Of a stretch of 64,000 bases of DNA, positions 1-64,000 are shown one piece after another (within the stretch, counting starts at the first letter, position 1; every line of letters starts with the position of its first letter). Under the pieces are notes generated by a model. The model was given only the letters and a program-made list of their open reading frames with translations, did no database searches and was not told the DNA's origin. This DNA comes from Pseudomonadota bacterium (lineage in GTDB: Bacteria > Pseudomonadota > Alphaproteobacteria > SHVZ01): the NCBI GenBank assembly GCA_016195085.1, contig JACQAG010000055.1:1-64000 (forward strand), given 5' to 3'. A program made the translations under genes and the position numbers.

Positions 1-10
1 CCCTTCGGGC

Positions 11-129
11 CGCGCCGCGCGGGTCGCCCATACACGAGGGTTCCTCCCCTCGTCGGACCGTCGCGAACCTCAACCGTAGCTATGCTACGCTTTTCGGTCC
101 GCTCCTTGCGGGGCGACCCGCGCGGCGCG
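11..129. repeat. Nested inverted repeat upstream of the first gene
   Basis: Positions 11-29 and 111-129 form a perfect 19-bp inverted repeat. Two smaller inverted pairs lie inside it, 55-60 with 95-100 and 76-80 with 84-88, so the whole stretch could fold as one long hairpin. A separate perfect 12-bp palindrome sits at 158-169, just before the start codon at 174. The word around 95-110 resembles the arms of the large repeat near 61 kb, which suggests a dispersed GC-rich family. No protein is encoded here. A terminator for an upstream gene outside the window is an alternative reading. Confidence 0.6.
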
Positions 130-173
130 ACGCTGCTCCCGATCCTTGTGAGAAATAGGCGCTAGCGCCGGCG

Positions 174-1142
174 ATGGTCCGCAAGGTTCTCTATTTCAGC
201 CATGGGAACGAGGCGCTCTACGATCTCGTGCGCGAGGCCATGCCCAAAGGCTATCAGCTCGTAACGCTCGCCAGCAGTGCCGCCGAGGAACGGCTGGCCA
301 AGATCGCCGACTGCGAGGCGGTGATCGTCGGCGGCTTTCCGCTGACCCGGCCCTATATCGAGGCGGCGCGCCGGCTTCGCCTGGTTCAGCATCAGGGTGT
401 GGGCTACCACGATACCGTGGACCTGGATGCACTCCGCGAGCGTCAGATCGCGCTGGCGCTGGCGCCGGGCGGAACCAGCATCGGCGTCTCCGAGCACGCC
501 ATCATGCTAATGCTGGCGGTGTGCAAGCGCCTGCCCTTCGTCGATGCCGAGCTGCGCCAGGGACGCTGGCATGCCAACGACCTCCGGGCCGAGTCGCGGC
601 AGCTCTTCGGCATGACCGTCGGGATTCTCGGCCTGGGTCGCATTGGCAGGGAAGTCGCCAGGCGGCTGATCGGTTTCAGCACCGAGACGATTTATCACGA
701 CATCCTCGACATGCCGTCTGCCGTCGAAAAGGAGCTTCGTGTCCACAGCGTCCGCTTCCCGGAGTTGTTGGCGAAAAGCGACATTCTCACGCTCCACGTG
801 CCGTTGACCGAGATCACCCACCACATGATCGACGCTGATGCGCTGGCCCAGATGAAACCCAGCGCCATGCTGATCAATTGCGCGCGGGGGCCGGTCGTCG
901 ACGAGGCGGCTTTGGCGGCGGCCCTCGAGCGGGGCCATCTCGGCGGCGCCGGGCTCGATGTCTTCGAAGAAGAGCCGCCCAGCCATCCGAGCCCGCTTGC
1001 CCGCTTCCATAACGTCGTGCTGACACCGCATCATGCGCCGGGGACGGTGGATGCCATGCGCGAGAAGATGGGCGACGCCTTCGCCAACATACGCCGCTTC
1101 TTCGCCGGCGAAGCCCTCGACAACCGTGTCGAGCTCGGATGA
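174..1142 (+). CDS. D-2-hydroxyacid dehydrogenase, NAD-binding
   Basis: This 322-residue cytosolic protein should interconvert a 2-hydroxyacid and a 2-oxoacid using NAD(P)H. A Rossmann motif GLGRIG lies at 153-158. The expected catalytic residues are present: Arg238 in the CARGP motif, Glu267 in DVFEEEP and His286 in LTPHH. Length is normal for the family. The substrate cannot be told from sequence. The gene ends 22 bp before the preferred start of the following MFS transporter, so the two are probably co-transcribed, which fits uptake and turnover of an organic acid. A second, distinct family member lies at 10.4-11.5 kb. Confidence 0.9.
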   Translation: MVRKVLYFSHGNEALYDLVREAMPKGYQLVTLASSAAEERLAKIADCEAVIVGGFPLTRPYIEAARRLRLVQHQGVGYHDTVDLDALRERQIALALAPGGTSIGVSEHAIMLMLAVCKRLPFVDAELRQGRWHANDLRAESRQLFGMTVGILGLGRIGREVARRLIGFSTETIYHDILDMPSAVEKELRVHSVRFPELLAKSDILTLHVPLTEITHHMIDADALAQMKPSAMLINCARGPVVDEAALAAALERGHLGGAGLDVFEEEPPSHPSPLARFHNVVLTPHHAPGTVDAMREKMGDAFANIRRFFAGEALDNRVELG

Positions 1143-1164
1143 ATCGGCCGCTTCGACGGCGCCG

Positions 1165-2397
1165 ATGGCGACGTCGCGGCTGGTTCTGACGGTGCTCCTG
1201 CCGTTCGCGGTGGGCTACCTCATGGCCTATCTCTACCGCTCGGTGAACGCCGTCGTGGCGCCCGATCTGGTTCGCGATCTCGGTTTGACCGCAGGCGGGC
1301 TCGGTCTCCTTACCGCCGCCTATTTCTTCACCTATGCGGCGAGCCAGCTCCCCTTGGGCGTGCTCCTGGACCGATTCGGGCCGCGCCGGGTGCAGGCCTC
1401 CTTCTTCTGCGTCTCGGCCTTCGGCTCGGGCCTGTTCGCGATCGCCCCCGATCAAGCCTTGCTGACCCTCGCCCGCGCGCTTATCGGGCTCGGTTTCGCC
1501 GGCGGCCTCATGTCGTCGTTCAAGCTGATCGCGCTTTGGGTGCCCCGGTCCCGCGTCGCCCTGGCCAATGGCTGCCTCATGTCCTTCGGCGGTTTGGGGG
1601 CGTTGGTCGCTTCGGCTCCGGCCGACTTCGCGGTCAGGCTCGTCGGCTGGCGCGTCACCTTCGGCGTGCTGACGTTGTTGACCTTCGCGGTTGCGGCCGC
1701 GATCTACTTCATCGTTCCGGAAAAGCCGGGCGCCGCGGCGGGTCCTCCCTCGGGCAGCGCCGCGCCGGGGGGGCTCGCCGCGATCTTCCGCGACCGCCTG
1801 TTTTGGAAGCTCGCTCCCGTGGTCGCCAGCACCACGGGCTCAGCCTTGGCGATCCAGACGCTATGGGCCGGTCCCTGGCTCAAGGACGTGGCAGGGCTCG
1901 ATCGCAGCAGCGTCGCCACCCATGTCATGGCGATCGCTCTCGGCTTCACCTTCGGTGTTGCCATGTCAGGTGTGGTGACGGGCATTCTCGACCGGTTCCG
2001 CATCCACCTATTGACCGTCATGACGGGCGGCATCCTGGTGTCGCTCGCCAGTCAGGCGATTCTCGTTGCCGGAATCGCCGACGACTCGATCGTGGTCTGG
2101 TCTGTCTTCGGCATGACTGGGCAGATCGCCATTCTCGCTTTTGCGCATTTGTCCGAGCATTTCGGCGTCGCTCGCGCCGGACGCGCCGGTACCGCGCTCA
2201 ACGTCCTCGTCTTCTCCACCGCCTTTGCCGCGCAATACGCGATCGGCGGCATCATCGATCTCTGGCCGATGGCGGCCGCCGGCAGCTATCAAGCGACGGG
2301 ATATCGCGTCGGCTTCGGCGCCTGCCTCCTGCTCCAGGTGCTCTCCTTGATTTGGTATTTCTGGCCGACACGGCTGGCTGCCGCGACCGCGCGATAG
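1165..2397 (+). CDS. MFS transporter
   Basis: This is a 410-residue major facilitator protein of the inner membrane with about 12 hydrophobic segments. The loop after the second segment carries the family motif A (GVLLDRFGPRR). The reading frame is open further upstream, but the extra residues are hydrophilic and overlap the dehydrogenase gene, so I take the ATG at 1165; a GTG at 1126 is possible. A hydrophilic Gly/Pro/Ala-rich loop in mid-protein separates the two halves, as is usual. The substrate is unknown; the adjacent hydroxyacid dehydrogenase makes an organic acid plausible. Confidence 0.85.
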   Translation: MATSRLVLTVLLPFAVGYLMAYLYRSVNAVVAPDLVRDLGLTAGGLGLLTAAYFFTYAASQLPLGVLLDRFGPRRVQASFFCVSAFGSGLFAIAPDQALLTLARALIGLGFAGGLMSSFKLIALWVPRSRVALANGCLMSFGGLGALVASAPADFAVRLVGWRVTFGVLTLLTFAVAAAIYFIVPEKPGAAAGPPSGSAAPGGLAAIFRDRLFWKLAPVVASTTGSALAIQTLWAGPWLKDVAGLDRSSVATHVMAIALGFTFGVAMSGVVTGILDRFRIHLLTVMTGGILVSLASQAILVAGIADDSIVVWSVFGMTGQIAILAFAHLSEHFGVARAGRAGTALNVLVFSTAFAAQYAIGGIIDLWPMAAAGSYQATGYRVGFGACLLLQVLSLIWYFWPTRLAAATAR

Positions 2398-2536
2398 CGG
2401 GTTGTTAACCGAGAGGGTTTCACTCGGATTACTTGCAAAAAAGATCTGTCGCTAGGCCGCGCGTCTTGCTATCGTCCCCCAGCCCTCATTGGGGTTAATT
2501 CGGCTTTGGTCCGCCGGCGCCGCGAAGGGGGCTCGG

Positions 2537-3796
2537 ATGTCCGTGCCGAGTGTGCCGCTCGCGGGTGGGAATGCGCTCTCCCACCGGCAAGCGAGGATCT
2601 TGGTTGCCGCGGCAAGCGAGCCGTTGCGGCGGCGCGTCGTCGCTGCGCTGGCGCCCGACGGATTCGCCACCGTGGAGGCCACGGACAATCTCGACCAATT
2701 GATCGAGGCCGTCGAGCGGCACTCGCCGCATGTGCTGCTGCTCGACTTCGGCAATGGTGAGGCGCGTCCGCCCGAACATCTGGCGATGCTCCAGCGCATC
2801 GCCAAGCTGCCTGGGGAAAAGGCGACGCGTGTCGTCGCCCTCGCCGCCTCGCAGAACGTCTCCGTTCTTACCGATGTGCAGCATCTGCTCGGCGATTGGA
2901 TTCCCTATGAGGCGGAAGTTGCCGTTCTTGCCTGGCGCACCCGCCTCAACGCCGAGCTCGTGGTCCTGCGCCGCCATGCCGACAGCGCCGGGAAGGCGGT
3001 TGCCGAAGCGATCCGCCAGCGCATCAACAAGCTGGAGGAAGGGCTGGTGCTGCTGCGCGCCGCCCATGATCGGCTCGCCGATGAATTGAAGCAGGCCAAG
3101 GCGCGGCAACGTGAATCAGCGATCATGCCGGCCTCGGTCCTGCACGAGCTACGCACGCCGCTCAATGCCATTTCCGGCTTCGCCGACATCATGAAGCAGG
3201 AAATGTACGGCCCGCTCGGCCACGACAAGTATCGGGATTACGTATCCTCCATCTACGATGCCTCGCAGCACCTGCTCGAAGTCGCAAACGACCTCCTCGA
3301 CGTCTACAAGCTGGAAGCCGGCCAGATCCCGCTCGAGCCGAAGCCTTTCGATCCCAGACGGACCATCAAGTCGGTCGCCGATCTGCTCGCCGACCAAGCG
3401 CAGCGGGCCGGCGTCATGTTGCTTGCGGAAGCGCCGAACCGCGTCGCCACGATCGAGTCCGACGAGCGCCGCATGCGGCAGATCCTGGTCAACCTCGTCG
3501 GCAATGCTATCAAGTTCACGCCCCGCGGCGGGCGGGTCGTCATCAATGCCGTCGACGACGTGCTGGAGCCGCTGGTCAAGGTGAGCGTCAGCGATTCCGG
3601 CCCGGGATTGCCGGAATCCGAGGTCGATCGGCTGCTACAGCCGATCGGCGCCGAGCAAGCCGCGGGCGGGCTCGGGCTATCGATCACCAAGCTCCTGGTC
3701 GAGCGCTTGGGCGGACGCTTCAACGTGCAGAGCAAGGTGGGTGCCGGTACCATCGCGACCGTGACCTTGCCGGTGCAGTGGCCAGCCCGGGTCTGA
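2537..3796 (+). CDS. Sensor histidine kinase with N-terminal pseudo-receiver domain
   Basis: The 419-residue protein has three parts: a receiver-like domain (about 20-130), a helical and probably coiled-coil linker (about 140-195), and a HisKA plus HATPase core (about 195-415). The H-box is LHELRTPLN with His203, and the N-box has Asn323. The receiver keeps an Asp at residue 70 but has Ala where the acidic pair near the first strand should be, so phosphorylation there is doubtful. There is no membrane segment, so it is cytosolic. The ATG at 2537 is preferred because a GAAGGGGG ribosome-binding site precedes it; a TTG at 2489 is the alternative. No response regulator is adjacent. Confidence 0.85.
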   Translation: MSVPSVPLAGGNALSHRQARILVAAASEPLRRRVVAALAPDGFATVEATDNLDQLIEAVERHSPHVLLLDFGNGEARPPEHLAMLQRIAKLPGEKATRVVALAASQNVSVLTDVQHLLGDWIPYEAEVAVLAWRTRLNAELVVLRRHADSAGKAVAEAIRQRINKLEEGLVLLRAAHDRLADELKQAKARQRESAIMPASVLHELRTPLNAISGFADIMKQEMYGPLGHDKYRDYVSSIYDASQHLLEVANDLLDVYKLEAGQIPLEPKPFDPRRTIKSVADLLADQAQRAGVMLLAEAPNRVATIESDERRMRQILVNLVGNAIKFTPRGGRVVINAVDDVLEPLVKVSVSDSGPGLPESEVDRLLQPIGAEQAAGGLGLSITKLLVERLGGRFNVQSKVGAGTIATVTLPVQWPARV

Positions 3797-3891
3797 ACCA
3801 CCCCCGCAACCGCCTCCCACCATCACGCCCCTTGACGAGTGGATCGTCGCCGGTCGACCGTTGGCCCCCTCGTGAACGGCGGGCATGAACG

Positions 3892-5847
3892 ATGGCACCA
3901 AGCGTCGAGGTTGAGCGCAACCTCCTGATCGCGATGTCGGATGGCGTCGAGTTGGCGGCCGACCTCTACCGGCCGGCCGGCGGTGGCCGTTGTCCGGCGC
4001 TCCTCACCTTCATTCCCTATCACAAGGACGGCCGCGGCGGCCGGCTGGATGTCGAAGCCTTCAACCGGCATTTCGTCGGCCGTGGCTATGCGGCGCTGAC
4101 CGTCGACTTCCGCGGCCTCGGCAGCTCGGGCGGAGCCAGCCCCGAGCCCTTCGACCCGCAGGAGGCGAAGGACGGCCACGAGGTGGTCGAGTGGATCGCC
4201 CGCCAGCCCTGGTGCGACGGCAAGGTCGGCATGTGGGGCGTCTCCTACGGCGGCATCACCTCGCTCAGCGTGGCGGCGACCGAGCCGCCGCATCTGGCGG
4301 CCATCGTTCCGATTCACGCCACCGCGGATATCCATCGCGGTTTCATCGCACCGGGGGGCTGCCGCGGCGGCTTCTGGAACGAGGCCGATTGGGGCCCACG
4401 CATGGTCGCCTACAATTTGATGCCGCCCTTGTGGCAGGACCGCGAGGGACGCTGGGCGGATGTCTGGCGCCGGCACCTCGAGTCCAATCCCCCGTGGCTC
4501 TTGGATTGGTGGGAGCACGACAGCCGGGATTCCTATTGGACCCGGCGGGTGGTTCCGGTCGAGCGCATCCGCGCCCCCTGCTTCAACATCGGCGGCTGGC
4601 GCGACCTCTATGCCGACTGCACCGTCATCGACTATTCGAAGATCAAGGCGCCGAAGCGTTTGCTGATGGGGCCGTGGAAGCATGCCTTTCCCGACAAGGC
4701 GCTGGAGGCGCCGGTCGCGGGCCTCTACGAGATCGAGCGCTGGTTCGACCGCTGGCTGAAAGGTGTGGAGAACGGCGTCGACAAGGAGCCGCCGGTCATC
4801 CTCCATGTGCAAGGTGCCGACGGCGACTGGCGGGCGGAGGCTGGCTGGCCGCTCGAGCGGACCCGCGCCATCGCCTGGTATCTCGGTCCCGACGGCAGCC
4901 TTGGCGCGAAGGCTCCCGCCGGCACCAACGCGCCCAGCCAATATGCCTATGACGCCACCGTGGGCATGCAGTCGATCCTTTGGGATCCTTGGAGCACCGC
5001 GCTCGATCCCGCCCTCACCCGCGACCAGAGCAGCGACGATGCCCGCTCGCTCACCTTCACCGGCACGGCTCTCGCCGAGCCGATGGAGCTCGTCGGCAAT
5101 GCCGTGGCGGTTCTCGACGTGGCGGCTTCGGATGCGCCGCTCACGGTCGTGGCCAAGCTCGCCGAAGTGGCGCCCAACGGTCGCTCGACCTTGATCGCCA
5201 CGGGCTGGCTCGATCTCGCCCTGCGGGAAGGTGGCGAGCGGACGCTGCCGGTCGTCCCCGGCCAGCGCTACAGCGTCCGCGTCCCGCTGCGCGCCACCGC
5301 CTACCGGCTACCGGCCGGTCATCGGCTGCGCCTCAGCCTCACCTGCGCGGATTTTCCGCGGATCTGGCCCACACCCAAGCGGGCGACGCTCTCGGTGTTC
5401 CATGGCGCCTCGCATGTGCTGCTGCCCACAATCCCGGCCCAGAGTCCGGCGCTGCCCGCCCCACGCTGGGGCCCGGTCCAGGCAAAGGCCCTGGCCGGTC
5501 CTGCGGATCTGGGCGGCGCGCAGAGCTGGGAGCTCCGTCACGACCTCGGCAGCGACACGGCGACGCTCAGCGCCGCCAAGGAAGAGCACCAGCGCCTCGA
5601 CGAGTTCACCAAGCTGCACACGCGGCATGCTTACCAAGCCCAGGTTTCCGCCGCCAATCCGCAAGCCACGCGCATGTCGGCCACGACCCGGGTCGAGATC
5701 GACCGGCCGGTCACCCGCACCACGCTCGACTCGAGCGTGGTGGCCAGCACCCATGACGTGTCGATCAAGGTCGCGATTGCCGTCGACGGGCATCCATACT
5801 GGACCCGAACCTGGTCGCGTCGCCGCGGCAAGGCAGCGTCCCGGTGA
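3892..5847 (+). CDS. CocE/NonD family hydrolase (X-Pro dipeptidyl-peptidase-like)
   Basis: This is a 651-residue alpha/beta hydrolase of the cocaine esterase / X-Pro dipeptidyl-peptidase type. The nucleophile is Ser118 in GVSYGG. Asp238 in IGGWRDL and His264 in PWKHAF are in the right places to complete the triad. The second half is a beta-rich jelly-roll region typical of the family. No signal peptide is visible, so it is probably cytosolic. Substrates in this family range from acyl esters to amides and acylated amino acids and cannot be told apart here. Its stop codon overlaps the GTG start of the next gene, so the two are translationally coupled. Confidence 0.88.
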   Translation: MAPSVEVERNLLIAMSDGVELAADLYRPAGGGRCPALLTFIPYHKDGRGGRLDVEAFNRHFVGRGYAALTVDFRGLGSSGGASPEPFDPQEAKDGHEVVEWIARQPWCDGKVGMWGVSYGGITSLSVAATEPPHLAAIVPIHATADIHRGFIAPGGCRGGFWNEADWGPRMVAYNLMPPLWQDREGRWADVWRRHLESNPPWLLDWWEHDSRDSYWTRRVVPVERIRAPCFNIGGWRDLYADCTVIDYSKIKAPKRLLMGPWKHAFPDKALEAPVAGLYEIERWFDRWLKGVENGVDKEPPVILHVQGADGDWRAEAGWPLERTRAIAWYLGPDGSLGAKAPAGTNAPSQYAYDATVGMQSILWDPWSTALDPALTRDQSSDDARSLTFTGTALAEPMELVGNAVAVLDVAASDAPLTVVAKLAEVAPNGRSTLIATGWLDLALREGGERTLPVVPGQRYSVRVPLRATAYRLPAGHRLRLSLTCADFPRIWPTPKRATLSVFHGASHVLLPTIPAQSPALPAPRWGPVQAKALAGPADLGGAQSWELRHDLGSDTATLSAAKEEHQRLDEFTKLHTRHAYQAQVSAANPQATRMSATTRVEIDRPVTRTTLDSSVVASTHDVSIKVAIAVDGHPYWTRTWSRRRGKAASR

Positions 5848-6677
5848 AGCAGGCGACCTTGCCCGGGGGCGAGAAGGTTCCAGCACTCGGCCTCGGCACC
5901 TGGAACATGGGCGATAGCCCCGGGGCCCGAAAGCACGAGGTCGCGGCACTCCAGCTCGGTCTCGATCTCGGCATGACGCTCATCGATACGGCGGAGATGT
6001 ATGCCGAGGGCGGCGCCGAGTTGGTCGTCGGCGAGGCGATCCGCGGCCGGCGCGCACAGGTCTTCCTGGTAAGCAAGGTCTACCCCCACAACGCGTCGCG
6101 CAAGGGTGTCAAGGCGGCCTGCGAGCGAAGCTTGAAGCGGCTCGGCGTCGATCGGCTCGACCTCTATCTCTTGCATTGGCCGGGCTCGATCGCTTACGGG
6201 GAAACCCTCGCCGGCTTCCAGGATCTGATCCGAGCCGGCAAGATCCGCTATCACGGCGTCAGCAACCTCGATGCCGCGGCCATGAAAGAGTGGTGGTCGC
6301 TGCCTGGCGGCGACGCCTGCGCCACCGATCAGGTTCTCTACAATTTGGCCCGACGCGGCATCGAATGGGAATTGCTGCCGAGCGGCCGCAAGCAAAAGAT
6401 GCCGGTCATGGCCTATTCGCCCTTGGACCAAGGCCGCATCTTGCGTAACCCGGCGCTCAAGGAGGTGGCCGGCCGCCATGGCGCAACACCGGCTCAGGTG
6501 GCGCTTGCCTGGCTCCTGCAGCAAGAGGGCGTCATCGTGATCCCGAAGGCGGCGAAGCCAGAGCATGTCCGCGAGAATGCCGAAGCCCTCAAGCTTCGCC
6601 TGACCGACGCCGACAAAAGCCATCTCGACAAGGCCTTCCCGCCCCCATCCGGTCCCCGTTCTTTGGAGATGTTATAG
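5844..6677 (+). CDS. Aldo/keto reductase
   Basis: This 277-residue NADPH-dependent carbonyl reductase has the complete family tetrad: Asp48 and Tyr53 (in DTAEMY), Lys78 and His111 (in LLHWP). Length is normal for this barrel family. The start is a GTG inside the stop of the hydrolase gene (GTGA overlap), and the next gene begins 5 bp after its stop. This links it to the hydrolase and the PLP enzyme in one operon, where it may reduce an aldehyde or ketone released during catabolism. The substrate is not predictable from sequence. Confidence 0.9.
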   Translation: MKQATLPGGEKVPALGLGTWNMGDSPGARKHEVAALQLGLDLGMTLIDTAEMYAEGGAELVVGEAIRGRRAQVFLVSKVYPHNASRKGVKAACERSLKRLGVDRLDLYLLHWPGSIAYGETLAGFQDLIRAGKIRYHGVSNLDAAAMKEWWSLPGGDACATDQVLYNLARRGIEWELLPSGRKQKMPVMAYSPLDQGRILRNPALKEVAGRHGATPAQVALAWLLQQEGVIVIPKAAKPEHVRENAEALKLRLTDADKSHLDKAFPPPSGPRSLEML

Positions 6678-6682
6678 ACCCC

Positions 6683-7669
6683 ATGACCGTTGCTCCGACA
6701 CTGGTGGAGATCGAGTCCACGCGCGCGCAACTTGGCTCACGCGTCTTGGAGACTCCGATCCATAGCTGGCGAGGCCGTGAAATCGCCGCCGTGCTGGGAC
6801 CCGACACCGACATCGTGCTGAAGCTCGAGCTCCTGCAATACACCGGCACCTTCAAGCCGCGTGGCGCGCTCTCGGTCATGCTGAACCTGCCGGCGGATGC
6901 GCTTGCCCGCGGCGTGACTGCGGTCAGCGCCGGCAACCATGCGATCGCCGTCGCCTATGCCGCCCAGGCGCTGGGCACGACCGCCAAGGTGGTGATGGCG
7001 AAGAGCGCCAATCCCTATCGCGTCCAGTGCTGCCGCAGCTACGGGGCAGAGGTGGTGCTGGTCGACGACGTGCATCAGGCGTTCGATACGGTCAAGCGGA
7101 TCGAAACCGAAGAAGGCCGCAGCTTCGTGCATCCCTTCGAGGGTCCCTTCACCAGCCGCGGCACCGCCACGGTGGCCCTCGAATTCTGCCGGCAGGCCGG
7201 CGCCATGGACGCCGTCATCGTCGCCATCGGCGGCGGCGGTTTGGCATCGGGGGTGGCCACGGCCGTCAAGCTGCTGCAGCCCGACGCGCTGGTCCTCGGC
7301 GTCGAGCCGGAGGGATCCGACGTCATGCATCGCAGCTTCGCCGCCGGCCAGCCGGCGAAGATGGATCGCTCGCAGACGATCGCCGACAGCCTGTCGCCCC
7401 CCTTCACCACGCCACTCGCCTACGCGCTCTGCCGGCGCTCCATCGACGAGCTGGTGAAGGTGAGCGACGACGACATCCGCCGGGCCATGGCGCTCATGTT
7501 CCGCGAGCTCAAGCTCGCGGTCGAGCCGGCCGGGGCGGTGGCAACGGCCGCACTCCTCGGCCCGCTCCGCGAACGTCTTCGCGGCAAGCGGGTCGGGCTC
7601 ATTGTCTGCGGCACCAACATCGACATCGAAGGCTTCGCCCAGCATGTCCGGCTGGGCCAGGCCGATTAA
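6683..7669 (+). CDS. Threonine dehydratase-like PLP-dependent enzyme
   Basis: This 328-residue fold-type II pyridoxal-phosphate enzyme resembles catabolic threonine/serine dehydratases. Lys58 in TFKPRGA is the predicted Schiff-base lysine, and the GGGG phosphate-binding loop lies near 183-187. There is no C-terminal ACT regulatory domain, which points to a catabolic rather than biosynthetic (IlvA) role. It could also be a serine racemase or a beta-hydroxyamino-acid dehydratase. It sits in an operon-like run between the aldo/keto reductase and the Gfo/Idh/MocA oxidoreductase. Confidence 0.85.
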   Translation: MTVAPTLVEIESTRAQLGSRVLETPIHSWRGREIAAVLGPDTDIVLKLELLQYTGTFKPRGALSVMLNLPADALARGVTAVSAGNHAIAVAYAAQALGTTAKVVMAKSANPYRVQCCRSYGAEVVLVDDVHQAFDTVKRIETEEGRSFVHPFEGPFTSRGTATVALEFCRQAGAMDAVIVAIGGGGLASGVATAVKLLQPDALVLGVEPEGSDVMHRSFAAGQPAKMDRSQTIADSLSPPFTTPLAYALCRRSIDELVKVSDDDIRRAMALMFRELKLAVEPAGAVATAALLGPLRERLRGKRVGLIVCGTNIDIEGFAQHVRLGQAD

Positions 7670-7687
7670 CCAAGGGCAGGAATACCC

Positions 7688-8857
7688 ATGAGTCTACGCG
7701 CGATGGTGCTGGGGGCGGGTTCCGCCGGCGAGGGCCATGCAATTGCGCTCCAGCAGGCCGGCGTCAAGGTAGTGGCAATGGCGAGCCGCACCCAAGCCGT
7801 TGTCGAGGCCGTGGCCAAGCGCCTCAATATCCCCGAAGCCAGCACCGATTGGCGTGCCTCCTTGCGGCACGTCCGACCCGATATCATCGCCGTCGCCACC
7901 CCCGGCGACAGCCATGTGGAGATGGTCGAGGCCGCGCTCGCCGCCAATTGCCACGTCTATGTCGACAAGCCCTTGGCGCCGACGGCGCTCGCGGCCAAGG
8001 GTCTCTGGCAGCGCGTCGAGGCCGGCGGACGCAAGAGTGCCTATGCCGCGACCTCGCACTATCAGCCTTCCGCCCAGCTGGCGCGGTCTTTGATCGCCGA
8101 GGGCGCCATCGGCCAACCGCTCGAGGCGGAGTTCGTTTCCCATTATCGCTGGTCGTCGCTCCTGCCCCATGGCTGGCCGCACCGCTTGGTGACCGGCGGG
8201 GGGCGCCTCAACAACAATTTCACCCACAAGCTGGCGATCGCCGAGCATGTCCTGCGAGGCATCACGCTCGAGGTTGCGGGCGAGACCCGCAACGATTTGA
8301 AGCGAGCGCCCATCGCCCCGCCGCAGCATGATTTCCGCGACTGGCACAACAGCGCCGTCGCCCCCGAAGCGGCCGCCAAGGGCCAATGGGGCAAGGTCGA
8401 CAGCGATTGGTCCTATACGGTGCTGGCGCGGATCGGCCGCAAGGACAGTCCGGCGGCCGATGGCGTGAGCGTCGCCTTCCGCCATTCCTGCCTGCGCAAG
8501 GCCAAACTCGCCGACTACGTCGCCTTCTATGGCAGCGAGGGCACCATCCATGTGGATCAAGCCTATTGCCAGGGCGATGTGCATCTCTGGCGCGAAGGCG
8601 AGAGCGGGTTCCGCGTCGTTCCCGTCCCGCCCGAGATCCTAGGGAACCTGCCGCCGGTCGAGATGCTTTCCCATTGGCCGCCGGGCTGGGAGGTGCCGCA
8701 GCGCGCCTGGAACGCGCTTGCCCGCGACTTCGTCGCCGACGTCGAAGGCCGCCCGCACGACGATTACTTCACCATCGAGGATGGCTGGCGGTTCCAGGAG
8801 ATCATCGATGCGATCCGCGCCCGCTCCGGCTGGTCGACGGTGCCGGCAAGGCTCTGA
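7688..8857 (+). CDS. Gfo/Idh/MocA family oxidoreductase
   Basis: This 389-residue NAD(P)-dependent dehydrogenase belongs to the glucose-fructose oxidoreductase / inositol dehydrogenase family. The N-terminal nucleotide-binding motif is GAGSAG at about 9-14, and the family Lys is Lys94 in VDKPLAP. The C-terminal half is the usual alpha/beta dimerisation and substrate domain. An AGGAA ribosome-binding sequence precedes the ATG, 18 bp after the dehydratase gene. The usual substrates are sugars, inositols and related polyols; the actual one is unknown. Confidence 0.88.
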   Translation: MSLRAMVLGAGSAGEGHAIALQQAGVKVVAMASRTQAVVEAVAKRLNIPEASTDWRASLRHVRPDIIAVATPGDSHVEMVEAALAANCHVYVDKPLAPTALAAKGLWQRVEAGGRKSAYAATSHYQPSAQLARSLIAEGAIGQPLEAEFVSHYRWSSLLPHGWPHRLVTGGGRLNNNFTHKLAIAEHVLRGITLEVAGETRNDLKRAPIAPPQHDFRDWHNSAVAPEAAAKGQWGKVDSDWSYTVLARIGRKDSPAADGVSVAFRHSCLRKAKLADYVAFYGSEGTIHVDQAYCQGDVHLWREGESGFRVVPVPPEILGNLPPVEMLSHWPPGWEVPQRAWNALARDFVADVEGRPHDDYFTIEDGWRFQEIIDAIRARSGWSTVPARL

Positions 8858-8949
8858 GCGGCTTGCCGGCGCGATGCATCCTGGGCATGCTCTTGGTTGA
8901 GGCGGCGCCTCCATTGCCGCCTGCATGTCAGCGATCAAAGGGGACGCCT

Positions 8950-10425
8950 ATGTCTGGTCGCCGACGGATGACTGCTTGCTTCATCGCTGCGGTCGTACTT
9001 GTGTACGGCTCTTCCCGCGGCGGCGCCGAGGTGCCCTTGCCCGCCGAGATGGTCTCGGCGCACACCCTGCAACTCGGCGGCCGTGAAATCGCCTATTCGG
9101 CGACGGCCGGAAGTATCAATCTCCGCAACGACAAAGGTGAACGGACTGCCGAGATCTTCTACGTCGCCTACATCCTCAACGGCGCCAATGCCGCCCTCAG
9201 GCCGATCACTTTCGCCTTTAACGGCGGACCAGGCGCCGGTTCGGCCTTTCTGCACCTTGGCGCGCTCGGGCCGCGCGTCCTCGACTTCGGCGATGGCCGG
9301 GCGCCGCCCTTCGGAGAGCGCAAGCTCGTCGACAACCCGGATACCTGGCTCGATTTCACCGACCTCGTCTTCATCGATCCGGTCGGCACCGGCTACAGCC
9401 GCGCCCTGATCAGCGGCGACGACGCGGCGAAGGCGTTTCTTGGCGTGCGTCAGGATCTGGATACCCTGGGCGTCGTCATCCGCTTGGCCTTGGCAAGCCT
9501 CGATCGTTTCGCCTCGCCGCTCTTCCTCGTCGGCGAAAGCTATGGCGGGTTCCGCGCGGCCAAGCTGCCGGCGATTCTCGCCAGGGACCAGGGCCTGCAG
9601 GTGGCCGGCGCCGTCATGATCTCCCCGGTGCTCGAATTCTCGCTCATGCATGACGATGCGTTCAATCCAATGTCCTGGGCCTTACGGCTCCCCTCCTATG
9701 CCGCGGTCAATCTCGAGGCGCAGGGCAAGCTCAGCGATGCGGCACTGAGAGAGGCCGAGCGGTTCGCTCTCGGCGAGTACCTGTCGGCCTTCGTCGCCCC
9801 GCCGAGGGACGCCGAACGCCAGGCTCGGCTCTATGCCGCGATCGCCAAACTGATCGGATTGCCGGAAGAGGTGGTGGCGCGTTGGGAAGGCACGGTCCCT
9901 CTCAGCATCTTCATCAAGGAGGCTCGGCATGGCGAGAATGCCTTGGTGAGCCGCTACGATGGCTCGGTTGCGGGCATGGATCCCGCGCCATGGGCCTATA
10001 CGCCGCAGAGCGGCGATCCGATCCTCGAGGGCCTGAAGGCGCCGATCACCGCGGCATTCGTCACCTATGCCCGCGACGAGCTCAAGTTCAAGGTCGACCG
10101 CTCCTACGATCTCTTGAGCAGCGAGGTCAATCGCCGATGGGAATGGCGGGAGGGTAACCGGTTCGGCGCGCCCTCGCCCAGCGCCAGCGAGGATCTGAAG
10201 CAGGCGCTCGCCCTCAATCCGCGCCTCAGGGTCCTCGTCGCCCATGGCATGACCGACCTGCAGACGCCTTATCTCGCCAGCCGCTATGTGATCGAGCACC
10301 TGCCGCGCGCGGTGACGCAGGACCGCGCCCAGGTCATGCTCTATGCCGGCGGGCACATGATGTATCTCAGACCCGAATCCCGCGCGAAGCTCCGCGCAGA
10401 CGCCCGCGTCCTTTACGGCGAATAA
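8950..10425 (+). CDS. Secreted S10-family serine carboxypeptidase-like protein
   Basis: The 491-residue product starts with a charged segment and a hydrophobic stretch (about 7-20) that look like a Sec signal peptide, so the enzyme is probably periplasmic or secreted. The triad is Ser197 in GESYGG, Asp436 in GMTDLQTP and His469 in GGHMMYL, as in carboxypeptidase Y-type peptidases. The frame is open far upstream, but an AAAGGGG ribosome-binding site and the signal peptide support the ATG at 8950. In this operon it may release amino acids from peptides for the downstream catabolic enzymes; that link is inference. Confidence 0.85.
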   Translation: MSGRRRMTACFIAAVVLVYGSSRGGAEVPLPAEMVSAHTLQLGGREIAYSATAGSINLRNDKGERTAEIFYVAYILNGANAALRPITFAFNGGPGAGSAFLHLGALGPRVLDFGDGRAPPFGERKLVDNPDTWLDFTDLVFIDPVGTGYSRALISGDDAAKAFLGVRQDLDTLGVVIRLALASLDRFASPLFLVGESYGGFRAAKLPAILARDQGLQVAGAVMISPVLEFSLMHDDAFNPMSWALRLPSYAAVNLEAQGKLSDAALREAERFALGEYLSAFVAPPRDAERQARLYAAIAKLIGLPEEVVARWEGTVPLSIFIKEARHGENALVSRYDGSVAGMDPAPWAYTPQSGDPILEGLKAPITAAFVTYARDELKFKVDRSYDLLSSEVNRRWEWREGNRFGAPSPSASEDLKQALALNPRLRVLVAHGMTDLQTPYLASRYVIEHLPRAVTQDRAQVMLYAGGHMMYLRPESRAKLRADARVLYGE

Positions 10426-10434
10426 CGGCGCCTT

Positions 10435-11487
10435 TCAGCGTTTGGCGATTCGCGCGTAGGCGGCGAGCTTCTGCTTCCAGCTGGGGTTGTCGACGATGCC
10501 GGGATTGACCAGCTTGCCGACGCCCGGCACCTGCCCCGCCATCACCTCGCGGATCGCGCGGTAGTTGACCGCGGCCGTAGTGTTGATGAACTGATCCGTC
10601 CAGCAGAGCGCGTGCGGGGCGAAAACGACGCTGTCGAGCTTCAGGATCGGGTCGTCGGCGGAAGGCGGCTCGGGATCCAGCACATCGAGCCCGGCTCCCG
10701 CGATGCGGCCTTCGGCCAGGGCCCGCGTCAGCGCCTTCTGCTCGCAGACCGGCCCCCGCGCGGTGTTGATGAGATAGGCGGTCGGCTTCATCAGCGCCAG
10801 CCGCTCGGCATTGACCAGATGCCGCGTCTCCGGCGTCAAGGGACAGCTCACGCTCAGGATGTCCGACTCCCGGAATAGGGTCTCGAGATCGACCAGCCGG
10901 ATGCCGAGCGCGCTTGCCACCGTCTTGTCGGCGTAGGGGTCGAAGGCGATGTATCGCATCTCGAAGGGCTTCGCCATGCGGAACACCTCGGCGCCGATAT
11001 TGCCGATGCCGAGCGAACCCAAGGTGCGACCGACCAGGCCGACGCCGTTATAGGCGGTCTTGCGCGCCCAGCCTGCCGGACCTTCGCGGGTGATGCGGTC
11101 CTTGACCATGAGCTTGGTGGTGAGCGCCAGCATCATGGTGATGACCGCCACCGCCACCGGCCGGCGCACGCCGTCTGGCGTGATCAGCAGTGCCACCGCA
11201 TGCTCGTTGCAGGCATCCACATCGACATTGTCATAGCCGACGCCGAAGCGGGCGATGAGGGTCAGGCGATCATCGCCGGGAAAGCTCGACCGCGCCATGC
11301 GATGGCCGAGCAGCATCACGGCGTCGTGCCCTGCCAGGTCCTTCGCGTCAATCACCGGCGTGCGCGGCAGAAAGCCATAGCTGAGGCCGGCGATCGCATC
11401 CAAGGGCCGGAGATCCAGCTCCTTGAAGTAGAGCTCGCCTTGCTCGGTCTTGTAGTCGCCGCTGATGGCAAGTCGAAAACCTGGCAT
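10435..11487 (-). CDS. D-2-hydroxyacid dehydrogenase (phosphoglycerate dehydrogenase-like)
   Basis: The 350-residue protein has the D-2-hydroxyacid dehydrogenase architecture: a GIGNIG nucleotide-binding motif in the middle, the catalytic Arg in NTARGPV, the Glu in LDPEPP and the His in FAPHAL. I take the ATG at 11487 because GGAAAG lies 9 nt upstream. A TTG at 11508 that overlaps the preceding stop would add seven residues. It is encoded just after an Ldh2-type dehydrogenase, so the pair probably handles the same or linked 2-hydroxyacids. It converges on the S10 peptidase gene with only 9 bp between the stop codons. Confidence 0.9.
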   Translation of the reverse strand: MPGFRLAISGDYKTEQGELYFKELDLRPLDAIAGLSYGFLPRTPVIDAKDLAGHDAVMLLGHRMARSSFPGDDRLTLIARFGVGYDNVDVDACNEHAVALLITPDGVRRPVAVAVITMMLALTTKLMVKDRITREGPAGWARKTAYNGVGLVGRTLGSLGIGNIGAEVFRMAKPFEMRYIAFDPYADKTVASALGIRLVDLETLFRESDILSVSCPLTPETRHLVNAERLALMKPTAYLINTARGPVCEQKALTRALAEGRIAGAGLDVLDPEPPSADDPILKLDSVVFAPHALCWTDQFINTTAAVNYRAIREVMAGQVPGVGKLVNPGIVDNPSWKQKLAAYARIAKR

Positions 11488-11504
11488 TAGATGATGCTTT
11501 CCGA

Positions 11505-12578
11505 TCAATGGTTGCTGCGAAGCAGCGCATCGACGTCGCTCTTGGCGACGCCGAGCTCAGCCGCGGTCGCGAGAATGTTGCTCCAGGTCGTATCGTCGAG
11601 GGGCACGCCGCTAATGCGCTCCCTGCGGGCACGCCGCTCCGGCTCGCCTGGGACCATCACCTCCGAGCCTTCGCGGAGCGGCGGTGACCCTTTGAGCCAG
11701 GCAACGAAGCTGTCGACCTCGCGCTTGACGCCCGCCGGATCGCCGCCCGGCGCCGGATCGAGAATGATCGACAGCATGTTGTTGAGCACCCTGCCCTTGA
11801 TCGGTACGCCGGGATGATTGGTCTGCCCGCCCGAAAGGATGCCGGCTAAAAGGTCGCAGAACACCGCAAGCCCATAGCCCTTGTGCTCGCCGAAGGGCAG
11901 CAAGGCGCCGACCGGCGGATCGTAAAGCTTGTTGGGATCCAGCGTCGGCTGCCGCTCTCCGTCAATGATCGCGCCCTCGACCACCTCGACCCCCTTGTTC
12001 TTGGCAACCAACACCTTGCCTTCGGCAAGCTTGCTCGTGGCCATGTCGAGAATGATCGGATCGCCACCGGTCACCGGCATGCCGGCGGAGAACGGGTTCG
12101 TCGAAATGCGCCGGTCGCCGCCGCCGAAGGGTGCCACGATGGCGCCGGCGCCGACGACGTTGACGAAATGGATGGAAGCGTAGCCGGCCTCCGCACAAGC
12201 CTCGGCCCAGTCACCGATGCGCCCTAGATGCGAGGAGTGCCTGAGGGCCACCACCGCCACACCGGTCTTTTTTGCCTTGGCGATGCCGATCGCCATCGCC
12301 TCGGCGCCGATTACCTGTCCGAAGCCGAACTGGCCGTCGATGACGGCGATGGTGTCGTTCTCGAAGACGGTCTTCGCGTGCTGGTTGACGGCGATGCCGC
12401 CCGTGCGCATGAGCTCGACATAGCGCGGAATACGGACCACACCGTGGCTGTCATGGCCGGAGAGATTGGCGCCGACCAAGCGGGTAGATATGGCCTCGGC
12501 CTCGGTTGGGGCGGAACCGGCCTTGTGGAAGACGGCGGCAGCGATGCGCTGCAGGGCCGCCGGTTTCACCGTGATCAT
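11505..12578 (-). CDS. Ldh2-type malate/L-lactate/ureidoglycolate dehydrogenase
   Basis: This 357-residue NAD(P)-dependent oxidoreductase belongs to the malate/L-sulfolactate/ureidoglycolate dehydrogenase family, which is unrelated to classical Rossmann lactate dehydrogenases. The HDSHGV motif near residue 45 carries the family's conserved His. Length is typical. It precedes the D-2-hydroxyacid dehydrogenase by 17 bp, so the two could interconvert L- and D-hydroxyacids through a shared 2-oxoacid, as in sulfolactate or dihydroxypropanesulfonate racemisation. That pairing is inferred from context, not proven by motifs. Confidence 0.87.
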   Translation of the reverse strand: MITVKPAALQRIAAAVFHKAGSAPTEAEAISTRLVGANLSGHDSHGVVRIPRYVELMRTGGIAVNQHAKTVFENDTIAVIDGQFGFGQVIGAEAMAIGIAKAKKTGVAVVALRHSSHLGRIGDWAEACAEAGYASIHFVNVVGAGAIVAPFGGGDRRISTNPFSAGMPVTGGDPIILDMATSKLAEGKVLVAKNKGVEVVEGAIIDGERQPTLDPNKLYDPPVGALLPFGEHKGYGLAVFCDLLAGILSGGQTNHPGVPIKGRVLNNMLSIILDPAPGGDPAGVKREVDSFVAWLKGSPPLREGSEVMVPGEPERRARRERISGVPLDDTTWSNILATAAELGVAKSDVDALLRSNH

Positions 12579-12673
12579 GAACCGCAGAATCCTCCCTGGA
12601 CGGCGAAGCCGGGCGGATCGCAGCCGACGGCCGGCGGCGATCTTAGTGACGAATTACGACGCTGCCCAGGGGG

Positions 12674-14572
12674 TTAAGAGCTGCTATCGGCCGCGATCTT
12701 GCTCTGGATCATGCGCTCGACCGCCTGGAAGAGCAGCGGCACGTAGCGGTGCTTGTAGGGAAACATCTCGATTGAATCGAAGAGGTGTACGATGATCGCG
12801 ACGTCGGCCTCGAAAACCAGCAATCGACCATCGGGAGTGATGGCGCAATCGATGCCGAAATAGTCGAGGCCGATGCGTCGGCCGATTTCCAAGAGCGCCT
12901 TGTCGAGCGGCGGCAGGAACACCTGATCGATGTCGGCGAGGAACTTATGCTCCTCATCGCGCATCCAGTCATGGACCCGCATGCCGGAGGAGTAGTAGTG
13001 CACCATCCAGCTCTGCGACAGGGCTAGGTGGTAGGGAAACGGCCGGCCATCGACGAAGACGATGCGGTACTTGCGGTAGTAGCCGTCGGGGCCGGCATAT
13101 TCCACGAAGGGCATGACATAGAAATCGGTCGCAGTCTGTTTGGCGAGATAGGTATCGAGCTCCGGGGCGTGATCGAGCTTGCTCAGGTTCTCGCCCGCTT
13201 GCGAACCGACGGGACGGATCACCACCGGAAAGGCAAGACCGCGCTCGCCGAGCAAAGCGGCGCCGTTCCGGGCAAGTTGGGCGCCGGTGAGGCGATGGAC
13301 CCGCGGCACGATGCAATGCCCGATCCCGGCCAAGAGATCGGGCACACGGTCCCGGCTTAGCGCGGCGATGCGTCTCGGATCGTTGATGACGGGCCGGCTC
13401 TGGCTCTGGATGAAGCGATGGGCGTTGGCGAGCACGCTCTGCGCCTCGTCGGATTCACCCATCGCGGTGAATATCACGTCGTAGGGCGGCAATTCCGGCA
13501 CCTCGCCCGCCTCGGCAGTCATATAGTATTTGTGCTGGGTGTATTTGGTGCGATCGAGAATGAACTCCATCGGCGCGTTGGCGAACCAGGTTCCGTCGGC
13601 ATAGAGAATGAGGATCCGCGCCTGCGGCTCGGGGCGGCTGCAGGGCTCGGTGAAGACGCGCTGGATCGCCAACGCCTTGCGCTGATGGGCAAGCGCCGTC
13701 GGCCGGTCGCCGATGAGCTGCGCCACGCTGTGGATGCCGAGATGCACCACGGCAAAATCCGGCTGGATCGCGACCGCGCGGCGGTAGGCCCGCAATGCCG
13801 TGTCGAAGACGCAGATCTCGGCATCGAGATTGCCGAGGCAGGCATGCAGCCCGGCAAAGCCCGGATCGAGCACGAGGCCGCGCCGATAGGAGGCTGCCGC
13901 GTCAGTGGTGCGGCCCAAGGTCCTGAGGCAATTGGCGAGCCCGGCATGGGGCTCGGCACGCAGAGGATCCAGCGTGAGCGAACGGCGGCAGGCGGCGATC
14001 GCACTCGCCATGGCCCCTTCATTGCCGTTGAGCAAGCCCAGATCGCAATGGGCTTCGGCGAAGTCCGGCCTCGCCGCAAGCGCCTTGCGAAAAGCCAGCA
14101 TCGCCTCGGGGGCGCGACCGAGAGCGGTCAAGGCGGTGCCCAGATTCTGCTGCGCGATGGCGAGGTCCGGCTGCAGCCTCACCGCGTGCCGCAGAATGGC
14201 GGCCGCCTCCTCCGGCTGGTTCAGCCGATGCAGCAGGCTTCCGAGATTGTTCAGGACCGGCGGATCGTCGGGCGCGATCCGGATGGAGCGACGATAGAAG
14301 CGGACCGCCGCCGCAAGGGCCCCCATGGTCTTGGCGACCAGGCCGAGATTGCCATGCGCGGCCGCGTATCCGGGCTCGAGCGCGATCACGCGCCTGAACA
14401 TCAGGTGCGAGCCCGCGACCTCGCCGATCTGCACGCCGATCGTGCCCATGAGGAACGAGGCGAGGGCGAGGTCGGTGCCGGCGTCCAGGAGTTCTCGGCA
14501 TACGACGGCGGCAGGGACGAGATTGCCGGCTCGAAAAAGCGCCAGCGCCGCCTGAAACTTGCTCGATGTCAT
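12674..14572 (-). CDS. TPR repeat protein fused to a C-terminal ATP-grasp-like domain
   Basis: The 632-residue protein has about eight to nine tetratricopeptide repeats over residues 1-305. From about 317 to 625 it has a region with RimK/glutathione-synthetase-like ATP-grasp character: a phosphate-binding stretch IRPVGSQAGENL, the strand YRIVFVDGRPFPYH, and the metal-binding strand CAITPDGRLLVFEAD. The usual metal-binding Asn is not obvious after the last Glu, so catalysis is uncertain. There is no signal peptide. If active, it would join a carboxylate to an amine using ATP, with the TPRs recruiting a protein partner. The neighbour on the same strand is a pentapeptide-repeat protein. Confidence 0.8.
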   Translation of the reverse strand: MTSSKFQAALALFRAGNLVPAAVVCRELLDAGTDLALASFLMGTIGVQIGEVAGSHLMFRRVIALEPGYAAAHGNLGLVAKTMGALAAAVRFYRRSIRIAPDDPPVLNNLGSLLHRLNQPEEAAAILRHAVRLQPDLAIAQQNLGTALTALGRAPEAMLAFRKALAARPDFAEAHCDLGLLNGNEGAMASAIAACRRSLTLDPLRAEPHAGLANCLRTLGRTTDAAASYRRGLVLDPGFAGLHACLGNLDAEICVFDTALRAYRRAVAIQPDFAVVHLGIHSVAQLIGDRPTALAHQRKALAIQRVFTEPCSRPEPQARILILYADGTWFANAPMEFILDRTKYTQHKYYMTAEAGEVPELPPYDVIFTAMGESDEAQSVLANAHRFIQSQSRPVINDPRRIAALSRDRVPDLLAGIGHCIVPRVHRLTGAQLARNGAALLGERGLAFPVVIRPVGSQAGENLSKLDHAPELDTYLAKQTATDFYVMPFVEYAGPDGYYRKYRIVFVDGRPFPYHLALSQSWMVHYYSSGMRVHDWMRDEEHKFLADIDQVFLPPLDKALLEIGRRIGLDYFGIDCAITPDGRLLVFEADVAIIVHLFDSIEMFPYKHRYVPLLFQAVERMIQSKIAADSSS

Positions 14573-14744
14573 CTGTCGGAGAAACTAGATGCGCGCCGTT
14601 CGGCAGTCAAAGCGCCATTACTCTTGACTTACAAGATTTTTATGCCGAGCACCGGCACGGTCATTGAGAACGACGACATTTCAGCACGAATTGGTTAAGG
14701 GATTATTTAGAATGATTGCCGCCGCGCTGATATTCCTCTGTATA

Positions 14745-16010
14745 TCAGGGGCCGCCGATGACACCGCGCAGAGTCGCGCCGGACCAGTCGGCGCCCTTCA
14801 GCTTGGCTCCGCTCAGGTCGGCATCGGTCAGGTTGGCGTTCGACAGGTTCGCATCCTCGAGGATCGCCGCCGACAGCTTCGCATCGACGAGGCTCGCATA
14901 GGATAGATCGGCCTGGCGCAGATCGGCTTGCATCACGCGGCCGGTCTTCTCCCCGCGCTGATTCAGGATGTCGAGCGGCACGAGCAGCGCTGCATCGAGA
15001 TTGGCTTGGATCAGGATGGCCCCGGAGAGCCGGCACCCCGACAGGTCGGCGCCGCGCAGATTGGCGCCCGTCGCATTGCAGCCGGACAGGTCGGCGCCCT
15101 TCAAGCGTGCCCCGGCAAAGCTGCAGTGCCGCAGATCGCAGCCGAAAAGCACCGAGGCGCTGAGATCGACCGAGGAGAAATCGAAATTCGATAGATCGGC
15201 ATCCCGCAGTTGCGCCTGCGTGCCGGAGCGACCGCTGGTTGCAAGCCATTGCTTATGTTCGGCCAGAACCTTTCGGATCGTATTCTCCCGTTCCTCCGCC
15301 TTCGGATCTTTGATTCTGATGCCCCGGAGATCGGCGCCGGTGAGATCGCAGGTGGTCAGGTCGACATCCACCAGGGATGCCTCGCGCAGATCGCAACGCG
15401 TCAGCTTGGCGTTCTTGAGATTGGCGCCATCGAGAATGGCGCCGACGAGCTTGGCGCCGGTAAGCGTGGCGTTGGCGAGGATGGCGCCCCGGAGGTTGGT
15501 CTTGCCCATGGACGCATTGGAAAGATCGGCGCGCCGGAGGCTCGCCTCGGACATCTCGGCTTCGTCCAGCCGGGAGCCGACGAGCGAGGCCTCGTCGAGC
15601 TCGGCTTTGAACATGTTCACCACCTGCGGAGTCTTCTTGCCGTGATCCATGATGACGCCGGCCCTGAGATCGGCCCCGCTCAGAACTGCCGATAGAAGCA
15701 GCGAGCGCTGAAAGTTCGAGCCCCGCAAGTCGGCTTTGGTGAAGTCCGCCCTGGTCAGATTGGCGCGGCTAAAGTCCGCGCCGAAGGCGTCGACGCGAAG
15801 GAATTTCGTCTCGATCGCCGAGGCCTCGCGAAAGACCGCTCCGGCGAGGACGGCATCGGTAAAGATGACGTTGTTCAGCAGCAGCCGGGAAAAGTCGTGA
15901 TTCTTCGCCAGCAGACGGACACCCCGGCCGGTGGCGACGTAGAGCGCGTGCTGCTTGAGGAAGGTCTCCAGCGCCGGCGGGACCTGAGAGTATTGCCGGA
16001 CCGTGGTCAT
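14745..16010 (-). CDS. Pentapeptide-repeat protein
   Basis: Most of this 421-residue protein consists of A(D/N)Lxx-type pentapeptide repeats that should fold as a right-handed beta-helix. The repeats form two blocks, roughly 40-255 and 290-421, separated by a charged linker with a HKQWL...SG segment. The N-terminal 35 residues are not repetitive. An ATG at 16097 would extend it, but a TAGAAT -10-like box lies right next to that codon, so I prefer the ATG at 16010. Some family members mimic DNA and protect gyrase; nothing here shows that activity. Confidence 0.85.
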   Translation of the reverse strand: MTTVRQYSQVPPALETFLKQHALYVATGRGVRLLAKNHDFSRLLLNNVIFTDAVLAGAVFREASAIETKFLRVDAFGADFSRANLTRADFTKADLRGSNFQRSLLLSAVLSGADLRAGVIMDHGKKTPQVVNMFKAELDEASLVGSRLDEAEMSEASLRRADLSNASMGKTNLRGAILANATLTGAKLVGAILDGANLKNAKLTRCDLREASLVDVDLTTCDLTGADLRGIRIKDPKAEERENTIRKVLAEHKQWLATSGRSGTQAQLRDADLSNFDFSSVDLSASVLFGCDLRHCSFAGARLKGADLSGCNATGANLRGADLSGCRLSGAILIQANLDAALLVPLDILNQRGEKTGRVMQADLRQADLSYASLVDAKLSAAILEDANLSNANLTDADLSGAKLKGADWSGATLRGVIGGP

Positions 16011-16327
16011 TGCACCGCACCAGCTCCAACGTTTACCGCGGATTTGACGATCTAGGCAGATCTGATCGGGAGGGGCGCCGAAGGACGTACCGAGCATATT
16101 CTAAAAAGCGCATAAAAAACCCAACATATTTCTGATAATGCGCGTGACAGTGACGTTTGGCCCCCTCGCCCCTTCCCCCGACGGCCAGGATAGCCACGGT
16201 TTATTAAGCTCGGCTTAACCAAGATGAACGCATACTCAAAGATGCCCGCTGCGGCGGTACCAAGTAGAGACCTGCAGCTTGACGTGGCCAAACGAGGCCA
16301 CGGCGCGTTGACGGGGGATGGCGGCCA
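16011..16327. promoter_or_regulatory. Divergent intergenic region, AT-richer
   Basis: This 317-bp gap separates the pentapeptide-repeat gene (minus) from the membrane protein gene (plus). The part from about 16090 to 16140 and around 16200 is clearly AT-richer than its surroundings. A TAGAAT box on the minus strand at 16098-16103 could be a -10 element, though no convincing -35 is found at standard spacing. No other gene is visible. Confidence 0.35.
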
Positions 16328-17542
16328 GTGACACCAGGAAAACTCCTAGGCGCCTTCGGTCGAGGCGCGCGTGGGAGCGCAGCCGCTCGGGGACGAATGG
16401 CCGGGGTGGCCAAACGCGGCATGGGCCGGGCCTATGGCCGCCTTGAAGCAGCGCTGCCCGCGATCGGCACGTGGCTGCTCATCCTGCTGGGCGTCGGCAT
16501 CTACGGGACCGCGGTGGCGCTGGCAGGGATCGCGGTCTTTCGCGACTACCTGCCGGAATGGTTCATGGACTGGGTCCATGACTTCTTCTTTGCCGGCAAC
16601 CGCAAGGTCGACCTGACGCTGCAGCTCCTGGAAGACTGGGGGCTGATCGACCTCCTCAAGAACACCGTGGTCGGCGCCGTGGTTTTCTGCGTGGCGCTTT
16701 TCGGTCTGCTGATCCTCGTGCACCTGGTCATCCTCTGGTCGCGAAACCGCAAGCGCAAGCGGCTGGAGGCGGCGGCGAAGGCGCTCAGGATGCCGCGCAT
16801 CCGCTTGAAGCGTCCGCTGACGGTCACCATCGAGGAGGAGGGCAGCGAGACGCTGCACCGCTACCACGTTCAGATCGAGCTCGTGGTGAAGAAGAAGGAC
16901 GACATTCAGCCGGTGATCGCCACCCTGTCGAACCTGAAGGTCTATCTGTTGAGGAGCGCCGACGCGGTCATTCGCGCCTCCTATGCCAAGGTCGATCAAG
17001 AGGCGATGGCGCAGGCGCTTACCCGCGCGGCGAAAGACTCGACCGGTGCGGCGATCGACCGCGTCGAGGTCGGCCACATCACCTATTTGAAAGTCGACAA
17101 GACGACCGGAACCGTCATTTCCGGCCGCAGTCCGCAGGCGGCCGCCGCCACCGCGGCTGCGGAGCAGGCAACCCCTGACACGCCCACGACGCCGTCAGGT
17201 CAGACCGCTCCGGCAGCGACTGCCGGAGCTGCAAACGGCCGGGTCGCTCTCCGGCGCCGGCCTGTGTCAATGGCCATCAGCCGTCCCGGCGCCGTCATTG
17301 CGCGGATCCTCCCGAAGGAACCGCCCCAGGATGCCGCTCCCGCAGCACAAGCGGCCGCGCCAGGCAGCGAAGCCGCACCGGCCGAGGCCGAGAAAGCGCC
17401 GGCGCCTGGCGAAGCGAGCGTGGTGCCCAAGACCGCGGAGGATGTCGAGGTCGAGGAAGACCCCGAGGAGGAGCCCGCTCCGCCCGGTCTCGGCGTCGAC
17501 ATCAAGAAGCTCAAGGAAGTCATGTCCAGCCTCAGATCCTGA
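16328..17542 (+). CDS. Membrane protein of unknown function with Ala/Pro-rich acidic tail
   Basis: I do not recognise this 404-residue protein. A basic N-terminus is followed by two hydrophobic segments (about 44-71 and 112-138). Next come an Arg/Lys-rich patch and a compact domain (about 155-262) with alternating strands and helices. A low-complexity Ala/Pro/Glu tail (about 265-390) ends in a short helix. The predicted form is an inner-membrane protein with a cytosolic C-terminal half. The start is a GTG preceded by GGGGGA. A substrate-binding protein gene follows after 183 bp, but no functional link is evident. Confidence 0.65.
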   Translation: MTPGKLLGAFGRGARGSAAARGRMAGVAKRGMGRAYGRLEAALPAIGTWLLILLGVGIYGTAVALAGIAVFRDYLPEWFMDWVHDFFFAGNRKVDLTLQLLEDWGLIDLLKNTVVGAVVFCVALFGLLILVHLVILWSRNRKRKRLEAAAKALRMPRIRLKRPLTVTIEEEGSETLHRYHVQIELVVKKKDDIQPVIATLSNLKVYLLRSADAVIRASYAKVDQEAMAQALTRAAKDSTGAAIDRVEVGHITYLKVDKTTGTVISGRSPQAAAATAAAEQATPDTPTTPSGQTAPAATAGAANGRVALRRRPVSMAISRPGAVIARILPKEPPQDAAPAAQAAAPGSEAAPAEAEKAPAPGEASVVPKTAEDVEVEEDPEEEPAPPGLGVDIKKLKEVMSSLRS

Positions 17543-17725
17543 GGTTTCTCGACATCATCGCCACCGTCTCCAGCAGTGCCCGAGCAAGCCGGCAGCGAAT
17601 GGGTGGACAAGCACCCTAATTGGCGGGACAGTAGCCGCCGCATGACTTGACGATCGTCGTCAATGCTCGGATTTCCCGATAATTCCCGGCAATCCGACGC
17701 CTCAAAATTGAACAAGGGGGACGAC

Positions 17726-18589
17726 ATGAGGGTTGGCTTCGCTCAGATCGCGGGATTTGTCCTCGCTGCGGTTCTGGCAATCGCACCGGCGACCCAAGGC
17801 AACGCCCAGACAAGAACCTTGTCCAGCACCTCCTTCAAGGGTGGCGACGGCTCGTTTGATCGCGTGGTCAAGGAAGGGATCGTTCTCGGCATCGCCAGCG
17901 ATCTGCCGTTCACCTACTACGACGAGAAGACCAAGAAGAACGACGGCATGGATGTGAAGATCATGGAGGAGGTCACCAACCGTCTCGGCATCAAGAACGT
18001 GAAATGGGAGCTGGTGCAGTTCGATGCGCTGATCCCCGGCTTGGTGTCCAAGCGTTGGGACGTGGTCGTCGACAACATTCATGAGAACGAGAAGCGCCTT
18101 GCCGTCATCAGCTTCACCGGCCCCGCCTATTGGTATGGCTCATCGCTGGCGGTGCAGAAGGGCAATCCGCTCAAGATCCACAGCTGGGACGACATGGCCG
18201 GAAAAACCGTGGGCACGGTGCGCGGCAGCTTCAACCAGCAGCTGCTCGAGAACCGGAAGGACCTGAAAGAGCTGAAGCTCTACACCCAGAACGAGGCGGA
18301 GATGGCCGATCTCTTGGCCGGCCGCGTCGACGTGCTGATGGAGGACGACATCAAGGTCGGCACCTTCATCAAGGAGCATGCCGGCGTCGGCATCGAGATG
18401 GCGTCGGGCTATGCGGCACGGCCGGAAGAGTACGGCTATGCCCGCTACGGCGTGCGCAAGGAGGACGTGGACCTCAACCACGCGATCTCGCGCACCATCG
18501 CTGAGATGCGCGGCGACGGCGTCATCGGCAAGATCATCACCGATTACGGCCTGACCCAGCGCAATCTGTGGTACTTCCCGGTCAACTGA
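17726..18589 (+). CDS. Amino-acid ABC transporter substrate-binding protein (family 3)
   Basis: This 287-residue periplasmic binding protein begins with a cleavable signal peptide (hydrophobic about 8-22, with a cut probably after the Ala-rich NAQ). It continues with the SBP_bac_3 fold, recognisable from GIASDLPFTYYDE, the WDVVVDNIHE segment and the terminal YGLTQ. The ATG at 17726 is fixed by an AAGGGGG site 5 nt upstream; the longer open frame is not used. The ligand is probably a polar amino acid or related compound. A matching permease lies convergently just downstream, but no ATPase gene is in the window. Confidence 0.88.
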   Translation: MRVGFAQIAGFVLAAVLAIAPATQGNAQTRTLSSTSFKGGDGSFDRVVKEGIVLGIASDLPFTYYDEKTKKNDGMDVKIMEEVTNRLGIKNVKWELVQFDALIPGLVSKRWDVVVDNIHENEKRLAVISFTGPAYWYGSSLAVQKGNPLKIHSWDDMAGKTVGTVRGSFNQQLLENRKDLKELKLYTQNEAEMADLLAGRVDVLMEDDIKVGTFIKEHAGVGIEMASGYAARPEEYGYARYGVRKEDVDLNHAISRTIAEMRGDGVIGKIITDYGLTQRNLWYFPVN

Positions 18590-18602
18590 CCTGACTTTAT
18601 AC

Positions 18603-18627
18603 GGAGGGGGTGAAGATCACCCCCTCC
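18603..18627. terminator. Hairpin between convergent transporter genes
   Basis: Positions 18603-18613 and 18617-18627 form a perfect 11-bp stem with a 3-nt loop. It lies 13 bp after the binding-protein stop codon and before the convergent permease stop. There is no clear U-tract on either side, so termination strength is uncertain; it could be a bidirectional terminator or a stability hairpin. Confidence 0.45.
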
Positions 18628-18690
18628 CTAAAGTCCCACCCCGGGGCGAAGCCGCATCGCTTTCCACAGGGACCGTCGATTGGCGACCCG

Positions 18691-19398
18691 TCAATTGGCC
18701 CCTTGAGCCGCGCCCGGGCGGCGGGCGCCGGTTTCGATCCGCGACCAGTGCTCCAGATATTGCACCATCAGCGAGCCGACATAGGAGATCGCCAGATAGA
18801 TCACCCCGATGATGGTGAAGATGGTGAAGTACTGGAAGTTGGTGGCGGCAATGATCTGCCCGGTGAAGATCAGCTCCTTGACCGTGATCGTGGAGACCAG
18901 CGAGGTGTCCTTGAACAGCGAGATAAAGTAGTTGCCGAGGGGCGGCACCACGATGCGGAGCGCCTGCGGCAGGATGATGTGGCGCATGGTGAGCCAGCGC
19001 GACAAGCCCAAAGACTGGGCCGCCTCGTTTTGACCGTGGGCGACCGCCTGGATGCCCGCCCGATACACCTCGGAGAGATAAGCGGCGTAATTCACCGTCA
19101 GCCCGATCACACCGGCAAGGAAGGCGGGCAGCCGGAGCCCGAAAGCCGGAAGCACGAAATAGATGTAGAAGAGTTGCAGCAGCGCCGGCGTGCCGCGGAT
19201 TATCTCGACGTAGATCGTGCTGATGCGCCGAAAGAAGCCGTTGGGGCTGATGCGCATGAGCGCGATGACGAGACCCAGGACGAGGCTCAGAGCCATCACG
19301 TAGATGGTCAGCTGGACGCTGATCCAGGCGCCGCCCAGCAGCTCCATGAAGTAGAGTGGAGCGTCGCGGAAATTGAAGAGCGCGATCAGATTCTGCAC
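18691..19398 (-). CDS. Amino-acid ABC transporter permease (HisM-like)
   Basis: This 235-residue inner-membrane permease belongs to the polar amino-acid uptake family. It has about five hydrophobic segments and the ATPase-contact (EAA) loop around EAAQSLGLSRW. The frame is open upstream to 19608, but a GTG at 19398 lies exactly 6 nt after a consensus AGGAGG. Starting there gives the usual N-terminus of the family, so the longer form is rejected. It faces the family-3 binding protein convergently, an unusual arrangement, and the ATP-binding subunit is not in the window. Confidence 0.88.
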   Translation of the reverse strand: MQNLIALFNFRDAPLYFMELLGGAWISVQLTIYVMALSLVLGLVIALMRISPNGFFRRISTIYVEIIRGTPALLQLFYIYFVLPAFGLRLPAFLAGVIGLTVNYAAYLSEVYRAGIQAVAHGQNEAAQSLGLSRWLTMRHIILPQALRIVVPPLGNYFISLFKDTSLVSTITVKELIFTGQIIAATNFQYFTIFTIIGVIYLAISYVGSLMVQYLEHWSRIETGARRPGAAQGAN

Positions 19399-19723
19399 CG
19401 CTGACCTCCTGTGGATTCCTTGCGATTGGACCCGGTGTTTCCCCGCGATGTCGTTGCGGATCATCCGCGGGCCATCGGTGGCGACCGGCCGGACATTCTC
19501 GTGGCTGGGGTCGGCAATGGCAATGTCGAGTCCGCGCGCCGGCTCTATCACGACAAACCGCGCGGCGGTGGTCGACTTGAGCCCGCAGTGCTCGCCGGTC
19601 GAGGCCATCGGGCTTTCATGCAGGAAGGGCTCTTAGCCGCAGTTCCTGACAGGGTTTGTCAGCTATCGCGGCGTAACCTGAAACATGGCCGTGCTTCCTC
19701 GCACCGTTGTTTGGAGATCCCCG
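19399..19723. other. Intergenic gap without a recognised gene
   Basis: The 325 bp between the permease start (minus) and the GST start (plus) must hold divergent promoters. It contains the AGGAGG of the permease (near 19405-19410) and the GGAG of the GST gene (19713-19716). The open frames crossing it have no recognisable product. Confidence 0.4.
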
Positions 19724-20401
19724 ATGCCGATGTTGCTCTATTCCGGTCCCTTGAGCCTGTTCGCGCGCAAAGTCGAGATCGCCCTCCACGAAAAGCAGCT
19801 CGCCTTCGAGCGGATCATGGTGCCGTTCACCCAGGCAAGCGGCTATTCCCCGAAGCATCCGGCGGTGCTTGCCGCCAATCCAAAGGGACAGGTGCCGGTG
19901 CTGGTCGACGGCGATTTGACCCTGTTCGATTCCACAGTCATCTTCGAATACCTGAACGAAGCCTATCCGGAGCCGCCGCTCTACCCGCCCTCCCCTCCGG
20001 AGCGCGCGCGGTGCCGCCTCATCGAGCTCAACGCCGATGAAATACTGTTGCCGCCTCTCGTCCGATTGATGAAGCGGACCGAGCCGCCGGATCCGAACCC
20101 GGAGCGTCAAAAGCTGCGCGAGGCCGAAGCCGTAGAGGCCGAGCGCACGCTTCTCGGCCACTACGCGCGTCTGGAGGCCGAACTCGCTGACCAGGAATTC
20201 TTTTGCGGCCGCTTCTCGGTGGCCGACATCGCCCTGTTCATGAGCATCCTGTTCGCGCTCAGGCTCAGAGGACCGCGGCTGGAGGCCAACAAGGGGCTCG
20301 CCCGCTGGTATGAACGAGTCGGGGCACGCCCCTCGGCAGCGCGCATCGCCGCGGAAGTTGCCGCCGCCGACCGCGCCTTGTCTCCGGTGCTGCGAGATTG
20401 A
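19724..20401 (+). CDS. Glutathione S-transferase family protein
   Basis: The 225-residue cytosolic protein has the two-domain GST layout. A thioredoxin-like N-terminal domain (about 1-80) includes the GPLSLFARKVEIAL segment in the active-site position, PKGQVPVLVDGD with the cis-Pro, and the DSTVIFEYL glutathione-contact motif. An all-helical C-terminal domain follows, with the SVADIALF capping motif. The ATG at 19724 has a GGAG site 7 nt upstream, so an upstream ATG at 19685 is not preferred. The substrate is unknown; stress or detoxification roles are usual. Confidence 0.9.
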   Translation: MPMLLYSGPLSLFARKVEIALHEKQLAFERIMVPFTQASGYSPKHPAVLAANPKGQVPVLVDGDLTLFDSTVIFEYLNEAYPEPPLYPPSPPERARCRLIELNADEILLPPLVRLMKRTEPPDPNPERQKLREAEAVEAERTLLGHYARLEAELADQEFFCGRFSVADIALFMSILFALRLRGPRLEANKGLARWYERVGARPSAARIAAEVAAADRALSPVLRD

Positions 20402-20487
20402 GCCCAGACCGGATGCGGCACCGATGACAACACAGGAGCGGAGCGCCTATATTTTCTCCGTCCCAGCGCTGCTTCGAGGCCCTAGCC

Positions 20488-21378
20488 ATGTCGCTCTCGA
20501 TCCGCCCCATTGACCCCCAGCGGTCCGGCTTTGCCGGCGAGGTATCCGGCATCGACATTGCCGAAGGCGTCACGGCGGCGACCGCGGCGGAAATCGAGGC
20601 GGGCATGGACAAATACGCCGTCCTCGTCTTCCGCGACCAGCCGCTGACCGACGATCAGCAATACGCGTTCTCGCAGCATTTCGGGCCGATGGAGACGGCG
20701 ACGGGCGATCTCACGCGCAAAGCCGAGCGCCGCCTCGACATGCGCTTCAACGACATCTCCAATCTCGACAAGGACGGCAAGCTCAGGGCGCGCGATGATC
20801 GCGCGCGACTCTTCTCGCTGGGAAATCTCCTCTGGCACTCGGACAGCTCGTTCAAGCCGACGCCGGCCAAGTTCTCGATCTTGTCGGCGCGGGTGGTGCC
20901 GGGCGAAGGCGGCAACACGGAGTTTGCGGACATGCGCCAAGCCTGGGACGCGCTGGACGAGAAGATCAAGCAGGAATGCCGCGACCTCGTCTGCGAGCAC
21001 AGCCAGATGTATTCGCGCGGCATACTCGGCTTCACCGAGTTCAGCGAGCACGAGCGGGAGGACTCCACGCCGGTGCCGCAGCGCCTGGTCCGCCGGCATC
21101 CCAGGACCGGCCGCCTCTCCCTCTACCTATCGGCCCATGCCGGCGTCATCCGCGGTTGGCCGGTGCCGGAGGCACGCGCGTACCTCCGCGATCTGAACGA
21201 GCACGCGACCCAGCGGGAATTCATCTACGCGCACACATGGCGGCAGTTCGATCTGGTGATCTGGGACAATCGCGTGGTGATGCACCGGGGCCGGCGCTTC
21301 GACCCTACCCAAGTGCGCGACATGCACCGCACCACCGTTGCCGACTCAGCACCCACGCTGGAGCAGTCCGGCCCCTGA
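20488..21378 (+). CDS. TauD/TfdA-family 2-oxoglutarate-dependent dioxygenase
   Basis: This 296-residue non-heme Fe(II) oxygenase uses 2-oxoglutarate and O2 to hydroxylate a substrate. The iron ligands are visible: His117 and Asp119 in LWHSDSS and His266 in VVMHRGR. A downstream Arg in the MHRTTV segment should bind 2-oxoglutarate. The N-terminus (GEVSGID) is typical of TfdA-like members, which act on aryloxyalkanoates, taurine or related acids. The substrate cannot be fixed. It follows the GST gene by 86 bp on the same strand. Confidence 0.9.
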   Translation: MSLSIRPIDPQRSGFAGEVSGIDIAEGVTAATAAEIEAGMDKYAVLVFRDQPLTDDQQYAFSQHFGPMETATGDLTRKAERRLDMRFNDISNLDKDGKLRARDDRARLFSLGNLLWHSDSSFKPTPAKFSILSARVVPGEGGNTEFADMRQAWDALDEKIKQECRDLVCEHSQMYSRGILGFTEFSEHEREDSTPVPQRLVRRHPRTGRLSLYLSAHAGVIRGWPVPEARAYLRDLNEHATQREFIYAHTWRQFDLVIWDNRVVMHRGRRFDPTQVRDMHRTTVADSAPTLEQSGP

Positions 21379-21404
21379 TACTCGTGGCCGCCGCTCGCCG
21401 CCCC

Positions 21405-22268
21405 TCAGCGCGGGACGAGCTTGCGATAGAGATGCCAGGTGGCATGCCCGAGGACAGGCATGACGATGATCAGCCCGAGAAACAGCGGAATGGATCCGAG
21501 CACCAGGCCGGAGGCGACGATCAGCCCCCAAACCGCCATCGGTACGGGATTGGCGAGGACGGCGCTGACCGACGTCCTGACCGCGGTGTCGAGCCCGACA
21601 TTGCGATCGAGCAGCAAGGGGAACGACACCGTGCCGATCGCCAGCACCACGAGCGCGAAGAGGAACCCGACGCCCATGCCGACGACGATCAAGGTCCAGC
21701 CGGGCTGGGTGGTGAGCACGTCGAAGACGAACAAGCCGATCGAGGTCGGCGGCTCCGGACCGAGAGTGAGATCATAGATGATCTGGGCGACGAGCAGCCA
21801 GATGAGAAACAGCGCCACCAGCATTAGGCCCAGCACCACGACCGCGCCGAAGGCCGGCGATTGCGTCACGCCGATGGCGTCCGCCCAGGTGATCTGGACG
21901 CCCTCTTCCCGTCGACGGCTCATTTCATAGAGGCCGATCGCGGCGAACGGGCCGACCAGGGCGAAGCCCGAGGCCAGCGGGAACAAGAGCGGCAGCATGT
22001 CATAGCCGAAGGCGAGCCGCGCCAGAACGAGGCCGACCAAGGGATAGATGAAGCAAAGAAAAATGACGTCGGTGCGGTAGGCGCCGAAATCATCGAGACC
22101 CTTCGCCAGGACCTCGCGCAACTCCGCAGTCCGGATCCGGCCGATCGCAGGTGCGGGTGAATGGAGGTTCTCATGGAGACGACGCATGGCGCGGCGCGCC
22201 GATCCGAAGGCAAGAGCCGCATCGTTGAGCTGCGCCCATCCCCATTCGATGGGATTTCGGATGGCCAT
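21405..22268 (-). CDS. DUF2189 family integral membrane protein
   Basis: This 287-residue inner-membrane protein has about six hydrophobic segments. It contains the YEMSRRREEG motif after the second segment that is typical of DUF2189 proteins, common in alpha- and betaproteobacteria. Some relatives are annotated as cytochrome c oxidase subunit I-like, but no heme ligands are evident, so that name is not used. It converges on the dioxygenase gene with 26 bp between stops. Function unknown. Confidence 0.75.
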   Translation of the reverse strand: MAIRNPIEWGWAQLNDAALAFGSARRAMRRLHENLHSPAPAIGRIRTAELREVLAKGLDDFGAYRTDVIFLCFIYPLVGLVLARLAFGYDMLPLLFPLASGFALVGPFAAIGLYEMSRRREEGVQITWADAIGVTQSPAFGAVVVLGLMLVALFLIWLLVAQIIYDLTLGPEPPTSIGLFVFDVLTTQPGWTLIVVGMGVGFLFALVVLAIGTVSFPLLLDRNVGLDTAVRTSVSAVLANPVPMAVWGLIVASGLVLGSIPLFLGLIIVMPVLGHATWHLYRKLVPR

Positions 22269-22571
22269 GGTCGTTCCTCCCGAACCGATGGTTCGAGGGA
22301 CGCGGGCCAGCCGTGGCAGCGCCGCCTCACCGGCCGCCGGTCACGAGAGACCCGCGACCCGCGTAACTCAATTATACTCCCGTCCAGGGTCGGCGTCCTC
22401 CGGCATCTCCCCCGCCCGGATCGGTGCCGGACCGATCGGCCACTAACCGCCGCCCTCGCTCCAGACCGGCAGCGTGCCCACACGGCAATCTCCGAGATCC
22501 GCGAAGACGCGGTCGTCCGAGGAATGCTCGTGGGACGGAAGGGGGGATCGAGGCAGGCTACTTCGGAAGGG
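22269..22571. other. Intergenic gap without a recognised gene
   Basis: About 300 bp lie between the DUF2189 start codon and tRNA-Phe, both on the minus strand. I see no gene, no clear hairpin terminator and no repeat. It should contain the DUF2189 promoter. Confidence 0.4.
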
Positions 22572-22647
22572 TGGTGCCCAGGGACGGAATTGAACCGCCG
22601 ACACCATGATTTTCAGTCATGTGCTCTACCAACTGAGCTACCTGGGC
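22572..22647 (-). tRNA. tRNA-Phe (GAA)
   Basis: The 76-nt gene folds as a standard cloverleaf on the minus strand. The 7-bp acceptor stem pairs 22641-22647 with 22576-22582, the anticodon is GAA in the loop CTGAAAA, the T loop is TTCAATT, and the CCA end is encoded at 22572-22574. It lies 74 bp downstream of yacG on the same strand. Confidence 0.97.
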
Positions 22648-22721
22648 CCTGCTCGAAGGACGGACGCTTATAGAAGAAACGGCCGGTCCCTGTCCACTCC
22701 CGTCCAAGCGGATAAGGGGCT

Positions 22722-22946
22722 TCAATCCTCACGGTTCTTGGCCTCGCCGGCGGGCGCCGCCGGATCCTCGTCCTCATCCTCCGAAGGTTGCTTCGCCGGC
22801 ACGCGGTAGGACTCGTTGAACCAGCGCCCGAGGTCGATATCGGCGCAGCGCCTGGAGCAGAACGGCCGGTAGCGCGGTTCGATTGCCGGCCGCTCGCAGA
22901 TCGGGCAAAGCAAGGTCTTCTCGACACGCGGCTTGGGTTCGACCAT
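22722..22946 (-). CDS. yacG: DNA gyrase inhibitor / zinc-binding protein YacG
   Basis: This 74-residue protein has the four-cysteine zinc site of YacG: Cys14, Cys17, Cys30 and Cys34 (CPIC ... FCSRRC), followed by the DLGRWFNE segment. The family binds the GyrB C-terminal domain and inhibits gyrase. The acidic tail (EDEDED) is longer than in E. coli. The longer open frame is rejected because the ATG at 22946 lies 2 nt after the RNase G stop codon, giving tight coupling in the operon. Confidence 0.9.
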   Translation of the reverse strand: MVEPKPRVEKTLLCPICERPAIEPRYRPFCSRRCADIDLGRWFNESYRVPAKQPSEDEDEDPAAPAGEAKNRED

Positions 22947-22948
22947 GG

Positions 22949-24331
22949 CTATCGCGCCACCACCTCGAATTGCTCTGCGCGAAAATCCTTGGCCACCTCG
23001 CGCTCGAAGCTCCCCCCGAGGCGCACCTCGGCCTCCTCCCGGCTTGCTCGCCCCTCTTTCTCCAGCCAACGCACGACCTCGCCGGCCGCGCTGAGGCTGA
23101 GCCGCTTGCCCGGGTTGGCGCCGGCGGCACGGATGATCGCCCGGAGCGCCTCCAAGCCGACCGTTTCCGTACTCTTGACGGCTCGACGGCGCTCGGTCAG
23201 CCGACCCGCCAGCGAGGCGCCGGATCTGGGGCGGATCAGCTCGAAAAGCCCGCTCCGCGTCCAGCCCATGACCTGCACGCTCATGGGATCGTCGGCCACC
23301 GTCTCCATCATCGTCGCCACCACCCGGTCGCGATCGCTACGCTCGGAGAGTCTCAGAAAATCCACGACGATCAAGCCACCCAGCGCTCGGAGCCGGACTT
23401 GCCGGGCGATCTCTACCGCCGCTTTCAAGTCGATGGCGAGGCGGTCGCGCATTTGCCCGCTCTTCGCATCGACATCGATGGCGACCAAGGCCTCGGTCTC
23501 CTCGATGGTGAGCGTTGCTCCGCCCGGCAGCATCACTTGCGGCTCCAGCGCCGCCTCGATCTCCGCCTCGATTCCGAGCGCTTCGAACAGGTTGCCGCCC
23601 TGACGCAGCTGGAGCCGATCGACCAGATCCGGCTCCTCCTCTGCGGCCCAGGCGCGGGCTTCGATGAGGAGGTCGGCATCGTCGAAGAGGACCTCGTCGG
23701 GCAAGCGATCGCGATCGCCGGCCTCGACCATCGCGGCAATTGCGAGGCTGGCGCGCGCCAGCAGCACCGAGGGCGCCTTGAGGGTTCGGGCGCGCTCCTC
23801 GGCTTGGCGCCAGCGTGCGACCAGACGCTCGCGATCGCGCTGCAGCGCTGCTTCGGATTGGCCCGCGGCGGCCGTGCGCAGGAGGGCGCCCAATCCGGTC
23901 TCGGCGAGCGCCATCTCCGTCATCGTCCGCAGGCGGTGGCGCTCGGCGCCGGAGATGCGGCGCGACACCATCACCTCCGGGCGCATGGGATTGAGCACGT
24001 GGAAGCGGCCCGACAGCCCCACTTGGCGCGTCAGCGTCGGCCCCTTCTCGCCGCGCGCGTCCTGCGCCACCTGCACAATCGCCGTTTGGCCCTCAGGGGG
24101 CAGATCCTCGGCGCGTTCCTGCAGAAAGCCCGGGCGCTCCCCGCCGACATCGATGAAGGCGGCGCCGAGCTCGGCATCGACCCGGATCACGCGTCCGACC
24201 AGCACGGCGCCGAGCTGCGAAGCGCGGTCGAGACGCTCATGCTCGATTTCGACCAAGAGCCCATCTTCGAGCATGGCGATCCGGGTCTCTCCAGGCCCAC
24301 GCTCCACCGCCAAGGTCAGGCCGCCGGTCAT
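22949..24331 (-). CDS. rng: Ribonuclease E/G family protein (RNase G-like)
   Basis: At 460 residues this is the short RNase G form, without the long C-terminal scaffold of RNase E. An S1 RNA-binding domain covers about 35-80 (GRVIRVDAELGAAFID). The catalytic metal-binding aspartates are expected in VAIDVDAKSG and LIVVDFLRL. The Zn-link CPxCxG motif typical of RNase E is not seen. The ATG at 24331 overlaps the stop of maf (ATGA), which rejects the longer open frame. It should act in 16S rRNA 5' maturation and mRNA decay. Confidence 0.88.
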   Translation of the reverse strand: MTGGLTLAVERGPGETRIAMLEDGLLVEIEHERLDRASQLGAVLVGRVIRVDAELGAAFIDVGGERPGFLQERAEDLPPEGQTAIVQVAQDARGEKGPTLTRQVGLSGRFHVLNPMRPEVMVSRRISGAERHRLRTMTEMALAETGLGALLRTAAAGQSEAALQRDRERLVARWRQAEERARTLKAPSVLLARASLAIAAMVEAGDRDRLPDEVLFDDADLLIEARAWAAEEEPDLVDRLQLRQGGNLFEALGIEAEIEAALEPQVMLPGGATLTIEETEALVAIDVDAKSGQMRDRLAIDLKAAVEIARQVRLRALGGLIVVDFLRLSERSDRDRVVATMMETVADDPMSVQVMGWTRSGLFELIRPRSGASLAGRLTERRRAVKSTETVGLEALRAIIRAAGANPGKRLSLSAAGEVVRWLEKEGRASREEAEVRLGGSFEREVAKDFRAEQFEVVAR

Positions 24332-24915
24332 CGATAGCCGAGCCCGGCCAGCAGCATGCGCGCCTCGTAGAGGGGTAGTCCGACCACGTTGGAGTATGAG
24401 CCGGAGATATGACGCACGAACATCGCGGCCAGTCCTTGTATGGCGTAGCCGCCGGCCTTGCCGTGCCATTCCTCCGAGCCGAGATAATGCAGGAGTTCCT
24501 CCTGTTCCAGGCGCTTGAAGCCGACGACGGTGGTGACCAGACGCAGGCGCAGCCGGCCGTCGGGTGCCGCCACCGCAAGACCGCCCAGCACGCGGTGGCG
24601 CCGGCCGGAGAGACGTTCCAGGCATTGCCGCGCGGCGGTTTCGCTCTCGGCTTTGGGCAGCAAACGGCGGCCAAGGGCGACGACGGTGTCGGCGCCGATC
24701 ACATAAGCTCCGGGGTGGCGTGCCGCGACGGAGCGCGCCTTCGCCTCGGCCAGCCGCAAGGCCGCCTGGCGCGGCAGCTCGCCTCGTCTCGGGGTTTCGT
24801 CCACATTCGCTGGATCGACGACATCCGGCCGGCAGCCGATCTGGCTCAAGAGCTCGAGGCGGCGCGGCGAGGCCGAGGCTAGGACCAATGTCGCCCGCGG
24901 GGGCGAATGGGGCAT
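24328..24915 (-). CDS. maf: Maf family nucleotide pyrophosphatase
   Basis: This 195-residue protein has the Maf signature LASASPRR near the N-terminus and GADTVV with the conserved Asp. Maf proteins hydrolyse non-canonical or pyrimidine nucleoside triphosphates to monophosphates, limiting misincorporation. Which of the two paralogous types it represents (dTTP/UTP or m7GTP) is not settled here. It lies 15 bp downstream of infA and overlaps the RNase G gene by 4 nt, a conserved alphaproteobacterial arrangement. Confidence 0.92.
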   Translation of the reverse strand: MPHSPPRATLVLASASPRRLELLSQIGCRPDVVDPANVDETPRRGELPRQAALRLAEAKARSVAARHPGAYVIGADTVVALGRRLLPKAESETAARQCLERLSGRRHRVLGGLAVAAPDGRLRLRLVTTVVGFKRLEQEELLHYLGSEEWHGKAGGYAIQGLAAMFVRHISGSYSNVVGLPLYEARMLLAGLGYR

Positions 24916-24930
24916 CGGCGTAGACGGCGG

Positions 24931-25149
24931 CTATTTGAAGCGGAAGGTGATACGCCCTTTGGTCAAATCGTAGGGCGTCATCTCGACATTGACCCGATCG
25001 CCGGCCAGCACCCGGATGCGGTTCTTGCGCATCTTGCCGGAGGTGTGCGCGAGTACAACGTGCTCATTGTCCAACTTCACGCGAAACATTGCATTAGGCA
25101 GCAATTCGCTGACGGTGCCCGAGAATTCGATGACGTCTTCCTTGGCCAT
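24931..25149 (-). CDS. infA: Translation initiation factor IF-1
   Basis: This 72-residue S1/OB-fold protein is the standard size and sequence type for IF-1 ([13 protein letters not shown] at the start, GRITFRFK at the end). It occupies the ribosomal A site during initiation. A GGAG site 5-6 nt upstream of the ATG at 25149 fixes the start and rejects an upstream ATG. It is transcribed with the phosphatase upstream and maf downstream. Confidence 0.97.
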
Positions 25150-25273
25150 TGAGGCTCCTAGCTGGGGTTCGGTGCGGGTGAAAGTGGCCGCCGGCACCAG
25201 CGGGGTCAAGAGCTTTCGCAGTCACGGGCAAGAGAGCGGGCGGGCGGCGCGCCATGGCCCCTGCGGCCGCCCT

Positions 25274-25741
25274 TCAGACCTGCGGCGAGGCCTGCGGCGG
25301 GAACCGCGCCCTGATGCGTGTTGCCAAGGCATCGCGTACGCTGCGATAGGCGTCGAGCATCGCGCTCCGGCTGCCCTCGATCATGCTGGCGTCGAGGGTC
25401 GTCCAATACTCGACGTCGCACGCCATCACCCGCGTCAATTCCAGGGCTCGATGGTGCGCCTCGGGCGACAGCGAGACGACCAGATCGAAGGAGCTGTCCG
25501 CGAGGTCGTCGAAGGTCTTGGGCCGATGATGGCTGAGGTCGATGCCGATCTCCGCCATTGCCGCAACCGCGAAGGGATCGACCTCGACGGCTCTGAGGCC
25601 CACCGAATCCACATAGACGCGTCGCCCATGCAATCGCTTCAGCAACGCCTCCGCCATCGGCGACCGCACGGCATTCAGCGTGCAGGCGAACAGCACGGAA
25701 CTCGGCAGCGCCGGGCGTGGCTCCGCGTGGCTCATGCTCAT
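25274..25741 (-). CDS. Low-molecular-weight protein tyrosine phosphatase / arsenate reductase-like
   Basis: This 155-residue cytosolic protein carries the P-loop CX5RS, with Cys20 and Arg26 (CTLNAVRS), followed by PMAEAL. That is the low-molecular-weight phosphatase fold shared with thioredoxin-linked arsenate reductases. The downstream general-acid Asp is less clear than in classical phosphatases (LDAS rather than DPY). The ATG at 25741 overlaps the UPF0262 stop by 4 nt; a second ATG two codons on is also possible. Position between UPF0262 and infA is typical of alphaproteobacteria. Confidence 0.88.
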   Translation of the reverse strand: MSMSHAEPRPALPSSVLFACTLNAVRSPMAEALLKRLHGRRVYVDSVGLRAVEVDPFAVAAMAEIGIDLSHHRPKTFDDLADSSFDLVVSLSPEAHHRALELTRVMACDVEYWTTLDASMIEGSRSAMLDAYRSVRDALATRIRARFPPQASPQV

Positions 25742-26214
25742 AGTCTGAGATGCAGCGCGCAGAGCAGCGTGAACAGCCGCCGTGCGGTGTCGAAATCCAC
25801 TTCGAGCCGATCGGCCAGACGCTCCTGCAGCAGCTCCGAGCCTTCGTTGTGCAGCGCCCGGCGACCCATGTCGATCGCCTCGATGCGCGACTGCGGCGCG
25901 CTGCGGACCGCGTCGAAATAGCTGTCGCAAATCGTGAAGTAGTCCTTGACCAGCCGTCGAAACGGAGCGAGCGGCAGCTCGACCTGGACGAGGCTCTCCT
26001 CCTCGGTCGAGCGAATATCGAGGCTGAGCTTGTTTTCGACCACGGCCAGATGCAGGTGGTACGGGCCGGTGCCTGCATCGCGCGGCTGGAAGTAGTTCTG
26101 CTCGACCAGATCGAACACGGCGACTGCGCGCTCATGATCGATATCCGGTCCGCGCCGGGCGATGCTGGCCTCGTCCAAGGTGATCTTGACGATGCGGCTG
26201 CCGGGCTCGGACAT
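25738..26214 (-). CDS. UPF0262 family protein
   Basis: This 158-residue protein belongs to UPF0262, a family largely confined to alphaproteobacteria and usually encoded after hisD. Its length and the central FRRLVKDYF and C-terminal DFDTARRLFTLL segments fit the family. No catalytic motif or membrane segment is seen and its role is unknown. It starts 9 bp after the hisD stop codon and overlaps the phosphatase start by 4 nt. Confidence 0.88.
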   Translation of the reverse strand: MSEPGSRIVKITLDEASIARRGPDIDHERAVAVFDLVEQNYFQPRDAGTGPYHLHLAVVENKLSLDIRSTEEESLVQVELPLAPFRRLVKDYFTICDSYFDAVRSAPQSRIEAIDMGRRALHNEGSELLQERLADRLEVDFDTARRLFTLLCALHLRL

Positions 26215-26223
26215 GGCCGCGCG

Positions 26224-27522
26224 CTACTTCTGCGGCCCGAGTCTCAGCGCCACGGAGAGCGCATGCGCGCCCAAGCCCTCCGCTTCGGCGAGCGTAACGG
26301 CGGCCGGTCCGATCCTTGACAAAGCGCCGACGTCGCAGCCGACCAGCGTGGTTCGCTTCATGAAGTCGAGGACCCCCAGGCCGGAGGAGAACCGGGCGGT
26401 GCGCGAGGTCGGCAGCACGTGATTGGGTCCGGCGACATAGTCGCCGACCGCTTCCGGCGTATGCCGACCGAGAAAGATTGCGCCGGCATGCTTGACCTGT
26501 CGCGCCACAGCCTCGGGATCGTCGATGGCCAGCTCCAGATGCTCCGGCGCCAGGCGGTTGATCAGCGTCACCGCGGCCTCGATCCGATCGACGATGATGA
26601 CGGCGCCGTGGTCGCGCCAGCTCGCCCCGGCGATGGGCGCGCGCTCGAGCCGTCCCAGATGCCGCTCGGCCGCCGCCGCCACCGCCTCGGCAAAAGTCGT
26701 ATCGTCGGTGATGAGGATCGCCTGGGCGGTAGGATCATGCTCGGCCTGGGACAGGAGGTCGGCGGCGATCCAGCCGGGATCGTTGTTTCGGTCGGCGATG
26801 ACGACGATTTCCGAAGGTCCGGCGAAGGCATCGATGCCGACATGGCCGAAGACCTGGCGTTTGGCGGTCGCGACATAGATGTTGCCGGGGCCGACGATCT
26901 TGTCCACGGGCCGGATGGTCTCGGTGCCGTAGGCGAGCGCAGCCACCGCCTGGGCGCCGCCCAGCCGGTAGATCTCCCGGATTCCCGCCCGCCTGGCGGC
27001 CGCGAGCACCAGCGGGTTCAGCCTGCCTTCCGGTGTCGGCACCGTCATCGCCACCCGCTCGACTCCGGCCACGCGCGCCGGCAGCGCGTTCATCAAGACC
27101 GAGCTCGGATAGGCCGCTAGCCCGCCAGGCACGTAGAGACCCACCGAATCGAGCGGGTGCCATCGCATCGCCAGGTCGACGCCGTCCTCGTCGCGATAGC
27201 GGAGATCCGCGGGCAATTGGCGGCGATGGAAAGCCTCGATGCGCCGCGCCGCGAGATCCAGGGCCGCCAGCTGGTGCTTCGGCACGGTGGCGAGCGCTGC
27301 CTCGATCTCCGCTTCGCCGATCCGAAAGCGCTCCTGTGTCAGCTCCAGGCGATCGAACCGGAGGGTGAGCTCGATCAGTGCCTGGTCGCCCCGCTGGCGC
27401 ACCTCGGCGATGATGGCGGCGACGGCTCCGGCCACGTCCTCGACGGCACCTTCGCGATCGGCCAGCAGGCGGCAAAAGTCCCGCTCGAAGTCGGCCGAGC
27501 GCGCATCAAGCCGTCTGGGCAT
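26224..27522 (-). CDS. hisD: Histidinol dehydrogenase
   Basis: This 432-residue zinc enzyme performs the last two steps of histidine synthesis, L-histidinol to histidine with 2 NAD+. Expected family features are present: the GPGN(I)YV loop, SQAEHDP with the metal-binding Gln and His, and APEHLE with the catalytic Glu-His pair. The ATG at 27522 lies inside the end of hisG, an overlap of 17 nt, and is chosen over an in-frame start 12 codons upstream. Neighbours hisG and UPF0262 confirm the assignment. Confidence 0.96.
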
Positions 27523-28159
27523 CGGCGGCCTCCCGAAACCGCTCGATCCATTCGCCAACCTGCGCCGAGCGGGTCTTGAAGGCCGAGCGGTTGACCGCGA
27601 GCCGGGCCGTCACCTCGGCGATCCGCTCGACTTCGACCAAACCGTTGTCTCGGAGGGTGCGGCCGGTCGCCACCAGATCGACGATCCGCCGGCAGAGCCC
27701 GAGGCTCGGCGCCAGTTCGAGGGCGCCGTTGAGCTTGATGCACTCCGCCTGTACGCCACGCTGGGCGAAATGCCGACGGGTGATCTGCGGGTACTTGGTC
27801 GCCACGCGCAAATGGCTCCAGCGTTGCGGATCCTCGCGCCCGGCCATGTCCCGCCGCTCGGCCACCGCGAGATGGCAGCGGCCGACTTTGAGGTCGAGCG
27901 GGGTGTAGATCTCCGAGTAGTTGAACTCCATGATCACGTCGTTGCCGGCGATCGCCAGATGCGCGGCGCCGAAGGCAAGGAATGTCGCCACGTCGAAGGA
28001 ACGCACGCGAATGATGGAAATCGCCGCGTGATTGGTGGCGAAGCGGAGCTGACGCGACTCCGGATCGGCGAAGGAGGCTTCCGGCTCGATCCCGGCCAGC
28101 CGAATGAGCGGCATCGCCTCATCCAGGATGCGCCCCTTCGGTACCGCCAATATGAGCAT
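27506..28159 (-). CDS. hisG: ATP phosphoribosyltransferase catalytic subunit, short form
   Basis: This 217-residue protein catalyses the first step of histidine synthesis, joining ATP and PRPP. The start [15 protein letters not shown] is typical. The C-terminal regulatory domain found in the roughly 300-residue long form is absent, so this is the HisG(S) type, which needs the HisZ regulatory subunit for activity. No hisZ is in the window. The ATG at 28159 is preferred over longer frames because the family begins there. It overlaps hisD by 17 nt. Confidence 0.94.
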
Positions 28160-28181
28160 GTCGTCGCTTCGCAACGGACCC

Positions 28182-28625
28182 TCAGCTCCGGTCGTCGGGT
28201 GAATGGCTCGGCCGGAACAATGTCGGCCAGGGCTCGCCATAGTCCTCGAGACGGCAGGCGATGCTCTCTACCTCGAGCCGCACCGTGCCGCCGCCGGCGA
28301 ACAGCAAATCGACATGCCCATCGCCGGTCTGGATGGTCAAGAGCTCGAGCACCTGGCTGCGATCGCGAAGGTCGATCCTGAACGAGCGCACCTTGACGAC
28401 GCCCTCGAAGACGAGCCCTGCATTCACCCGCTCGCCGCGGACGGGCCGCTCGAAATCGGCTTCGTCCAGCTCCCAGCGGAAGCGGCTGACCACCAGGGCG
28501 AACTGGCGGTCGCCGGGGAGGTAGCGCATGTCCGAGATCGGCACGACCGCGTCCTGCAGCGCCGCCGCGATCACCTCGAGGTCGGGGGCATCCTCGGCGC
28601 GCAGCCGCATTCCCTGTCTATTCAC
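28182..28625 (-). CDS. DUF2948 family protein
   Basis: This 147-residue protein belongs to DUF2948, found in alphaproteobacteria between murA and hisG. The [19 protein letters not shown] opening and FRWELDE segment fit the family. The likely start is a GTG at 28625 whose last bases form part of the murA stop (GTGA overlap); an ATG five codons on (28610) is possible. No signal peptide, membrane segment or catalytic motif is seen. Function unknown. Confidence 0.82.
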
Positions 28626-29911
28626 GCTCCCGTCCCCCGTATCCGCTCGATCTCTGCGCCGCAGGCTGCAAGCTTGCCTTCGAGCTGCTCGTAGCCGCGG
28701 TCGAGATGATAAACCCGATCGATCTCCGTCGTACCCTCGGCCGCCAGCCCCGCCAAGACCAGGCACACCGACGCCCTGACATCGGTCGCCATCACCGGGG
28801 CGCCGTTCAGGCGCTGGACGCCGCGCACCAGGGCCGAGCGCCCGTGCACGTTGATGTCGGCGCCGAGCCGAGCCAGCTCGGGAACGTGCATGAAGCGGTT
28901 TTCGAAGATGGTCTCGGTGATCAGCGACGCGCCCTTGGCGGTCGCCATCAATGCCATCATCTGCGCTTGCAGATCGGTCGGAAAGCCGGGATAGGGCTCG
29001 GTCATGACATCGACCCCGACGAGCCCGTCCTGCCGGGTCACGCGGGCCCCCGCCTTGGTCGGCTCGATCCTGACCCCTGCCCGCCCCAGCGCCTGCACCA
29101 AGGCTTCGATGAGCTCCAGCTCGATGCCGATGAGCTCGATCTCGCCGCCGGTGATGGCCGCGGCAATCGCATAGGTGCCGGCCTCGATGCGGTCGGCGAT
29201 CACCGAATAGGAGGTTCCGCCGAGGCGCTTCTGTCCACGGATGCGGATCGTATCGCTGCCGATGCCCTCGATGTCCGCCCCCATGGCGGAGAGGCAACGG
29301 GCGAGATCCGCGACCTCGGGCTCGCGCGCGGCGTTCACCAGCACCGTCTCGCCCGCGGCGAGGGTGGCCGCCATCATCAGGTTCTCGGTGGCGCCCACGG
29401 AGACCGAGGGCATGACGATGCGGGCACCTTTGAGGCCATGGGGTGCTCGCGCCTCGATGAAGCCCTTGGCGAGCGCCACCTCGGCGCCGAGCTCGGCCAA
29501 GCCCTTGAGGTGCAGGTCGACCGGGCGGATGCCGATCGCGTCTCCACCCGGCAGCGCCACGTTCGCATGGCCCATGCGGGCGACCAGCGGCCCCAGCACC
29601 AGGACCGAGGCCCGGATCTGGCGAACGAGATCGTAGGGTGCGGTGGTGCTGCTGATCTCGCCCGCGGTGAGCGACAGAGTGCGGCCGTGATGGCCCTGAG
29701 GTCCCTCGCCGTTCATGGTGATGACGACCCCGTGCTGACCCAACAGGCTCGCCAGGGTCGAGATATCAGTGAGGTGCGGCAGGTTCGCCAAAGTCAAGGT
29801 CGCATCGGTCAGCAGGCTCGCGCACATGAGCGGCAAGGCGGCATTCTTGGCGCCGCTTATGAGAATCCGGCCGGCGAGCCGGCGGCCACCCGCTATGCGT
29901 ATGCGATCCAC
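28622..29911 (-). CDS. murA: UDP-N-acetylglucosamine 1-carboxyvinyltransferase, Asp variant
   Basis: This 429-residue cytosolic enzyme catalyses the first committed step of peptidoglycan synthesis, transferring enolpyruvate from PEP to UDP-GlcNAc. Lys22 in SGAKNAA is present. In the active-site loop, [14 protein letters not shown] has Asp124 where E. coli MurA has Cys115. Asp at this site is known from Mycobacterium, Chlamydia and Borrelia and confers intrinsic fosfomycin insensitivity with an active enzyme. Length is normal, so the change is not a sign of decay. It heads the murA-DUF2948-hisG-hisD block. Confidence 0.96.
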
Positions 29912-30027
29912 GGAAGATCCTGGTGAGGTCGTATCGGAGCGCCGTTGTATCCAAGGACGCCCGCTACCTCAAGACGACCCCCGCTACCTCAAGGCGACCA
30001 CGGTCTCGCGTAGATGACGGAGCGGCC

Positions 30028-30210
30028 TCAGGTCTCGTCCTTCGAGCGCGTGCGGGCAGACAGTCTGGCGAGCGCCTCGCGGGCGCGGAGCTGCTGCTTG
30101 CGGCGGCTCAAATTGGTGCGTAGCGCATCGGCCTCGCGCCCGCGTCGAGCGCCGGCGGCCGTCGTTTTGCCGCCGCCTAGGCGCTTCCGCTCGTCGTCAT
30201 GCTCGCTCAA
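30028..30210 (-). CDS. Small basic conserved-looking protein
   Basis: This 60-residue Lys/Arg-rich hydrophilic protein contains an ADALRTNLSRRKQQLRAR helix resembling small uncharacterised Rhodospirillales proteins encoded near murA. The start is taken as a TTG at 30210 because GGAG lies about 8 nt upstream; an ATG at 30255 is the alternative. It lies 116 bp upstream of murA on the same strand. Function unknown; charge and size would suit nucleic-acid or ribosome contact, but that is a guess. Confidence 0.55.
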   Translation of the reverse strand: MSEHDDERKRLGGGKTTAAGARRGREADALRTNLSRRKQQLRAREALARLSARTRSKDET

Positions 30211-30312
30211 GCCAAACTCTCCGCCCCTCGCACTCGGCCCCGATGATACCGCCAATCCGTCACAGTGCGGTCACAAGCCGATGATATAGAGCATAGATTC
30301 TCCGGAGGCACG

Positions 30313-30441
30313 ATGGCACTCGCTACGACAATGTTATTGCTGGTATTTGGCATTTCGATCGGCGTCGCCGTCCTATACCGTTTGCGGCGTCGTATCGATG
30401 CGGCGATCGACCGCACCCTACCCGATCCTAGATGGTATTAA
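30313..30441 (+). CDS. 42-residue single-pass membrane microprotein
   Basis: A 42-codon frame starts at an ATG 4 nt after a consensus GGAGG (30304-30308). It encodes a hydrophobic segment of about 18 residues (about 5-22), then a strongly basic RLRRR patch and a short polar tail ending PRWY. The arrangement predicts one membrane span with the basic C-terminus in the cytosol. It lies in the gap between the small basic gene (divergent) and tRNA-Thr. The strong ribosome-binding site makes translation plausible. I do not recognise the family. Confidence 0.5.
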   Translation: MALATTMLLLVFGISIGVAVLYRLRRRIDAAIDRTLPDPRWY

Positions 30442-30579
30442 TTGGCCTCAAGCGTCTGATTCGTAGTCCTTAACCGCCCCTGAGATGCTCCCCCTCCCGC
30501 TTGCGTCGCCTCGGGGCGTATGGCAGTGTGCCCGGCCATTCGACCCGACGGCCTTCCGACGGGTTTGTTTCCGATGCGA

Positions 30580-30654
30580 GCCGCCGTAGCTCAGTGGTAG
30601 AGCGCACCCTTGGTAAGGGTGAGGTCGACAGTTCAATCCTGTCCGGCGGCACCA
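30580..30654 (+). tRNA. tRNA-Thr (GGU)
   Basis: The 75-nt gene forms a complete cloverleaf: a GCCGCCG/CGGCGGC acceptor stem, anticodon GGT in the loop TTGGTAA closed by a CACCC/GGGTG stem, T loop TTCAATC, and an encoded CCA at 30652-30654. Confidence 0.97.
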
Positions 30655-30748
30655 GCCAGCCAGCGGGAGCCACCGCCACGTCTTACCGATTGGGAGCCGA
30701 CACGAGCGCTGCCACGGCGAGATCGGCGATCTCCGAGATCGAGGCCAG

Positions 30749-31861
30749 ATGACGGGGTCCAGCTCCGGCGAGAGCTTCTGGCCAGCGACCTTCCAGGAAC
30801 GCGGCGCCACGGTGCCGTTCACCACGCCGATCCTTGCCTCTGCCCGCGTGCGCCAGCCCGACGATCAAAAGCTGGAGCTTCTGGTCCCGGGCATGTCCGG
30901 CACCAAGGGCACCTACGTGATTCCGTGGGCGTCGTTGCCGGAAATCTTCAAGATGACCGTGCACGACCGGGCTCTCTACGAGGAGATCGCCGATGCCAAC
31001 GTCTCGACCCCGCACGAGATCCGGGTGGCGGCGCTCAAGGTCGCCCGCACCGGGCTTGCCGGACCCGGCGTCGCCAAAGCCGCCCGCGACTTTCTGGAAG
31101 AGCTGGACAACCACGAGCTGCTGGCGCGCTTCTTCCTGATCGTCCGCACCCTCGAGCAGCTGTCCGACGACAAGACCAACACCTCCCTCGAGGAGCTGGT
31201 GACCGAGGAGGGCAAGCGGCGGGTCAAGCGTGCGCTCGGCTTCGTCGCCCTCGATCTCGGCATCAACGCCGACGAGCTCTACGACCGGCTGGAGAAATGG
31301 GGTACGGCCGTAACTCCCATCGGCATAGTCGACACGCCGGTCGAGGGCCCGCTCCGGAAGCTGTCCAAGCGCCTTTTGCCGTTTTCCCGGGCGCTCTCCG
31401 AATGGGCCGCTTCCGAGACCGGGGACTCGATTGCCGATGCGCAGCTCTGCGCCGATACCGCGCAGGAGACGCAACGCTTCGTCATGGAGGTGGTCGTCAC
31501 CACGGATCGGCTGGCGAGCAAAGTTTCCGAAGCGCTCAACGAATGGACCGACCAATACGAGGTCATCGTCAATAACCTGCATCGGATCTCCTGGCTGCTC
31601 GATGGCTGGGAAATCCTGATCAAGATGTGGGCCGCGGCCGAGCCCGAGCCGAAATACCGCCAGCGCGAGACCTTGGTCGAGATGGTGCGGCTCTTGCCGC
31701 TGATCCCGCAGAATGAGATGCAAGCCGCCCAGCAGGCGACTTGGAACGATCTCACCAAGTCCATGCGCCGGCAGGTCCGTGTTCTGGAGAGCTGGACCAC
31801 GGGCGAGATCGACATTGATCTCATGCTTCGCCTCGAGCGCTACAAGAGCATGCCGACATGA
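30749..31861 (+). CDS. Protein of unknown function, first gene of a two-gene operon
   Basis: I do not recognise this 370-residue soluble protein. It is mainly helical and acidic, without signal peptide, membrane segment or visible catalytic motif. Conserved-looking features include PGMSGTKGTYVIPW near the N-terminus, a PHEIRVAALKVARTGLAGPG helix pair and Trp-rich segments near the C-terminus (LLDGWEILIKMW). Its stop overlaps the next start by 4 nt (ATGA), so the two products are probably made in fixed ratio. It begins 94 bp after tRNA-Thr, with which it could be co-transcribed. Confidence 0.7.
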   Translation: MTGSSSGESFWPATFQERGATVPFTTPILASARVRQPDDQKLELLVPGMSGTKGTYVIPWASLPEIFKMTVHDRALYEEIADANVSTPHEIRVAALKVARTGLAGPGVAKAARDFLEELDNHELLARFFLIVRTLEQLSDDKTNTSLEELVTEEGKRRVKRALGFVALDLGINADELYDRLEKWGTAVTPIGIVDTPVEGPLRKLSKRLLPFSRALSEWAASETGDSIADAQLCADTAQETQRFVMEVVVTTDRLASKVSEALNEWTDQYEVIVNNLHRISWLLDGWEILIKMWAAAEPEPKYRQRETLVEMVRLLPLIPQNEMQAAQQATWNDLTKSMRRQVRVLESWTTGEIDIDLMLRLERYKSMPT

Positions 31862-33276
31862 GCGACCCCGATCTCAATTTGGGCGCTCTCGAAGAGCAGC
31901 TCTTCGACATTCCGGCGCCGAAATTCATCCAGCTCGTCGCCATGCTGGAGCAGCGCCTCGAGCGCACGACCGATCCCTTGAGCGTGCTCATGATCCTGAG
32001 CAAGGTGCGCCCGCGCCTGGTCATGCTGCGGCCGCCGCGTCGGGCATCGCTGAAGCGCCTGTTCTGCCGGCCGTTCGAGGATCTCCTCTATTCGACCAAG
32101 AGCAAGGAGAACGTGCTCGGCAAGTTGCCCCGAAGTGCGATTGAACCGATCTGGCGCCTGCTCAACCAGGACGGCGACCGTGAGCTCTTGAGCGAGCTCT
32201 CCCGCGAGCTCACCAGCGCCGGCGCCGATGCAAACCAAGCTTCCGCCACCGGCATCAGCCTCTGGCATCACGCAGCCGAGGTCTTGCGTGCCGCCATCGA
32301 GTACAGCAAGTCCAACAAGACCGCCATGCGCGAGCTGATCCAGCGGGTTCGCGGCGAGCACATCTACTTGGCCCTACAAGACGTCGCCGAAATGCTGGAG
32401 ATGGCCGAAGACGTCGAGACCCTGCACGCGGTGCTGCCGCCGAAGCCGATCCACGACGTCGATCGCGCCTCGATCGATGTCTTGAAGGGGGCGCTCGAGC
32501 GGGTCGGCACCGCCTCGACCCGGAAGCCCGAGCTGCTGCTGTTCGTGTTCATGGCGCGCATGGAGAAGCCCTGGGAAATTTCCGAGGTGCTCGAAAAGCT
32601 GGGCGGCCCCGATGGCGGCAAGGTCAACAGCCAGATCTCCAAGCTCGCCGCCGCCGCGCTGGTGGCAAACACCGAGGAGCAGCTGACCAGCCTGCGCGAA
32701 GGCAGCGCCGAGGAGACCGAGCCGGACCCGGAGGCGCTTGCCCGGCAGGTCGCGAGCTGCGTGCGGGGCCTCGAGGGCGCCAAGGGCGTGGTCAAGAACA
32801 GCGGCAATGCCGGGCTCGACAAGCAATTGGAGCGCGCGCGGCGCTCCTTGGGCGAGATGGTACGGATCAACCTGCTCGAAGGCGCCGAACGGCGGATTCT
32901 CGATCATGTCATGTCGCGCGACGCGAAGAAGCTCATCCCGGGCGGCGGCAATTTCTGGGAGAAGCGGCCCGACGAGGATCAGCTCGGGCTGGCGGAGAAA
33001 CACGCGATCGCTCTCAGGCTTTGCGCCCAGTTCGCCCAGGAGCTGGGGCTCGCCGGCGCGGTCGAGCTCAAGCTGGAGCAGCTCCGCGACTCCATGGAAG
33101 AGCGGGCGAACGCGCTTCTGGAGCATGTGCGCAAGGGTTCGCTGGCGGCGGGGCAGCGCGCCACCGCCGAGGCCAATCTCTATTGCACGGTGCGCCTCTT
33201 GGAGCTCGTCGCCGGCGCGGACCGGGCCGACCATCTCCGGCGCGAGGGCCTGGACGCGCTCTATGGCGGCGCTTGA
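31858..33276 (+). CDS. Protein of unknown function, second gene of a two-gene operon
   Basis: This 472-residue, largely helical, charged protein is not one I recognise. It has no signal peptide or membrane segment. A hydrophobic-charged helix pattern near the N-terminus (FIQLVAMLEQRLE) and several long amphipathic helices suggest a scaffold or an alpha-solenoid. Translational coupling to the preceding gene suggests the two proteins form a complex. Its last 16 nt overlap the end of the convergent GT9 gene. Confidence 0.7.
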   Translation: MSDPDLNLGALEEQLFDIPAPKFIQLVAMLEQRLERTTDPLSVLMILSKVRPRLVMLRPPRRASLKRLFCRPFEDLLYSTKSKENVLGKLPRSAIEPIWRLLNQDGDRELLSELSRELTSAGADANQASATGISLWHHAAEVLRAAIEYSKSNKTAMRELIQRVRGEHIYLALQDVAEMLEMAEDVETLHAVLPPKPIHDVDRASIDVLKGALERVGTASTRKPELLLFVFMARMEKPWEISEVLEKLGGPDGGKVNSQISKLAAAALVANTEEQLTSLREGSAEETEPDPEALARQVASCVRGLEGAKGVVKNSGNAGLDKQLERARRSLGEMVRINLLEGAERRILDHVMSRDAKKLIPGGGNFWEKRPDEDQLGLAEKHAIALRLCAQFAQELGLAGAVELKLEQLRDSMEERANALLEHVRKGSLAAGQRATAEANLYCTVRLLELVAGADRADHLRREGLDALYGGA

Positions 33277-34262
33277 GCCGCAGCACCGTTCACGCCGCTT
33301 CCGAGCAGCTCCGCCAATCCCGCTTCGACCGCCGCCACCGGCAGCGTGTCGAGTCGGCCGCGATCCGCCTGAAGCGTGCGGACCATCGGGCCCATCGGCC
33401 GCCATTGCCGGGGATCGGTCGGCCCAAAGAGCACGAGGCTGGGTACGGCACGCCCGGCCAGATGCGAGACGCCGGAATCATTGCCGACATAGGCTCTGGA
33501 TCCGGCGATGAGCGCCATCACGTCGCGCAGCGGTCGGTCGATCGCCAGAATGGAATGAGGAACGGAGCGAAGCGTCGGCAATAGCTCCAGCTCCGCCGGA
33601 CCGATCAGGAACAGGGGATGCAGGCCCCACCGCCGCTGGACGATCGCGGCAAGGCTGCAGTAGGCCTCGACGGGCCAACGCTTGGCGATGCCGCCGCTGC
33701 CGGGATGGAGTGCCAAGAGGCCGGCGGCACCTTCGGCTGGGACAACTCCCTGCCAGGCTCTCGCGTGCTCGACCTCGGTGAGCGCCAGCATCGGATCTTC
33801 TGCGAGGCCCGCCGCCTTCACCGTGAGCGAGCAACCGAGCCTGCGGGCGACCGGCGCGAGGAGTCGCTCCGCCGCGTGCTCGGCCACACCCGCCCACTCG
33901 GTGCGGATGGGCGTCGTGCCGATGATATCGGCGATCCCTGCACGCGCCAGGGCTTCGGCGACCTGCTCGCGCATCGATCCGAGATAGAGGACAGCGCCGG
34001 TAAAGCCGGTGAGCGGGCTTGCCGCGCCGGCGGCAAATCCCTCGGCGGCGAAGAGGCCGCGCCACGGTGCCGATTCGATATCCGCCAGGACTATTCCCGC
34101 GACGTCGGGTCTGAGGAATGACCAGGCCCGGCGCTGACCAAGGACGGTGACCCGCCCACCTTCGGCCAAGAGCGCCGTCAATGCCGGTAGCGTCAGCACG
34201 GCATCGCCGAGCGCTCCGGGCCTCACTATGAGCCAGTTGGCCTTCGCCGTCTTTTCTCTCAC
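33261..34262 (-). CDS. Glycosyltransferase family 9 (heptosyltransferase-like)
   Basis: This 333-residue enzyme resembles ADP-heptose:LPS heptosyltransferases. The N-terminal RPGALGDAVLTLPAL nucleotide-sugar fold, HPGSGGIAKRWP in the middle, and GNDSGVSHLAG near the C-terminus are the family hallmarks. It should act at the cytosolic face of the inner membrane on LPS core or another glycolipid. A GTG at 34262 is taken as start because the family sequence begins just after it, though its ribosome-binding site is weak. The 3' end overlaps the convergent unknown gene by 16 nt. Confidence 0.85.
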   Translation of the reverse strand: MREKTAKANWLIVRPGALGDAVLTLPALTALLAEGGRVTVLGQRRAWSFLRPDVAGIVLADIESAPWRGLFAAEGFAAGAASPLTGFTGAVLYLGSMREQVAEALARAGIADIIGTTPIRTEWAGVAEHAAERLLAPVARRLGCSLTVKAAGLAEDPMLALTEVEHARAWQGVVPAEGAAGLLALHPGSGGIAKRWPVEAYCSLAAIVQRRWGLHPLFLIGPAELELLPTLRSVPHSILAIDRPLRDVMALIAGSRAYVGNDSGVSHLAGRAVPSLVLFGPTDPRQWRPMGPMVRTLQADRGRLDTLPVAAVEAGLAELLGSGVNGAAAQAPP

Positions 34263-34300
34263 GTGCCCGGTATCAGCGTGTTTCCGAAGGCAGAGACATC

Positions 34301-34633
34301 TCAGCCCTTCGGGCCGGTCCACTTGACGTGGCTGAACGGCGCCTCCTTCAGGATCTTGTTCTCCTGCGCCAGAAAATAGTCGCGGGAATTCTTGACCCAG
34401 GCTTGCCATTTCGGGTCTGCCTGCATCGCGCCGCGGCGCTGATCGCGCTCGGCCAGGCTTTCATAGGCCCAGATATGAACGATCTGGTTGAGCGGACCGA
34501 CCTCGCTCACAAAATAGCCGACCAAGCGTCCGAGATGCTTCAGCTGGATCTTCAGTCCCTGTTTCTCATAGGCCGCGAAGTACGCGCCAACGGCGCCGGG
34601 CTTCAGTGTGTAAGTGCGGTGGTCGACGATCAT
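34301..34633 (-). CDS. NIPSNAP family protein
   Basis: This 110-residue protein is a dimeric ferredoxin-like barrel member of the NIPSNAP family: IVDHRTYTLKPG at the start, GYFVSEVGPLNQIVHIWAYE in the middle. A GAGGAG lies 6 nt upstream of the ATG at 34633 and directly abuts another ATG two codons earlier, so 34633 is the better start. The bacterial role is unknown, often proposed to be small-molecule binding or metabolism. It lies between the acyl-CoA synthetase and the GT9 gene on the same strand. Confidence 0.85.
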   Translation of the reverse strand: MIVDHRTYTLKPGAVGAYFAAYEKQGLKIQLKHLGRLVGYFVSEVGPLNQIVHIWAYESLAERDQRRGAMQADPKWQAWVKNSRDYFLAQENKILKEAPFSHVKWTGPKG

Positions 34634-34711
34634 TGCCATCTCCTCATGGGGTCCGTGTTCTGAGCGAGCCGATTGCGTGACCATCATCGACGGTAAGCAC
34701 GCTGCCGGTCA

Positions 34712-36394
34712 TCAAGCGCGAGAAGCGCTCGTCCATTCATCCGATTCGTCGTCGTGGGCGCGCGCGCCCATGGCCTTCGCCTGCTCGCGCAGCAGGTATT
34801 TCTGGATCTTGCCCGTGGAGGTCTTCGGCAATTCGCCGAAGACGACCGTGCGCGGCACCTTGTAGCGCGCCATCTCGGTCCGGCACCAGCCAATGATCGA
34901 CTCGTGCGTCGTCTCGCCGGCGCCGGCCTTCAATGAGATGAAGGCGCACGGGCTCTCGCCCCAATGCGCGTCGGGCCGCGCCACCACCGCCGCCTCCATG
35001 ACGGAGGGATGTCGGTAGAGCACCTCCTCCACTTCCAGGCTCGAGATATTCTCGCCGCCGGAAATGATGATGTCCTTCGCTCGGTCCTTGATCTCGACAT
35101 AGCCGTCTTGATGCCTGACCGCGAGATCGCCGGTGCGGAGCCAGCCCGAGCCCAAGGCTTCGGCGGTGGCGCTGGGGTTCTTCAAGTAGCCCTTCATCAC
35201 CGTGTTGCCGCGGAGCTGCAGCTCGCCGATGGTGCTTCCGTCTGCCGGTACCTCCTTGCCGGTGGCCGGATCGGCCACCCGCAACGCCTCCATAGTCGGA
35301 TAGTTGACGCCCTGGCGGGCGATCCGGAGCGCCTGCTCGGGTGCGGCAAGACCGTCCCACGCCTCCTGCCAGGCGCAGAGCGTCGCCGGCCCATAGGTCT
35401 CGGTCAGCCCGTAGAGATGCGTTACGCGGAAGCCCATCGCCGCCATGCCGGCGATGACGGCGCTGGGTGGCGCTGCTCCGCCGGTCGCCACCTCGACCCG
35501 GTGGGCAAACCGCCGCTTCGCGGCATCGGGCGCGTGGATCAGCATGGTGAGCACGATCGGCGCGCCGCAGAGATGGGTCACCCCATGCTGTTCGATGAGC
35601 CGAAACACCTCGCCTGCGTCGATCCGACGCAAGCACACATGGGTCCCGCCTGCCAAGGTCACCGCCCAGGGATAGCTCCAGCCATTGCAGTGGAACATCG
35701 GCAGCGTCCATAGATAGACCGTCCTTGCCGAGAGGCCGAAGGCGATGGCATTGCCGATCGCATTGAGAGCGGCGCCGCGGTGGTGATAGACCACGCCCTT
35801 CGGGTTGCCGGTCGTGCCCGAGGTGTAGTTGAGGGAGATCGCCTGCCACTCGTCCTTGGGCAGCAAGCCGGCAAATCCGTCCTCGCCCTCTGCCAAGAGC
35901 TCTTCATAGTCGACCTGACCGAACGGCTCGACCTTGGGTCCGAGCGTATCGAAGACCGACACCAGGATCGGCTTCGGCTCGATCATCGCCAGCGCCTTGA
36001 GCGCCACGCCGCGAAACTCGCTGTCGCACAAGAGCAGCTTCGCCCCGCCATGCTCGAGGATGAAAGCGACGCCGGCGGCGTCCAGGCGGACATTGAGCGC
36101 ATTCAGGACGGCACCCGCCATCGGCACGCCGAAATGCGCCTCGAGCGCCATGGGTGTGTTCGGCGCCAGCACCGCGACCGCATCGCCCGGACCGATGCCC
36201 CGTGCCTTCAGCGCCGCGCCGAGACGCCGGCAGCGGGCATGGAAATCCCCGTAGCTCCGCTCGAGCGGCCCATGAATGATGGCGGTCTTGCCGGGGTCGA
36301 TAGACGCGGTGCGCTCCAGGAAGGGCACCGGCGACAAGGGCGCGAAGTTCGCGGCGTTGCGGTCGAGATCGCGATCGAAGAGGCTGGACGGCAT
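34712..36394 (-). CDS. AMP-dependent acyl-CoA synthetase
   Basis: This 560-residue ANL-superfamily enzyme activates a carboxylic acid with ATP and CoA. The AMP-binding P-loop YTSGTTGNPKG, the YGLTETYG motif, and the C-terminal WLRTGDLAV hinge with the catalytic Lys near SSTGKIQK-type sequence (here KTSTGKIQKYLL) are all present. It is similar in size to medium/long-chain acyl-CoA synthetases. The substrate could be a fatty or aromatic acid. It appears complete, with a normal C-terminal subdomain. Confidence 0.92.
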   Translation of the reverse strand: MPSSLFDRDLDRNAANFAPLSPVPFLERTASIDPGKTAIIHGPLERSYGDFHARCRRLGAALKARGIGPGDAVAVLAPNTPMALEAHFGVPMAGAVLNALNVRLDAAGVAFILEHGGAKLLLCDSEFRGVALKALAMIEPKPILVSVFDTLGPKVEPFGQVDYEELLAEGEDGFAGLLPKDEWQAISLNYTSGTTGNPKGVVYHHRGAALNAIGNAIAFGLSARTVYLWTLPMFHCNGWSYPWAVTLAGGTHVCLRRIDAGEVFRLIEQHGVTHLCGAPIVLTMLIHAPDAAKRRFAHRVEVATGGAAPPSAVIAGMAAMGFRVTHLYGLTETYGPATLCAWQEAWDGLAAPEQALRIARQGVNYPTMEALRVADPATGKEVPADGSTIGELQLRGNTVMKGYLKNPSATAEALGSGWLRTGDLAVRHQDGYVEIKDRAKDIIISGGENISSLEVEEVLYRHPSVMEAAVVARPDAHWGESPCAFISLKAGAGETTHESIIGWCRTEMARYKVPRTVVFGELPKTSTGKIQKYLLREQAKAMGARAHDDESDEWTSASRA

Positions 36395-36526
36395 GGCGGT
36401 TCGTTATAGCCGCCCTGCCGGTGCCGGTACATCGCCAGCGCCGCACGCGACCCGACCACCCCTCGTGAACCCACGGGCGAAGAACGGCGTTATACTGGAT
36501 GGCGATCAGCGAAAGGGATGGGTGCC

Positions 36527-37180
36527 ATGCGCCTGGATATCTTCTCCGATGTGATCTGCCCCTGGTGCTTCATCGGCAAGCGGCGCTTGGAGCGGGCGCT
36601 TGCCGCCCGTCCGTTGCCCGATCTCACGGCGCATTGGCGCGCCTTCCAGCTCAACCCCGACATGCCGGCCGAGGGCATGGACCGTCAGCACTACATCGAG
36701 GCGAAGTTCGGCGACAAAGGGCGGGCCGAGGAGATCTACGAGCGGGTGACGGCGGCGGGGCGCGGCGATGGCATCGCCTTCGCCTTCGACAAGATCCGAC
36801 GCACGCCGAATACCGTGCAGGCGCATCGGCTGATCCGGCTCGCCAGCCGCGAAGGCGGTCAAGATGCGATGGTCGAGCGGCTGTTTCTGGGATATTTCCT
36901 CGAAGGGGCGGATCTCAGCAGCGACAAGACTCTGGCGATGCTGGCGGCCGAGGCCGGTCTCGGGCGGAACGACGTCGCCTCCTATTTGCGGGGCGCGGAG
37001 GACCGCACCGAGGTCGAGGCCGACAGCCAGCTCGCCTATCGCGCCGGCATCAGCGGGGTTCCCTGCTTCGTCGTCGATGGCAAGTTCGCGCTGGCCGGAG
37101 CCCAGGAACCGGAAGCCTTCGGCCCGCTGTTCGACGCCGCGCGCGCGGACGGAGAGTCGGTTCGGGCGGCTTCCGACTGA
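36527..37180 (+). CDS. DsbA-family (FrnE-like) thiol oxidoreductase
   Basis: This 217-residue protein has a thioredoxin fold with a CPWC active site (Cys11, Cys14) and an inserted helical domain, as in FrnE and 2-hydroxychromene-2-carboxylate isomerase relatives. The cis-Pro loop SGVPCFVVDG is near the C-terminus. It lacks a signal peptide, so it acts in the cytosol. The ATG at 36527 is preferred because AAAGGG lies 9 nt upstream and directly abuts the earlier ATG at 36518. The following methyltransferase gene begins just after its stop in the same frame. Confidence 0.9.
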   Translation: MRLDIFSDVICPWCFIGKRRLERALAARPLPDLTAHWRAFQLNPDMPAEGMDRQHYIEAKFGDKGRAEEIYERVTAAGRGDGIAFAFDKIRRTPNTVQAHRLIRLASREGGQDAMVERLFLGYFLEGADLSSDKTLAMLAAEAGLGRNDVASYLRGAEDRTEVEADSQLAYRAGISGVPCFVVDGKFALAGAQEPEAFGPLFDAARADGESVRAASD

Positions 37181-37213
37181 GCCCGGCCGCGACGCGGACA
37201 GCAAGCGGCCGCC

Positions 37214-38116
37214 CTGAGCCAAACCGGTTATCTCGCACCCGAGGACCATCTCGACGAGCTCATGGCCGAGCTCGGCGAGGTGAGCGAGGTGCATGGCCGC
37301 CTGGTGCTGGCAGACGGGCCGCCGCGCCCGGCCGCCTGGGTGCAGAACCTCTGGTACGAGCCGGTCAAGATCGAGATCGCCTCGATCTCGGACGGTGCGC
37401 GCAGGCTCCGTCGGCTCCAACGCAATTGGGCGCTCTATGCCGATCGGCTGCATCGCCGGGCGAGCCTGATCCAAGCAAGCCTGCCCCATGTCTCGGCGAA
37501 GCCGCTTTCCTTCCCATCCCCGGCGCCCGAAGCTCCGCTCGGCTCCTGGACCTTGCTCGATCAGCAGACGATTCTGGCCTCGCCCCGCTGCTCCAGCGCC
37601 TTTGCCAATGGCGAAGCCCGCTTCCTCGAGGATCGGCACGGCCCGCCCAATCGCGCTTATCTGAAGCTATGGGAGGCGCTGACCCTCATCGGCGAGCGAC
37701 CGGGTCCGGGTTCGCTCTGCCTCGATCTCGGCGCCAGCCCCGGCGGCTGGACCTGGGCGCTGGCGAAGCTCGGCGCCCGCGTGATCGCCGTCGACAAGGC
37801 GCCGCTTGATCCGAGGATCGCCACGCTTTCCGGCGTCGAGCAGCGTCGGCAAAGCGCCTTCGCGCTCCAGCCCGGTGAGATCGGACCGATCGATTGGCTA
37901 TTCTCCGATGTCGTCTGCTATCCCCGGCGCTTGCTGAGGCTCGTTGAAACCTGGATCGAGTCCGGCCGCGCCAGACGGATGGTCTGCACCATCAAGTTAC
38001 AAGGCGAAGCCGATCTAGCGGTCCAAGAGGAATTCCGGCGGATTCCAGGCGCAGAACTGCGGCACCTGTTTCACAACAAGCACGAGCTCACCTGGATTTG
38101 GCTGAAAGGGTCCTAG
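37214..38116 (+). CDS. RlmM-like 23S rRNA 2'-O-ribose methyltransferase
   Basis: This SAM-dependent RrmJ/FtsJ-fold enzyme resembles RlmM, which methylates C2498 of 23S rRNA. The SAM-binding motif is LDLGASPGGWTWAL. An N-terminal substrate domain precedes it. The first ATG is at 37262 (284 residues), but the in-frame sequence before it (GYLAPEDHLDELMAEL) looks like the genuine family N-terminus. No ATG, GTG or TTG precedes it; a CTG at 37214 is the only plausible start, giving 300 residues. The frame is closed upstream by the stop of the DsbA-like gene. Confidence 0.82.
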   Translation: MSQTGYLAPEDHLDELMAELGEVSEVHGRLVLADGPPRPAAWVQNLWYEPVKIEIASISDGARRLRRLQRNWALYADRLHRRASLIQASLPHVSAKPLSFPSPAPEAPLGSWTLLDQQTILASPRCSSAFANGEARFLEDRHGPPNRAYLKLWEALTLIGERPGPGSLCLDLGASPGGWTWALAKLGARVIAVDKAPLDPRIATLSGVEQRRQSAFALQPGEIGPIDWLFSDVVCYPRRLLRLVETWIESGRARRMVCTIKLQGEADLAVQEEFRRIPGAELRHLFHNKHELTWIWLKGS

Positions 38117-38547
38117 GACCCGAAGCCGACTCGGCTCTTGGCCGGACGATCCGGGGTCTGCGCCGGACGATCCGTCGCTTGCGGCCGGCTCTCGTTCCAC
38201 TGCCGCTCGCTGGCCGCCGCCCGCAGATGCCGGGGCTGCGCGGCTGCGGCTTTCTCCGCCGGCCCGTCGATCGGTGCCAGGCCCTTGTACAGGTCCCGCA
38301 CCTCGTCGAAGGCCTGGTTCTTATTCTCTTCGTGCGCCTGGGTCTCGGCGTCGGTGCGGATGCCGGCACGTTGCTCGCCGGGCAGCCGGTCGAACACGCT
38401 GCCGGCGGCGTCCAGTGCCGGCTGGCTGGCGATCGTCTGCGCGCGCATGAGCTTCAGGTGCACCATCGAGCCCGACCCGACATTGCGGGCGGTTGCATCC
38501 GCGAGGATGCCTACGGCGCGGACGGTCACCTTATCGAGATCGGACAT
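38113..38547 (-). CDS. Hydrophilic protein of unknown function
   Basis: This 144-residue protein is not recognised. The N-terminal 85 residues are helical, with a KLMRAQTIASQPALDAAGS segment reminiscent of killer-suppression or helical scaffold proteins but without a clear family match. The C-terminal third is rich in Ala, Arg, Pro and Gln and probably disordered. No signal peptide or membrane segment is seen. Its stop codon shares the palindrome CTAG (38113-38116) with the stop of the convergent methyltransferase gene. Confidence 0.6.
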   Translation of the reverse strand: MSDLDKVTVRAVGILADATARNVGSGSMVHLKLMRAQTIASQPALDAAGSVFDRLPGEQRAGIRTDAETQAHEENKNQAFDEVRDLYKGLAPIDGPAEKAAAAQPRHLRAAASERQWNESRPQATDRPAQTPDRPAKSRVGFGS

Positions 38548-38634
38548 GTCTTAATGTGGGGCTTCGGGGTGCGGGTATGCAACTGGTTTGTTTTGCCTCG
38601 CGATCGCTGGATATCTCGCATTTGAGCTATCTCT

Positions 38635-41600
38635 CTAGGCGGCGAGTTTGACCAGCTCCGACATCAGCCGGTGCAGACCTTGGACACGGGCCTGGTCGGT
38701 GTCCCAGCCGCGTTGAAACACCAGCTTCTGGTCGGGGCGGACCTTCACCGTGCCCGCTTGCCGGGAGATGTATTTGACCAGCGCTTCGGGCTTGGCGAAG
38801 CGGTTGTTGCGGAAGCTGACCACCGCACCCTTGGGCCCCGCCTCCACCTTCTCCACCCCGGCGCTGCGGCAGAGCCGCTTGATGGCGATGATTCGCAGCA
38901 GATTCTCCACCTCGTCGGGCAGCTTGCCGAAGCGATCGATCATCTCCGCGGCGAAGGCATCGATCTCGGCTTGGTCGACCAGGGTGGCGATGCGCCGATA
39001 GAGGCCGAGGCGCACCGAGAGGTCGGCGACATAGCTCTCGGGAATCAGCACGGGCGTGCCCAAGGTGATCTGCGGCGTCCACGAATCCGCCTCTGCCAGC
39101 GTCTCGCCGCCGCGGGCAGCGGCCACCGCCTCCTCCAGGAGCTGCTGGTAGAGCTCGATGCCGACCTCGCGGATATGCCCGGACTGCTCCTCGCCCAGGA
39201 GGTTGCCGGCGCCGCGGATATCGAGATCGTGCGAGGCGAGACTGAAGCCGGCGCCGAGCGTGTCCAAGGTCTGCATTACCTCCAGACGCTTTAGCGCCGA
39301 TGGCGTCAAGAGCTTGTTGGGCGGCAGGGTCAGGTAGGAATAGGCGCGGATCTTGGCGCGGCCGACGCGGCCGCGAAGCTGGTAGAGCTGGGCCAGACCG
39401 AACATGTCGGAACGATGCACGATGAGCGTATTGGCGCTCGGAATGTCGAGGCCGGACTCGACGATGTTGGTGCTGAGCAGGATATCGAACTCGCGGTCGT
39501 AGAACCGGCTCATGACGTTCTCGAGCGCGCGCGGGCTGAGCTTGCCGTGGGCGGTGGCGACCTTCACCTCCGGCACCAGCTTCTCAAGGCGCTCCAGCAC
39601 CCGCGGCATGTCTTCGATGCGCGGACAGACATAGAAGGTCTGACCGCCGCGGAAATGCTCGCGCATGATCGCTTCCCGCACGATCACCGGATCATAGGGC
39701 AAGACGAAGGTGCGCACCGCCAGCCGATCGACCGGCGGGGTGGCGATCACGCTCATCTCGCGCACGCCCGAGAGCGCCATCTGCAGGGTGCGCGGGATCG
39801 GCGTCGCCGTCAGCGTCAGCACATGCACATTGGCCTTGAGCTCTTTCAGCCGCTCCTTCTGGGCGACGCCGAAATGCTGCTCCTCGTCGACCACCAGCAG
39901 GCCGAGATTGGCAAAGCGCATGGATTTGGCGAGCAAGGCGTGGGTCCCGATGACCATCTCGACCCTGCCGTCGCTCACGCCCTTCTTGGTTTCCGCCGCC
40001 TCCTTGCTGGCGACGAGGCGCGAGAGCTGCCCGATCCGCACGGGCAGGCTCTTGAAGCGCTCGGAGAAGGTGCGGAAGTGCTGGCGGCAGAGCAAGGTCG
40101 TCGGCACCACCACGGCCACCTGCATGCCGGCCATCAGGGCGAGGAAAGCGGCCCGAAGCGCCACCTCGGTCTTGCCGAAGCCGACATCGCCGCAAACCAG
40201 CCGATCCATCGGGCGGCCGGAGGAAAGGTCGATCTCGACCTCCTCGATGGCGCGCAGCTGGTCGTCGGTCTCGGCATAGGGAAAGCGCGCGCTGAACTCC
40301 TCGTAGAGGCCATCGGGCTTGCTGACCGTTTCGCCTTGCTTCAGCTCCCGTTCGGCGGCGATGCGCATGAGCCGGTCGGCCATGTCGCGCACGCGCTGCT
40401 TGACCCTGGCCTTGCGCGCCTGCCAGGCCGCTCCGCCGAGCCGGTCAAGCTGCGCATCGGCGTCCTCCGAGCCGTAGCGGGAGAGCACCTCGATGTTCTC
40501 CACCGGCACGAACAGCTTGTCGCCTCCGGCATAGAGGAGGCGGAGACAGTCATGGGGCGCGCCCGAGACATCGAGGGTGACCAAACCGTCATAGCGGCCG
40601 ATGCCGTGCTCGATATGGACGACGAGATCGCCTTCGGCCAAGGTCGAGGCCTCGCGGATAAACGCCTCGCCGCGGCGCCCGCGGCGGCTCGGGCGCGACA
40701 GCCGTTCGCCCAGGATGTCGGATTCGGCCAGAACGGCGAGTCCATCGGTGGCAAAGCCGCGCTCGAGGCCGAGCACGACCAGGCCCGCGGTTCCCGCCGG
40801 GAGTGCTGCGACCGCGCTCCAATCCGGCGCCCGCTCGAGCTTGTTCAAGCCATGCTCGGCCAGGAGATGCTTGAGACGGTCGGCGGAGCCTTCGGTGTAG
40901 GCCGCCACCACCGCGCGCTGGCCGGCGCGCCCGAGCCCTTCGATCGCCTCGCGCACGGCCTCGTAGACGTTGGCGTCGGGTTGGGCTCTCACATCGGCAA
41001 AATCCTGCCCGGGCTTGCCGCCGGCATCCGCGCGCTGCAAGCCATCGCCACCGCCGGCAAAGGGCGAGAGCGCGGCCACGGGCCGCTCCAGCAGCCGGTC
41101 CTGCCATTCCTGGGCGGTGAGATAGAGCCGTTCGGGCGGTAACGGCCGATAGAGCGTGCCGCCATCCTCCTCGGTCACCCGGCTCATGGAGCGCCTGGCC
41201 GCGTAGTATTCGGCGATGGTCTCGAAGCGAGCGGCGATCGCCAGATCGACCTGATGGTCGAGGGTCACCCGCGCCTGGTCCAGGTAGTCGAACACCGTCT
41301 CCAGCCGGTCATGGAACAAGGGCAGCCAGTGCTCCATGCCGGCATGCTGGCGGCCGGCGCTGACCGCCTCATAGAGCGGATCGGCGGTGTCGGCGCCGAA
41401 GGCGGCACGGTAGCCGGAGCGAAAGCGCTGGATGGAATCGGGATCCAGCATCACCTCGCTCATCGGCTTGAAGCTGAGGCGCTCGCGCTTGGCCGTCGTG
41501 AGCTGGCTCAAGGGGTCGAAGCTGCGGATGCCTTCAAGCTCGTCGCCGAAGAAATCGAGCCGGAGCGGCTCTTCGGTGCCGGTCGGGAACACATCCAGGA

Positions 41601-42111
41601 TGCCGCCGCGGAGCGCGTATTCGCCGGCTTCGCGCACGGTTTCGGCGCGCCGATAGCCATTGTGCTGCAGATAGGTCACCAGACCCTCGACTCGGACCTG
41701 GTCGCCAAGCTTGAGCTCGCGGACCGCGTTCGCCAGCACCGGGCGTTTCGGCAGGCGCTGGAGCACCGCGCTCACCGTGGTGACGACGATGCGCCCCGGG
41801 GCGCCGGGCAGGCTGGTCGCGAGCCGGGTCAGGCTGTCGATGCGGCGGCTCACCAAGTCCGGGCTCGGCGAGACCCGGTCATAGGGCAAGCAGTCCCATG
41901 CCGGCAGCGCCAGGACCTCGAGGCGTGGATGGAAGAAGCGGAGCGCCTCGATCAGGCGCGCGAGGCGCGCATCGTCGCGGGCCACATGCAGCACCGGTCG
42001 CCCGGGCACGGCCAGGGCAAGGTCGCCGAGCAGCAACGCATCCAGGCCTTCGGGCGCTCCCGAGACCTCGACGCGGCCCGCAATCGAGAGGAGATCAGAA
42101 AGGGAATACAA
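38635..42111 (-). CDS. mfd: Transcription-repair coupling factor
   Basis: This 1158-residue ATPase removes stalled RNA polymerase and recruits UvrA. In order it has the UvrB-homology region that contacts UvrA, the CarD-like RNA-polymerase-interacting domain (around 500), the RecG-like translocase with Walker A GDVGFGKTEVA near residue 640 and DEEQ box VVDEEQHFG, and the C-terminal TRCF domain. Length is standard. The start lies 1 bp after the sdhE stop on the same strand, so the two genes are co-transcribed. Confidence 0.97.
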   Translation of the reverse strand: MYSLSDLLSIAGRVEVSGAPEGLDALLLGDLALAVPGRPVLHVARDDARLARLIEALRFFHPRLEVLALPAWDCLPYDRVSPSPDLVSRRIDSLTRLATSLPGAPGRIVVTTVSAVLQRLPKRPVLANAVRELKLGDQVRVEGLVTYLQHNGYRRAETVREAGEYALRGGILDVFPTGTEEPLRLDFFGDELEGIRSFDPLSQLTTAKRERLSFKPMSEVMLDPDSIQRFRSGYRAAFGADTADPLYEAVSAGRQHAGMEHWLPLFHDRLETVFDYLDQARVTLDHQVDLAIAARFETIAEYYAARRSMSRVTEEDGGTLYRPLPPERLYLTAQEWQDRLLERPVAALSPFAGGGDGLQRADAGGKPGQDFADVRAQPDANVYEAVREAIEGLGRAGQRAVVAAYTEGSADRLKHLLAEHGLNKLERAPDWSAVAALPAGTAGLVVLGLERGFATDGLAVLAESDILGERLSRPSRRGRRGEAFIREASTLAEGDLVVHIEHGIGRYDGLVTLDVSGAPHDCLRLLYAGGDKLFVPVENIEVLSRYGSEDADAQLDRLGGAAWQARKARVKQRVRDMADRLMRIAAERELKQGETVSKPDGLYEEFSARFPYAETDDQLRAIEEVEIDLSSGRPMDRLVCGDVGFGKTEVALRAAFLALMAGMQVAVVVPTTLLCRQHFRTFSERFKSLPVRIGQLSRLVASKEAAETKKGVSDGRVEMVIGTHALLAKSMRFANLGLLVVDEEQHFGVAQKERLKELKANVHVLTLTATPIPRTLQMALSGVREMSVIATPPVDRLAVRTFVLPYDPVIVREAIMREHFRGGQTFYVCPRIEDMPRVLERLEKLVPEVKVATAHGKLSPRALENVMSRFYDREFDILLSTNIVESGLDIPSANTLIVHRSDMFGLAQLYQLRGRVGRAKIRAYSYLTLPPNKLLTPSALKRLEVMQTLDTLGAGFSLASHDLDIRGAGNLLGEEQSGHIREVGIELYQQLLEEAVAAARGGETLAEADSWTPQITLGTPVLIPESYVADLSVRLGLYRRIATLVDQAEIDAFAAEMIDRFGKLPDEVENLLRIIAIKRLCRSAGVEKVEAGPKGAVVSFRNNRFAKPEALVKYISRQAGTVKVRPDQKLVFQRGWDTDQARVQGLHRLMSELVKLAA

Positions 42112-42112
42112 G

Positions 42113-42373
42113 TTAGTACGGGCGATATTTAAAACTTCGAATCAACTCCAAGACATCGCTTTCCTGCCCCGGCGGAGGCGCTTGGCGGCCGGTGATCCAG
42201 GCATAAAGCGTGGGATCGTCGATCTCCAGCAGGGCCTCGTAGCGACTGAGCTGCGCATCGGTCATGGCAGCCAGATGCGCCTCGGCGAAGGCGCCGAGAA
42301 AGAGATCCATCTCCTTGGTGCCGGTATGGGAGCTGCGGAACAACAGACGCTTGCGGCGGACATCGGATTGCAT
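42113..42373 (-). CDS. sdhE: FAD assembly factor SdhE
   Basis: This 86-residue protein belongs to the SdhE/DUF339 family that promotes covalent FAD attachment to succinate dehydrogenase. The size and the RKRLLFRSSHTGTKEMD segment fit. The conserved RGxxE motif reads TGTKE here: the Gly and Glu are kept, but the preceding Arg is Thr. It is followed by mfd and divergent from recG, a recurring alphaproteobacterial arrangement. The 74-bp gap to recG must contain both promoters. Confidence 0.9.
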   Translation of the reverse strand: MQSDVRRKRLLFRSSHTGTKEMDLFLGAFAEAHLAAMTDAQLSRYEALLEIDDPTLYAWITGRQAPPPGQESDVLELIRSFKYRPY

Positions 42374-42447
42374 TGCAGGCTACGATATAAGGCCGATCGG
42401 CTTCACTGTCAGCCGGGTTAGCCGGCATTTTTCAAAGGGATCTGACA

Positions 42448-44532
42448 TTGCGCCCGCAGATCCTGTTTCCCTTGTTCGCGCCGGTTCGAGCATTGCCCGG
42501 CATCGGTCCCCGGCTGGCGACGCTCGTCGCCAAGCTCACGGGCGAGCACGTGGTGAACCTGCTCTGGCATTTGCCGACGGGTCTCATCGACCGGCGCTTC
42601 GCCCCCAAGGTCGCGGACGCACCGCATGGGCGCATCGCCACCATGACCGTCACCGTCGTCGAGCACCAGAAGCCCTCCAACCCGCGGCGGCCCTATCGCG
42701 TCGTCTGCCGCGACGAGACCGGGCTCATGGACCTGGTGTTCTTCCACGTCAAAGGAGATTGGCTCACCAAGGCGCTGCCGGTGGGTGCCGTGCGGGTGGT
42801 GAGCGCCATGGTCGAGCGCTTTCACGGGCGGGCGCAGATGAGCCATCCCGATCACATCGCGACACCGGCCGAGGCGCAGTCGCTGAAAGGCGTCGAGCCC
42901 GTCTACCCCATGACCGCGGGGCTACCGGCGAAGTCCTTGGCCAAGGCCGTCGCCGCCGCCTTGCAGCGGAGCCCGGATCTGCCGGAATGGCAGGATGCGG
43001 AATTCCATCGGCGCAAAGCCTGGACGAGCTGGCGGGCGGCACTCGTGCAAGCGCACGCGCCGGAGCGCGAAGCCGATCTCGACCCGACGACGCCGCCGCG
43101 CGCCCGGCTCGCCTATGACGAGCTCTTGGCCAACCAGCTCGCCCTCGAGCTGGTCAGGGCGCATCAGCGCCGCCTGCCCGGGCGCCCGATCGCCGGCAAC
43201 GGCAAGCTCCGGGAGAAGGTGATCCAGGCGCTGCCCTATCAGCTCACTGGATCGCAGCGCATGTCCGATGCGGAGATCGCCGCCGACATGGCCAGCGACC
43301 GGCGGATGCTGCGGCTGCTGCAAGGCGATGTCGGCAGCGGCAAGACCGTGGTGGCGTTCTTGGCGATGTTGACGGCGATCGAGGCGGGCACGCAGGCAGC
43401 ACTGATGGCGCCCACCGAAATCCTGGCGCGGCAGCATTTCGCCACCATCGAGCCCCTGGCTGAGGCGGCGGGCATTGCGACGGCGATCCTGACCGGACGC
43501 GACAAGGGCAAGCCCAGGGAACGGCTGCTCCAGGGCCTGGCCGATGGCAGCCTTCCCCTCGTGGTCGGGACCCATGCCTTGGTGCAGGAAGGGGTCGCCT
43601 TCAAGGATCTGGCGCTGGCGGTCATCGACGAGCAGCACCGCTTCGGTGTCGGCCAGCGCGTAGAGCTTGCCGGCAAGGGCCGCGGCGTCGACGTCCTGGT
43701 GATGACCGCAACCCCGATCCCGCGCACCTTGATGCTGGCGGCCTATGGCGATCTCGACGTCTCGAGGTTGACCGAGAAGCCCGCCGGTCGAAAGCCGGTC
43801 GACACCAGGGTGCTGCCGCTGGAGCGCCTCGAAGAGGTGGTCGCAGCGGTCGGACGGGCGCTCGATGCCGGCGCCAAAGTGTTCTGGGTGTGCCCGCTGG
43901 TCGAGGAGTCGGAAGCCCTCGATGTGGCGGCGGCGGAGGCGCGCCATGTCGAGCTCGTCGCCCGCTTCGGAGAGAACCGCGTCGGCCTGGTCCACGGTCG
44001 CCTCAAAGGCCCGGCCAAGGACAAGGCCATGCGCAACTTCGCCGAGGGCGGGGCGCAAATCCTGGTGGCGACCACGGTGATCGAGGTCGGCGTCGACGTG
44101 CCGGCGGCCACGGTCATGGTCGTAGAGCATGCTGAGCGCTTCGGGCTAGCCCAGCTCCACCAGCTCCGCGGCCGCATCGGCCGCGGCGAGCGGGCCTCCA
44201 CCTGCCTTCTGCTTTACCAGGCGCCTTTGGGCGAGACCGCCAAGGCACGGCTCGCGATCCTGCGCGAGACCGAGGATGGCTTCCGCATCGCCGAAGAGGA
44301 TTTGCGGCTCCGCGGTGCCGGCGAGGTCTTGGGAACGCGGCAGAGTGGACTCCCGCAATTTCGCTTGGCCGATCTGGCCGTCCATGGCGAGCTCCTGCCC
44401 GCCGCCAGGGACGATGCCAGGCTCGCCTTGGAGCGGGATCCCGAGCTGAAGAGCCCCCGCGGCGAGTCGCTCCGCACCCTCCTCTACCTCTTCGAACGGG
44501 ACGCGGCAGTCCGCTATTTGCGATCGGGCTGA
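42448..44532 (+). CDS. recG: ATP-dependent DNA helicase RecG
   Basis: This 694-residue helicase remodels stalled replication forks and branched DNA. An N-terminal wedge/OB domain (about 1-240) includes LPGIGPRLATL. It is followed by Walker A GDVGSGKTVVA near residue 293, the DEQH box near 394, and the conserved QLRGRIGRG motif toward the C-terminus. The start is a TTG at 42448 with AAAGGGA 7 nt upstream. Length is normal. Confidence 0.96.
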   Translation: MRPQILFPLFAPVRALPGIGPRLATLVAKLTGEHVVNLLWHLPTGLIDRRFAPKVADAPHGRIATMTVTVVEHQKPSNPRRPYRVVCRDETGLMDLVFFHVKGDWLTKALPVGAVRVVSAMVERFHGRAQMSHPDHIATPAEAQSLKGVEPVYPMTAGLPAKSLAKAVAAALQRSPDLPEWQDAEFHRRKAWTSWRAALVQAHAPEREADLDPTTPPRARLAYDELLANQLALELVRAHQRRLPGRPIAGNGKLREKVIQALPYQLTGSQRMSDAEIAADMASDRRMLRLLQGDVGSGKTVVAFLAMLTAIEAGTQAALMAPTEILARQHFATIEPLAEAAGIATAILTGRDKGKPRERLLQGLADGSLPLVVGTHALVQEGVAFKDLALAVIDEQHRFGVGQRVELAGKGRGVDVLVMTATPIPRTLMLAAYGDLDVSRLTEKPAGRKPVDTRVLPLERLEEVVAAVGRALDAGAKVFWVCPLVEESEALDVAAAEARHVELVARFGENRVGLVHGRLKGPAKDKAMRNFAEGGAQILVATTVIEVGVDVPAATVMVVEHAERFGLAQLHQLRGRIGRGERASTCLLLYQAPLGETAKARLAILRETEDGFRIAEEDLRLRGAGEVLGTRQSGLPQFRLADLAVHGELLPAARDDARLALERDPELKSPRGESLRTLLYLFERDAAVRYLRSG

Positions 44533-44550
44533 GCCGTGTATCATGGCGCC

Positions 44551-44748
44551 ATGCCCAAGACCCGCACCGCCGGCTCCGCCCCGACCTTCGAAGAGGTCCT
44601 GGACTTGGCGAAGGGTCGAAGGATCGCCGCAGAGGCGCCGAAATCGGCCACGGTCACCCTCGCCCGGCTCTTAGCCCGCGCCCACCGCGAGGACGACCCG
44701 GGCAAGCGCCCGATCCTGGTGCAGTTCCCGGCAAAACGCGTTCAATAG
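44551..44748 (+). CDS. Small hypothetical protein downstream of recG
   Basis: This 65-residue basic, hydrophilic protein begins 18 bp after recG on the same strand. It has a short conserved-looking middle (PTFEEVLDLAKGRR) and no membrane segment or motif I recognise. The ATG at 44551 is taken as start; a GTG at 44536 is possible. It is small enough to be a chance frame, but the position next to recG and the composition make it plausible. Confidence 0.5.
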   Translation: MPKTRTAGSAPTFEEVLDLAKGRRIAAEAPKSATVTLARLLARAHREDDPGKRPILVQFPAKRVQ

Positions 44749-44761
44749 GCGGCGTTGCCTC

Positions 44762-45478
44762 TCATCGCCCGCGGCCGGCGCCGCCGCCGCCATTGCTGCG
44801 GTCCGGCGGATTGACGATGCCGCAGGAGACCACCAGCTTGAGCCCGTCCTCGACCGACATCGCCAGCACCTTCACCTGCGCCCGCGGCACGTAGAGGAGA
44901 TAGCCCGAAGTGGGGTTGGGCGTAGTCGGCACATAGACGCCGACCAGATCTCCGCCGCCGGCGCGATCGAGCTCGCCATGGGTGGGCCCGGCAATGAAGC
45001 CGACGGTCCACACGCCGGGGCGCGGAAACTCGATCAACGCCACTTGCCGAAATGCGTTCGAGCGCTGCGCGAAGATGGTCTCGATGATCTGCTTCACCGC
45101 GCCATAGAGCCCGCGCACGATCGGCATGCGGGCGAGCATGGCCTCGCTCACGCGCAGGAAGACGCGCCCGATGAAGCCGGCGGTCGCCGCGCCGATGAAG
45201 GTGATGCCGATGACGACGATGATGAGGCCCAGACCCGGTATGCTGAAGGGCAGATAGTGGGCAGGATTCCAGACCGCCGGAATGAGCGGCGTGATGGCGC
45301 CGTCGACCGCGGCGATGAATTGCCAGGAAAGATAGATCGTGATCGCGATCGGCGCGGTGATCAGCACGCCGGCGAAGAAATAGGCCCTGAGCCTGGCGCT
45401 GAGGCTGACATGGAGAGCGCTGAGGGCGCCTTCGCTCTCAGGCTGGCGGGGCTCGCCGTTGCCGCTGGGATCGGTCAT
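44762..45478 (-). CDS. DUF502 family membrane protein
   Basis: This 238-residue inner-membrane protein has two strong hydrophobic segments (about 32-57 and 75-105). The PIVRGLYGAVKQIIET region and VYVPTTPNPTSGYLLYVP motif are typical of DUF502. Its role is unknown, although plant homologues are linked to membrane trafficking. DUF502 genes often lie near recG in alphaproteobacteria, as here. It converges on the small gene after recG with 13 bp between stops. Confidence 0.85.
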   Translation of the reverse strand: MTDPSGNGEPRQPESEGALSALHVSLSARLRAYFFAGVLITAPIAITIYLSWQFIAAVDGAITPLIPAVWNPAHYLPFSIPGLGLIIVVIGITFIGAATAGFIGRVFLRVSEAMLARMPIVRGLYGAVKQIIETIFAQRSNAFRQVALIEFPRPGVWTVGFIAGPTHGELDRAGGGDLVGVYVPTTPNPTSGYLLYVPRAQVKVLAMSVEDGLKLVVSCGIVNPPDRSNGGGGAGRGR

Positions 45479-45710
45479 CGCAAGGTAACATCCGTCCTGG
45501 ACGAAAGGGGGCGCATGCTAGCCGATTGGAGCGGCGCTTCGAAAGCCTCAGTCAGCAAGCCCCGTGCAAATCGCGCGATCGGGCGCTGCCGGGACCCTAG
45601 GCGTCGCCTGTCCGCCCGACGGCACTAAGCGGGTTTTCGATTGCCATGGCGGGGGGCCGGGTGTAGTGCCATGCCCTGTTTGGGGGTACCGTCGCTGATA
45701 AGGTGCCCTC

Positions 45711-46769
45711 ATGTCGTCCTCTGCGCCCTATCCTCCCCGGCTCCTGTCGCTCGCCACGGCAGTCCCGCCCCATGTGCTGGAGCAAGAGGACGTGGTTCGG
45801 CGCGCCCGGCAGGTGTTCAACGGCCGGGCCCGCGACTTCGAGCGGCTGGTCCAGGTCTATGGCAATGCGGGGATCGAGCGGCGCTATTCGGTGGTGCCGA
45901 TCGAATGGTATCTCGAGCCCCATGGCTGGGTTGAGAAGACCAGGCTCTTCCTCGACGGCGCCTTGAGCCTGCTCGAACGGGCGACGCGGTCAAGCCTCGA
46001 GCGCGCCCGTCTCGCGGTCGAGGACATCGATGCGGTCGTCGCGGTGTCCTCGACCGGCATTGCCACGCCGTCGCTCGATGCCTTGCTGATGGAGCGCCTG
46101 AGCCTCCGCCGCGACACCGCCAGGCTGCCGATCTTCGGCTTGGGTTGCGCCGGGGGCGTGGTGGGCCTGGGCCATGCGGCCACGCTCGCAGCCGCCAAAC
46201 CGGGAAGCCGTGTGCTCTATCTCGTCGTCGAACTCTGTGGGATCACCTTCCGCACGACCGACACCTCCAAGAGCAACATCATCGCCACCGCCCTCTTCGG
46301 CGACGGTGCCGCCGCAGCCGTGATCTCGACCGAGGGCGATGGCCCCGCCCTCACCCATTCCGGCGTCCACACCTGGCAGAACACCCTCGACGTCATGGGC
46401 TGGCGGGTCGAAGAGGATGGGCTCGGCGTGCTGTTCAGCCGCGATATTCCGGCCTTGGTGCGCAGCGAGTTCGGGCCGGCGGTGATGGCGTTTCTCGCCC
46501 GCCACGGCAAGCGCCTTGCCGATATCGACAGCTTCGTTTGCCATCCCGGCGGGGCCAAGGTGATCGCCGCCTTGGAAGAGACCTTCGGGCTCCAGGAAGG
46601 CGGCCTCGCCCATGCGCGCTCGGTGCTCCGGGACTACGGCAACATGTCGGCCGCCACGGTCCTCTTCGTGCTCGAGCGCACGCTCGCCGCCGCCGATGGC
46701 CCGCGCCATCTCCTGAGCGCGCTCGGGCCGGGCTTCAGCGCCGGCTTCCTCACCCTCGAGCCGGCATGA
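45711..46769 (+). CDS. Type III polyketide synthase
   Basis: This 352-residue chalcone/stilbene-synthase-type enzyme condenses malonyl-CoA units onto an acyl-CoA starter. The catalytic triad is Cys146 (GLGCAGG), His278 (VCHPGG) and Asn311 (YGNMSA). Bacterial members make alkylresorcinols, alkylpyrones or tetrahydroxynaphthalene. Its stop overlaps the start of an ICMT-like methyltransferase, a pairing known from alkylresorcinol/alkylpyrone operons such as srs, which suggests an O-methylated phenolic lipid. The exact starter and chain length cannot be read from sequence. Confidence 0.93.
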   Translation: MSSSAPYPPRLLSLATAVPPHVLEQEDVVRRARQVFNGRARDFERLVQVYGNAGIERRYSVVPIEWYLEPHGWVEKTRLFLDGALSLLERATRSSLERARLAVEDIDAVVAVSSTGIATPSLDALLMERLSLRRDTARLPIFGLGCAGGVVGLGHAATLAAAKPGSRVLYLVVELCGITFRTTDTSKSNIIATALFGDGAAAAVISTEGDGPALTHSGVHTWQNTLDVMGWRVEEDGLGVLFSRDIPALVRSEFGPAVMAFLARHGKRLADIDSFVCHPGGAKVIAALEETFGLQEGGLAHARSVLRDYGNMSAATVLFVLERTLAAADGPRHLLSALGPGFSAGFLTLEPA

Positions 46770-47263
46770 TCCTCTACGCCGTGCTGGCGCTCGTGGCCGT
46801 GCAGCGCTTGGCCGAGCTGGCATATGCCCGGCGCAACGGGGCGCGGCTCATCGCTGATGGCGGCGTCGAGCATGGCAGCGGCCACTATCCCCTGTTCGTG
46901 CTTCTGCACGGCGCCTGGCTGGCCGCCATCGCCGTGCTGGTCCCCGCCGATGCGAGCCCGTCCTGGCCGCTCCTAGGCCTCTATCTCGCCTTGCAGGCCT
47001 GGCGGATCTGGGCCATCCGCAGCCTCGGGGTCTACTGGACCACCAGGATCATCGCCGTGCCCGGGGCGAGGCTGGTTCGCACCGGCCCCTACCGCCTGAT
47101 GCGCCACCCGAACTATGCCGGTGTGGCCATCGAGATCCCGCTCCTGCCGCTTGCCTTCGGTGCTTGGAGGCTCGCGCTCAGCTTCGGGCTGGCCAATCTC
47201 CTGCTGCTGGCTTGGCGCATTCGCGAGGAGGAGCGCTGGTTGGCGCCGCGGCGGGCACTCTGA
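46766..47263 (+). CDS. ICMT-like membrane methyltransferase
   Basis: This 165-residue inner-membrane protein is a member of the isoprenylcysteine carboxyl methyltransferase family. The C-terminal SAM-binding signature GPYRLMRHPNYAG and the terminal EEERW are present, with about four hydrophobic segments. The ATG overlaps the PKS stop codon (ATGA). In characterised type III PKS operons such proteins O-methylate the phenolic lipid, which is the likely role here. The open frame extends much further upstream but only as an antisense-frame shadow of the PKS. Confidence 0.9.
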   Translation: MILYAVLALVAVQRLAELAYARRNGARLIADGGVEHGSGHYPLFVLLHGAWLAAIAVLVPADASPSWPLLGLYLALQAWRIWAIRSLGVYWTTRIIAVPGARLVRTGPYRLMRHPNYAGVAIEIPLLPLAFGAWRLALSFGLANLLLLAWRIREEERWLAPRRAL

Positions 47264-47310
47264 TGCGAGCGGAGCGGCTATACTGGAATGAATTCGCTTG
47301 AGGACGCGCC

Positions 47311-48498
47311 ATGACCGCCCGCGCCGCCCGTGCCAACGACGCCTATCCCGATTTCGGTTCCGCCATCCAGGGCGCCTTCGCCTTGGATCCGGAGGTGGCC
47401 CACCTCAATCACGGGAGCTTCGGAGCGACCCCACGGAAGGTCATGGCGGCACAGGACGAGTGGCGTCGCCGCATGGAGCTGTCGCCGACCGGGTTTTTCA
47501 GCCGCGAGCTTCCCGGCGCCTTGCGCCATGCGGCGCAGCGGCTTGCCGGCTACGTCGGCGCCCGCGGCGAAGATCTCGCCTTCGTCGACAATGCCACCAC
47601 CGGCGCCGCCGCAGTCTTGTGGTCCCTCGGGCTGGCGCCGGGCGACGAGGTGCTGATCAACGATCAGACCTACAACGCGGTGAAGAACGCGGTGCGGCAC
47701 GTCGTCGATCGCGCCGGTGCCAGCATGGTCACCGTTACCCTGCCCTTTCCCGTTGCCGATGCGGATGAGATCCTGGCGGCGTTCACCGCCGGGCTCACCT
47801 CCCTGACCAAGCTCGCGATCATCGATCACATCACCTCGCCGACCGCCATCGTCATGCCGATCCGGCGGATGGTGGAGGCGTGCCGCAAGGCAGGCGTGCC
47901 GGTCTTCGTCGATGGCGCCCATGGTCCGGGACAAGTGCCGCTCGACCTCGGCGCTCTCGGTGCGGATTGGTATACCGGCAACGCGCACAAATGGCTCTGC
48001 GCGCCGAAAGGGGCAGCGCTTTTCTGGGCCCGTGCCGATCGCCAGGCGGGGCTGCATCCCGCGGTCATCTCCCATGGCTATGGCTCGGGCTTCGCCGCGG
48101 AATTCGATTGGACCGGAACCCGCGATCCCTCCGCCTATCTCGCCGTCCCCGCCGCGCTCGATTTCCGCGAAGCGCTCGGCGACGAGCGGGTGCGCCGATA
48201 CAACCATGAGCTCGTGCTCGCCGCCGCCGAGGCCTTGGCGCGGCGCTGGGGCACGCAGACCGGCGCGCCGTGCGAGCTCACGGGATCGATGGCCGTGGTG
48301 CGCCTGCCGGAACGATTTGCGCCGGAACGGGTGAGCGCTGCCGCCGTGCGCTCCGCGCTTGCCAGAGACTGGCGGATCGAGGTGCCGCTCAACCGGCTCG
48401 CCGGCGCGCTCTGGGTCCGCATCTCCGCCCAGGTCTACAATGAGATGGCCGACTACCATCGCCTCGGTGAGGCGATCGAGCGGATGCCGGATCTCTAA
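47311..48498 (+). CDS. Class-V aminotransferase (isopenicillin N epimerase-like)
   Basis: This 395-residue fold-type I PLP enzyme opens with HLNHGSFGATP, typical of the isopenicillin N epimerase branch. VFVDGAHGPGQ carries the Asp that contacts the pyridine nitrogen, and NAHKWLCAPKG holds the PLP lysine. Members act as aminotransferases, epimerases, lyases or cysteine desulfurases, so the reaction is uncertain. It lies 47 bp after the methyltransferase on the same strand. Confidence 0.88.
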   Translation: MTARAARANDAYPDFGSAIQGAFALDPEVAHLNHGSFGATPRKVMAAQDEWRRRMELSPTGFFSRELPGALRHAAQRLAGYVGARGEDLAFVDNATTGAAAVLWSLGLAPGDEVLINDQTYNAVKNAVRHVVDRAGASMVTVTLPFPVADADEILAAFTAGLTSLTKLAIIDHITSPTAIVMPIRRMVEACRKAGVPVFVDGAHGPGQVPLDLGALGADWYTGNAHKWLCAPKGAALFWARADRQAGLHPAVISHGYGSGFAAEFDWTGTRDPSAYLAVPAALDFREALGDERVRRYNHELVLAAAEALARRWGTQTGAPCELTGSMAVVRLPERFAPERVSAAAVRSALARDWRIEVPLNRLAGALWVRISAQVYNEMADYHRLGEAIERMPDL

Positions 48499-48509
48499 TC
48501 CTTAGGCCG

Positions 48510-48851
48510 ATGGTTGACGTCTTCCAGACCAAGTCGTTTCGCCCCGGACAGGTGATCATCCGCGACGGCGAGGCCGCCGATTGTGCCTATCTCATCGAGC
48601 GCGGTCGGGTGGAAATATTCAAAATAATCAATGGTGAACGCTCTGTTCTTGCGAGCTTGGAAGAAGGCGCCATCTTCGGCGAGATGGCGCTGGTTGACGA
48701 CCAGCCGCGGAGCGCCTGCGCGGAAGCGGTTGTGGCCACGATCGCCTTGGTGATCGACCGTCACGTCTTGGAGGCGGCGATCCAACAGTCCCATCCGGTG
48801 GTGCGAGCGCTGCTGCACGCTTATATCCGCCACCTCCGCAAGTCCGGCTGA
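48510..48851 (+). CDS. Cyclic-nucleotide-binding domain protein
   Basis: This 113-residue protein is a single cNMP-binding beta-barrel: FRPGQVIIRDGE, the LEEGAIFGEMALVDDQPRSA phosphate-binding cassette, and a terminal helix. There is no DNA-binding or kinase domain, so it is a stand-alone sensor or subunit. It lies 11 bp after the first class-V aminotransferase and before the second, hinting at regulation of that locus by cAMP or another ligand. Confidence 0.87.
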   Translation: MVDVFQTKSFRPGQVIIRDGEAADCAYLIERGRVEIFKIINGERSVLASLEEGAIFGEMALVDDQPRSACAEAVVATIALVIDRHVLEAAIQQSHPVVRALLHAYIRHLRKSG

Positions 48852-48947
48852 AGCGCCGGGCCCGCCGCCTGGAGCGCTTCGCCGTTGTCAGCCCCGGGCA
48901 AGGGTGCGAGGCTGCCTCGCCCACCCCTCCGGAGATCCGCCCCGACG

Positions 48948-50087
48948 ATGCTCGCCAATCAAAGACATCTCTTCGACATTCCCGACGACGTCACCTACAT
49001 CAACTGCGCCTATCTCTCGCCCTTGCTGAAGAGCGTGCGCGACATCGGACGCTGGGGCATCGAGCGCAAGGTGCATCCCTGGACCATCGAGCGGCGGCAC
49101 TTCTACGAGGATGTCGAGCGCGCCCGCAGCCTTTTCGGCCAGCTCATCGGCGCCACGGGCGACGACGTGGCGATCGTCAACTCGACCAGCTACGGCATCG
49201 CCACCGCCAGCCTCAATCTCACTCTGGCCAAGGGCCAGACCATCGTCATGCTCGAGGGCGAGCATTCCTCGACTATCTATGAGTACCGGCGCCGGGCGCA
49301 GGCCGCCGGCGGCAGCACCGTGGTGGTGCCACGCCCGGCCGACGGCGACTGGACTGCCGCCGTGCTCGAGCGCATCAGCAGCACGACCGGCTGGGTCGGC
49401 GTGCCCAATTGCCATTGGAGCGATGGCGGCCTTCTCGATCTCGTTGCCATCGGCAAGCGCGCGCGTGAGGTCGGCGCCTACTTCATCGTCGATGCGACCC
49501 AGTCCTTAGGCGCGCTGCCCCTCGACGTCGCTTCCGTGCAGCCGGACTACCTCGCCTGCTCGGCCTACAAGTGGCTGCTCTCGCCCTACACCCTCGGCTT
49601 CCTCTACGTCGCACCTCAGCACCAGAACGGCGTGCCCTTGGAGCATCACGGCTTCAGCCGCGCCGGGGTGGAGAGCGAGCCGAGCCCGAAGGGCTATCCC
49701 GAGGCCTTCGCCGCCGGCGCCAGGCGCTACGACATGGGCGAGCGCAGCAACTTCATCCAGCTCCCCATGGCCAATGTGGCGATGGAGCAGCTTTTGGCGT
49801 GGACGCCGCGCGCCATCGCCGATGCCATCGAGCCGATGACCGATCGCATCGCCGAGCACGCCGCCATGCGCCAGCTCCCGGTTCCACCCAAGCGGCATCG
49901 GGCGGCGCATATGATCGGTGTCGGCTTCAAGGGCGGCCCGCCGGAGGGCCTGATGGAGCGCCTGCAGGCGCGAAAGGCCTATGCCAGCATCCGCACCGGG
50001 GCGTTGCGCATGAGCCCGCATGTCTACAACTCGGTCGAAGAGGTCGACCGCTTCTTTGCCGTCTTCGACCGGGTCGTCACCGGCTGA
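48948..50087 (+). CDS. Class-V aminotransferase-like PLP enzyme
   Basis: This 379-residue fold-type I PLP enzyme is a second class-V family member in the locus. IVDATQSLGALPLDV carries the conserved Asp, and SAYKWLLSPY carries the PLP lysine. It is clearly diverged from the neighbour at 47.3 kb, so the two are not a recent duplication. Likely reactions are transamination, desulfuration or beta-elimination. The ATG at 48948 is taken because the homologous sequence starts there; its ribosome-binding site is distant. The next gene starts 1 bp after its stop. Confidence 0.86.
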   Translation: MLANQRHLFDIPDDVTYINCAYLSPLLKSVRDIGRWGIERKVHPWTIERRHFYEDVERARSLFGQLIGATGDDVAIVNSTSYGIATASLNLTLAKGQTIVMLEGEHSSTIYEYRRRAQAAGGSTVVVPRPADGDWTAAVLERISSTTGWVGVPNCHWSDGGLLDLVAIGKRAREVGAYFIVDATQSLGALPLDVASVQPDYLACSAYKWLLSPYTLGFLYVAPQHQNGVPLEHHGFSRAGVESEPSPKGYPEAFAAGARRYDMGERSNFIQLPMANVAMEQLLAWTPRAIADAIEPMTDRIAEHAAMRQLPVPPKRHRAAHMIGVGFKGGPPEGLMERLQARKAYASIRTGALRMSPHVYNSVEEVDRFFAVFDRVVTG

Positions 50088-50088
50088 T

Positions 50089-50943
50089 ATGACCCTCACC
50101 CCGGCCTTCTATTCGGTTTCCGGCGGCAAGCCTTACTTCCCGAAAGGTCTCTTCGGCATCCAGAGCCACGTCGTGCGCTACGTCTTCATGCAGGCGACGG
50201 TGCATCTCCTGGCCAAAGCCGGGCCCGGCGTTCCCTTGCGGATCCTTGAAGTCGGTTCCTGGGTCGGCGCCTCGGCGCTGACCTGGCTCTTCGGCCTCGA
50301 CCAATATGCCGGCGGCAAGGGCACCGTGTTCTGCTGCGATCTGTGGGAGCCCTATCACCCGATCGACGAGCGGCGGCGCGGCTTGATCGGAGGCGCGCTG
50401 CCCGAAGACGATCCGGCCTTGGCCATGGAGGTGGCGGCCAATGCCGGCATACCGTTCGAGCTGTTCATCTACAACGTGAAGGTCGCGGGCGGCGGCGATC
50501 GGGTCGTCGCCATCAAGGCGCGCAGCGACCAGGCGCTGCCGGCCTTGGCCGATGCCTCCTTCGACCTCGTTTATGTCGACGGCGACCATCGCATGGACGC
50601 GGTCAGAGGCGACGTGGCTCAAGGCCAGCGGCTGGTGCGCCCCGGAGGCATCCTGTGCGGGGATGATTTCGACGAGCCCCTGGAAGCGGTCGATGCTGCA
50701 TTCGCCCGGGCGCAGACCGAGGCTGACTGGCTGAGGGATCCGAAATCCGGCAAGGGCTTTCATCCCGGCGTGACCGTCGCCTTGGCCGACGCCTTCGGCT
50801 CGGTTTCCGCCTATGGCGGCTATTGGCTGATGCGGAAGACGGACACCGGCTGGGAAAAGGTCGATCTCGCCGGCCAGCCCGTGCGGTTTCCACCGCACGT
50901 GCAGAGCGAGATCGATCCCGAGCAGGTGCAGAAGATCCTGTGA
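50089..50943 (+). CDS. Class I SAM-dependent methyltransferase
   Basis: This 284-residue protein has the class I methyltransferase fold: motif I LEVGSWVGASA, then FDLVYVDGDH with the acidic cluster, and LVRPGGILCGDDF. This resembles Methyltransf_24/CmcI-type enzymes that act on small molecules or sugars. It starts 1 bp after the aminotransferase and overlaps the YHS protein start by 4 nt, so it belongs to the same operon. The substrate is unknown. Confidence 0.85.
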   Translation: MTLTPAFYSVSGGKPYFPKGLFGIQSHVVRYVFMQATVHLLAKAGPGVPLRILEVGSWVGASALTWLFGLDQYAGGKGTVFCCDLWEPYHPIDERRRGLIGGALPEDDPALAMEVAANAGIPFELFIYNVKVAGGGDRVVAIKARSDQALPALADASFDLVYVDGDHRMDAVRGDVAQGQRLVRPGGILCGDDFDEPLEAVDAAFARAQTEADWLRDPKSGKGFHPGVTVALADAFGSVSAYGGYWLMRKTDTGWEKVDLAGQPVRFPPHVQSEIDPEQVQKIL

Positions 50944-51407
50944 GCGGCGCAAGCTTGCCTCGGCGGAGCGTGCTTGTCGGCTGCAGCGTCCTCTTGGTGA
51001 CCGGTTTCGCGCTCGGCCATGGCGGCGGGGCGGCGGCCGAGATGGTGGATGCCCCGGGCGGTCTCGCCCTCGGCGGCTACGATGTCGTCGCCTATTTCAC
51101 CGACGACAAGCCGGTCCGCGGCTTGGCGGAATTCGCCAGCGTCTTTCAAAGCGTGACCTACCGCTTCCGCAGTGCCGCCAACCGCGACCGCTTCCTTGCG
51201 GACCCGCTCCGCTATCTGCCGGCCTATGGCGGATACTCGGCCTATGGCGTCGCCAATGGCGTGCTGGCACCGGGCGATCCCGAGCAGTTCGCCATCGTCG
51301 AGGGCAGGCTCTACGTCAACTTCAGCAAGAGCGTGCACAGCCAGTGGCTGCGCGATCCCGCCTTCTACATCGCGCGTGCCGATCAGAACTGGCTCACCTT
51401 GCGCTAA
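50940..51407 (+). CDS. Exported YHS-domain protein
   Basis: This 155-residue protein starts at a GTG overlapping the preceding stop (GTGA). PRRSVLVG followed by a hydrophobic stretch (about 10-30) looks like a twin-arginine or Sec signal, so it is exported. The mature part is a YHS domain (GGYDVVAYF ... FRSAANRDRFLADPLRYLPAYGG), a small fold associated with metal or copper handling. The usual Cys metal ligand of copper-resistance YHS proteins is not evident. Confidence 0.85.
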   Translation: MSGASLPRRSVLVGCSVLLVTGFALGHGGGAAAEMVDAPGGLALGGYDVVAYFTDDKPVRGLAEFASVFQSVTYRFRSAANRDRFLADPLRYLPAYGGYSAYGVANGVLAPGDPEQFAIVEGRLYVNFSKSVHSQWLRDPAFYIARADQNWLTLR

Positions 51408-51552
51408 GAGAAGGCCGAAATCTGCGGCGCCTCGCATTTTAGAAAAATCGTAAGATTAACAGTCATCTGCACATCGAATAGGCACGTCAAAATATTGAGA
51501 TCGAGCCCGGTCGAATTTAAGCTCTGAGCAACCCAATCTTCAGCCCAGAACC

Positions 51553-51738
51553 ATGACCACAACGATCACCGTCGACCTTTCGAAAGCCATCAGCCGCGCC
51601 ATCAAAGCCGCCATCGACGAAGGCCTCGGCACCTTCGCTCAGAATGCGGCGGCCGTGGCGGTGGTGCGCAAGGCGCACCCCGAGCTCGGTTCCGATTCAG
51701 CCTTGGCGGTCGTGCTCCGCTGGCGGAAGAGCAAGTAG
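51553..51738 (+). CDS. Small hypothetical protein
   Basis: This 61-residue, Ala-rich, mostly helical protein begins with TTTITVDLSKAI and ends in a basic WRKSK. It has no membrane segment or known motif. It follows a 145-bp AT-richer gap and ends 9 bp before the convergent SDR gene. The clean start and amphipathic helix support a real gene, but function is unknown. Confidence 0.5.
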   Translation: MTTTITVDLSKAISRAIKAAIDEGLGTFAQNAAAVAVVRKAHPELGSDSALAVVLRWRKSK

Positions 51739-51747
51739 ACCTGTCTC

Positions 51748-52506
51748 CTAGCCGCGGCCGACGAACGGCATCTTCGTCGCCATCACCGTCAGGAACAGCA
51801 CGTTCGCATCGAGCGGCAGGCCGGCCATGTAGACGACGGCGCGGCCAACGTTGTCGGCGTTCATCGTCGGCTCGACCATGACCGTCCCGTTCGGCTGCGG
51901 CACGCCTTTGGCCATTCTCTGGGTCATCGGCGTCGCCGCATTGCCGATATCCACCTGACCGCAGGCGATGTCGTATTTGCGGCCGTCGAGCGCCGTCGAT
52001 TTGGTCAAGCCGGTGATCGCGTGCTTAGTCGAGGTGTAGGGCACCGAGTTCGGCCTCGGAGTATGCGCCGATATGGAGCCGTTGTTGATTATGCGGCCGC
52101 CGCGGGGCTTCTGCGCCTTCATGATCTTGATGGCTTCCTGAGTGCAGAGGAACGGCCCGGTCAGGTTGGTGTCGACCACGGCCTTCCACTGCTCATAGGT
52201 GAGATCTTCCATCGGCACCGGCGGCGCGCCGATGCCGGCATTGTTGAAGAGCACGTCGAGCCTGCCGAAGGCCTTCTTGGCCTGGGCGAAGAGCGCCTTG
52301 ATCGATGCCGGATCGCGGACATCGGTCGGCACCACCAATGTCTTCGACCCGGTTTTCTTGCCGAGCTTGGCGGTCTCCGCGAGCGCATCCTGGCGGCGCC
52401 CGGCGAGCGCCACGGCATATCCCGCGCCAAGCAGCGCCAGCGCCACCGCTCTCCCCACGCCCGACCCCGCACCGGTGACGATCGCGACTTTGCTCGACTT
52501 GGCCAT
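51748..52506 (-). CDS. Short-chain dehydrogenase/reductase (SDR)
   Basis: This 252-residue NAD(P)-dependent SDR has the TGxxxGxG motif (TGAGSGVG) near residue 11, the NNAG motif, a Ser in GSISAHT and the catalytic YTSTK pair. It is a classical cytosolic SDR of normal length. The substrate is unknown. It is convergent with the small 61-residue gene. Confidence 0.9.
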
Positions 52507-52612
52507 CTCTAGGGCTCTCCTTTGCAGGGTTTGCGTGCGGGTCCGCGTGGAGGAGGACAGTAGGGCGGAGCCCGGAACTTGCGCAAGCGGCCGCTCGACC
52601 GCTCACCCTGGG

Positions 52613-53977
52613 CTACGGCGATCCCGGACGGGAGAAATCGAGCATCCGGACGCTGCTGACGATTGCCGCGCCGAGCGCGAAGGCGGCGGCGGTTAAAAGC
52701 GCGATGGTGGTCCCCTCCTCCGGCCACAGGCCGAAGAGGACGGCTACCAGGGCTGTCCCGGTGGTTTGGCCGAGGAGCCGCGCGGTTCCCAGCATGCCGC
52801 TGGCGCCGCCGCTCCGCTCCTTCGGCGCCGCGGTGATGATGGTGCGGTTGTTGGGCGATTGAAAGAGCGCGAAGCCGAGACCGCAGACCGCCATGCGCCA
52901 GACGATATCGGCGCTGCTTGGATGCATGGGCAAGACCGCTAGAGCCAACAGGCCGGCAGCGAAGATTGTGAGCCCGATGCCGCCCAAGAGGCCGGCATTG
53001 TGCCTATCGGCGAGGCGTCCGGAAATCGGCGCCACCATGGCCACGGTCAAGGGCCAGGCGGTCATCAGCAATCCGGTCTCCACCTGGGTGCGGCCCAGCA
53101 CGTTCTGCAGATAAAACGGCAAGGAGACGTAAGCCATCATCTGCGCGGCGAAAGAGCAGGTCGAGGTGGCGATCGACAAGGCAAAGACCGGCAGGCGCAG
53201 GAGATCGATCGGCAGCAAGGGTGCGGCGCGGGAGAGCTGGCGCAGCACGAGCGCGGTGCCGAGCGCCAAAGCGGCCGCGAACTCGATGACGACGAATAGC
53301 TCGCCTTCGCCATGGCCGATGCCGTCGAGGCCGATGATGAAGAGGCCGAAGGTGAGCGCGTTCAGGAGCGCGCTGCCGAGATCGAAGCGTCGGGGCGATG
53401 CCGGCGTGCGGGGCAAGGAGCCGGAGGCGAGGAACGCCAAGAGGCCGATCGGGACATTGACGGCAAACAGCCACTGCCAAGGTGCCACCGCCAGAATGGC
53501 CGAGGCCACGCTCGGGCCGATCGCCGAGGATAGGGCGACGACCAGCGCGTTGACGGCGACGCCGCGTCCCAACATGTGCCGTGGATAGACGAAGCGGAGC
53601 AAGGCCGAGTTGACGCTCATGATACCGGCGGCGCCGACGCCCTGCAGCACGCGGGCGGCAGTGAGCTGGGTCAGGGAGTCGGAGATGGCGCAGCCGAGCG
53701 AGAACACCGTGAACAGCACCAGGCCGGCGCGGTAGATGCGGCGGTAGCCGTAGATGTCACCGGCCGATGCCAGCGGCAAGAGCGACATGGTGATCACCAG
53801 CTGATAGGCGTTCACCACCCAGATCGAGGCCGCGTCGCTCGTGTGCAGATCGCGCGCGATGGTCGGGAGCGCCACATTGGCGATGGCGCCGTCCAGGACC
53901 GCCAGCGTGATCCCGAGCGCGATCGCGATGATGGCCCGGTAGCGCTGCGGCGTCGGCAGGCCGTCATCGGCCGTCAT
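52613..53977 (-). CDS. DHA2-family MFS drug/solute exporter
   Basis: This 454-residue inner-membrane protein resembles EmrB/QacA drug:H+ antiporters with about 14 hydrophobic segments. The first segment carries the LDGAIANVALP motif of the family, and ADRHNAG is the loop after the eighth segment. It is slightly shorter than typical EmrB (about 510). No EmrA-type adaptor gene is adjacent, so it may act alone. It likely exports toxic compounds or a metabolite. Confidence 0.88.
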   Translation of the reverse strand: MTADDGLPTPQRYRAIIAIALGITLAVLDGAIANVALPTIARDLHTSDAASIWVVNAYQLVITMSLLPLASAGDIYGYRRIYRAGLVLFTVFSLGCAISDSLTQLTAARVLQGVGAAGIMSVNSALLRFVYPRHMLGRGVAVNALVVALSSAIGPSVASAILAVAPWQWLFAVNVPIGLLAFLASGSLPRTPASPRRFDLGSALLNALTFGLFIIGLDGIGHGEGELFVVIEFAAALALGTALVLRQLSRAAPLLPIDLLRLPVFALSIATSTCSFAAQMMAYVSLPFYLQNVLGRTQVETGLLMTAWPLTVAMVAPISGRLADRHNAGLLGGIGLTIFAAGLLALAVLPMHPSSADIVWRMAVCGLGFALFQSPNNRTIITAAPKERSGGASGMLGTARLLGQTTGTALVAVLFGLWPEEGTTIALLTAAAFALGAAIVSSVRMLDFSRPGSP

Positions 53978-54180
53978 CGAGGCGGGAGGCGGTCAAGCAT
54001 GCGCGGCAACAATCCATGAGTGGCGGTGCCTTGGCAACCCGGCACAAGCGCCCTTGCCGCCGCCATCCGGCGGATCCCGGTCCGCGGTGACGTCAATGCC
54101 CGGATCGCGTGCACACCTGACGAAAAAACGGGCATCCGCACCCGCTTGTCCCCCGCAAGCGACCCGACCTAAGCTGCGTC

Positions 54181-55098
54181 ATGCTGCGCTTCCTCGCACG
54201 ACGGCTGATTCTGGCGCTGTTGGTGGCGCTGACGGTGCTGACCGTCAGCTTCGCCTTGACGCGGTTGTCGGGCGATCTTGCCATCGCCATCGCCGGCGCC
54301 AATGCCACGGCGGAAGACCTGGCGATGGTGCGTGAGCAATACGGGCTCAATCGGCCTTTGCCGCTGCAGTTCGCCGATTGGGCGAGGCGGGCGGCCACCG
54401 GCGATCTCGGACAGTCCTATTTCTACAAGGGCAGCGTCGCCGGCCTGATCGGCGAGCGCCTGCCGATCACGCTGACCTTGGGCCTGGTCGGGCTGGCGAT
54501 CGCGCTTTCGACCGCCCTCCCCTTGGGAATTCTGGCTGCCATGCGCGAGAACACCGCGGTCGACCGCGCCATCGGTCTGGTGGCGCTCTTGGGCCAGGCG
54601 ATGCCGAGCTTCGTCCTTGGCCTCACCTTGATGATCTTCCTCGGCCTCAAGCTGCAATGGCTGCCGATCTCCGGGACCGGCACCTGGCAGCATTACGTCA
54701 TGCCGGGCGTGGTGCTGGCCTTCACCGCCATTCCCGCGCTCCTGCGCCTGACCCGCACCGGCATGATCGAGGCCCTGTCCGCGGACTACATCCGCACCGC
54801 GCGCGCCAACGGCATCGGGCGGGCCAGCATCGTGCTGAAGCACGCGCTCCGCAACGCGGCCATGCCGGTGGTCTCGATTGCCGCCGTGCAGCTCGGCTTC
54901 ATGCTCGGCGGGTCGATCGTCATCGAAGTGGTATTCGCTCTGCACGGGGTGGGCTATCTCGGCTGGGAATCGATCACCAAGAACGATTTCCCGGTGGTGC
55001 AGGCGGTCGTGCTGCTGCTTGCCAGCATCTACATCCTGTTGACCTTGCTGGCCGACATCCTGAACGCGGTCCTCGACCCCAGGCTGCGCACGGCATGA
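54181..55098 (+). CDS. Dipeptide/oligopeptide ABC transporter permease (DppB-like)
   Basis: This 305-residue inner-membrane permease is the first gene of a peptide/nickel-type ABC importer. It has about six hydrophobic segments, the N-terminal LRFLARRLI, and the ATPase-contact loop around ARANGIGRASIV. The stop overlaps the next permease start by 4 nt. The substrate may be peptides, nickel or another solute. Confidence 0.92.
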   Translation: MLRFLARRLILALLVALTVLTVSFALTRLSGDLAIAIAGANATAEDLAMVREQYGLNRPLPLQFADWARRAATGDLGQSYFYKGSVAGLIGERLPITLTLGLVGLAIALSTALPLGILAAMRENTAVDRAIGLVALLGQAMPSFVLGLTLMIFLGLKLQWLPISGTGTWQHYVMPGVVLAFTAIPALLRLTRTGMIEALSADYIRTARANGIGRASIVLKHALRNAAMPVVSIAAVQLGFMLGGSIVIEVVFALHGVGYLGWESITKNDFPVVQAVVLLLASIYILLTLLADILNAVLDPRLRTA

Positions 55099-55973
55099 CC
55101 GACATTCCCGTCACCGGCATCGTCCTGCTGCCGCGAAGCAGCCGTCCAGCGCTGCGCAATGTCGGCATCGTCTTGGGCGCGGTCATCGTCGGCTGCGTGG
55201 CGTTCATGGCGGTGTTCGCCCCGCTGCTGGCACCCCACGACCCCTTCGTCCAGGACCTGACCCGGCGCCTGGTGCCGCCGATGTGGATGCTGAAGGGGAC
55301 CCCCGACCATTGGCTCGGCACCGATCAGATCGGGCGCGACTATCTCTCCAGGCTCATCTACGGCGCGCGCATCTCCATGCTGATCGGGCTTTTGACGGTG
55401 ATCACCTCGGGCATCATCGGCACCAGCCTGGGCGTGCTCGGGGGCTTCTTCGGCGGGCGCGTCGATGAGGTCGTTCTGTTCGCCATTACCTGCCGCTTGG
55501 CCACACCGCTCATCCTGGTGGCCCTGACCGCCGTCTCCCTCGTCGGCAGCTCCTTGACCGTGGTCGTGCTCACCCTCGGCCTCCTGCTCTGGGACCGCTT
55601 CGCCGTGGTGGCGCGGGTCACCACCATGCGCGTGCGCACTCTCGACTACATCAGCGCCGCCCGCGCCGCCGGCTGCTCGACTTTTTATATCCTGACGCGC
55701 GAAGTGCTGCCCAACATCGCCAGTCACCTCGCCGTCGTGGCGACGCTCGAGATGGCGCTCGCCATCCTGCTCGAAGCCGCCTTGTCCTTCCTCGGCCTCG
55801 GCGTGCCGCCGCCCTTGCCGTCATGGGGGCTGATGATCGCCCAGGCGAAGGATTACATGTTCTTCAGCCCCTGGGTCGTCATGATCCCCGGCTCGGCGCT
55901 CTTCTTGCTGGTGCTCGGCATCAACCTGCTCGGCGACGGCTTGGGTCACATCCTCGGCACGGATCGGCGGTAG
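55095..55973 (+). CDS. Dipeptide/oligopeptide ABC transporter permease (DppC-like)
   Basis: This 292-residue permease is the second transmembrane subunit. LGTDQIGRDYLSRLIYGARIS is the DppC/OppC signature, and ARAAGCSTFYIL lies in the ATPase-contact loop. It has about six hydrophobic segments. It overlaps dppB by 4 nt and is followed 6 bp later by the fused ATPase. Confidence 0.92.
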   Translation: MTDIPVTGIVLLPRSSRPALRNVGIVLGAVIVGCVAFMAVFAPLLAPHDPFVQDLTRRLVPPMWMLKGTPDHWLGTDQIGRDYLSRLIYGARISMLIGLLTVITSGIIGTSLGVLGGFFGGRVDEVVLFAITCRLATPLILVALTAVSLVGSSLTVVVLTLGLLLWDRFAVVARVTTMRVRTLDYISAARAAGCSTFYILTREVLPNIASHLAVVATLEMALAILLEAALSFLGLGVPPPLPSWGLMIAQAKDYMFFSPWVVMIPGSALFLLVLGINLLGDGLGHILGTDRR

Positions 55974-55979
55974 CGGTCG

Positions 55980-57968
55980 ATGACCGCCGTTCTCGACGTA
56001 AGCGAGCTTTCGATCACCTTTGGCGGCCGCGTCGCCGCCGTCCGCGGCGCCTCGCTCGCCATCGAGCGGGGAGAGACGCTGGGCCTCGTGGGCGAGTCCG
56101 GCTGCGGCAAGTCGGTCTCGGCCCTGGCGGTGATGAACCTGTTGGCCCGGGGTGCCGAGCGCAAGGCCGGCCATATCCGTTTCCACGACACCGACCTCCT
56201 CGGCCTTTCCGAGCGGCAGATGGCCCGCATCCGCGGCGACCGGGTGTCGATGATCTTCCAGGAGCCGATGACCAGCCTCAACCCGGCCTACACCGTCGGC
56301 TCGCAGATGGCCGAGGTGCTGCGCCGGCACCGCGGCGCCGGACGGGCCCAGGCGCTGGATCGCGCCGCCCTGCTCCTGGAGCGGGTCGGCATCACCGCGC
56401 CCGGACTGCGCCTCGGCCAATATCCCCATCAGCTCTCCGGCGGGCTGCGCCAGCGGGTGATGATCGCTATGGCGCTCATGTGCGAGCCCGAGCTGTTGAT
56501 CGCCGACGAGCCGACGACGGCGCTCGACGTCACCATGCAGGCGCAGATCCTGCGTCTCTTGATCGGGCTCCAGCGCGAGCTCGGTCTGGCGGTCCTGCTC
56601 ATCACCCATGATCTGGGCGTGGTCGCCCGGGCCTGCGACCGGGTCTCGGTCATGTACGCGGGCGAGATCGTCGAGAGCGGCTCGGTCGCTGCGGTCTTCG
56701 CCAATCCGACCCACCCCTACACCCGCGGGCTCATGGAATGCGTCCCGGCTCCGGGCAAACGCCACCGCGAGGAGCGGCTCGGCAGCATTCCGGGCGTGGT
56801 GCCGCGCATACCACCCGGCTTTCTCGGCTGCGGGTTCCGCGACCGCTGCAGCGAGGCGGTTGCCGCCTGCGCCCTCTCAGCGCCCAGAAGGCAAGCCGGG
56901 CCGGAACACGCCTATGTCTGCCGGCTCGATCCGGGATGGGAGATAGCGTCGCCCGCTGCCTTCGCCGGCAACCAGCCGGCGCCCGCCGCCCGCAAGTCAA
57001 ACCGGCCGGCCGGGGAACCACCCGCGATCGAGCTCAAAGCCGCCACGCGCGCCTTCCGCATCGGCGGCGGCGTGCTGCAGCCGAGCCGAAGCCTGATCGC
57101 CGTCGACGAGGTGAGCCTCTCGGTCGCTGCCGGCGGCGTGCTCGGCATCGTCGGCGAGTCCGGCTGCGGCAAGTCGACCCTGGCGCGCCTCATGCTGGGA
57201 CTGCTGCCGCCCAGCGCCGGCGAGGTGCTGGTCGAGGGGCGCGTGCTCACGGCGATGGACCGGCGCGAGCGGGCGCGCATCATCCAGCCGGTGTTCCAGG
57301 ACCCCTTCGGCTCGCTCAATCCCCGAAGGCGCGTGCGCGATATCGTGGCGCTGCCGCTGACCGCCCAGGGCGAGATGCCGGGGAAAGCCGTGCTCGACCG
57401 GGTCGAGGAAATGCTGGGCCGCGTCGGCCTCCCCGGCGACATGGCCGAGCGCTATCCGCGCGAGCTTTCCGGCGGCCAGCGCCAGCGCGTCGCCATCGCC
57501 CGGGCGCTGGTCTTGCGGCCGCGCATCGTCATCTGCGACGAGCCGACCTCGGCCTTGGACGTGTCGGTGCAGGCGCAGATCCTGAACCTGCTCGCCGATC
57601 TCCGCCAGGATCTCGGTCTGACTTATGTGTTCATCAGCCACAATTTGGCGGTGGTCGAGCACATCGCTACCGAGGTTGCGGTCATGTATCTCGGGAGGAT
57701 CGTCGAGCGACGCCCGGTGGACGCCCTCTTCCGCTCGCCCCGGCATCCCTACACCAAGGCGCTGCTCGCCTCGGTGCTGACGCCGGAGCCGGGACTCGGC
57801 ATCCCCGATATGCGGCTGGGAGAAACCTATCCGGACCCGGCCAATCCGCCCTCCGGTTGCCGCTTCCATCCCCGCTGCGCCATCGCCATCGAGCGCTGCC
57901 GCACGGAGTCGCCCCTGCTCAGACCATCCGGCGGCGGCTTGGCCGCCTGCCATTTGGCCGAGGCGTAG
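55980..57968 (+). CDS. Fused peptide ABC transporter ATPase (DppD-DppF)
   Basis: This 662-residue protein joins the two ATP-binding subunits usually encoded separately. Each half has Walker A GESGCGKS (about 38-45 and 392-399), a signature LSGGxRQR and Walker B with DEPT. Both halves end in the Cys-rich oligopeptide-transporter C-terminal region (CGFRDRC ... CRFHPRC), which in some relatives binds an Fe-S cluster. Fusion fixes a 1:1 ratio. The linker near 340 is Pro/Ala-rich. Confidence 0.93.
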
Positions 57969-58003
57969 GTGCGGAAATTCGTGCTTGATGAGCGCCGCGA
58001 CAT

Positions 58004-58100
58004 GCCCCCACCCCAGCCCTCCCCCGCCTCCCGGCGAGGGAGGGAGCAGGCGATAGTCACTCCCTCCCCCACGCATGTGGGGGAGGGTTGGGGTGGGGGC
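58004..58100. repeat. GC-rich inverted repeat between convergent ABC genes
   Basis: Positions 58004-58027 and 58077-58100 are inverted copies with only two mismatches over 24 bp, and further G/C-rich palindromic sequence lies between them. The unit starting near 58001 recurs, with changes, at 60866-60914. It separates the ATPase stop (57968) from the convergent binding-protein stop (58114), so it could terminate transcription from both sides, or be a REP-like dispersed element. Confidence 0.7.
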
Positions 58101-58113
58101 TCTTGAAGGCTCG

Positions 58114-59640
58114 TTATTTCCAGCTCGACACGAACCAGCGCGGCATCTCGTCCCGGTCGGGCTTGAAGTTGAGGTCCTTGGAGACCGCGTAATATTTGAC
58201 GTCGGTCGCCAGCGCCGTCCAATAGGCCTGCTCGGTCACCCGCTTGATCAAGGCGCCATAGGCGCGCTTGCGGGCTTCCACATCGTTGGTCGATCCGCCC
58301 TGCTCCACCAGCTTCTGCGCCTCCGCGTCGTGGGCAAAGTCGAAGGTGCCGCCGCCGTAATAGACCGGGAAGATCGCCGACACGTCGTTGACGGAGTTCG
58401 AGCCCCAGCTCCCGATATTGATCGGCACATCGCCCTTCTCCAGGCGCTGGATGACTGCGCCGACCTGAAGCTGGCTGACCTTGGCCTTGATGCCGACCGC
58501 TCCCAGATAGTTCTGCACCGCGGCGATCCAGGTATCCAAGGAGTAGCTGACGAGCTCGGTCTCGAAGCCGTTGGGATACCCTGCTTCCGCCAGGAGCTGC
58601 TTCGCCTTGGCCGGGTCGTAGCGGTATTTGACCGCCATCTCCTGCAAGCAGCCGAACTGCGAAGTGTAGCAAGGCGCGTCCAGCGGCTTCGAGTCGCCCT
58701 GCACCATCTGCTTGGCGAAGGTCTCGCGGTCGACGGCGTAGAGCACCGCCTGGCGGACCTTCACGTTGGTGAAGGGATTGTTGGCGCCGCTGCGGCCGGC
58801 GGCGTCCATCTGCAGGTAGTTGACCCGCATCGACTCCGAGCGGATCGCCTGCAAGGTCGGCACCCGGCCGATGTTCTCGAACTGGTCGGCGTTGTAGTTC
58901 CAGATCCAATCGGCGCGGCCGCCCAAAATCTCGGCGAGCTCCGTCGCCGAGTCCGCGACCTCGACGATGGAGACCTTGCCGATCTTGGCACGGCCCTTCG
59001 GGCTGCCTTCGTAGTACTCATCGAAGCGGACAAGGTCGATCTGCTTCACCCCGTCGACCTTGACGGTCTTGTACGGCCCGACGCCCATCGGCGCCTTCGA
59101 GAAGCCTTCCGCGCCGACCTTCTCGCGATAGGCCTTGGGATAGATCGGGGTGATCATCGAGAAGAATTCCAGCGCCGCCGGCGTCGGCTTCTTCAAATTG
59201 ATGCGGACATGATTGTCGTCGATCTTCTCGGCGTTGCGGATCCACGAATAGTTGCTCGGCACCGAAACCTTGCCCTCGGGCGAGGAAATCAGGTTCAAGG
59301 TGTAGACCACGTCATCGGCCGAGAACGGATCGCCGTTGGGAAATTTTACCCCCTTGCGGAGCTCGAACTCGAGCTTGTCCTCGTCCACCTGCTTCCAGGA
59401 GGTGGCGAGCAGCGGCTTGATCTGGAAGCTGTCGGGATCGCGATAGACCAGCGCGTCCATGGTGTGCTGCTGGAAAATAATCCCGGTCCTGAGCGAGTTG
59501 TAGTAGGGATCGACGTTGGGAATGGCGTCGCGCCAGACCACGGTCAGCGTGTCGTTCGCCTTCCCGGCTTGAGCCGCGCCGGCGAACAGCCCCGCCGCCG
59601 TCGCCATGAGAATGCCGATCAGCCTTGAGCGATTTGTCAT
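58114..59640 (-). CDS. Peptide/nickel ABC transporter substrate-binding protein (family 5)
   Basis: This 508-residue periplasmic binding protein belongs to the SBP_bac_5 family. An N-terminal signal peptide (about 1-25) is followed by KANDTLTVVWRDAI, PLLATSWKQ and FNPVK-type segments typical of DppA/OppA. It is the likely partner of the DppBC-DF system but is encoded convergently. The ligand is uncertain: peptides, glutathione or other compounds fit. The ATG is preceded by GGAGGTGATCC, a strong ribosome-binding site. Confidence 0.92.
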   Translation of the reverse strand: MTNRSRLIGILMATAAGLFAGAAQAGKANDTLTVVWRDAIPNVDPYYNSLRTGIIFQQHTMDALVYRDPDSFQIKPLLATSWKQVDEDKLEFELRKGVKFPNGDPFSADDVVYTLNLISSPEGKVSVPSNYSWIRNAEKIDDNHVRINLKKPTPAALEFFSMITPIYPKAYREKVGAEGFSKAPMGVGPYKTVKVDGVKQIDLVRFDEYYEGSPKGRAKIGKVSIVEVADSATELAEILGGRADWIWNYNADQFENIGRVPTLQAIRSESMRVNYLQMDAAGRSGANNPFTNVKVRQAVLYAVDRETFAKQMVQGDSKPLDAPCYTSQFGCLQEMAVKYRYDPAKAKQLLAEAGYPNGFETELVSYSLDTWIAAVQNYLGAVGIKAKVSQLQVGAVIQRLEKGDVPINIGSWGSNSVNDVSAIFPVYYGGGTFDFAHDAEAQKLVEQGGSTNDVEARKRAYGALIKRVTEQAYWTALATDVKYYAVSKDLNFKPDRDEMPRWFVSSWK

Positions 59641-59868
59641 GGATCACCTCCCGGTCCGATGGGAGGGAACAGTAGGATAGAGGCACCCCGCCAGCAAGGC
59701 GCCCGGTGGCGCGCATTTTTGCGGCAGATGCCGTTCTTTTCAGCCCGCTTTCAGGCGATACGGCCGCACCCAAATTGTGGTCGAATGTCTGGCCGCCGCC
59801 CTCCCCCGAAATGGGTGCGTTTGCCCCGAGGGGTCGAGGACCGTCGAGAGGCGGGTGCTTCGAGGTGT

Positions 59869-60166
59869 TGGTGAGCCCGGAGGGGATCGAACCCTCGGCC
59901 CTCTGATTAACGCACCACTTCGGCTTTCGCCGCCCCGTTTCGGGTTCGTGGTCCGGACTGTGCCTTGACCTTGCGCTTCTCGCGGTTAGGTCCCCGCCGT
60001 CCAGTCTCTACGGCTTCCCGCCGGGAACTCTTCCCCGGGGGCTTGCTCCGGCGTTGCCGTCGCCATGACGCGGACGGGTTCACCGGCTTTGACGGGTTCT
60101 ACCTCGGCGGTTTCCCGCCGGGCACTCCTATCGAAGTCAGATGCTCTACCGCTGAGCTACGGGCTC
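59869..60166 (-). tRNA. tRNA-Lys (UUU), interrupted by a group I intron
   Basis: Two exons on the minus strand, 60134-60166 (33 nt) and 59869-59910 (42 nt), join to a 75-nt tRNA with encoded CCA. The acceptor GAGCCCG pairs with CGGGCTC, the D stem GCTC with GAGC, the anticodon stem TCTGA with TCAGA, and the T stem GAGGG with CCCTC. The T loop is TTCGATC. The spliced anticodon loop is CTTTTAA, anticodon UUU, so the identity is Lys. The intron falls between U34 and U35. Without splicing the tRNA could not function. Confidence 0.93.
59911..60133 (-). ncRNA. Group I intron (tRNA-intron class, IC3-like), 223 nt
   Basis: This self-splicing-type intron interrupts tRNA-Lys. Visible elements on the minus strand are an internal guide GAGU at 60124-60127 that pairs with the 5' exon end ACUU to form P1 with the essential U.G pair; a GGCGG-GAAA-CCGCC hairpin (60106-60119); P7 strands AGACTGG (60001-60007) and CCAGTC-complement (59953-59960); a GGCGAAAGCC hairpin (59922-59931); and terminal G at 59911. 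The core resembles the Azoarcus tRNA-Ile and Agrobacterium tRNA-Arg introns, with P7 showing a covariant pair change. No homing endonuclease is encoded. Confidence 0.92.
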
Positions 60167-60327
60167 CAACACGGGGGCAGTGATTAGCACTTCCCAATAG
60201 CCGACGCTAACACTTCGATGGATCCGCCCGCGCTGGATCCCTTGGGGGCCCGCCCATGCCGGAGGCTGCCTGCCCCGATTGCCCATGCTATGTTCCAAGC
60301 AAGGCCTTGGCGGGGGCTCCCATAGCT

Positions 60328-60855
60328 ATGAGCGGAACACTGGGCATCGCCATCCAACCCTTGAGGGTGGCCGATTCGAACGCCGAAGCGGTGCGCTTGA
60401 CCGAATACTGGAGTGCGCGCTGCGAGGGCCGGGCCATGCCGGCGAGGCGCGATCTCGACGTGGTTGAGATGCGCGATTGGCTCGGCCGTCTCAGCCTTTA
60501 TGAGGTGCTCGGCGACGGCGACATGTGGTGTCGGCTCCGTGGCAGCACCATGTGCACCATCCCGGTGCCCGGCCATGACAGCGACGGCGTCCTGGTGAGC
60601 CGGACCCAGCCCCATTCCTTCGCCGAAATGGGCCTCCGCCATTACGCCGAAACCCATGCGCTGGCGGAGCCGACCTGCTATCGCATCGAGCTCAGCTTCG
60701 ACGGCCTCACCTACCGCTACGACCGCCTCGCCTTGCCGCTGGCCAGCGACGGTGTGCTGCGCCCGATGGTCATGACTTTCATCAAATGCGACGTGCGCCG
60801 GGCGCGCGCCTTCTGGGAGCGCTATCAGGAAGCCGGATTGGCGCTGACGAGTTAG
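60328..60855 (+). CDS. PAS-domain protein (PAS_5-like)
   Basis: This 175-residue soluble protein resembles the single-domain PAS_5 group common in alphaproteobacteria. The signature MPARRDLDVVEMRDWLGRLSLYEV is recognisable in pieces, followed by FRCRLRGST-type and FLGRHYxET-type strands. There is no output domain or membrane segment. The ATG at 60328 is taken because homology starts nearby; earlier in-frame codons are possible. Role unknown; it may be a ligand or redox sensor. Confidence 0.8.
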   Translation: MSGTLGIAIQPLRVADSNAEAVRLTEYWSARCEGRAMPARRDLDVVEMRDWLGRLSLYEVLGDGDMWCRLRGSTMCTIPVPGHDSDGVLVSRTQPHSFAEMGLRHYAETHALAEPTCYRIELSFDGLTYRYDRLALPLASDGVLRPMVMTFIKCDVRRARAFWERYQEAGLALTS

Positions 60856-60865
60856 CGCGGGCCAT

Positions 60866-60914
60866 GACATGCCCCCACCCAACCCTCCCCCACCTCCGGC
60901 GGGGGAGGGAATGA
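60866..60914. repeat. GC-rich hairpin unit, second copy
   Basis: This 49-bp unit is a near copy of the left part of the repeat at 58004-58100 and contains its own CCCTCCCCC/GGGGGAGGG hairpin. It follows the PAS gene stop by 11 bp and could act as its terminator. Confidence 0.65.
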
Positions 60915-60933
60915 CGGCACGCGCACGCCCCTT

Positions 60934-61309
60934 CTCCCGTGCGCTAGAGTCCGATCCGGTTGGAAGGAATCGCCTGAGGCCCCTCGCCCGCAAAGCGGGG
61001 TCGGGGCCGCGAAGAGCGGACCGACGAGGGGCCCGCGCGTCAGCGCGGGAGGGTGAGGGTGTCCGAGGCGTCGGTCGGTGCCGAAATAGCGTCCCGCAAT
61101 TCGCGCAAGACCGCATGGGCAACGCCCTGAGGATTGGCGCGAATGTCGTATTCCAAATCCGCGGCCCTCACCCTCCCAGCCCTCACGGGCTGGGTCCCTC
61201 GTCGGTCCGCTCTTCGCGGCCCCGACCCCGCTTCGCGGGCGAGGGGTCTAGGAACGATGCGGGTTCATTGGCTGATCCCACCTCATCGGATCAGACTCTA
61301 GTGCGGGAG
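60934..61309. repeat. Long nested inverted repeat
   Basis: The core arms 60977-61059 and 61165-61249 are inverted copies over about 83 bp, with mismatches mostly in a small internal hairpin. An outer pair, 60934-60957 with 61288-61309, extends the symmetry, giving an element of about 375 bp. The central 105 bp is not palindromic and encodes no convincing protein. It lies in the 495-bp gap between the PAS gene and coaD. It may be a non-autonomous mobile element or a structural repeat; no transposase is present. Confidence 0.75.
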
Positions 61310-61350
61310 GTCATCCTCGGTCGTGAAAAACCGGCTGCAGACTTGAGCGA

Positions 61351-61902
61351 TCAGCTATAGGTCGGCGTCTGCTTGGCGCGGGCTTGCTCGCCCGGCGCAT
61401 CGAGCGCGAAGCGGTGCGCCAGGCGCTCGACCACGCGCGGGCTCACGAACGGGCTGACATCGCCGCCCAGCCGGCCGATCTCCTTGACCAGGCGCGAGGA
61501 GATGAACTGGTGGCTCTCCGAGGACATGAGGAACACCGTCTCGATCTCGGTATTGAGCCTGGCGTTCATGCCGGCCAACTGAAACTCGTATTCGAAGTCC
61601 GAGACCGCACGCAAACCGCGGAGGATGAAGGCCGCGCCGACCGACTCCGCGAATTTGATCAGCAGGTTGTCGAACGCCTTGACCTCGATCCGGCTCGCCT
61701 CGCCATTGGCCATGGCGGCGATCTCGTCGCGCACCAGCTCGACCCGCTCGCCGATGGAGAATAATGGTCCCTTGCCGGCGTTGCCGGCGACCGCGACGAT
61801 CAGCCTGTCGCACACCCGGGTCGCGCGCCGGATGATGTCTATATGGCCGTTGGTGATCGGATCGAAGGTGCCGGGATAGACGCCGACGCGCTCGGTGCTC
61901 AT
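61351..61902 (-). CDS. coaD: Phosphopantetheine adenylyltransferase
   Basis: This 183-residue enzyme transfers AMP to 4'-phosphopantetheine, the penultimate step of coenzyme A synthesis. The nucleotidyltransferase motifs GTFDPITNGH near the N-terminus and ISSRLVKEI further on are present. It is about 15-20 residues longer than E. coli CoaD, through a polar C-terminal tail. The ATG overlaps the gyrA stop by 4 nt, the usual alphaproteobacterial gyrA-coaD arrangement. Confidence 0.95.
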   Translation of the reverse strand: MSTERVGVYPGTFDPITNGHIDIIRRATRVCDRLIVAVAGNAGKGPLFSIGERVELVRDEIAAMANGEASRIEVKAFDNLLIKFAESVGAAFILRGLRAVSDFEYEFQLAGMNARLNTEIETVFLMSSESHQFISSRLVKEIGRLGGDVSPFVSPRVVERLAHRFALDAPGEQARAKQTPTYS

Positions 61903-64000
61903 GCGCCTTCTCCTTCCGGCGGCGGCTCGGACGGAGTCTCTTCCGCGCCCTCGCCGTTGCCGTTGGTTTCACCGGTATCCGGCAGATGGCTGACGGAAAC
62001 CACCCGCTCGCCCTCCTCGACCTTGAAGAGGGTGACGCCCTGGGTCTTGCGCCCGGCGATGCGGATGTCGTCGACCGGGCAGCGGATGAGCTGGCCGCGG
62101 TTCGTCACCAGCATGATCTGGTCGGTGCCGCCCACCGGGAAGCTCTGCACCAGCGGCCCGGTCTTGTCGGTCAGCTCCATATTGGCAATGCCCGTGCCGC
62201 CGCGGTTGGTGATCCGGTACTCGTAGGCGGAGCTGCGCTTGCCGAAGCCATTGGCGCTCACCGTGAGGATGAACTCATCCGCCGCGCCGAGCTCGGCCAG
62301 CCGCGTCTCGGAAAGCTGCACGGTCGGAACCTCGGGTGGCACCGTGTCGCTGTCCACGGGCTCCGCCTCGTTGCCGGCGCCGCGGCGGAGCAACGCGGCA
62401 TGCCTGAGATAGGCGGCGCGCTCTTCCATCGCATAGTCGACGTGACGCAGCATGGAGAGCGAAATCACCTCATCGCCGTTCGCCAATTTGATGCCGCGCA
62501 CGCCCGTCGAGTTGCGGGACGCGAACACGCGCACGTCGCTCACCTGGAAGCGGATGCACTTGCCGTTGCGCGTGGTCAGCAGCACGTCCTGATCCTCGCG
62601 TGCCGGCTGCACGCCGATCAGGCGCTCGCCTTCCTCCTCCAGCTTCATCGCGATCTTGCCGTTGGCCTTGACCGAGGTGAAATCGCCGAGCGCGTTGCGG
62701 CGCACATTGCCCTTGGAGGTGGCGAAATAGATCGTGAGATCCGACCAGGCGGATTCGTCCGTCGGCAGCGGCATCACGGTGGAGATCTTCTCTCCGGCTT
62801 CCAAGGGCAGGATGTTCACCATGGCCTTGCCGCGGGATTGCGGCGTCCCCAGGGGCAGCTTGTAGACCTTGAGCAGGAAGACGATGCCCCGCGAGGTGAA
62901 GAACAGCACCGGCGTGTGGGTATTGGCGACGAAGACCTCGCTGACGAAATCCTCTTCCCGCGTCGCCATGCCGGTGCGGCCGCGGCCGCCGCGGCGCTGG
63001 GCGCGATATGTGGACAGCGGCACCCGCTTGATGTAGCCGCCATGGCTGACGGTGATGACCATGTCCTCACGCTGGATCAGGTCCTCGATATCCTGGTCGG
63101 AGAGCGAATCCTCGAGCGTAGTGCGCCGCGGCGTGGCGAACTGCTCCTTGATCGCCACCAGCTCGGAGCGAAGGATGCCCATCAGCCGCTCCTGGGAGCC
63201 GAGTATGGTCAGGTATTCGGTGATCTGCTTGGCGATGTCGCCGAGCTCGATGGCGATCTTGTCGCGCTCGAGCCCGGTCAGCCGCTGCAGCCGCAGATCC
63301 AGGATGGCGCGCGCCTGCGCCTCGGAGAGCCGGTAGGTGCCGTCGACGATGCCGCGCTCGGGATCGTCGATGAGCCGGATCATCGGTGCCACCTCCTCGG
63401 CCGGCCAGGCCCGGGCCAGGAGCTCGGTGCGGGCGGCGGCCGGATCGGAGGCCTTGCGGATGAGCTGGATCACCGGATCCAGATTGGCGACCGCGATGGC
63501 AAGCCCGACCAATACATGGGCGCGCTCGCGCGCCTTGCTCAGCTCGAAGATGGTACGCCGGGTGATGACCTGCTCGCGGAACTGCACGAAGGCCTGGACG
63601 ATGTCCCGGAGGTTCATCAGCTCCGGCCGTCCGCCGTTGAGCGCCAGCATGTTGACACCGAACGAGGTCTGCAGCGGCGTGAACTTGTAGAGCTGGTTCA
63701 GCACCACCTCTTCCACCGCGTCGCGCTTCAATTCGATCACCACGCGCACGCCGTCGCGGTCGCTTTCGTCCCGGAGCTCGGCGATGCCCTCGATGATCTT
63801 GTCGTTGACCACCTCGGCCATGCGCTCGATCAGCCGCGCCTTGTTCTGCTGGAACGGCACCTCGGTGACGATGATCGCCATGCGCTCGCGGCGGATCTCC
63901 TCCATATGCGTGCGCGAGCGCATGACGATGGAGCCGCGGCCGGTGCGGTAGGCCTCAACGATGCCGGCCTTGCCCATGATGATGCCGCCGGTTGGGAAAT
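61899..64000 (-). CDS. gyrA: DNA gyrase subunit A, N-terminus beyond the window
   Basis: The window holds about 700 codons of gyrA; the gene runs off the right edge, so the active-site Tyr and quinolone-resistance region are not visible. The frame continues upstream of the first internal ATG as FPTGGIIMGKAG, which shows that ATG is not the start. The GyrA box QRRGGRG lies near 62980-63002, opening the C-terminal beta-pinwheel that wraps DNA. The acidic/Pro tail ends in PPPEGEGA. Confidence 0.95.
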   Translation of the reverse strand, partial: FPTGGIIMGKAGIVEAYRTGRGSIVMRSRTHMEEIRRERMAIIVTEVPFQQNKARLIERMAEVVNDKIIEGIAELRDESDRDGVRVVIELKRDAVEEVVLNQLYKFTPLQTSFGVNMLALNGGRPELMNLRDIVQAFVQFREQVITRRTIFELSKARERAHVLVGLAIAVANLDPVIQLIRKASDPAAARTELLARAWPAEEVAPMIRLIDDPERGIVDGTYRLSEAQARAILDLRLQRLTGLERDKIAIELGDIAKQITEYLTILGSQERLMGILRSELVAIKEQFATPRRTTLEDSLSDQDIEDLIQREDMVITVSHGGYIKRVPLSTYRAQRRGGRGRTGMATREEDFVSEVFVANTHTPVLFFTSRGIVFLLKVYKLPLGTPQSRGKAMVNILPLEAGEKISTVMPLPTDESAWSDLTIYFATSKGNVRRNALGDFTSVKANGKIAMKLEEEGERLIGVQPAREDQDVLLTTRNGKCIRFQVSDVRVFASRNSTGVRGIKLANGDEVISLSMLRHVDYAMEERAAYLRHAALLRRGAGNEAEPVDSDTVPPEVPTVQLSETRLAELGAADEFILTVSANGFGKRSSAYEYRITNRGGTGIANMELTDKTGPLVQSFPVGGTDQIMLVTNRGQLIRCPVDDIRIAGRKTQGVTLFKVEEGERVVSVSHLPDTGETNGNGEGAEETPSEPPPEGEGA

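Follow-up and report, generated by a model that had tools for sequence, protein, structure and literature searches.

Two halves of a lysine tRNA gene that lie 223 nt apart raise the question of what separates them, how a functional tRNA could be restored and whether the cell depends on this. We addressed these points for a gene in a 64-kb stretch of a draft bacterial genome, hereafter called the window. With a probability of roughly 0.93, we conclude that the insert is a group I (IC3-like) ribozyme in the anticodon loop of the sole tRNA-Lys(UUU) gene and that its splicing gives an ordinary tRNA.

The Joined Exons Form a Canonical tRNA-Lys(UUU)

The split gene, which includes an encoded CCA, spans positions 60166..59869 on the minus strand and is interrupted 3′ of U34 by 223 nt. 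It consists of three parts:

60134..60166, minus strand: 5′ exon of tRNA-Lys(UUU), 33 nt, with the 5′ strand of the acceptor stem, the D-arm, the 5′ strand of the anticodon stem and C32, U33 and U34
59911..60133, minus strand: group I (IC3-like) intron, 223 nt, between U34 and U35, identified by its match to covariance model R2 (see below) and by covariation
59869..59910, minus strand: 3′ exon of tRNA-Lys(UUU), 42 nt including CCA, with U35, U36, A37 and A38, the 3′ strand of the anticodon stem, the T-arm and the 3′ strand of the acceptor stem

On the minus strand the order is thus GAGCCCGTAGCTCAGCGGTAGAGCATCTGACTT, the 223 nt and TTAATCAGAGGGCCGAGGGTTCGATCCCCTCCGGGCTCACCA. ARAGORN did not call a tRNA on the unspliced gene. 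The joined exons (75 nt) were called as tRNA-Lys(ttt) with a score of 122.2 and adopt the cloverleaf as the fold of lowest energy, so that they give a canonical tRNA with the anticodon UUU. An earlier note on this DNA had described the halves of a perfect cloverleaf of tRNA-Lys(UUU) parted by 223 nt, and both the boundaries, which are exact to the base, and the identity of the host agree with our results. As the anticodon loop reads CUUUUAA, the break falls between U34 and U35. This insertion position is identical to that of the introns in tRNA-Leu(UAA).

The Insert Is Homologous to Group I Introns of Other tRNA Genes

We searched the window with R2, a covariance model built from tRNA-Leu and tRNA-Arg introns alone, with no Lys intron. 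The intron was matched over 59915..60090 with 93.0 bits (E 1.1e-23). Since R2 had not been trained on Lys introns and the second-best match in the 64 kb (53496-53597, plus strand) reached 14.3 bits (E 0.014) and is probably due to chance, the match to the intron is not a chance one. Other Lys-hosted introns tested with R2 gave 86-141 bits, most of them 109-141, and the lowest scores among the Lys introns were those of L113, the window and L214. The intronless orthologues gave no R2 match.

The earlier note had also suggested a check with an Rfam group I model. Rfam matched no group I intron at this locus, either at the gathering score or at relaxed E-values. On related introns RF00028, which has a cut-off of 50 bits, gave 43 bits (Leu), 31 bits (Ile) and 25 bits (Tistrella Lys). 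As the Leu- and Ile-hosted relatives fall short of this cut-off too, the lack of a match in the window says little, and we attribute it to insensitivity of the model rather than to a wrong claim. The homology to the Leu and Arg introns, the small size and the GAAA-capped P2 and P9 place the intron in the tRNA-type IC3 class. Thus, the R2 score together with the covariation across relatives bears out the assignment to tRNA-type group I introns that had been made from the sequence alone. The 223 nt contain no reading frame of the size of a homing endonuclease, and the intron therefore does not qualify as a mobile intron by this feature.

The Catalytic Core Is Supported by Covariation

Unguided folding of 22 homologous cores with RNAalifold recovered P4, P5, P6, P7, P8 and P9, and 19 of the 41 pairs were changed on both sides in some sequence. 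We then specified the group I core on a fuller alignment as 42 pairs, those of the P3 pseudoknot among them. Here 96.1% of the cells were paired, compared to 28-43% when the partners were slid by 1-3 columns, and 21 pairs showed changes on both sides. Of the 42 pairs, 41 are present in the window, P3/P7 pseudoknot included, which gives it the complete catalytic core (P3/P7, P4-P6 and P8). The elements are as follows:

60105..60120, minus strand: P2 hairpin with GAAA tetraloop; six of six pairs with both-side changes across relatives
60091..60096, minus strand: P3 5′ strand, partner of 59993..60001; outer three pairs 100% paired, with both-side changes in 10-13 sequences each
60048..60086, minus strand: P4 and P5; P4 is 60081..60086 paired with 60048..60053
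60012..60047, minus strand: P6/P6a; the single window mismatch (A.C) is in the outer P6 pair
60002..60006, minus strand: P7 5′ strand GACUG, guanosine-binding site; five pairs 100% paired, two of them changed on both sides
59993..60001, minus strand: P3 3′ strand, from the core alignment
59967..59992, minus strand: P8; 59989..59992 paired with 59967..59970, 100% paired, two pairs changed on both sides
59956..59960, minus strand: P7 3′ strand CAGUC, paired with 60002..60006
59915..59951, minus strand: P9 and an inner GAAA-loop hairpin (59922..59931); P9 is 59948..59951 paired with 59915..59918

In the P4/P5 region the window has compensatory changes of its own, from U-A to C-G and from G-C to U.G. 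The terminal base of the intron is G, at 59911, as in group I introns generally.

A location in the anticodon loop is also typical of the archaeal-type tRNA introns that are spliced by proteins at a bulge-helix-bulge motif. However, their usual position is 37/38 (PMC4090602, PMC4033280) and not 34/35, the genome is bacterial, and the 223 nt hold a complete group I core with covariation, so that this explanation can practically be set aside in favor of a group I intron.

The Internal Guide Matches the Host Exon

The 5′ splice site is defined by the following element:

60124..60127, minus strand: internal guide GAGU, which pairs with the exon sequence ACUU (60134..60137) to form P1

The last exon base, U34, faces a G (60134.60127), which gives the U.G pair characteristic of group I introns. 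Introns from a wide range of hosts all had this pair (86 of 86), a count that is partly given by construction, as the candidate search required the exon-final U, though not the facing G. Pairing between exon and guide averaged 3.42 of 4 in these 86 introns, compared to 2.80 (maximum 3.02 in 2000 deals) when the exons were dealt among the introns. The guide tracks the host: GAGUG goes with GACUU (Leu and the window), GGGAG with ACUUU or ACUCU (the other Lys introns), GGGC with UUCCU (Arg) and GCC with UUGGU (Thr). Compared across hosts, the exon-guide pairs are a natural experiment in retargeting by an endonuclease-free ribozyme.

Intron Presence Varies at the Orthologous Locus

The gene is located next to two markers that were identified by tblastn:

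61351..61902, minus strand: coaD, syntenic marker of the orthologous tRNA-Lys(UUU) locus
61899..63977, minus strand: gyrA, 3′ part, in the same syntenic block as coaD

An intact tRNA-Lys(UUU) gene adjoins gyrA-coaD in four genomes of the same family, and an intron-bearing gene lies in this neighborhood, at distances up to several kb, in the window and in L118, L121 (the homologue in Tistrella mobilis), L111 and L100. As the gene is intact in same-family relatives and split in the window and others, the presence of the intron varies at an orthologous locus. The draft is in 95 contigs, and an error of assembly or binning could in principle have created the split gene. Yet related introns interrupt the same gene in independent genomes, one of them the complete genome of an isolate, and the gyrA-coaD neighbors have been kept, which makes an artefact hardly credible and argues for a genuine intron.

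At L183, an intronless tRNA-Lys(UUU) is represented by its 5′ half, with a complete anticodon loop, ∼100 nt upstream of the intron-bearing gene, and this half looks like the remnant of a replaced copy. A draft genome of the Tistrella group carries an intact tRNA-Lys(UUU) besides the split one (L057, positions 1467-1542 of G039:C48, a 7.3-kb contig with nine tRNAs). This intact gene is absent from the complete Tistrella genome G264 and possibly represents a mobile element or contamination.

Splicing Is Predicted to Supply the Only tRNA Reading AAA

We infer the splicing of the intron and its chemistry from the structure described above. After transcription the intron would fold into P1-P9 with the P3/P7 pseudoknot, and the guide GAGU would pair with ACUU at the end of the exon. 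Cleavage 3′ of U34, at the U.G pair, would be carried out by a guanosine bound in P7. The freed U34 would then attack after the terminal G, so that the 223-nt intron leaves and U34 is ligated to U35. This would yield an ordinary tRNA-Lys(UUU), the cell's only reader of AAA. Tistrella mobilis, an isolate whose genome is complete, offers a way to test for splicing; there the spliced tRNA would join ...CUGACUUU to UAAUCAG. A precedent is the tRNA-Arg(CCU) intron of Bartonella, which self-splices in vitro and is spliced in vivo (PMC7717549).

The genome of the window is a draft of 4.81 Mb in 95 contigs. tRNA-Lys(CUU) is present, and within this 95.9%-complete draft no second tRNA-Lys(UUU) was found, the case for which the earlier note had expected splicing to be essential; another intact copy could lie in an assembly gap. 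In the complete Tistrella mobilis genome (G264), which has a related intron, the sole intact lysine tRNA found has the anticodon CUU. By established decoding rules, a tRNA with the anticodon CUU should not read AAA. The lysine codons of five window genes comprise 10 AAA and 65 AAG, and AAA is used in gyrA and coaD. As no other tRNA-Lys(UUU) was found here or in Tistrella mobilis, splicing is probably essential.

The gene might instead be a pseudogene whose intron no longer splices, with another tRNA reading lysine AAA; the draft state of the genome, the mismatch in P6 and the place of the window among the three lowest-scoring Lys introns would fit this. We consider it very unlikely, because the exons are intact in both cloverleaf and CCA, gyrA and coaD use AAA codons for which neither this draft nor the Tistrella genome offers another UUU lysine tRNA, and the changes of the window in P4 and P3 are compensatory rather than random. 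The window intron is thus very probably functional. Given its P6 mismatch and its 93 bits, compared to 109-141 in most Lys-hosted introns, splicing may be impaired or assisted by a protein.

Related Introns Occur in Several Alphaproteobacterial tRNA Genes

A DNA pattern was run over 84,980 species genomes and the matches were inspected. True Lys-hosted introns were present in ten records, namely the complete isolate genome of Tistrella mobilis KA081020-065, eight records labelled Alphaproteobacteria or Rhodospirillaceae and one labelled Gammaproteobacteria. The other 21 of the 31 matches lacked P7 and were rejected as chance. Matches in coding sequence (L086, L087) were discarded, and two matches on viral contigs were without P7.

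Using a second model, R1, we detected introns in 47 of 385 alphaproteobacterial genomes. Hosts were assigned by in silico splicing and ARAGORN, with less confidence in the case of Leu(CAA) and Arg(UCU) and of a few unassigned introns. Ties of ARAGORN between adjacent splice sites were settled by taking the largest site within 33 to 36 and dropping unreal anticodons, and the hosts of L183, L217, L114 and L224 were corrected by hand; His(aug) and Thr(agt) had been false hosts produced by such ties. Lysine tRNA genes were hosts in 12 of the 385 genomes (Lys(UUU) in eight, Lys(CUU) in four), suggesting that in ∼3% of the sampled alphaproteobacteria a lysine tRNA escapes annotation pipelines. Further hosts were Thr(GGU), Thr(CGU), probably Leu(CAA), and the known Leu(UAA) and Arg(CCU). 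Among 398 genomes drawn from the phylum, the introns outside the Alphaproteobacteria were in Leu(UAA), Arg(CCU), Ile(CAU) and Arg(UCU), and none was in Lys.

The introns in tRNA-Thr(GGU) are inserted at 36/37 (L178, L196, L203, L210, L213) and those in tRNA-Thr(CGU) are L208 and L212. Thr-hosted introns form supported clades in the full-intron tree, and we know of no earlier report of group I introns in tRNA-Thr. The probable tRNA-Leu(CAA) introns at 33/34 are L209, L205 and L221, and L234 is probably in tRNA-Arg(UCU), both hosts being assigned by in silico splicing. One genome, G129, has introns in both tRNA-Lys(CUU) (L083) and tRNA-Thr(GGU) (L178), and the pattern search found no intact lysine tRNA of either kind in it. 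The tRNA-Lys(CUU) intron L217 (G135) is 366 nt long, and short GATATGTCGT-type repeats have enlarged its P6 region.

Origin of the Lysine tRNA Introns

A single supported clade (98/80) holds most of the Lys introns, from UUU and CUU hosts alike. Their insertion site is 35/36, except for one that has slid to 34/35. In the full-intron tree the intron of the window and that of G375 fall among the Leu(UAA)-type introns, with whose position and guide they agree. Placing all Lys introns in one clade was rejected when full introns were used (p 0.017) and also after removal of P1 (p 0.045); the core-only alignment did not reject it (p 0.27).

It is possible, if somewhat doubtful, that all tRNA-Lys introns including that of the window go back to one invasion, a matter of origin and not of mechanism. 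The core-only result is compatible with this, and TCCGG and the P3 pairing GUC/GAC are common to the window and the other Lys introns. Against it stand the tree and its tests with full introns and without P1, as well as the 34/35 site and the GAGUG guide of the window, which are those of Leu(UAA) and not of the 35/36 Lys clade. The better reading of these sequences, suggestive though unproven, is that an intron of the Leu(UAA) type invaded tRNA-Lys separately. More broadly, we would give about even odds to a scenario in which endonuclease-free IC3 introns moved repeatedly among alphaproteobacterial tRNA genes (Leu, Arg, Lys(UUU), Lys(CUU), Thr(GGU), Thr(CGU) and probably Leu(CAA)), with the guide retuned to each anticodon loop. 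tRNA-Lys(UUU) would then have been invaded at least twice, and the window lineage would have come directly from tRNA-Leu(UAA), where the loop also starts with GACUU.

Relation to Known tRNA Introns

The closest known counterparts are the IC3 introns in tRNA-Leu(UAA) of cyanobacteria, plastids and proteobacteria, which resemble the window intron in the core, the 34/35 position after GACUU, the GAGUG guide, the terminal G and the lack of an endonuclease. They differ in the host and in the start of exon 2, which is UUAAUC in the window and AAAAUC in Leu. The tRNA-Ile(CAU) intron of Azoarcus has the IC3 architecture of the window intron and GAAA loops in L2 and L9, but lies in another host and at another site; the covariance model that found other tRNA introns also recovered Ile(CAU)-hosted ones. 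Plastid trnK(UUU) carries a group II intron, which means the same tRNA host but a different class of ribozyme, in an organelle. The tRNA-Arg(CCU) introns of alphaproteobacteria (Agrobacterium, Bartonella BbgpI; PMC7717549) share a homologous IC3 core, but differ from the window in host, sit at 36/37 and carry GGGC, a guide matching CCU.

Published reviews and a survey name Leu, fMet and Ile as hosts or do not mention Lys (PMC3984707, PMC4033280, PMC8450103). The sole bacterial tRNA-Lys claim comes from cyanobacteria, where inserts of 22-49 nt in tRNA-Lys(CUU), Gly and Arg were taken as group I introns (PMC5733544); being far too short for a group I core, these inserts are not comparable to the window intron. 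In the open-licence literature, which is what we searched, we found no bacterial group I intron in tRNA-Lys(UUU). It is thus apparently an undescribed bacterial host, although priority is not certain, and with it the small set of bacterial tRNAs that host group I introns gains the only one that decodes AAA. The earlier suggestion of a new host gene holds in this respect, but the case is not unique, as about a dozen other alphaproteobacteria have such introns and tRNA-Lys(CUU) is a host as well.

The genome of the window also encodes a selenocysteine tRNA (L068, G000:C84:53864-53954). Two tRNA-Leu(UAA) genes lie 1.8 kb apart at 30637 and 32476 of G000:C85 (L028 and L067; 61.0 and 32.9 bits), and the lower-scoring second gene is perhaps an integration-site copy.
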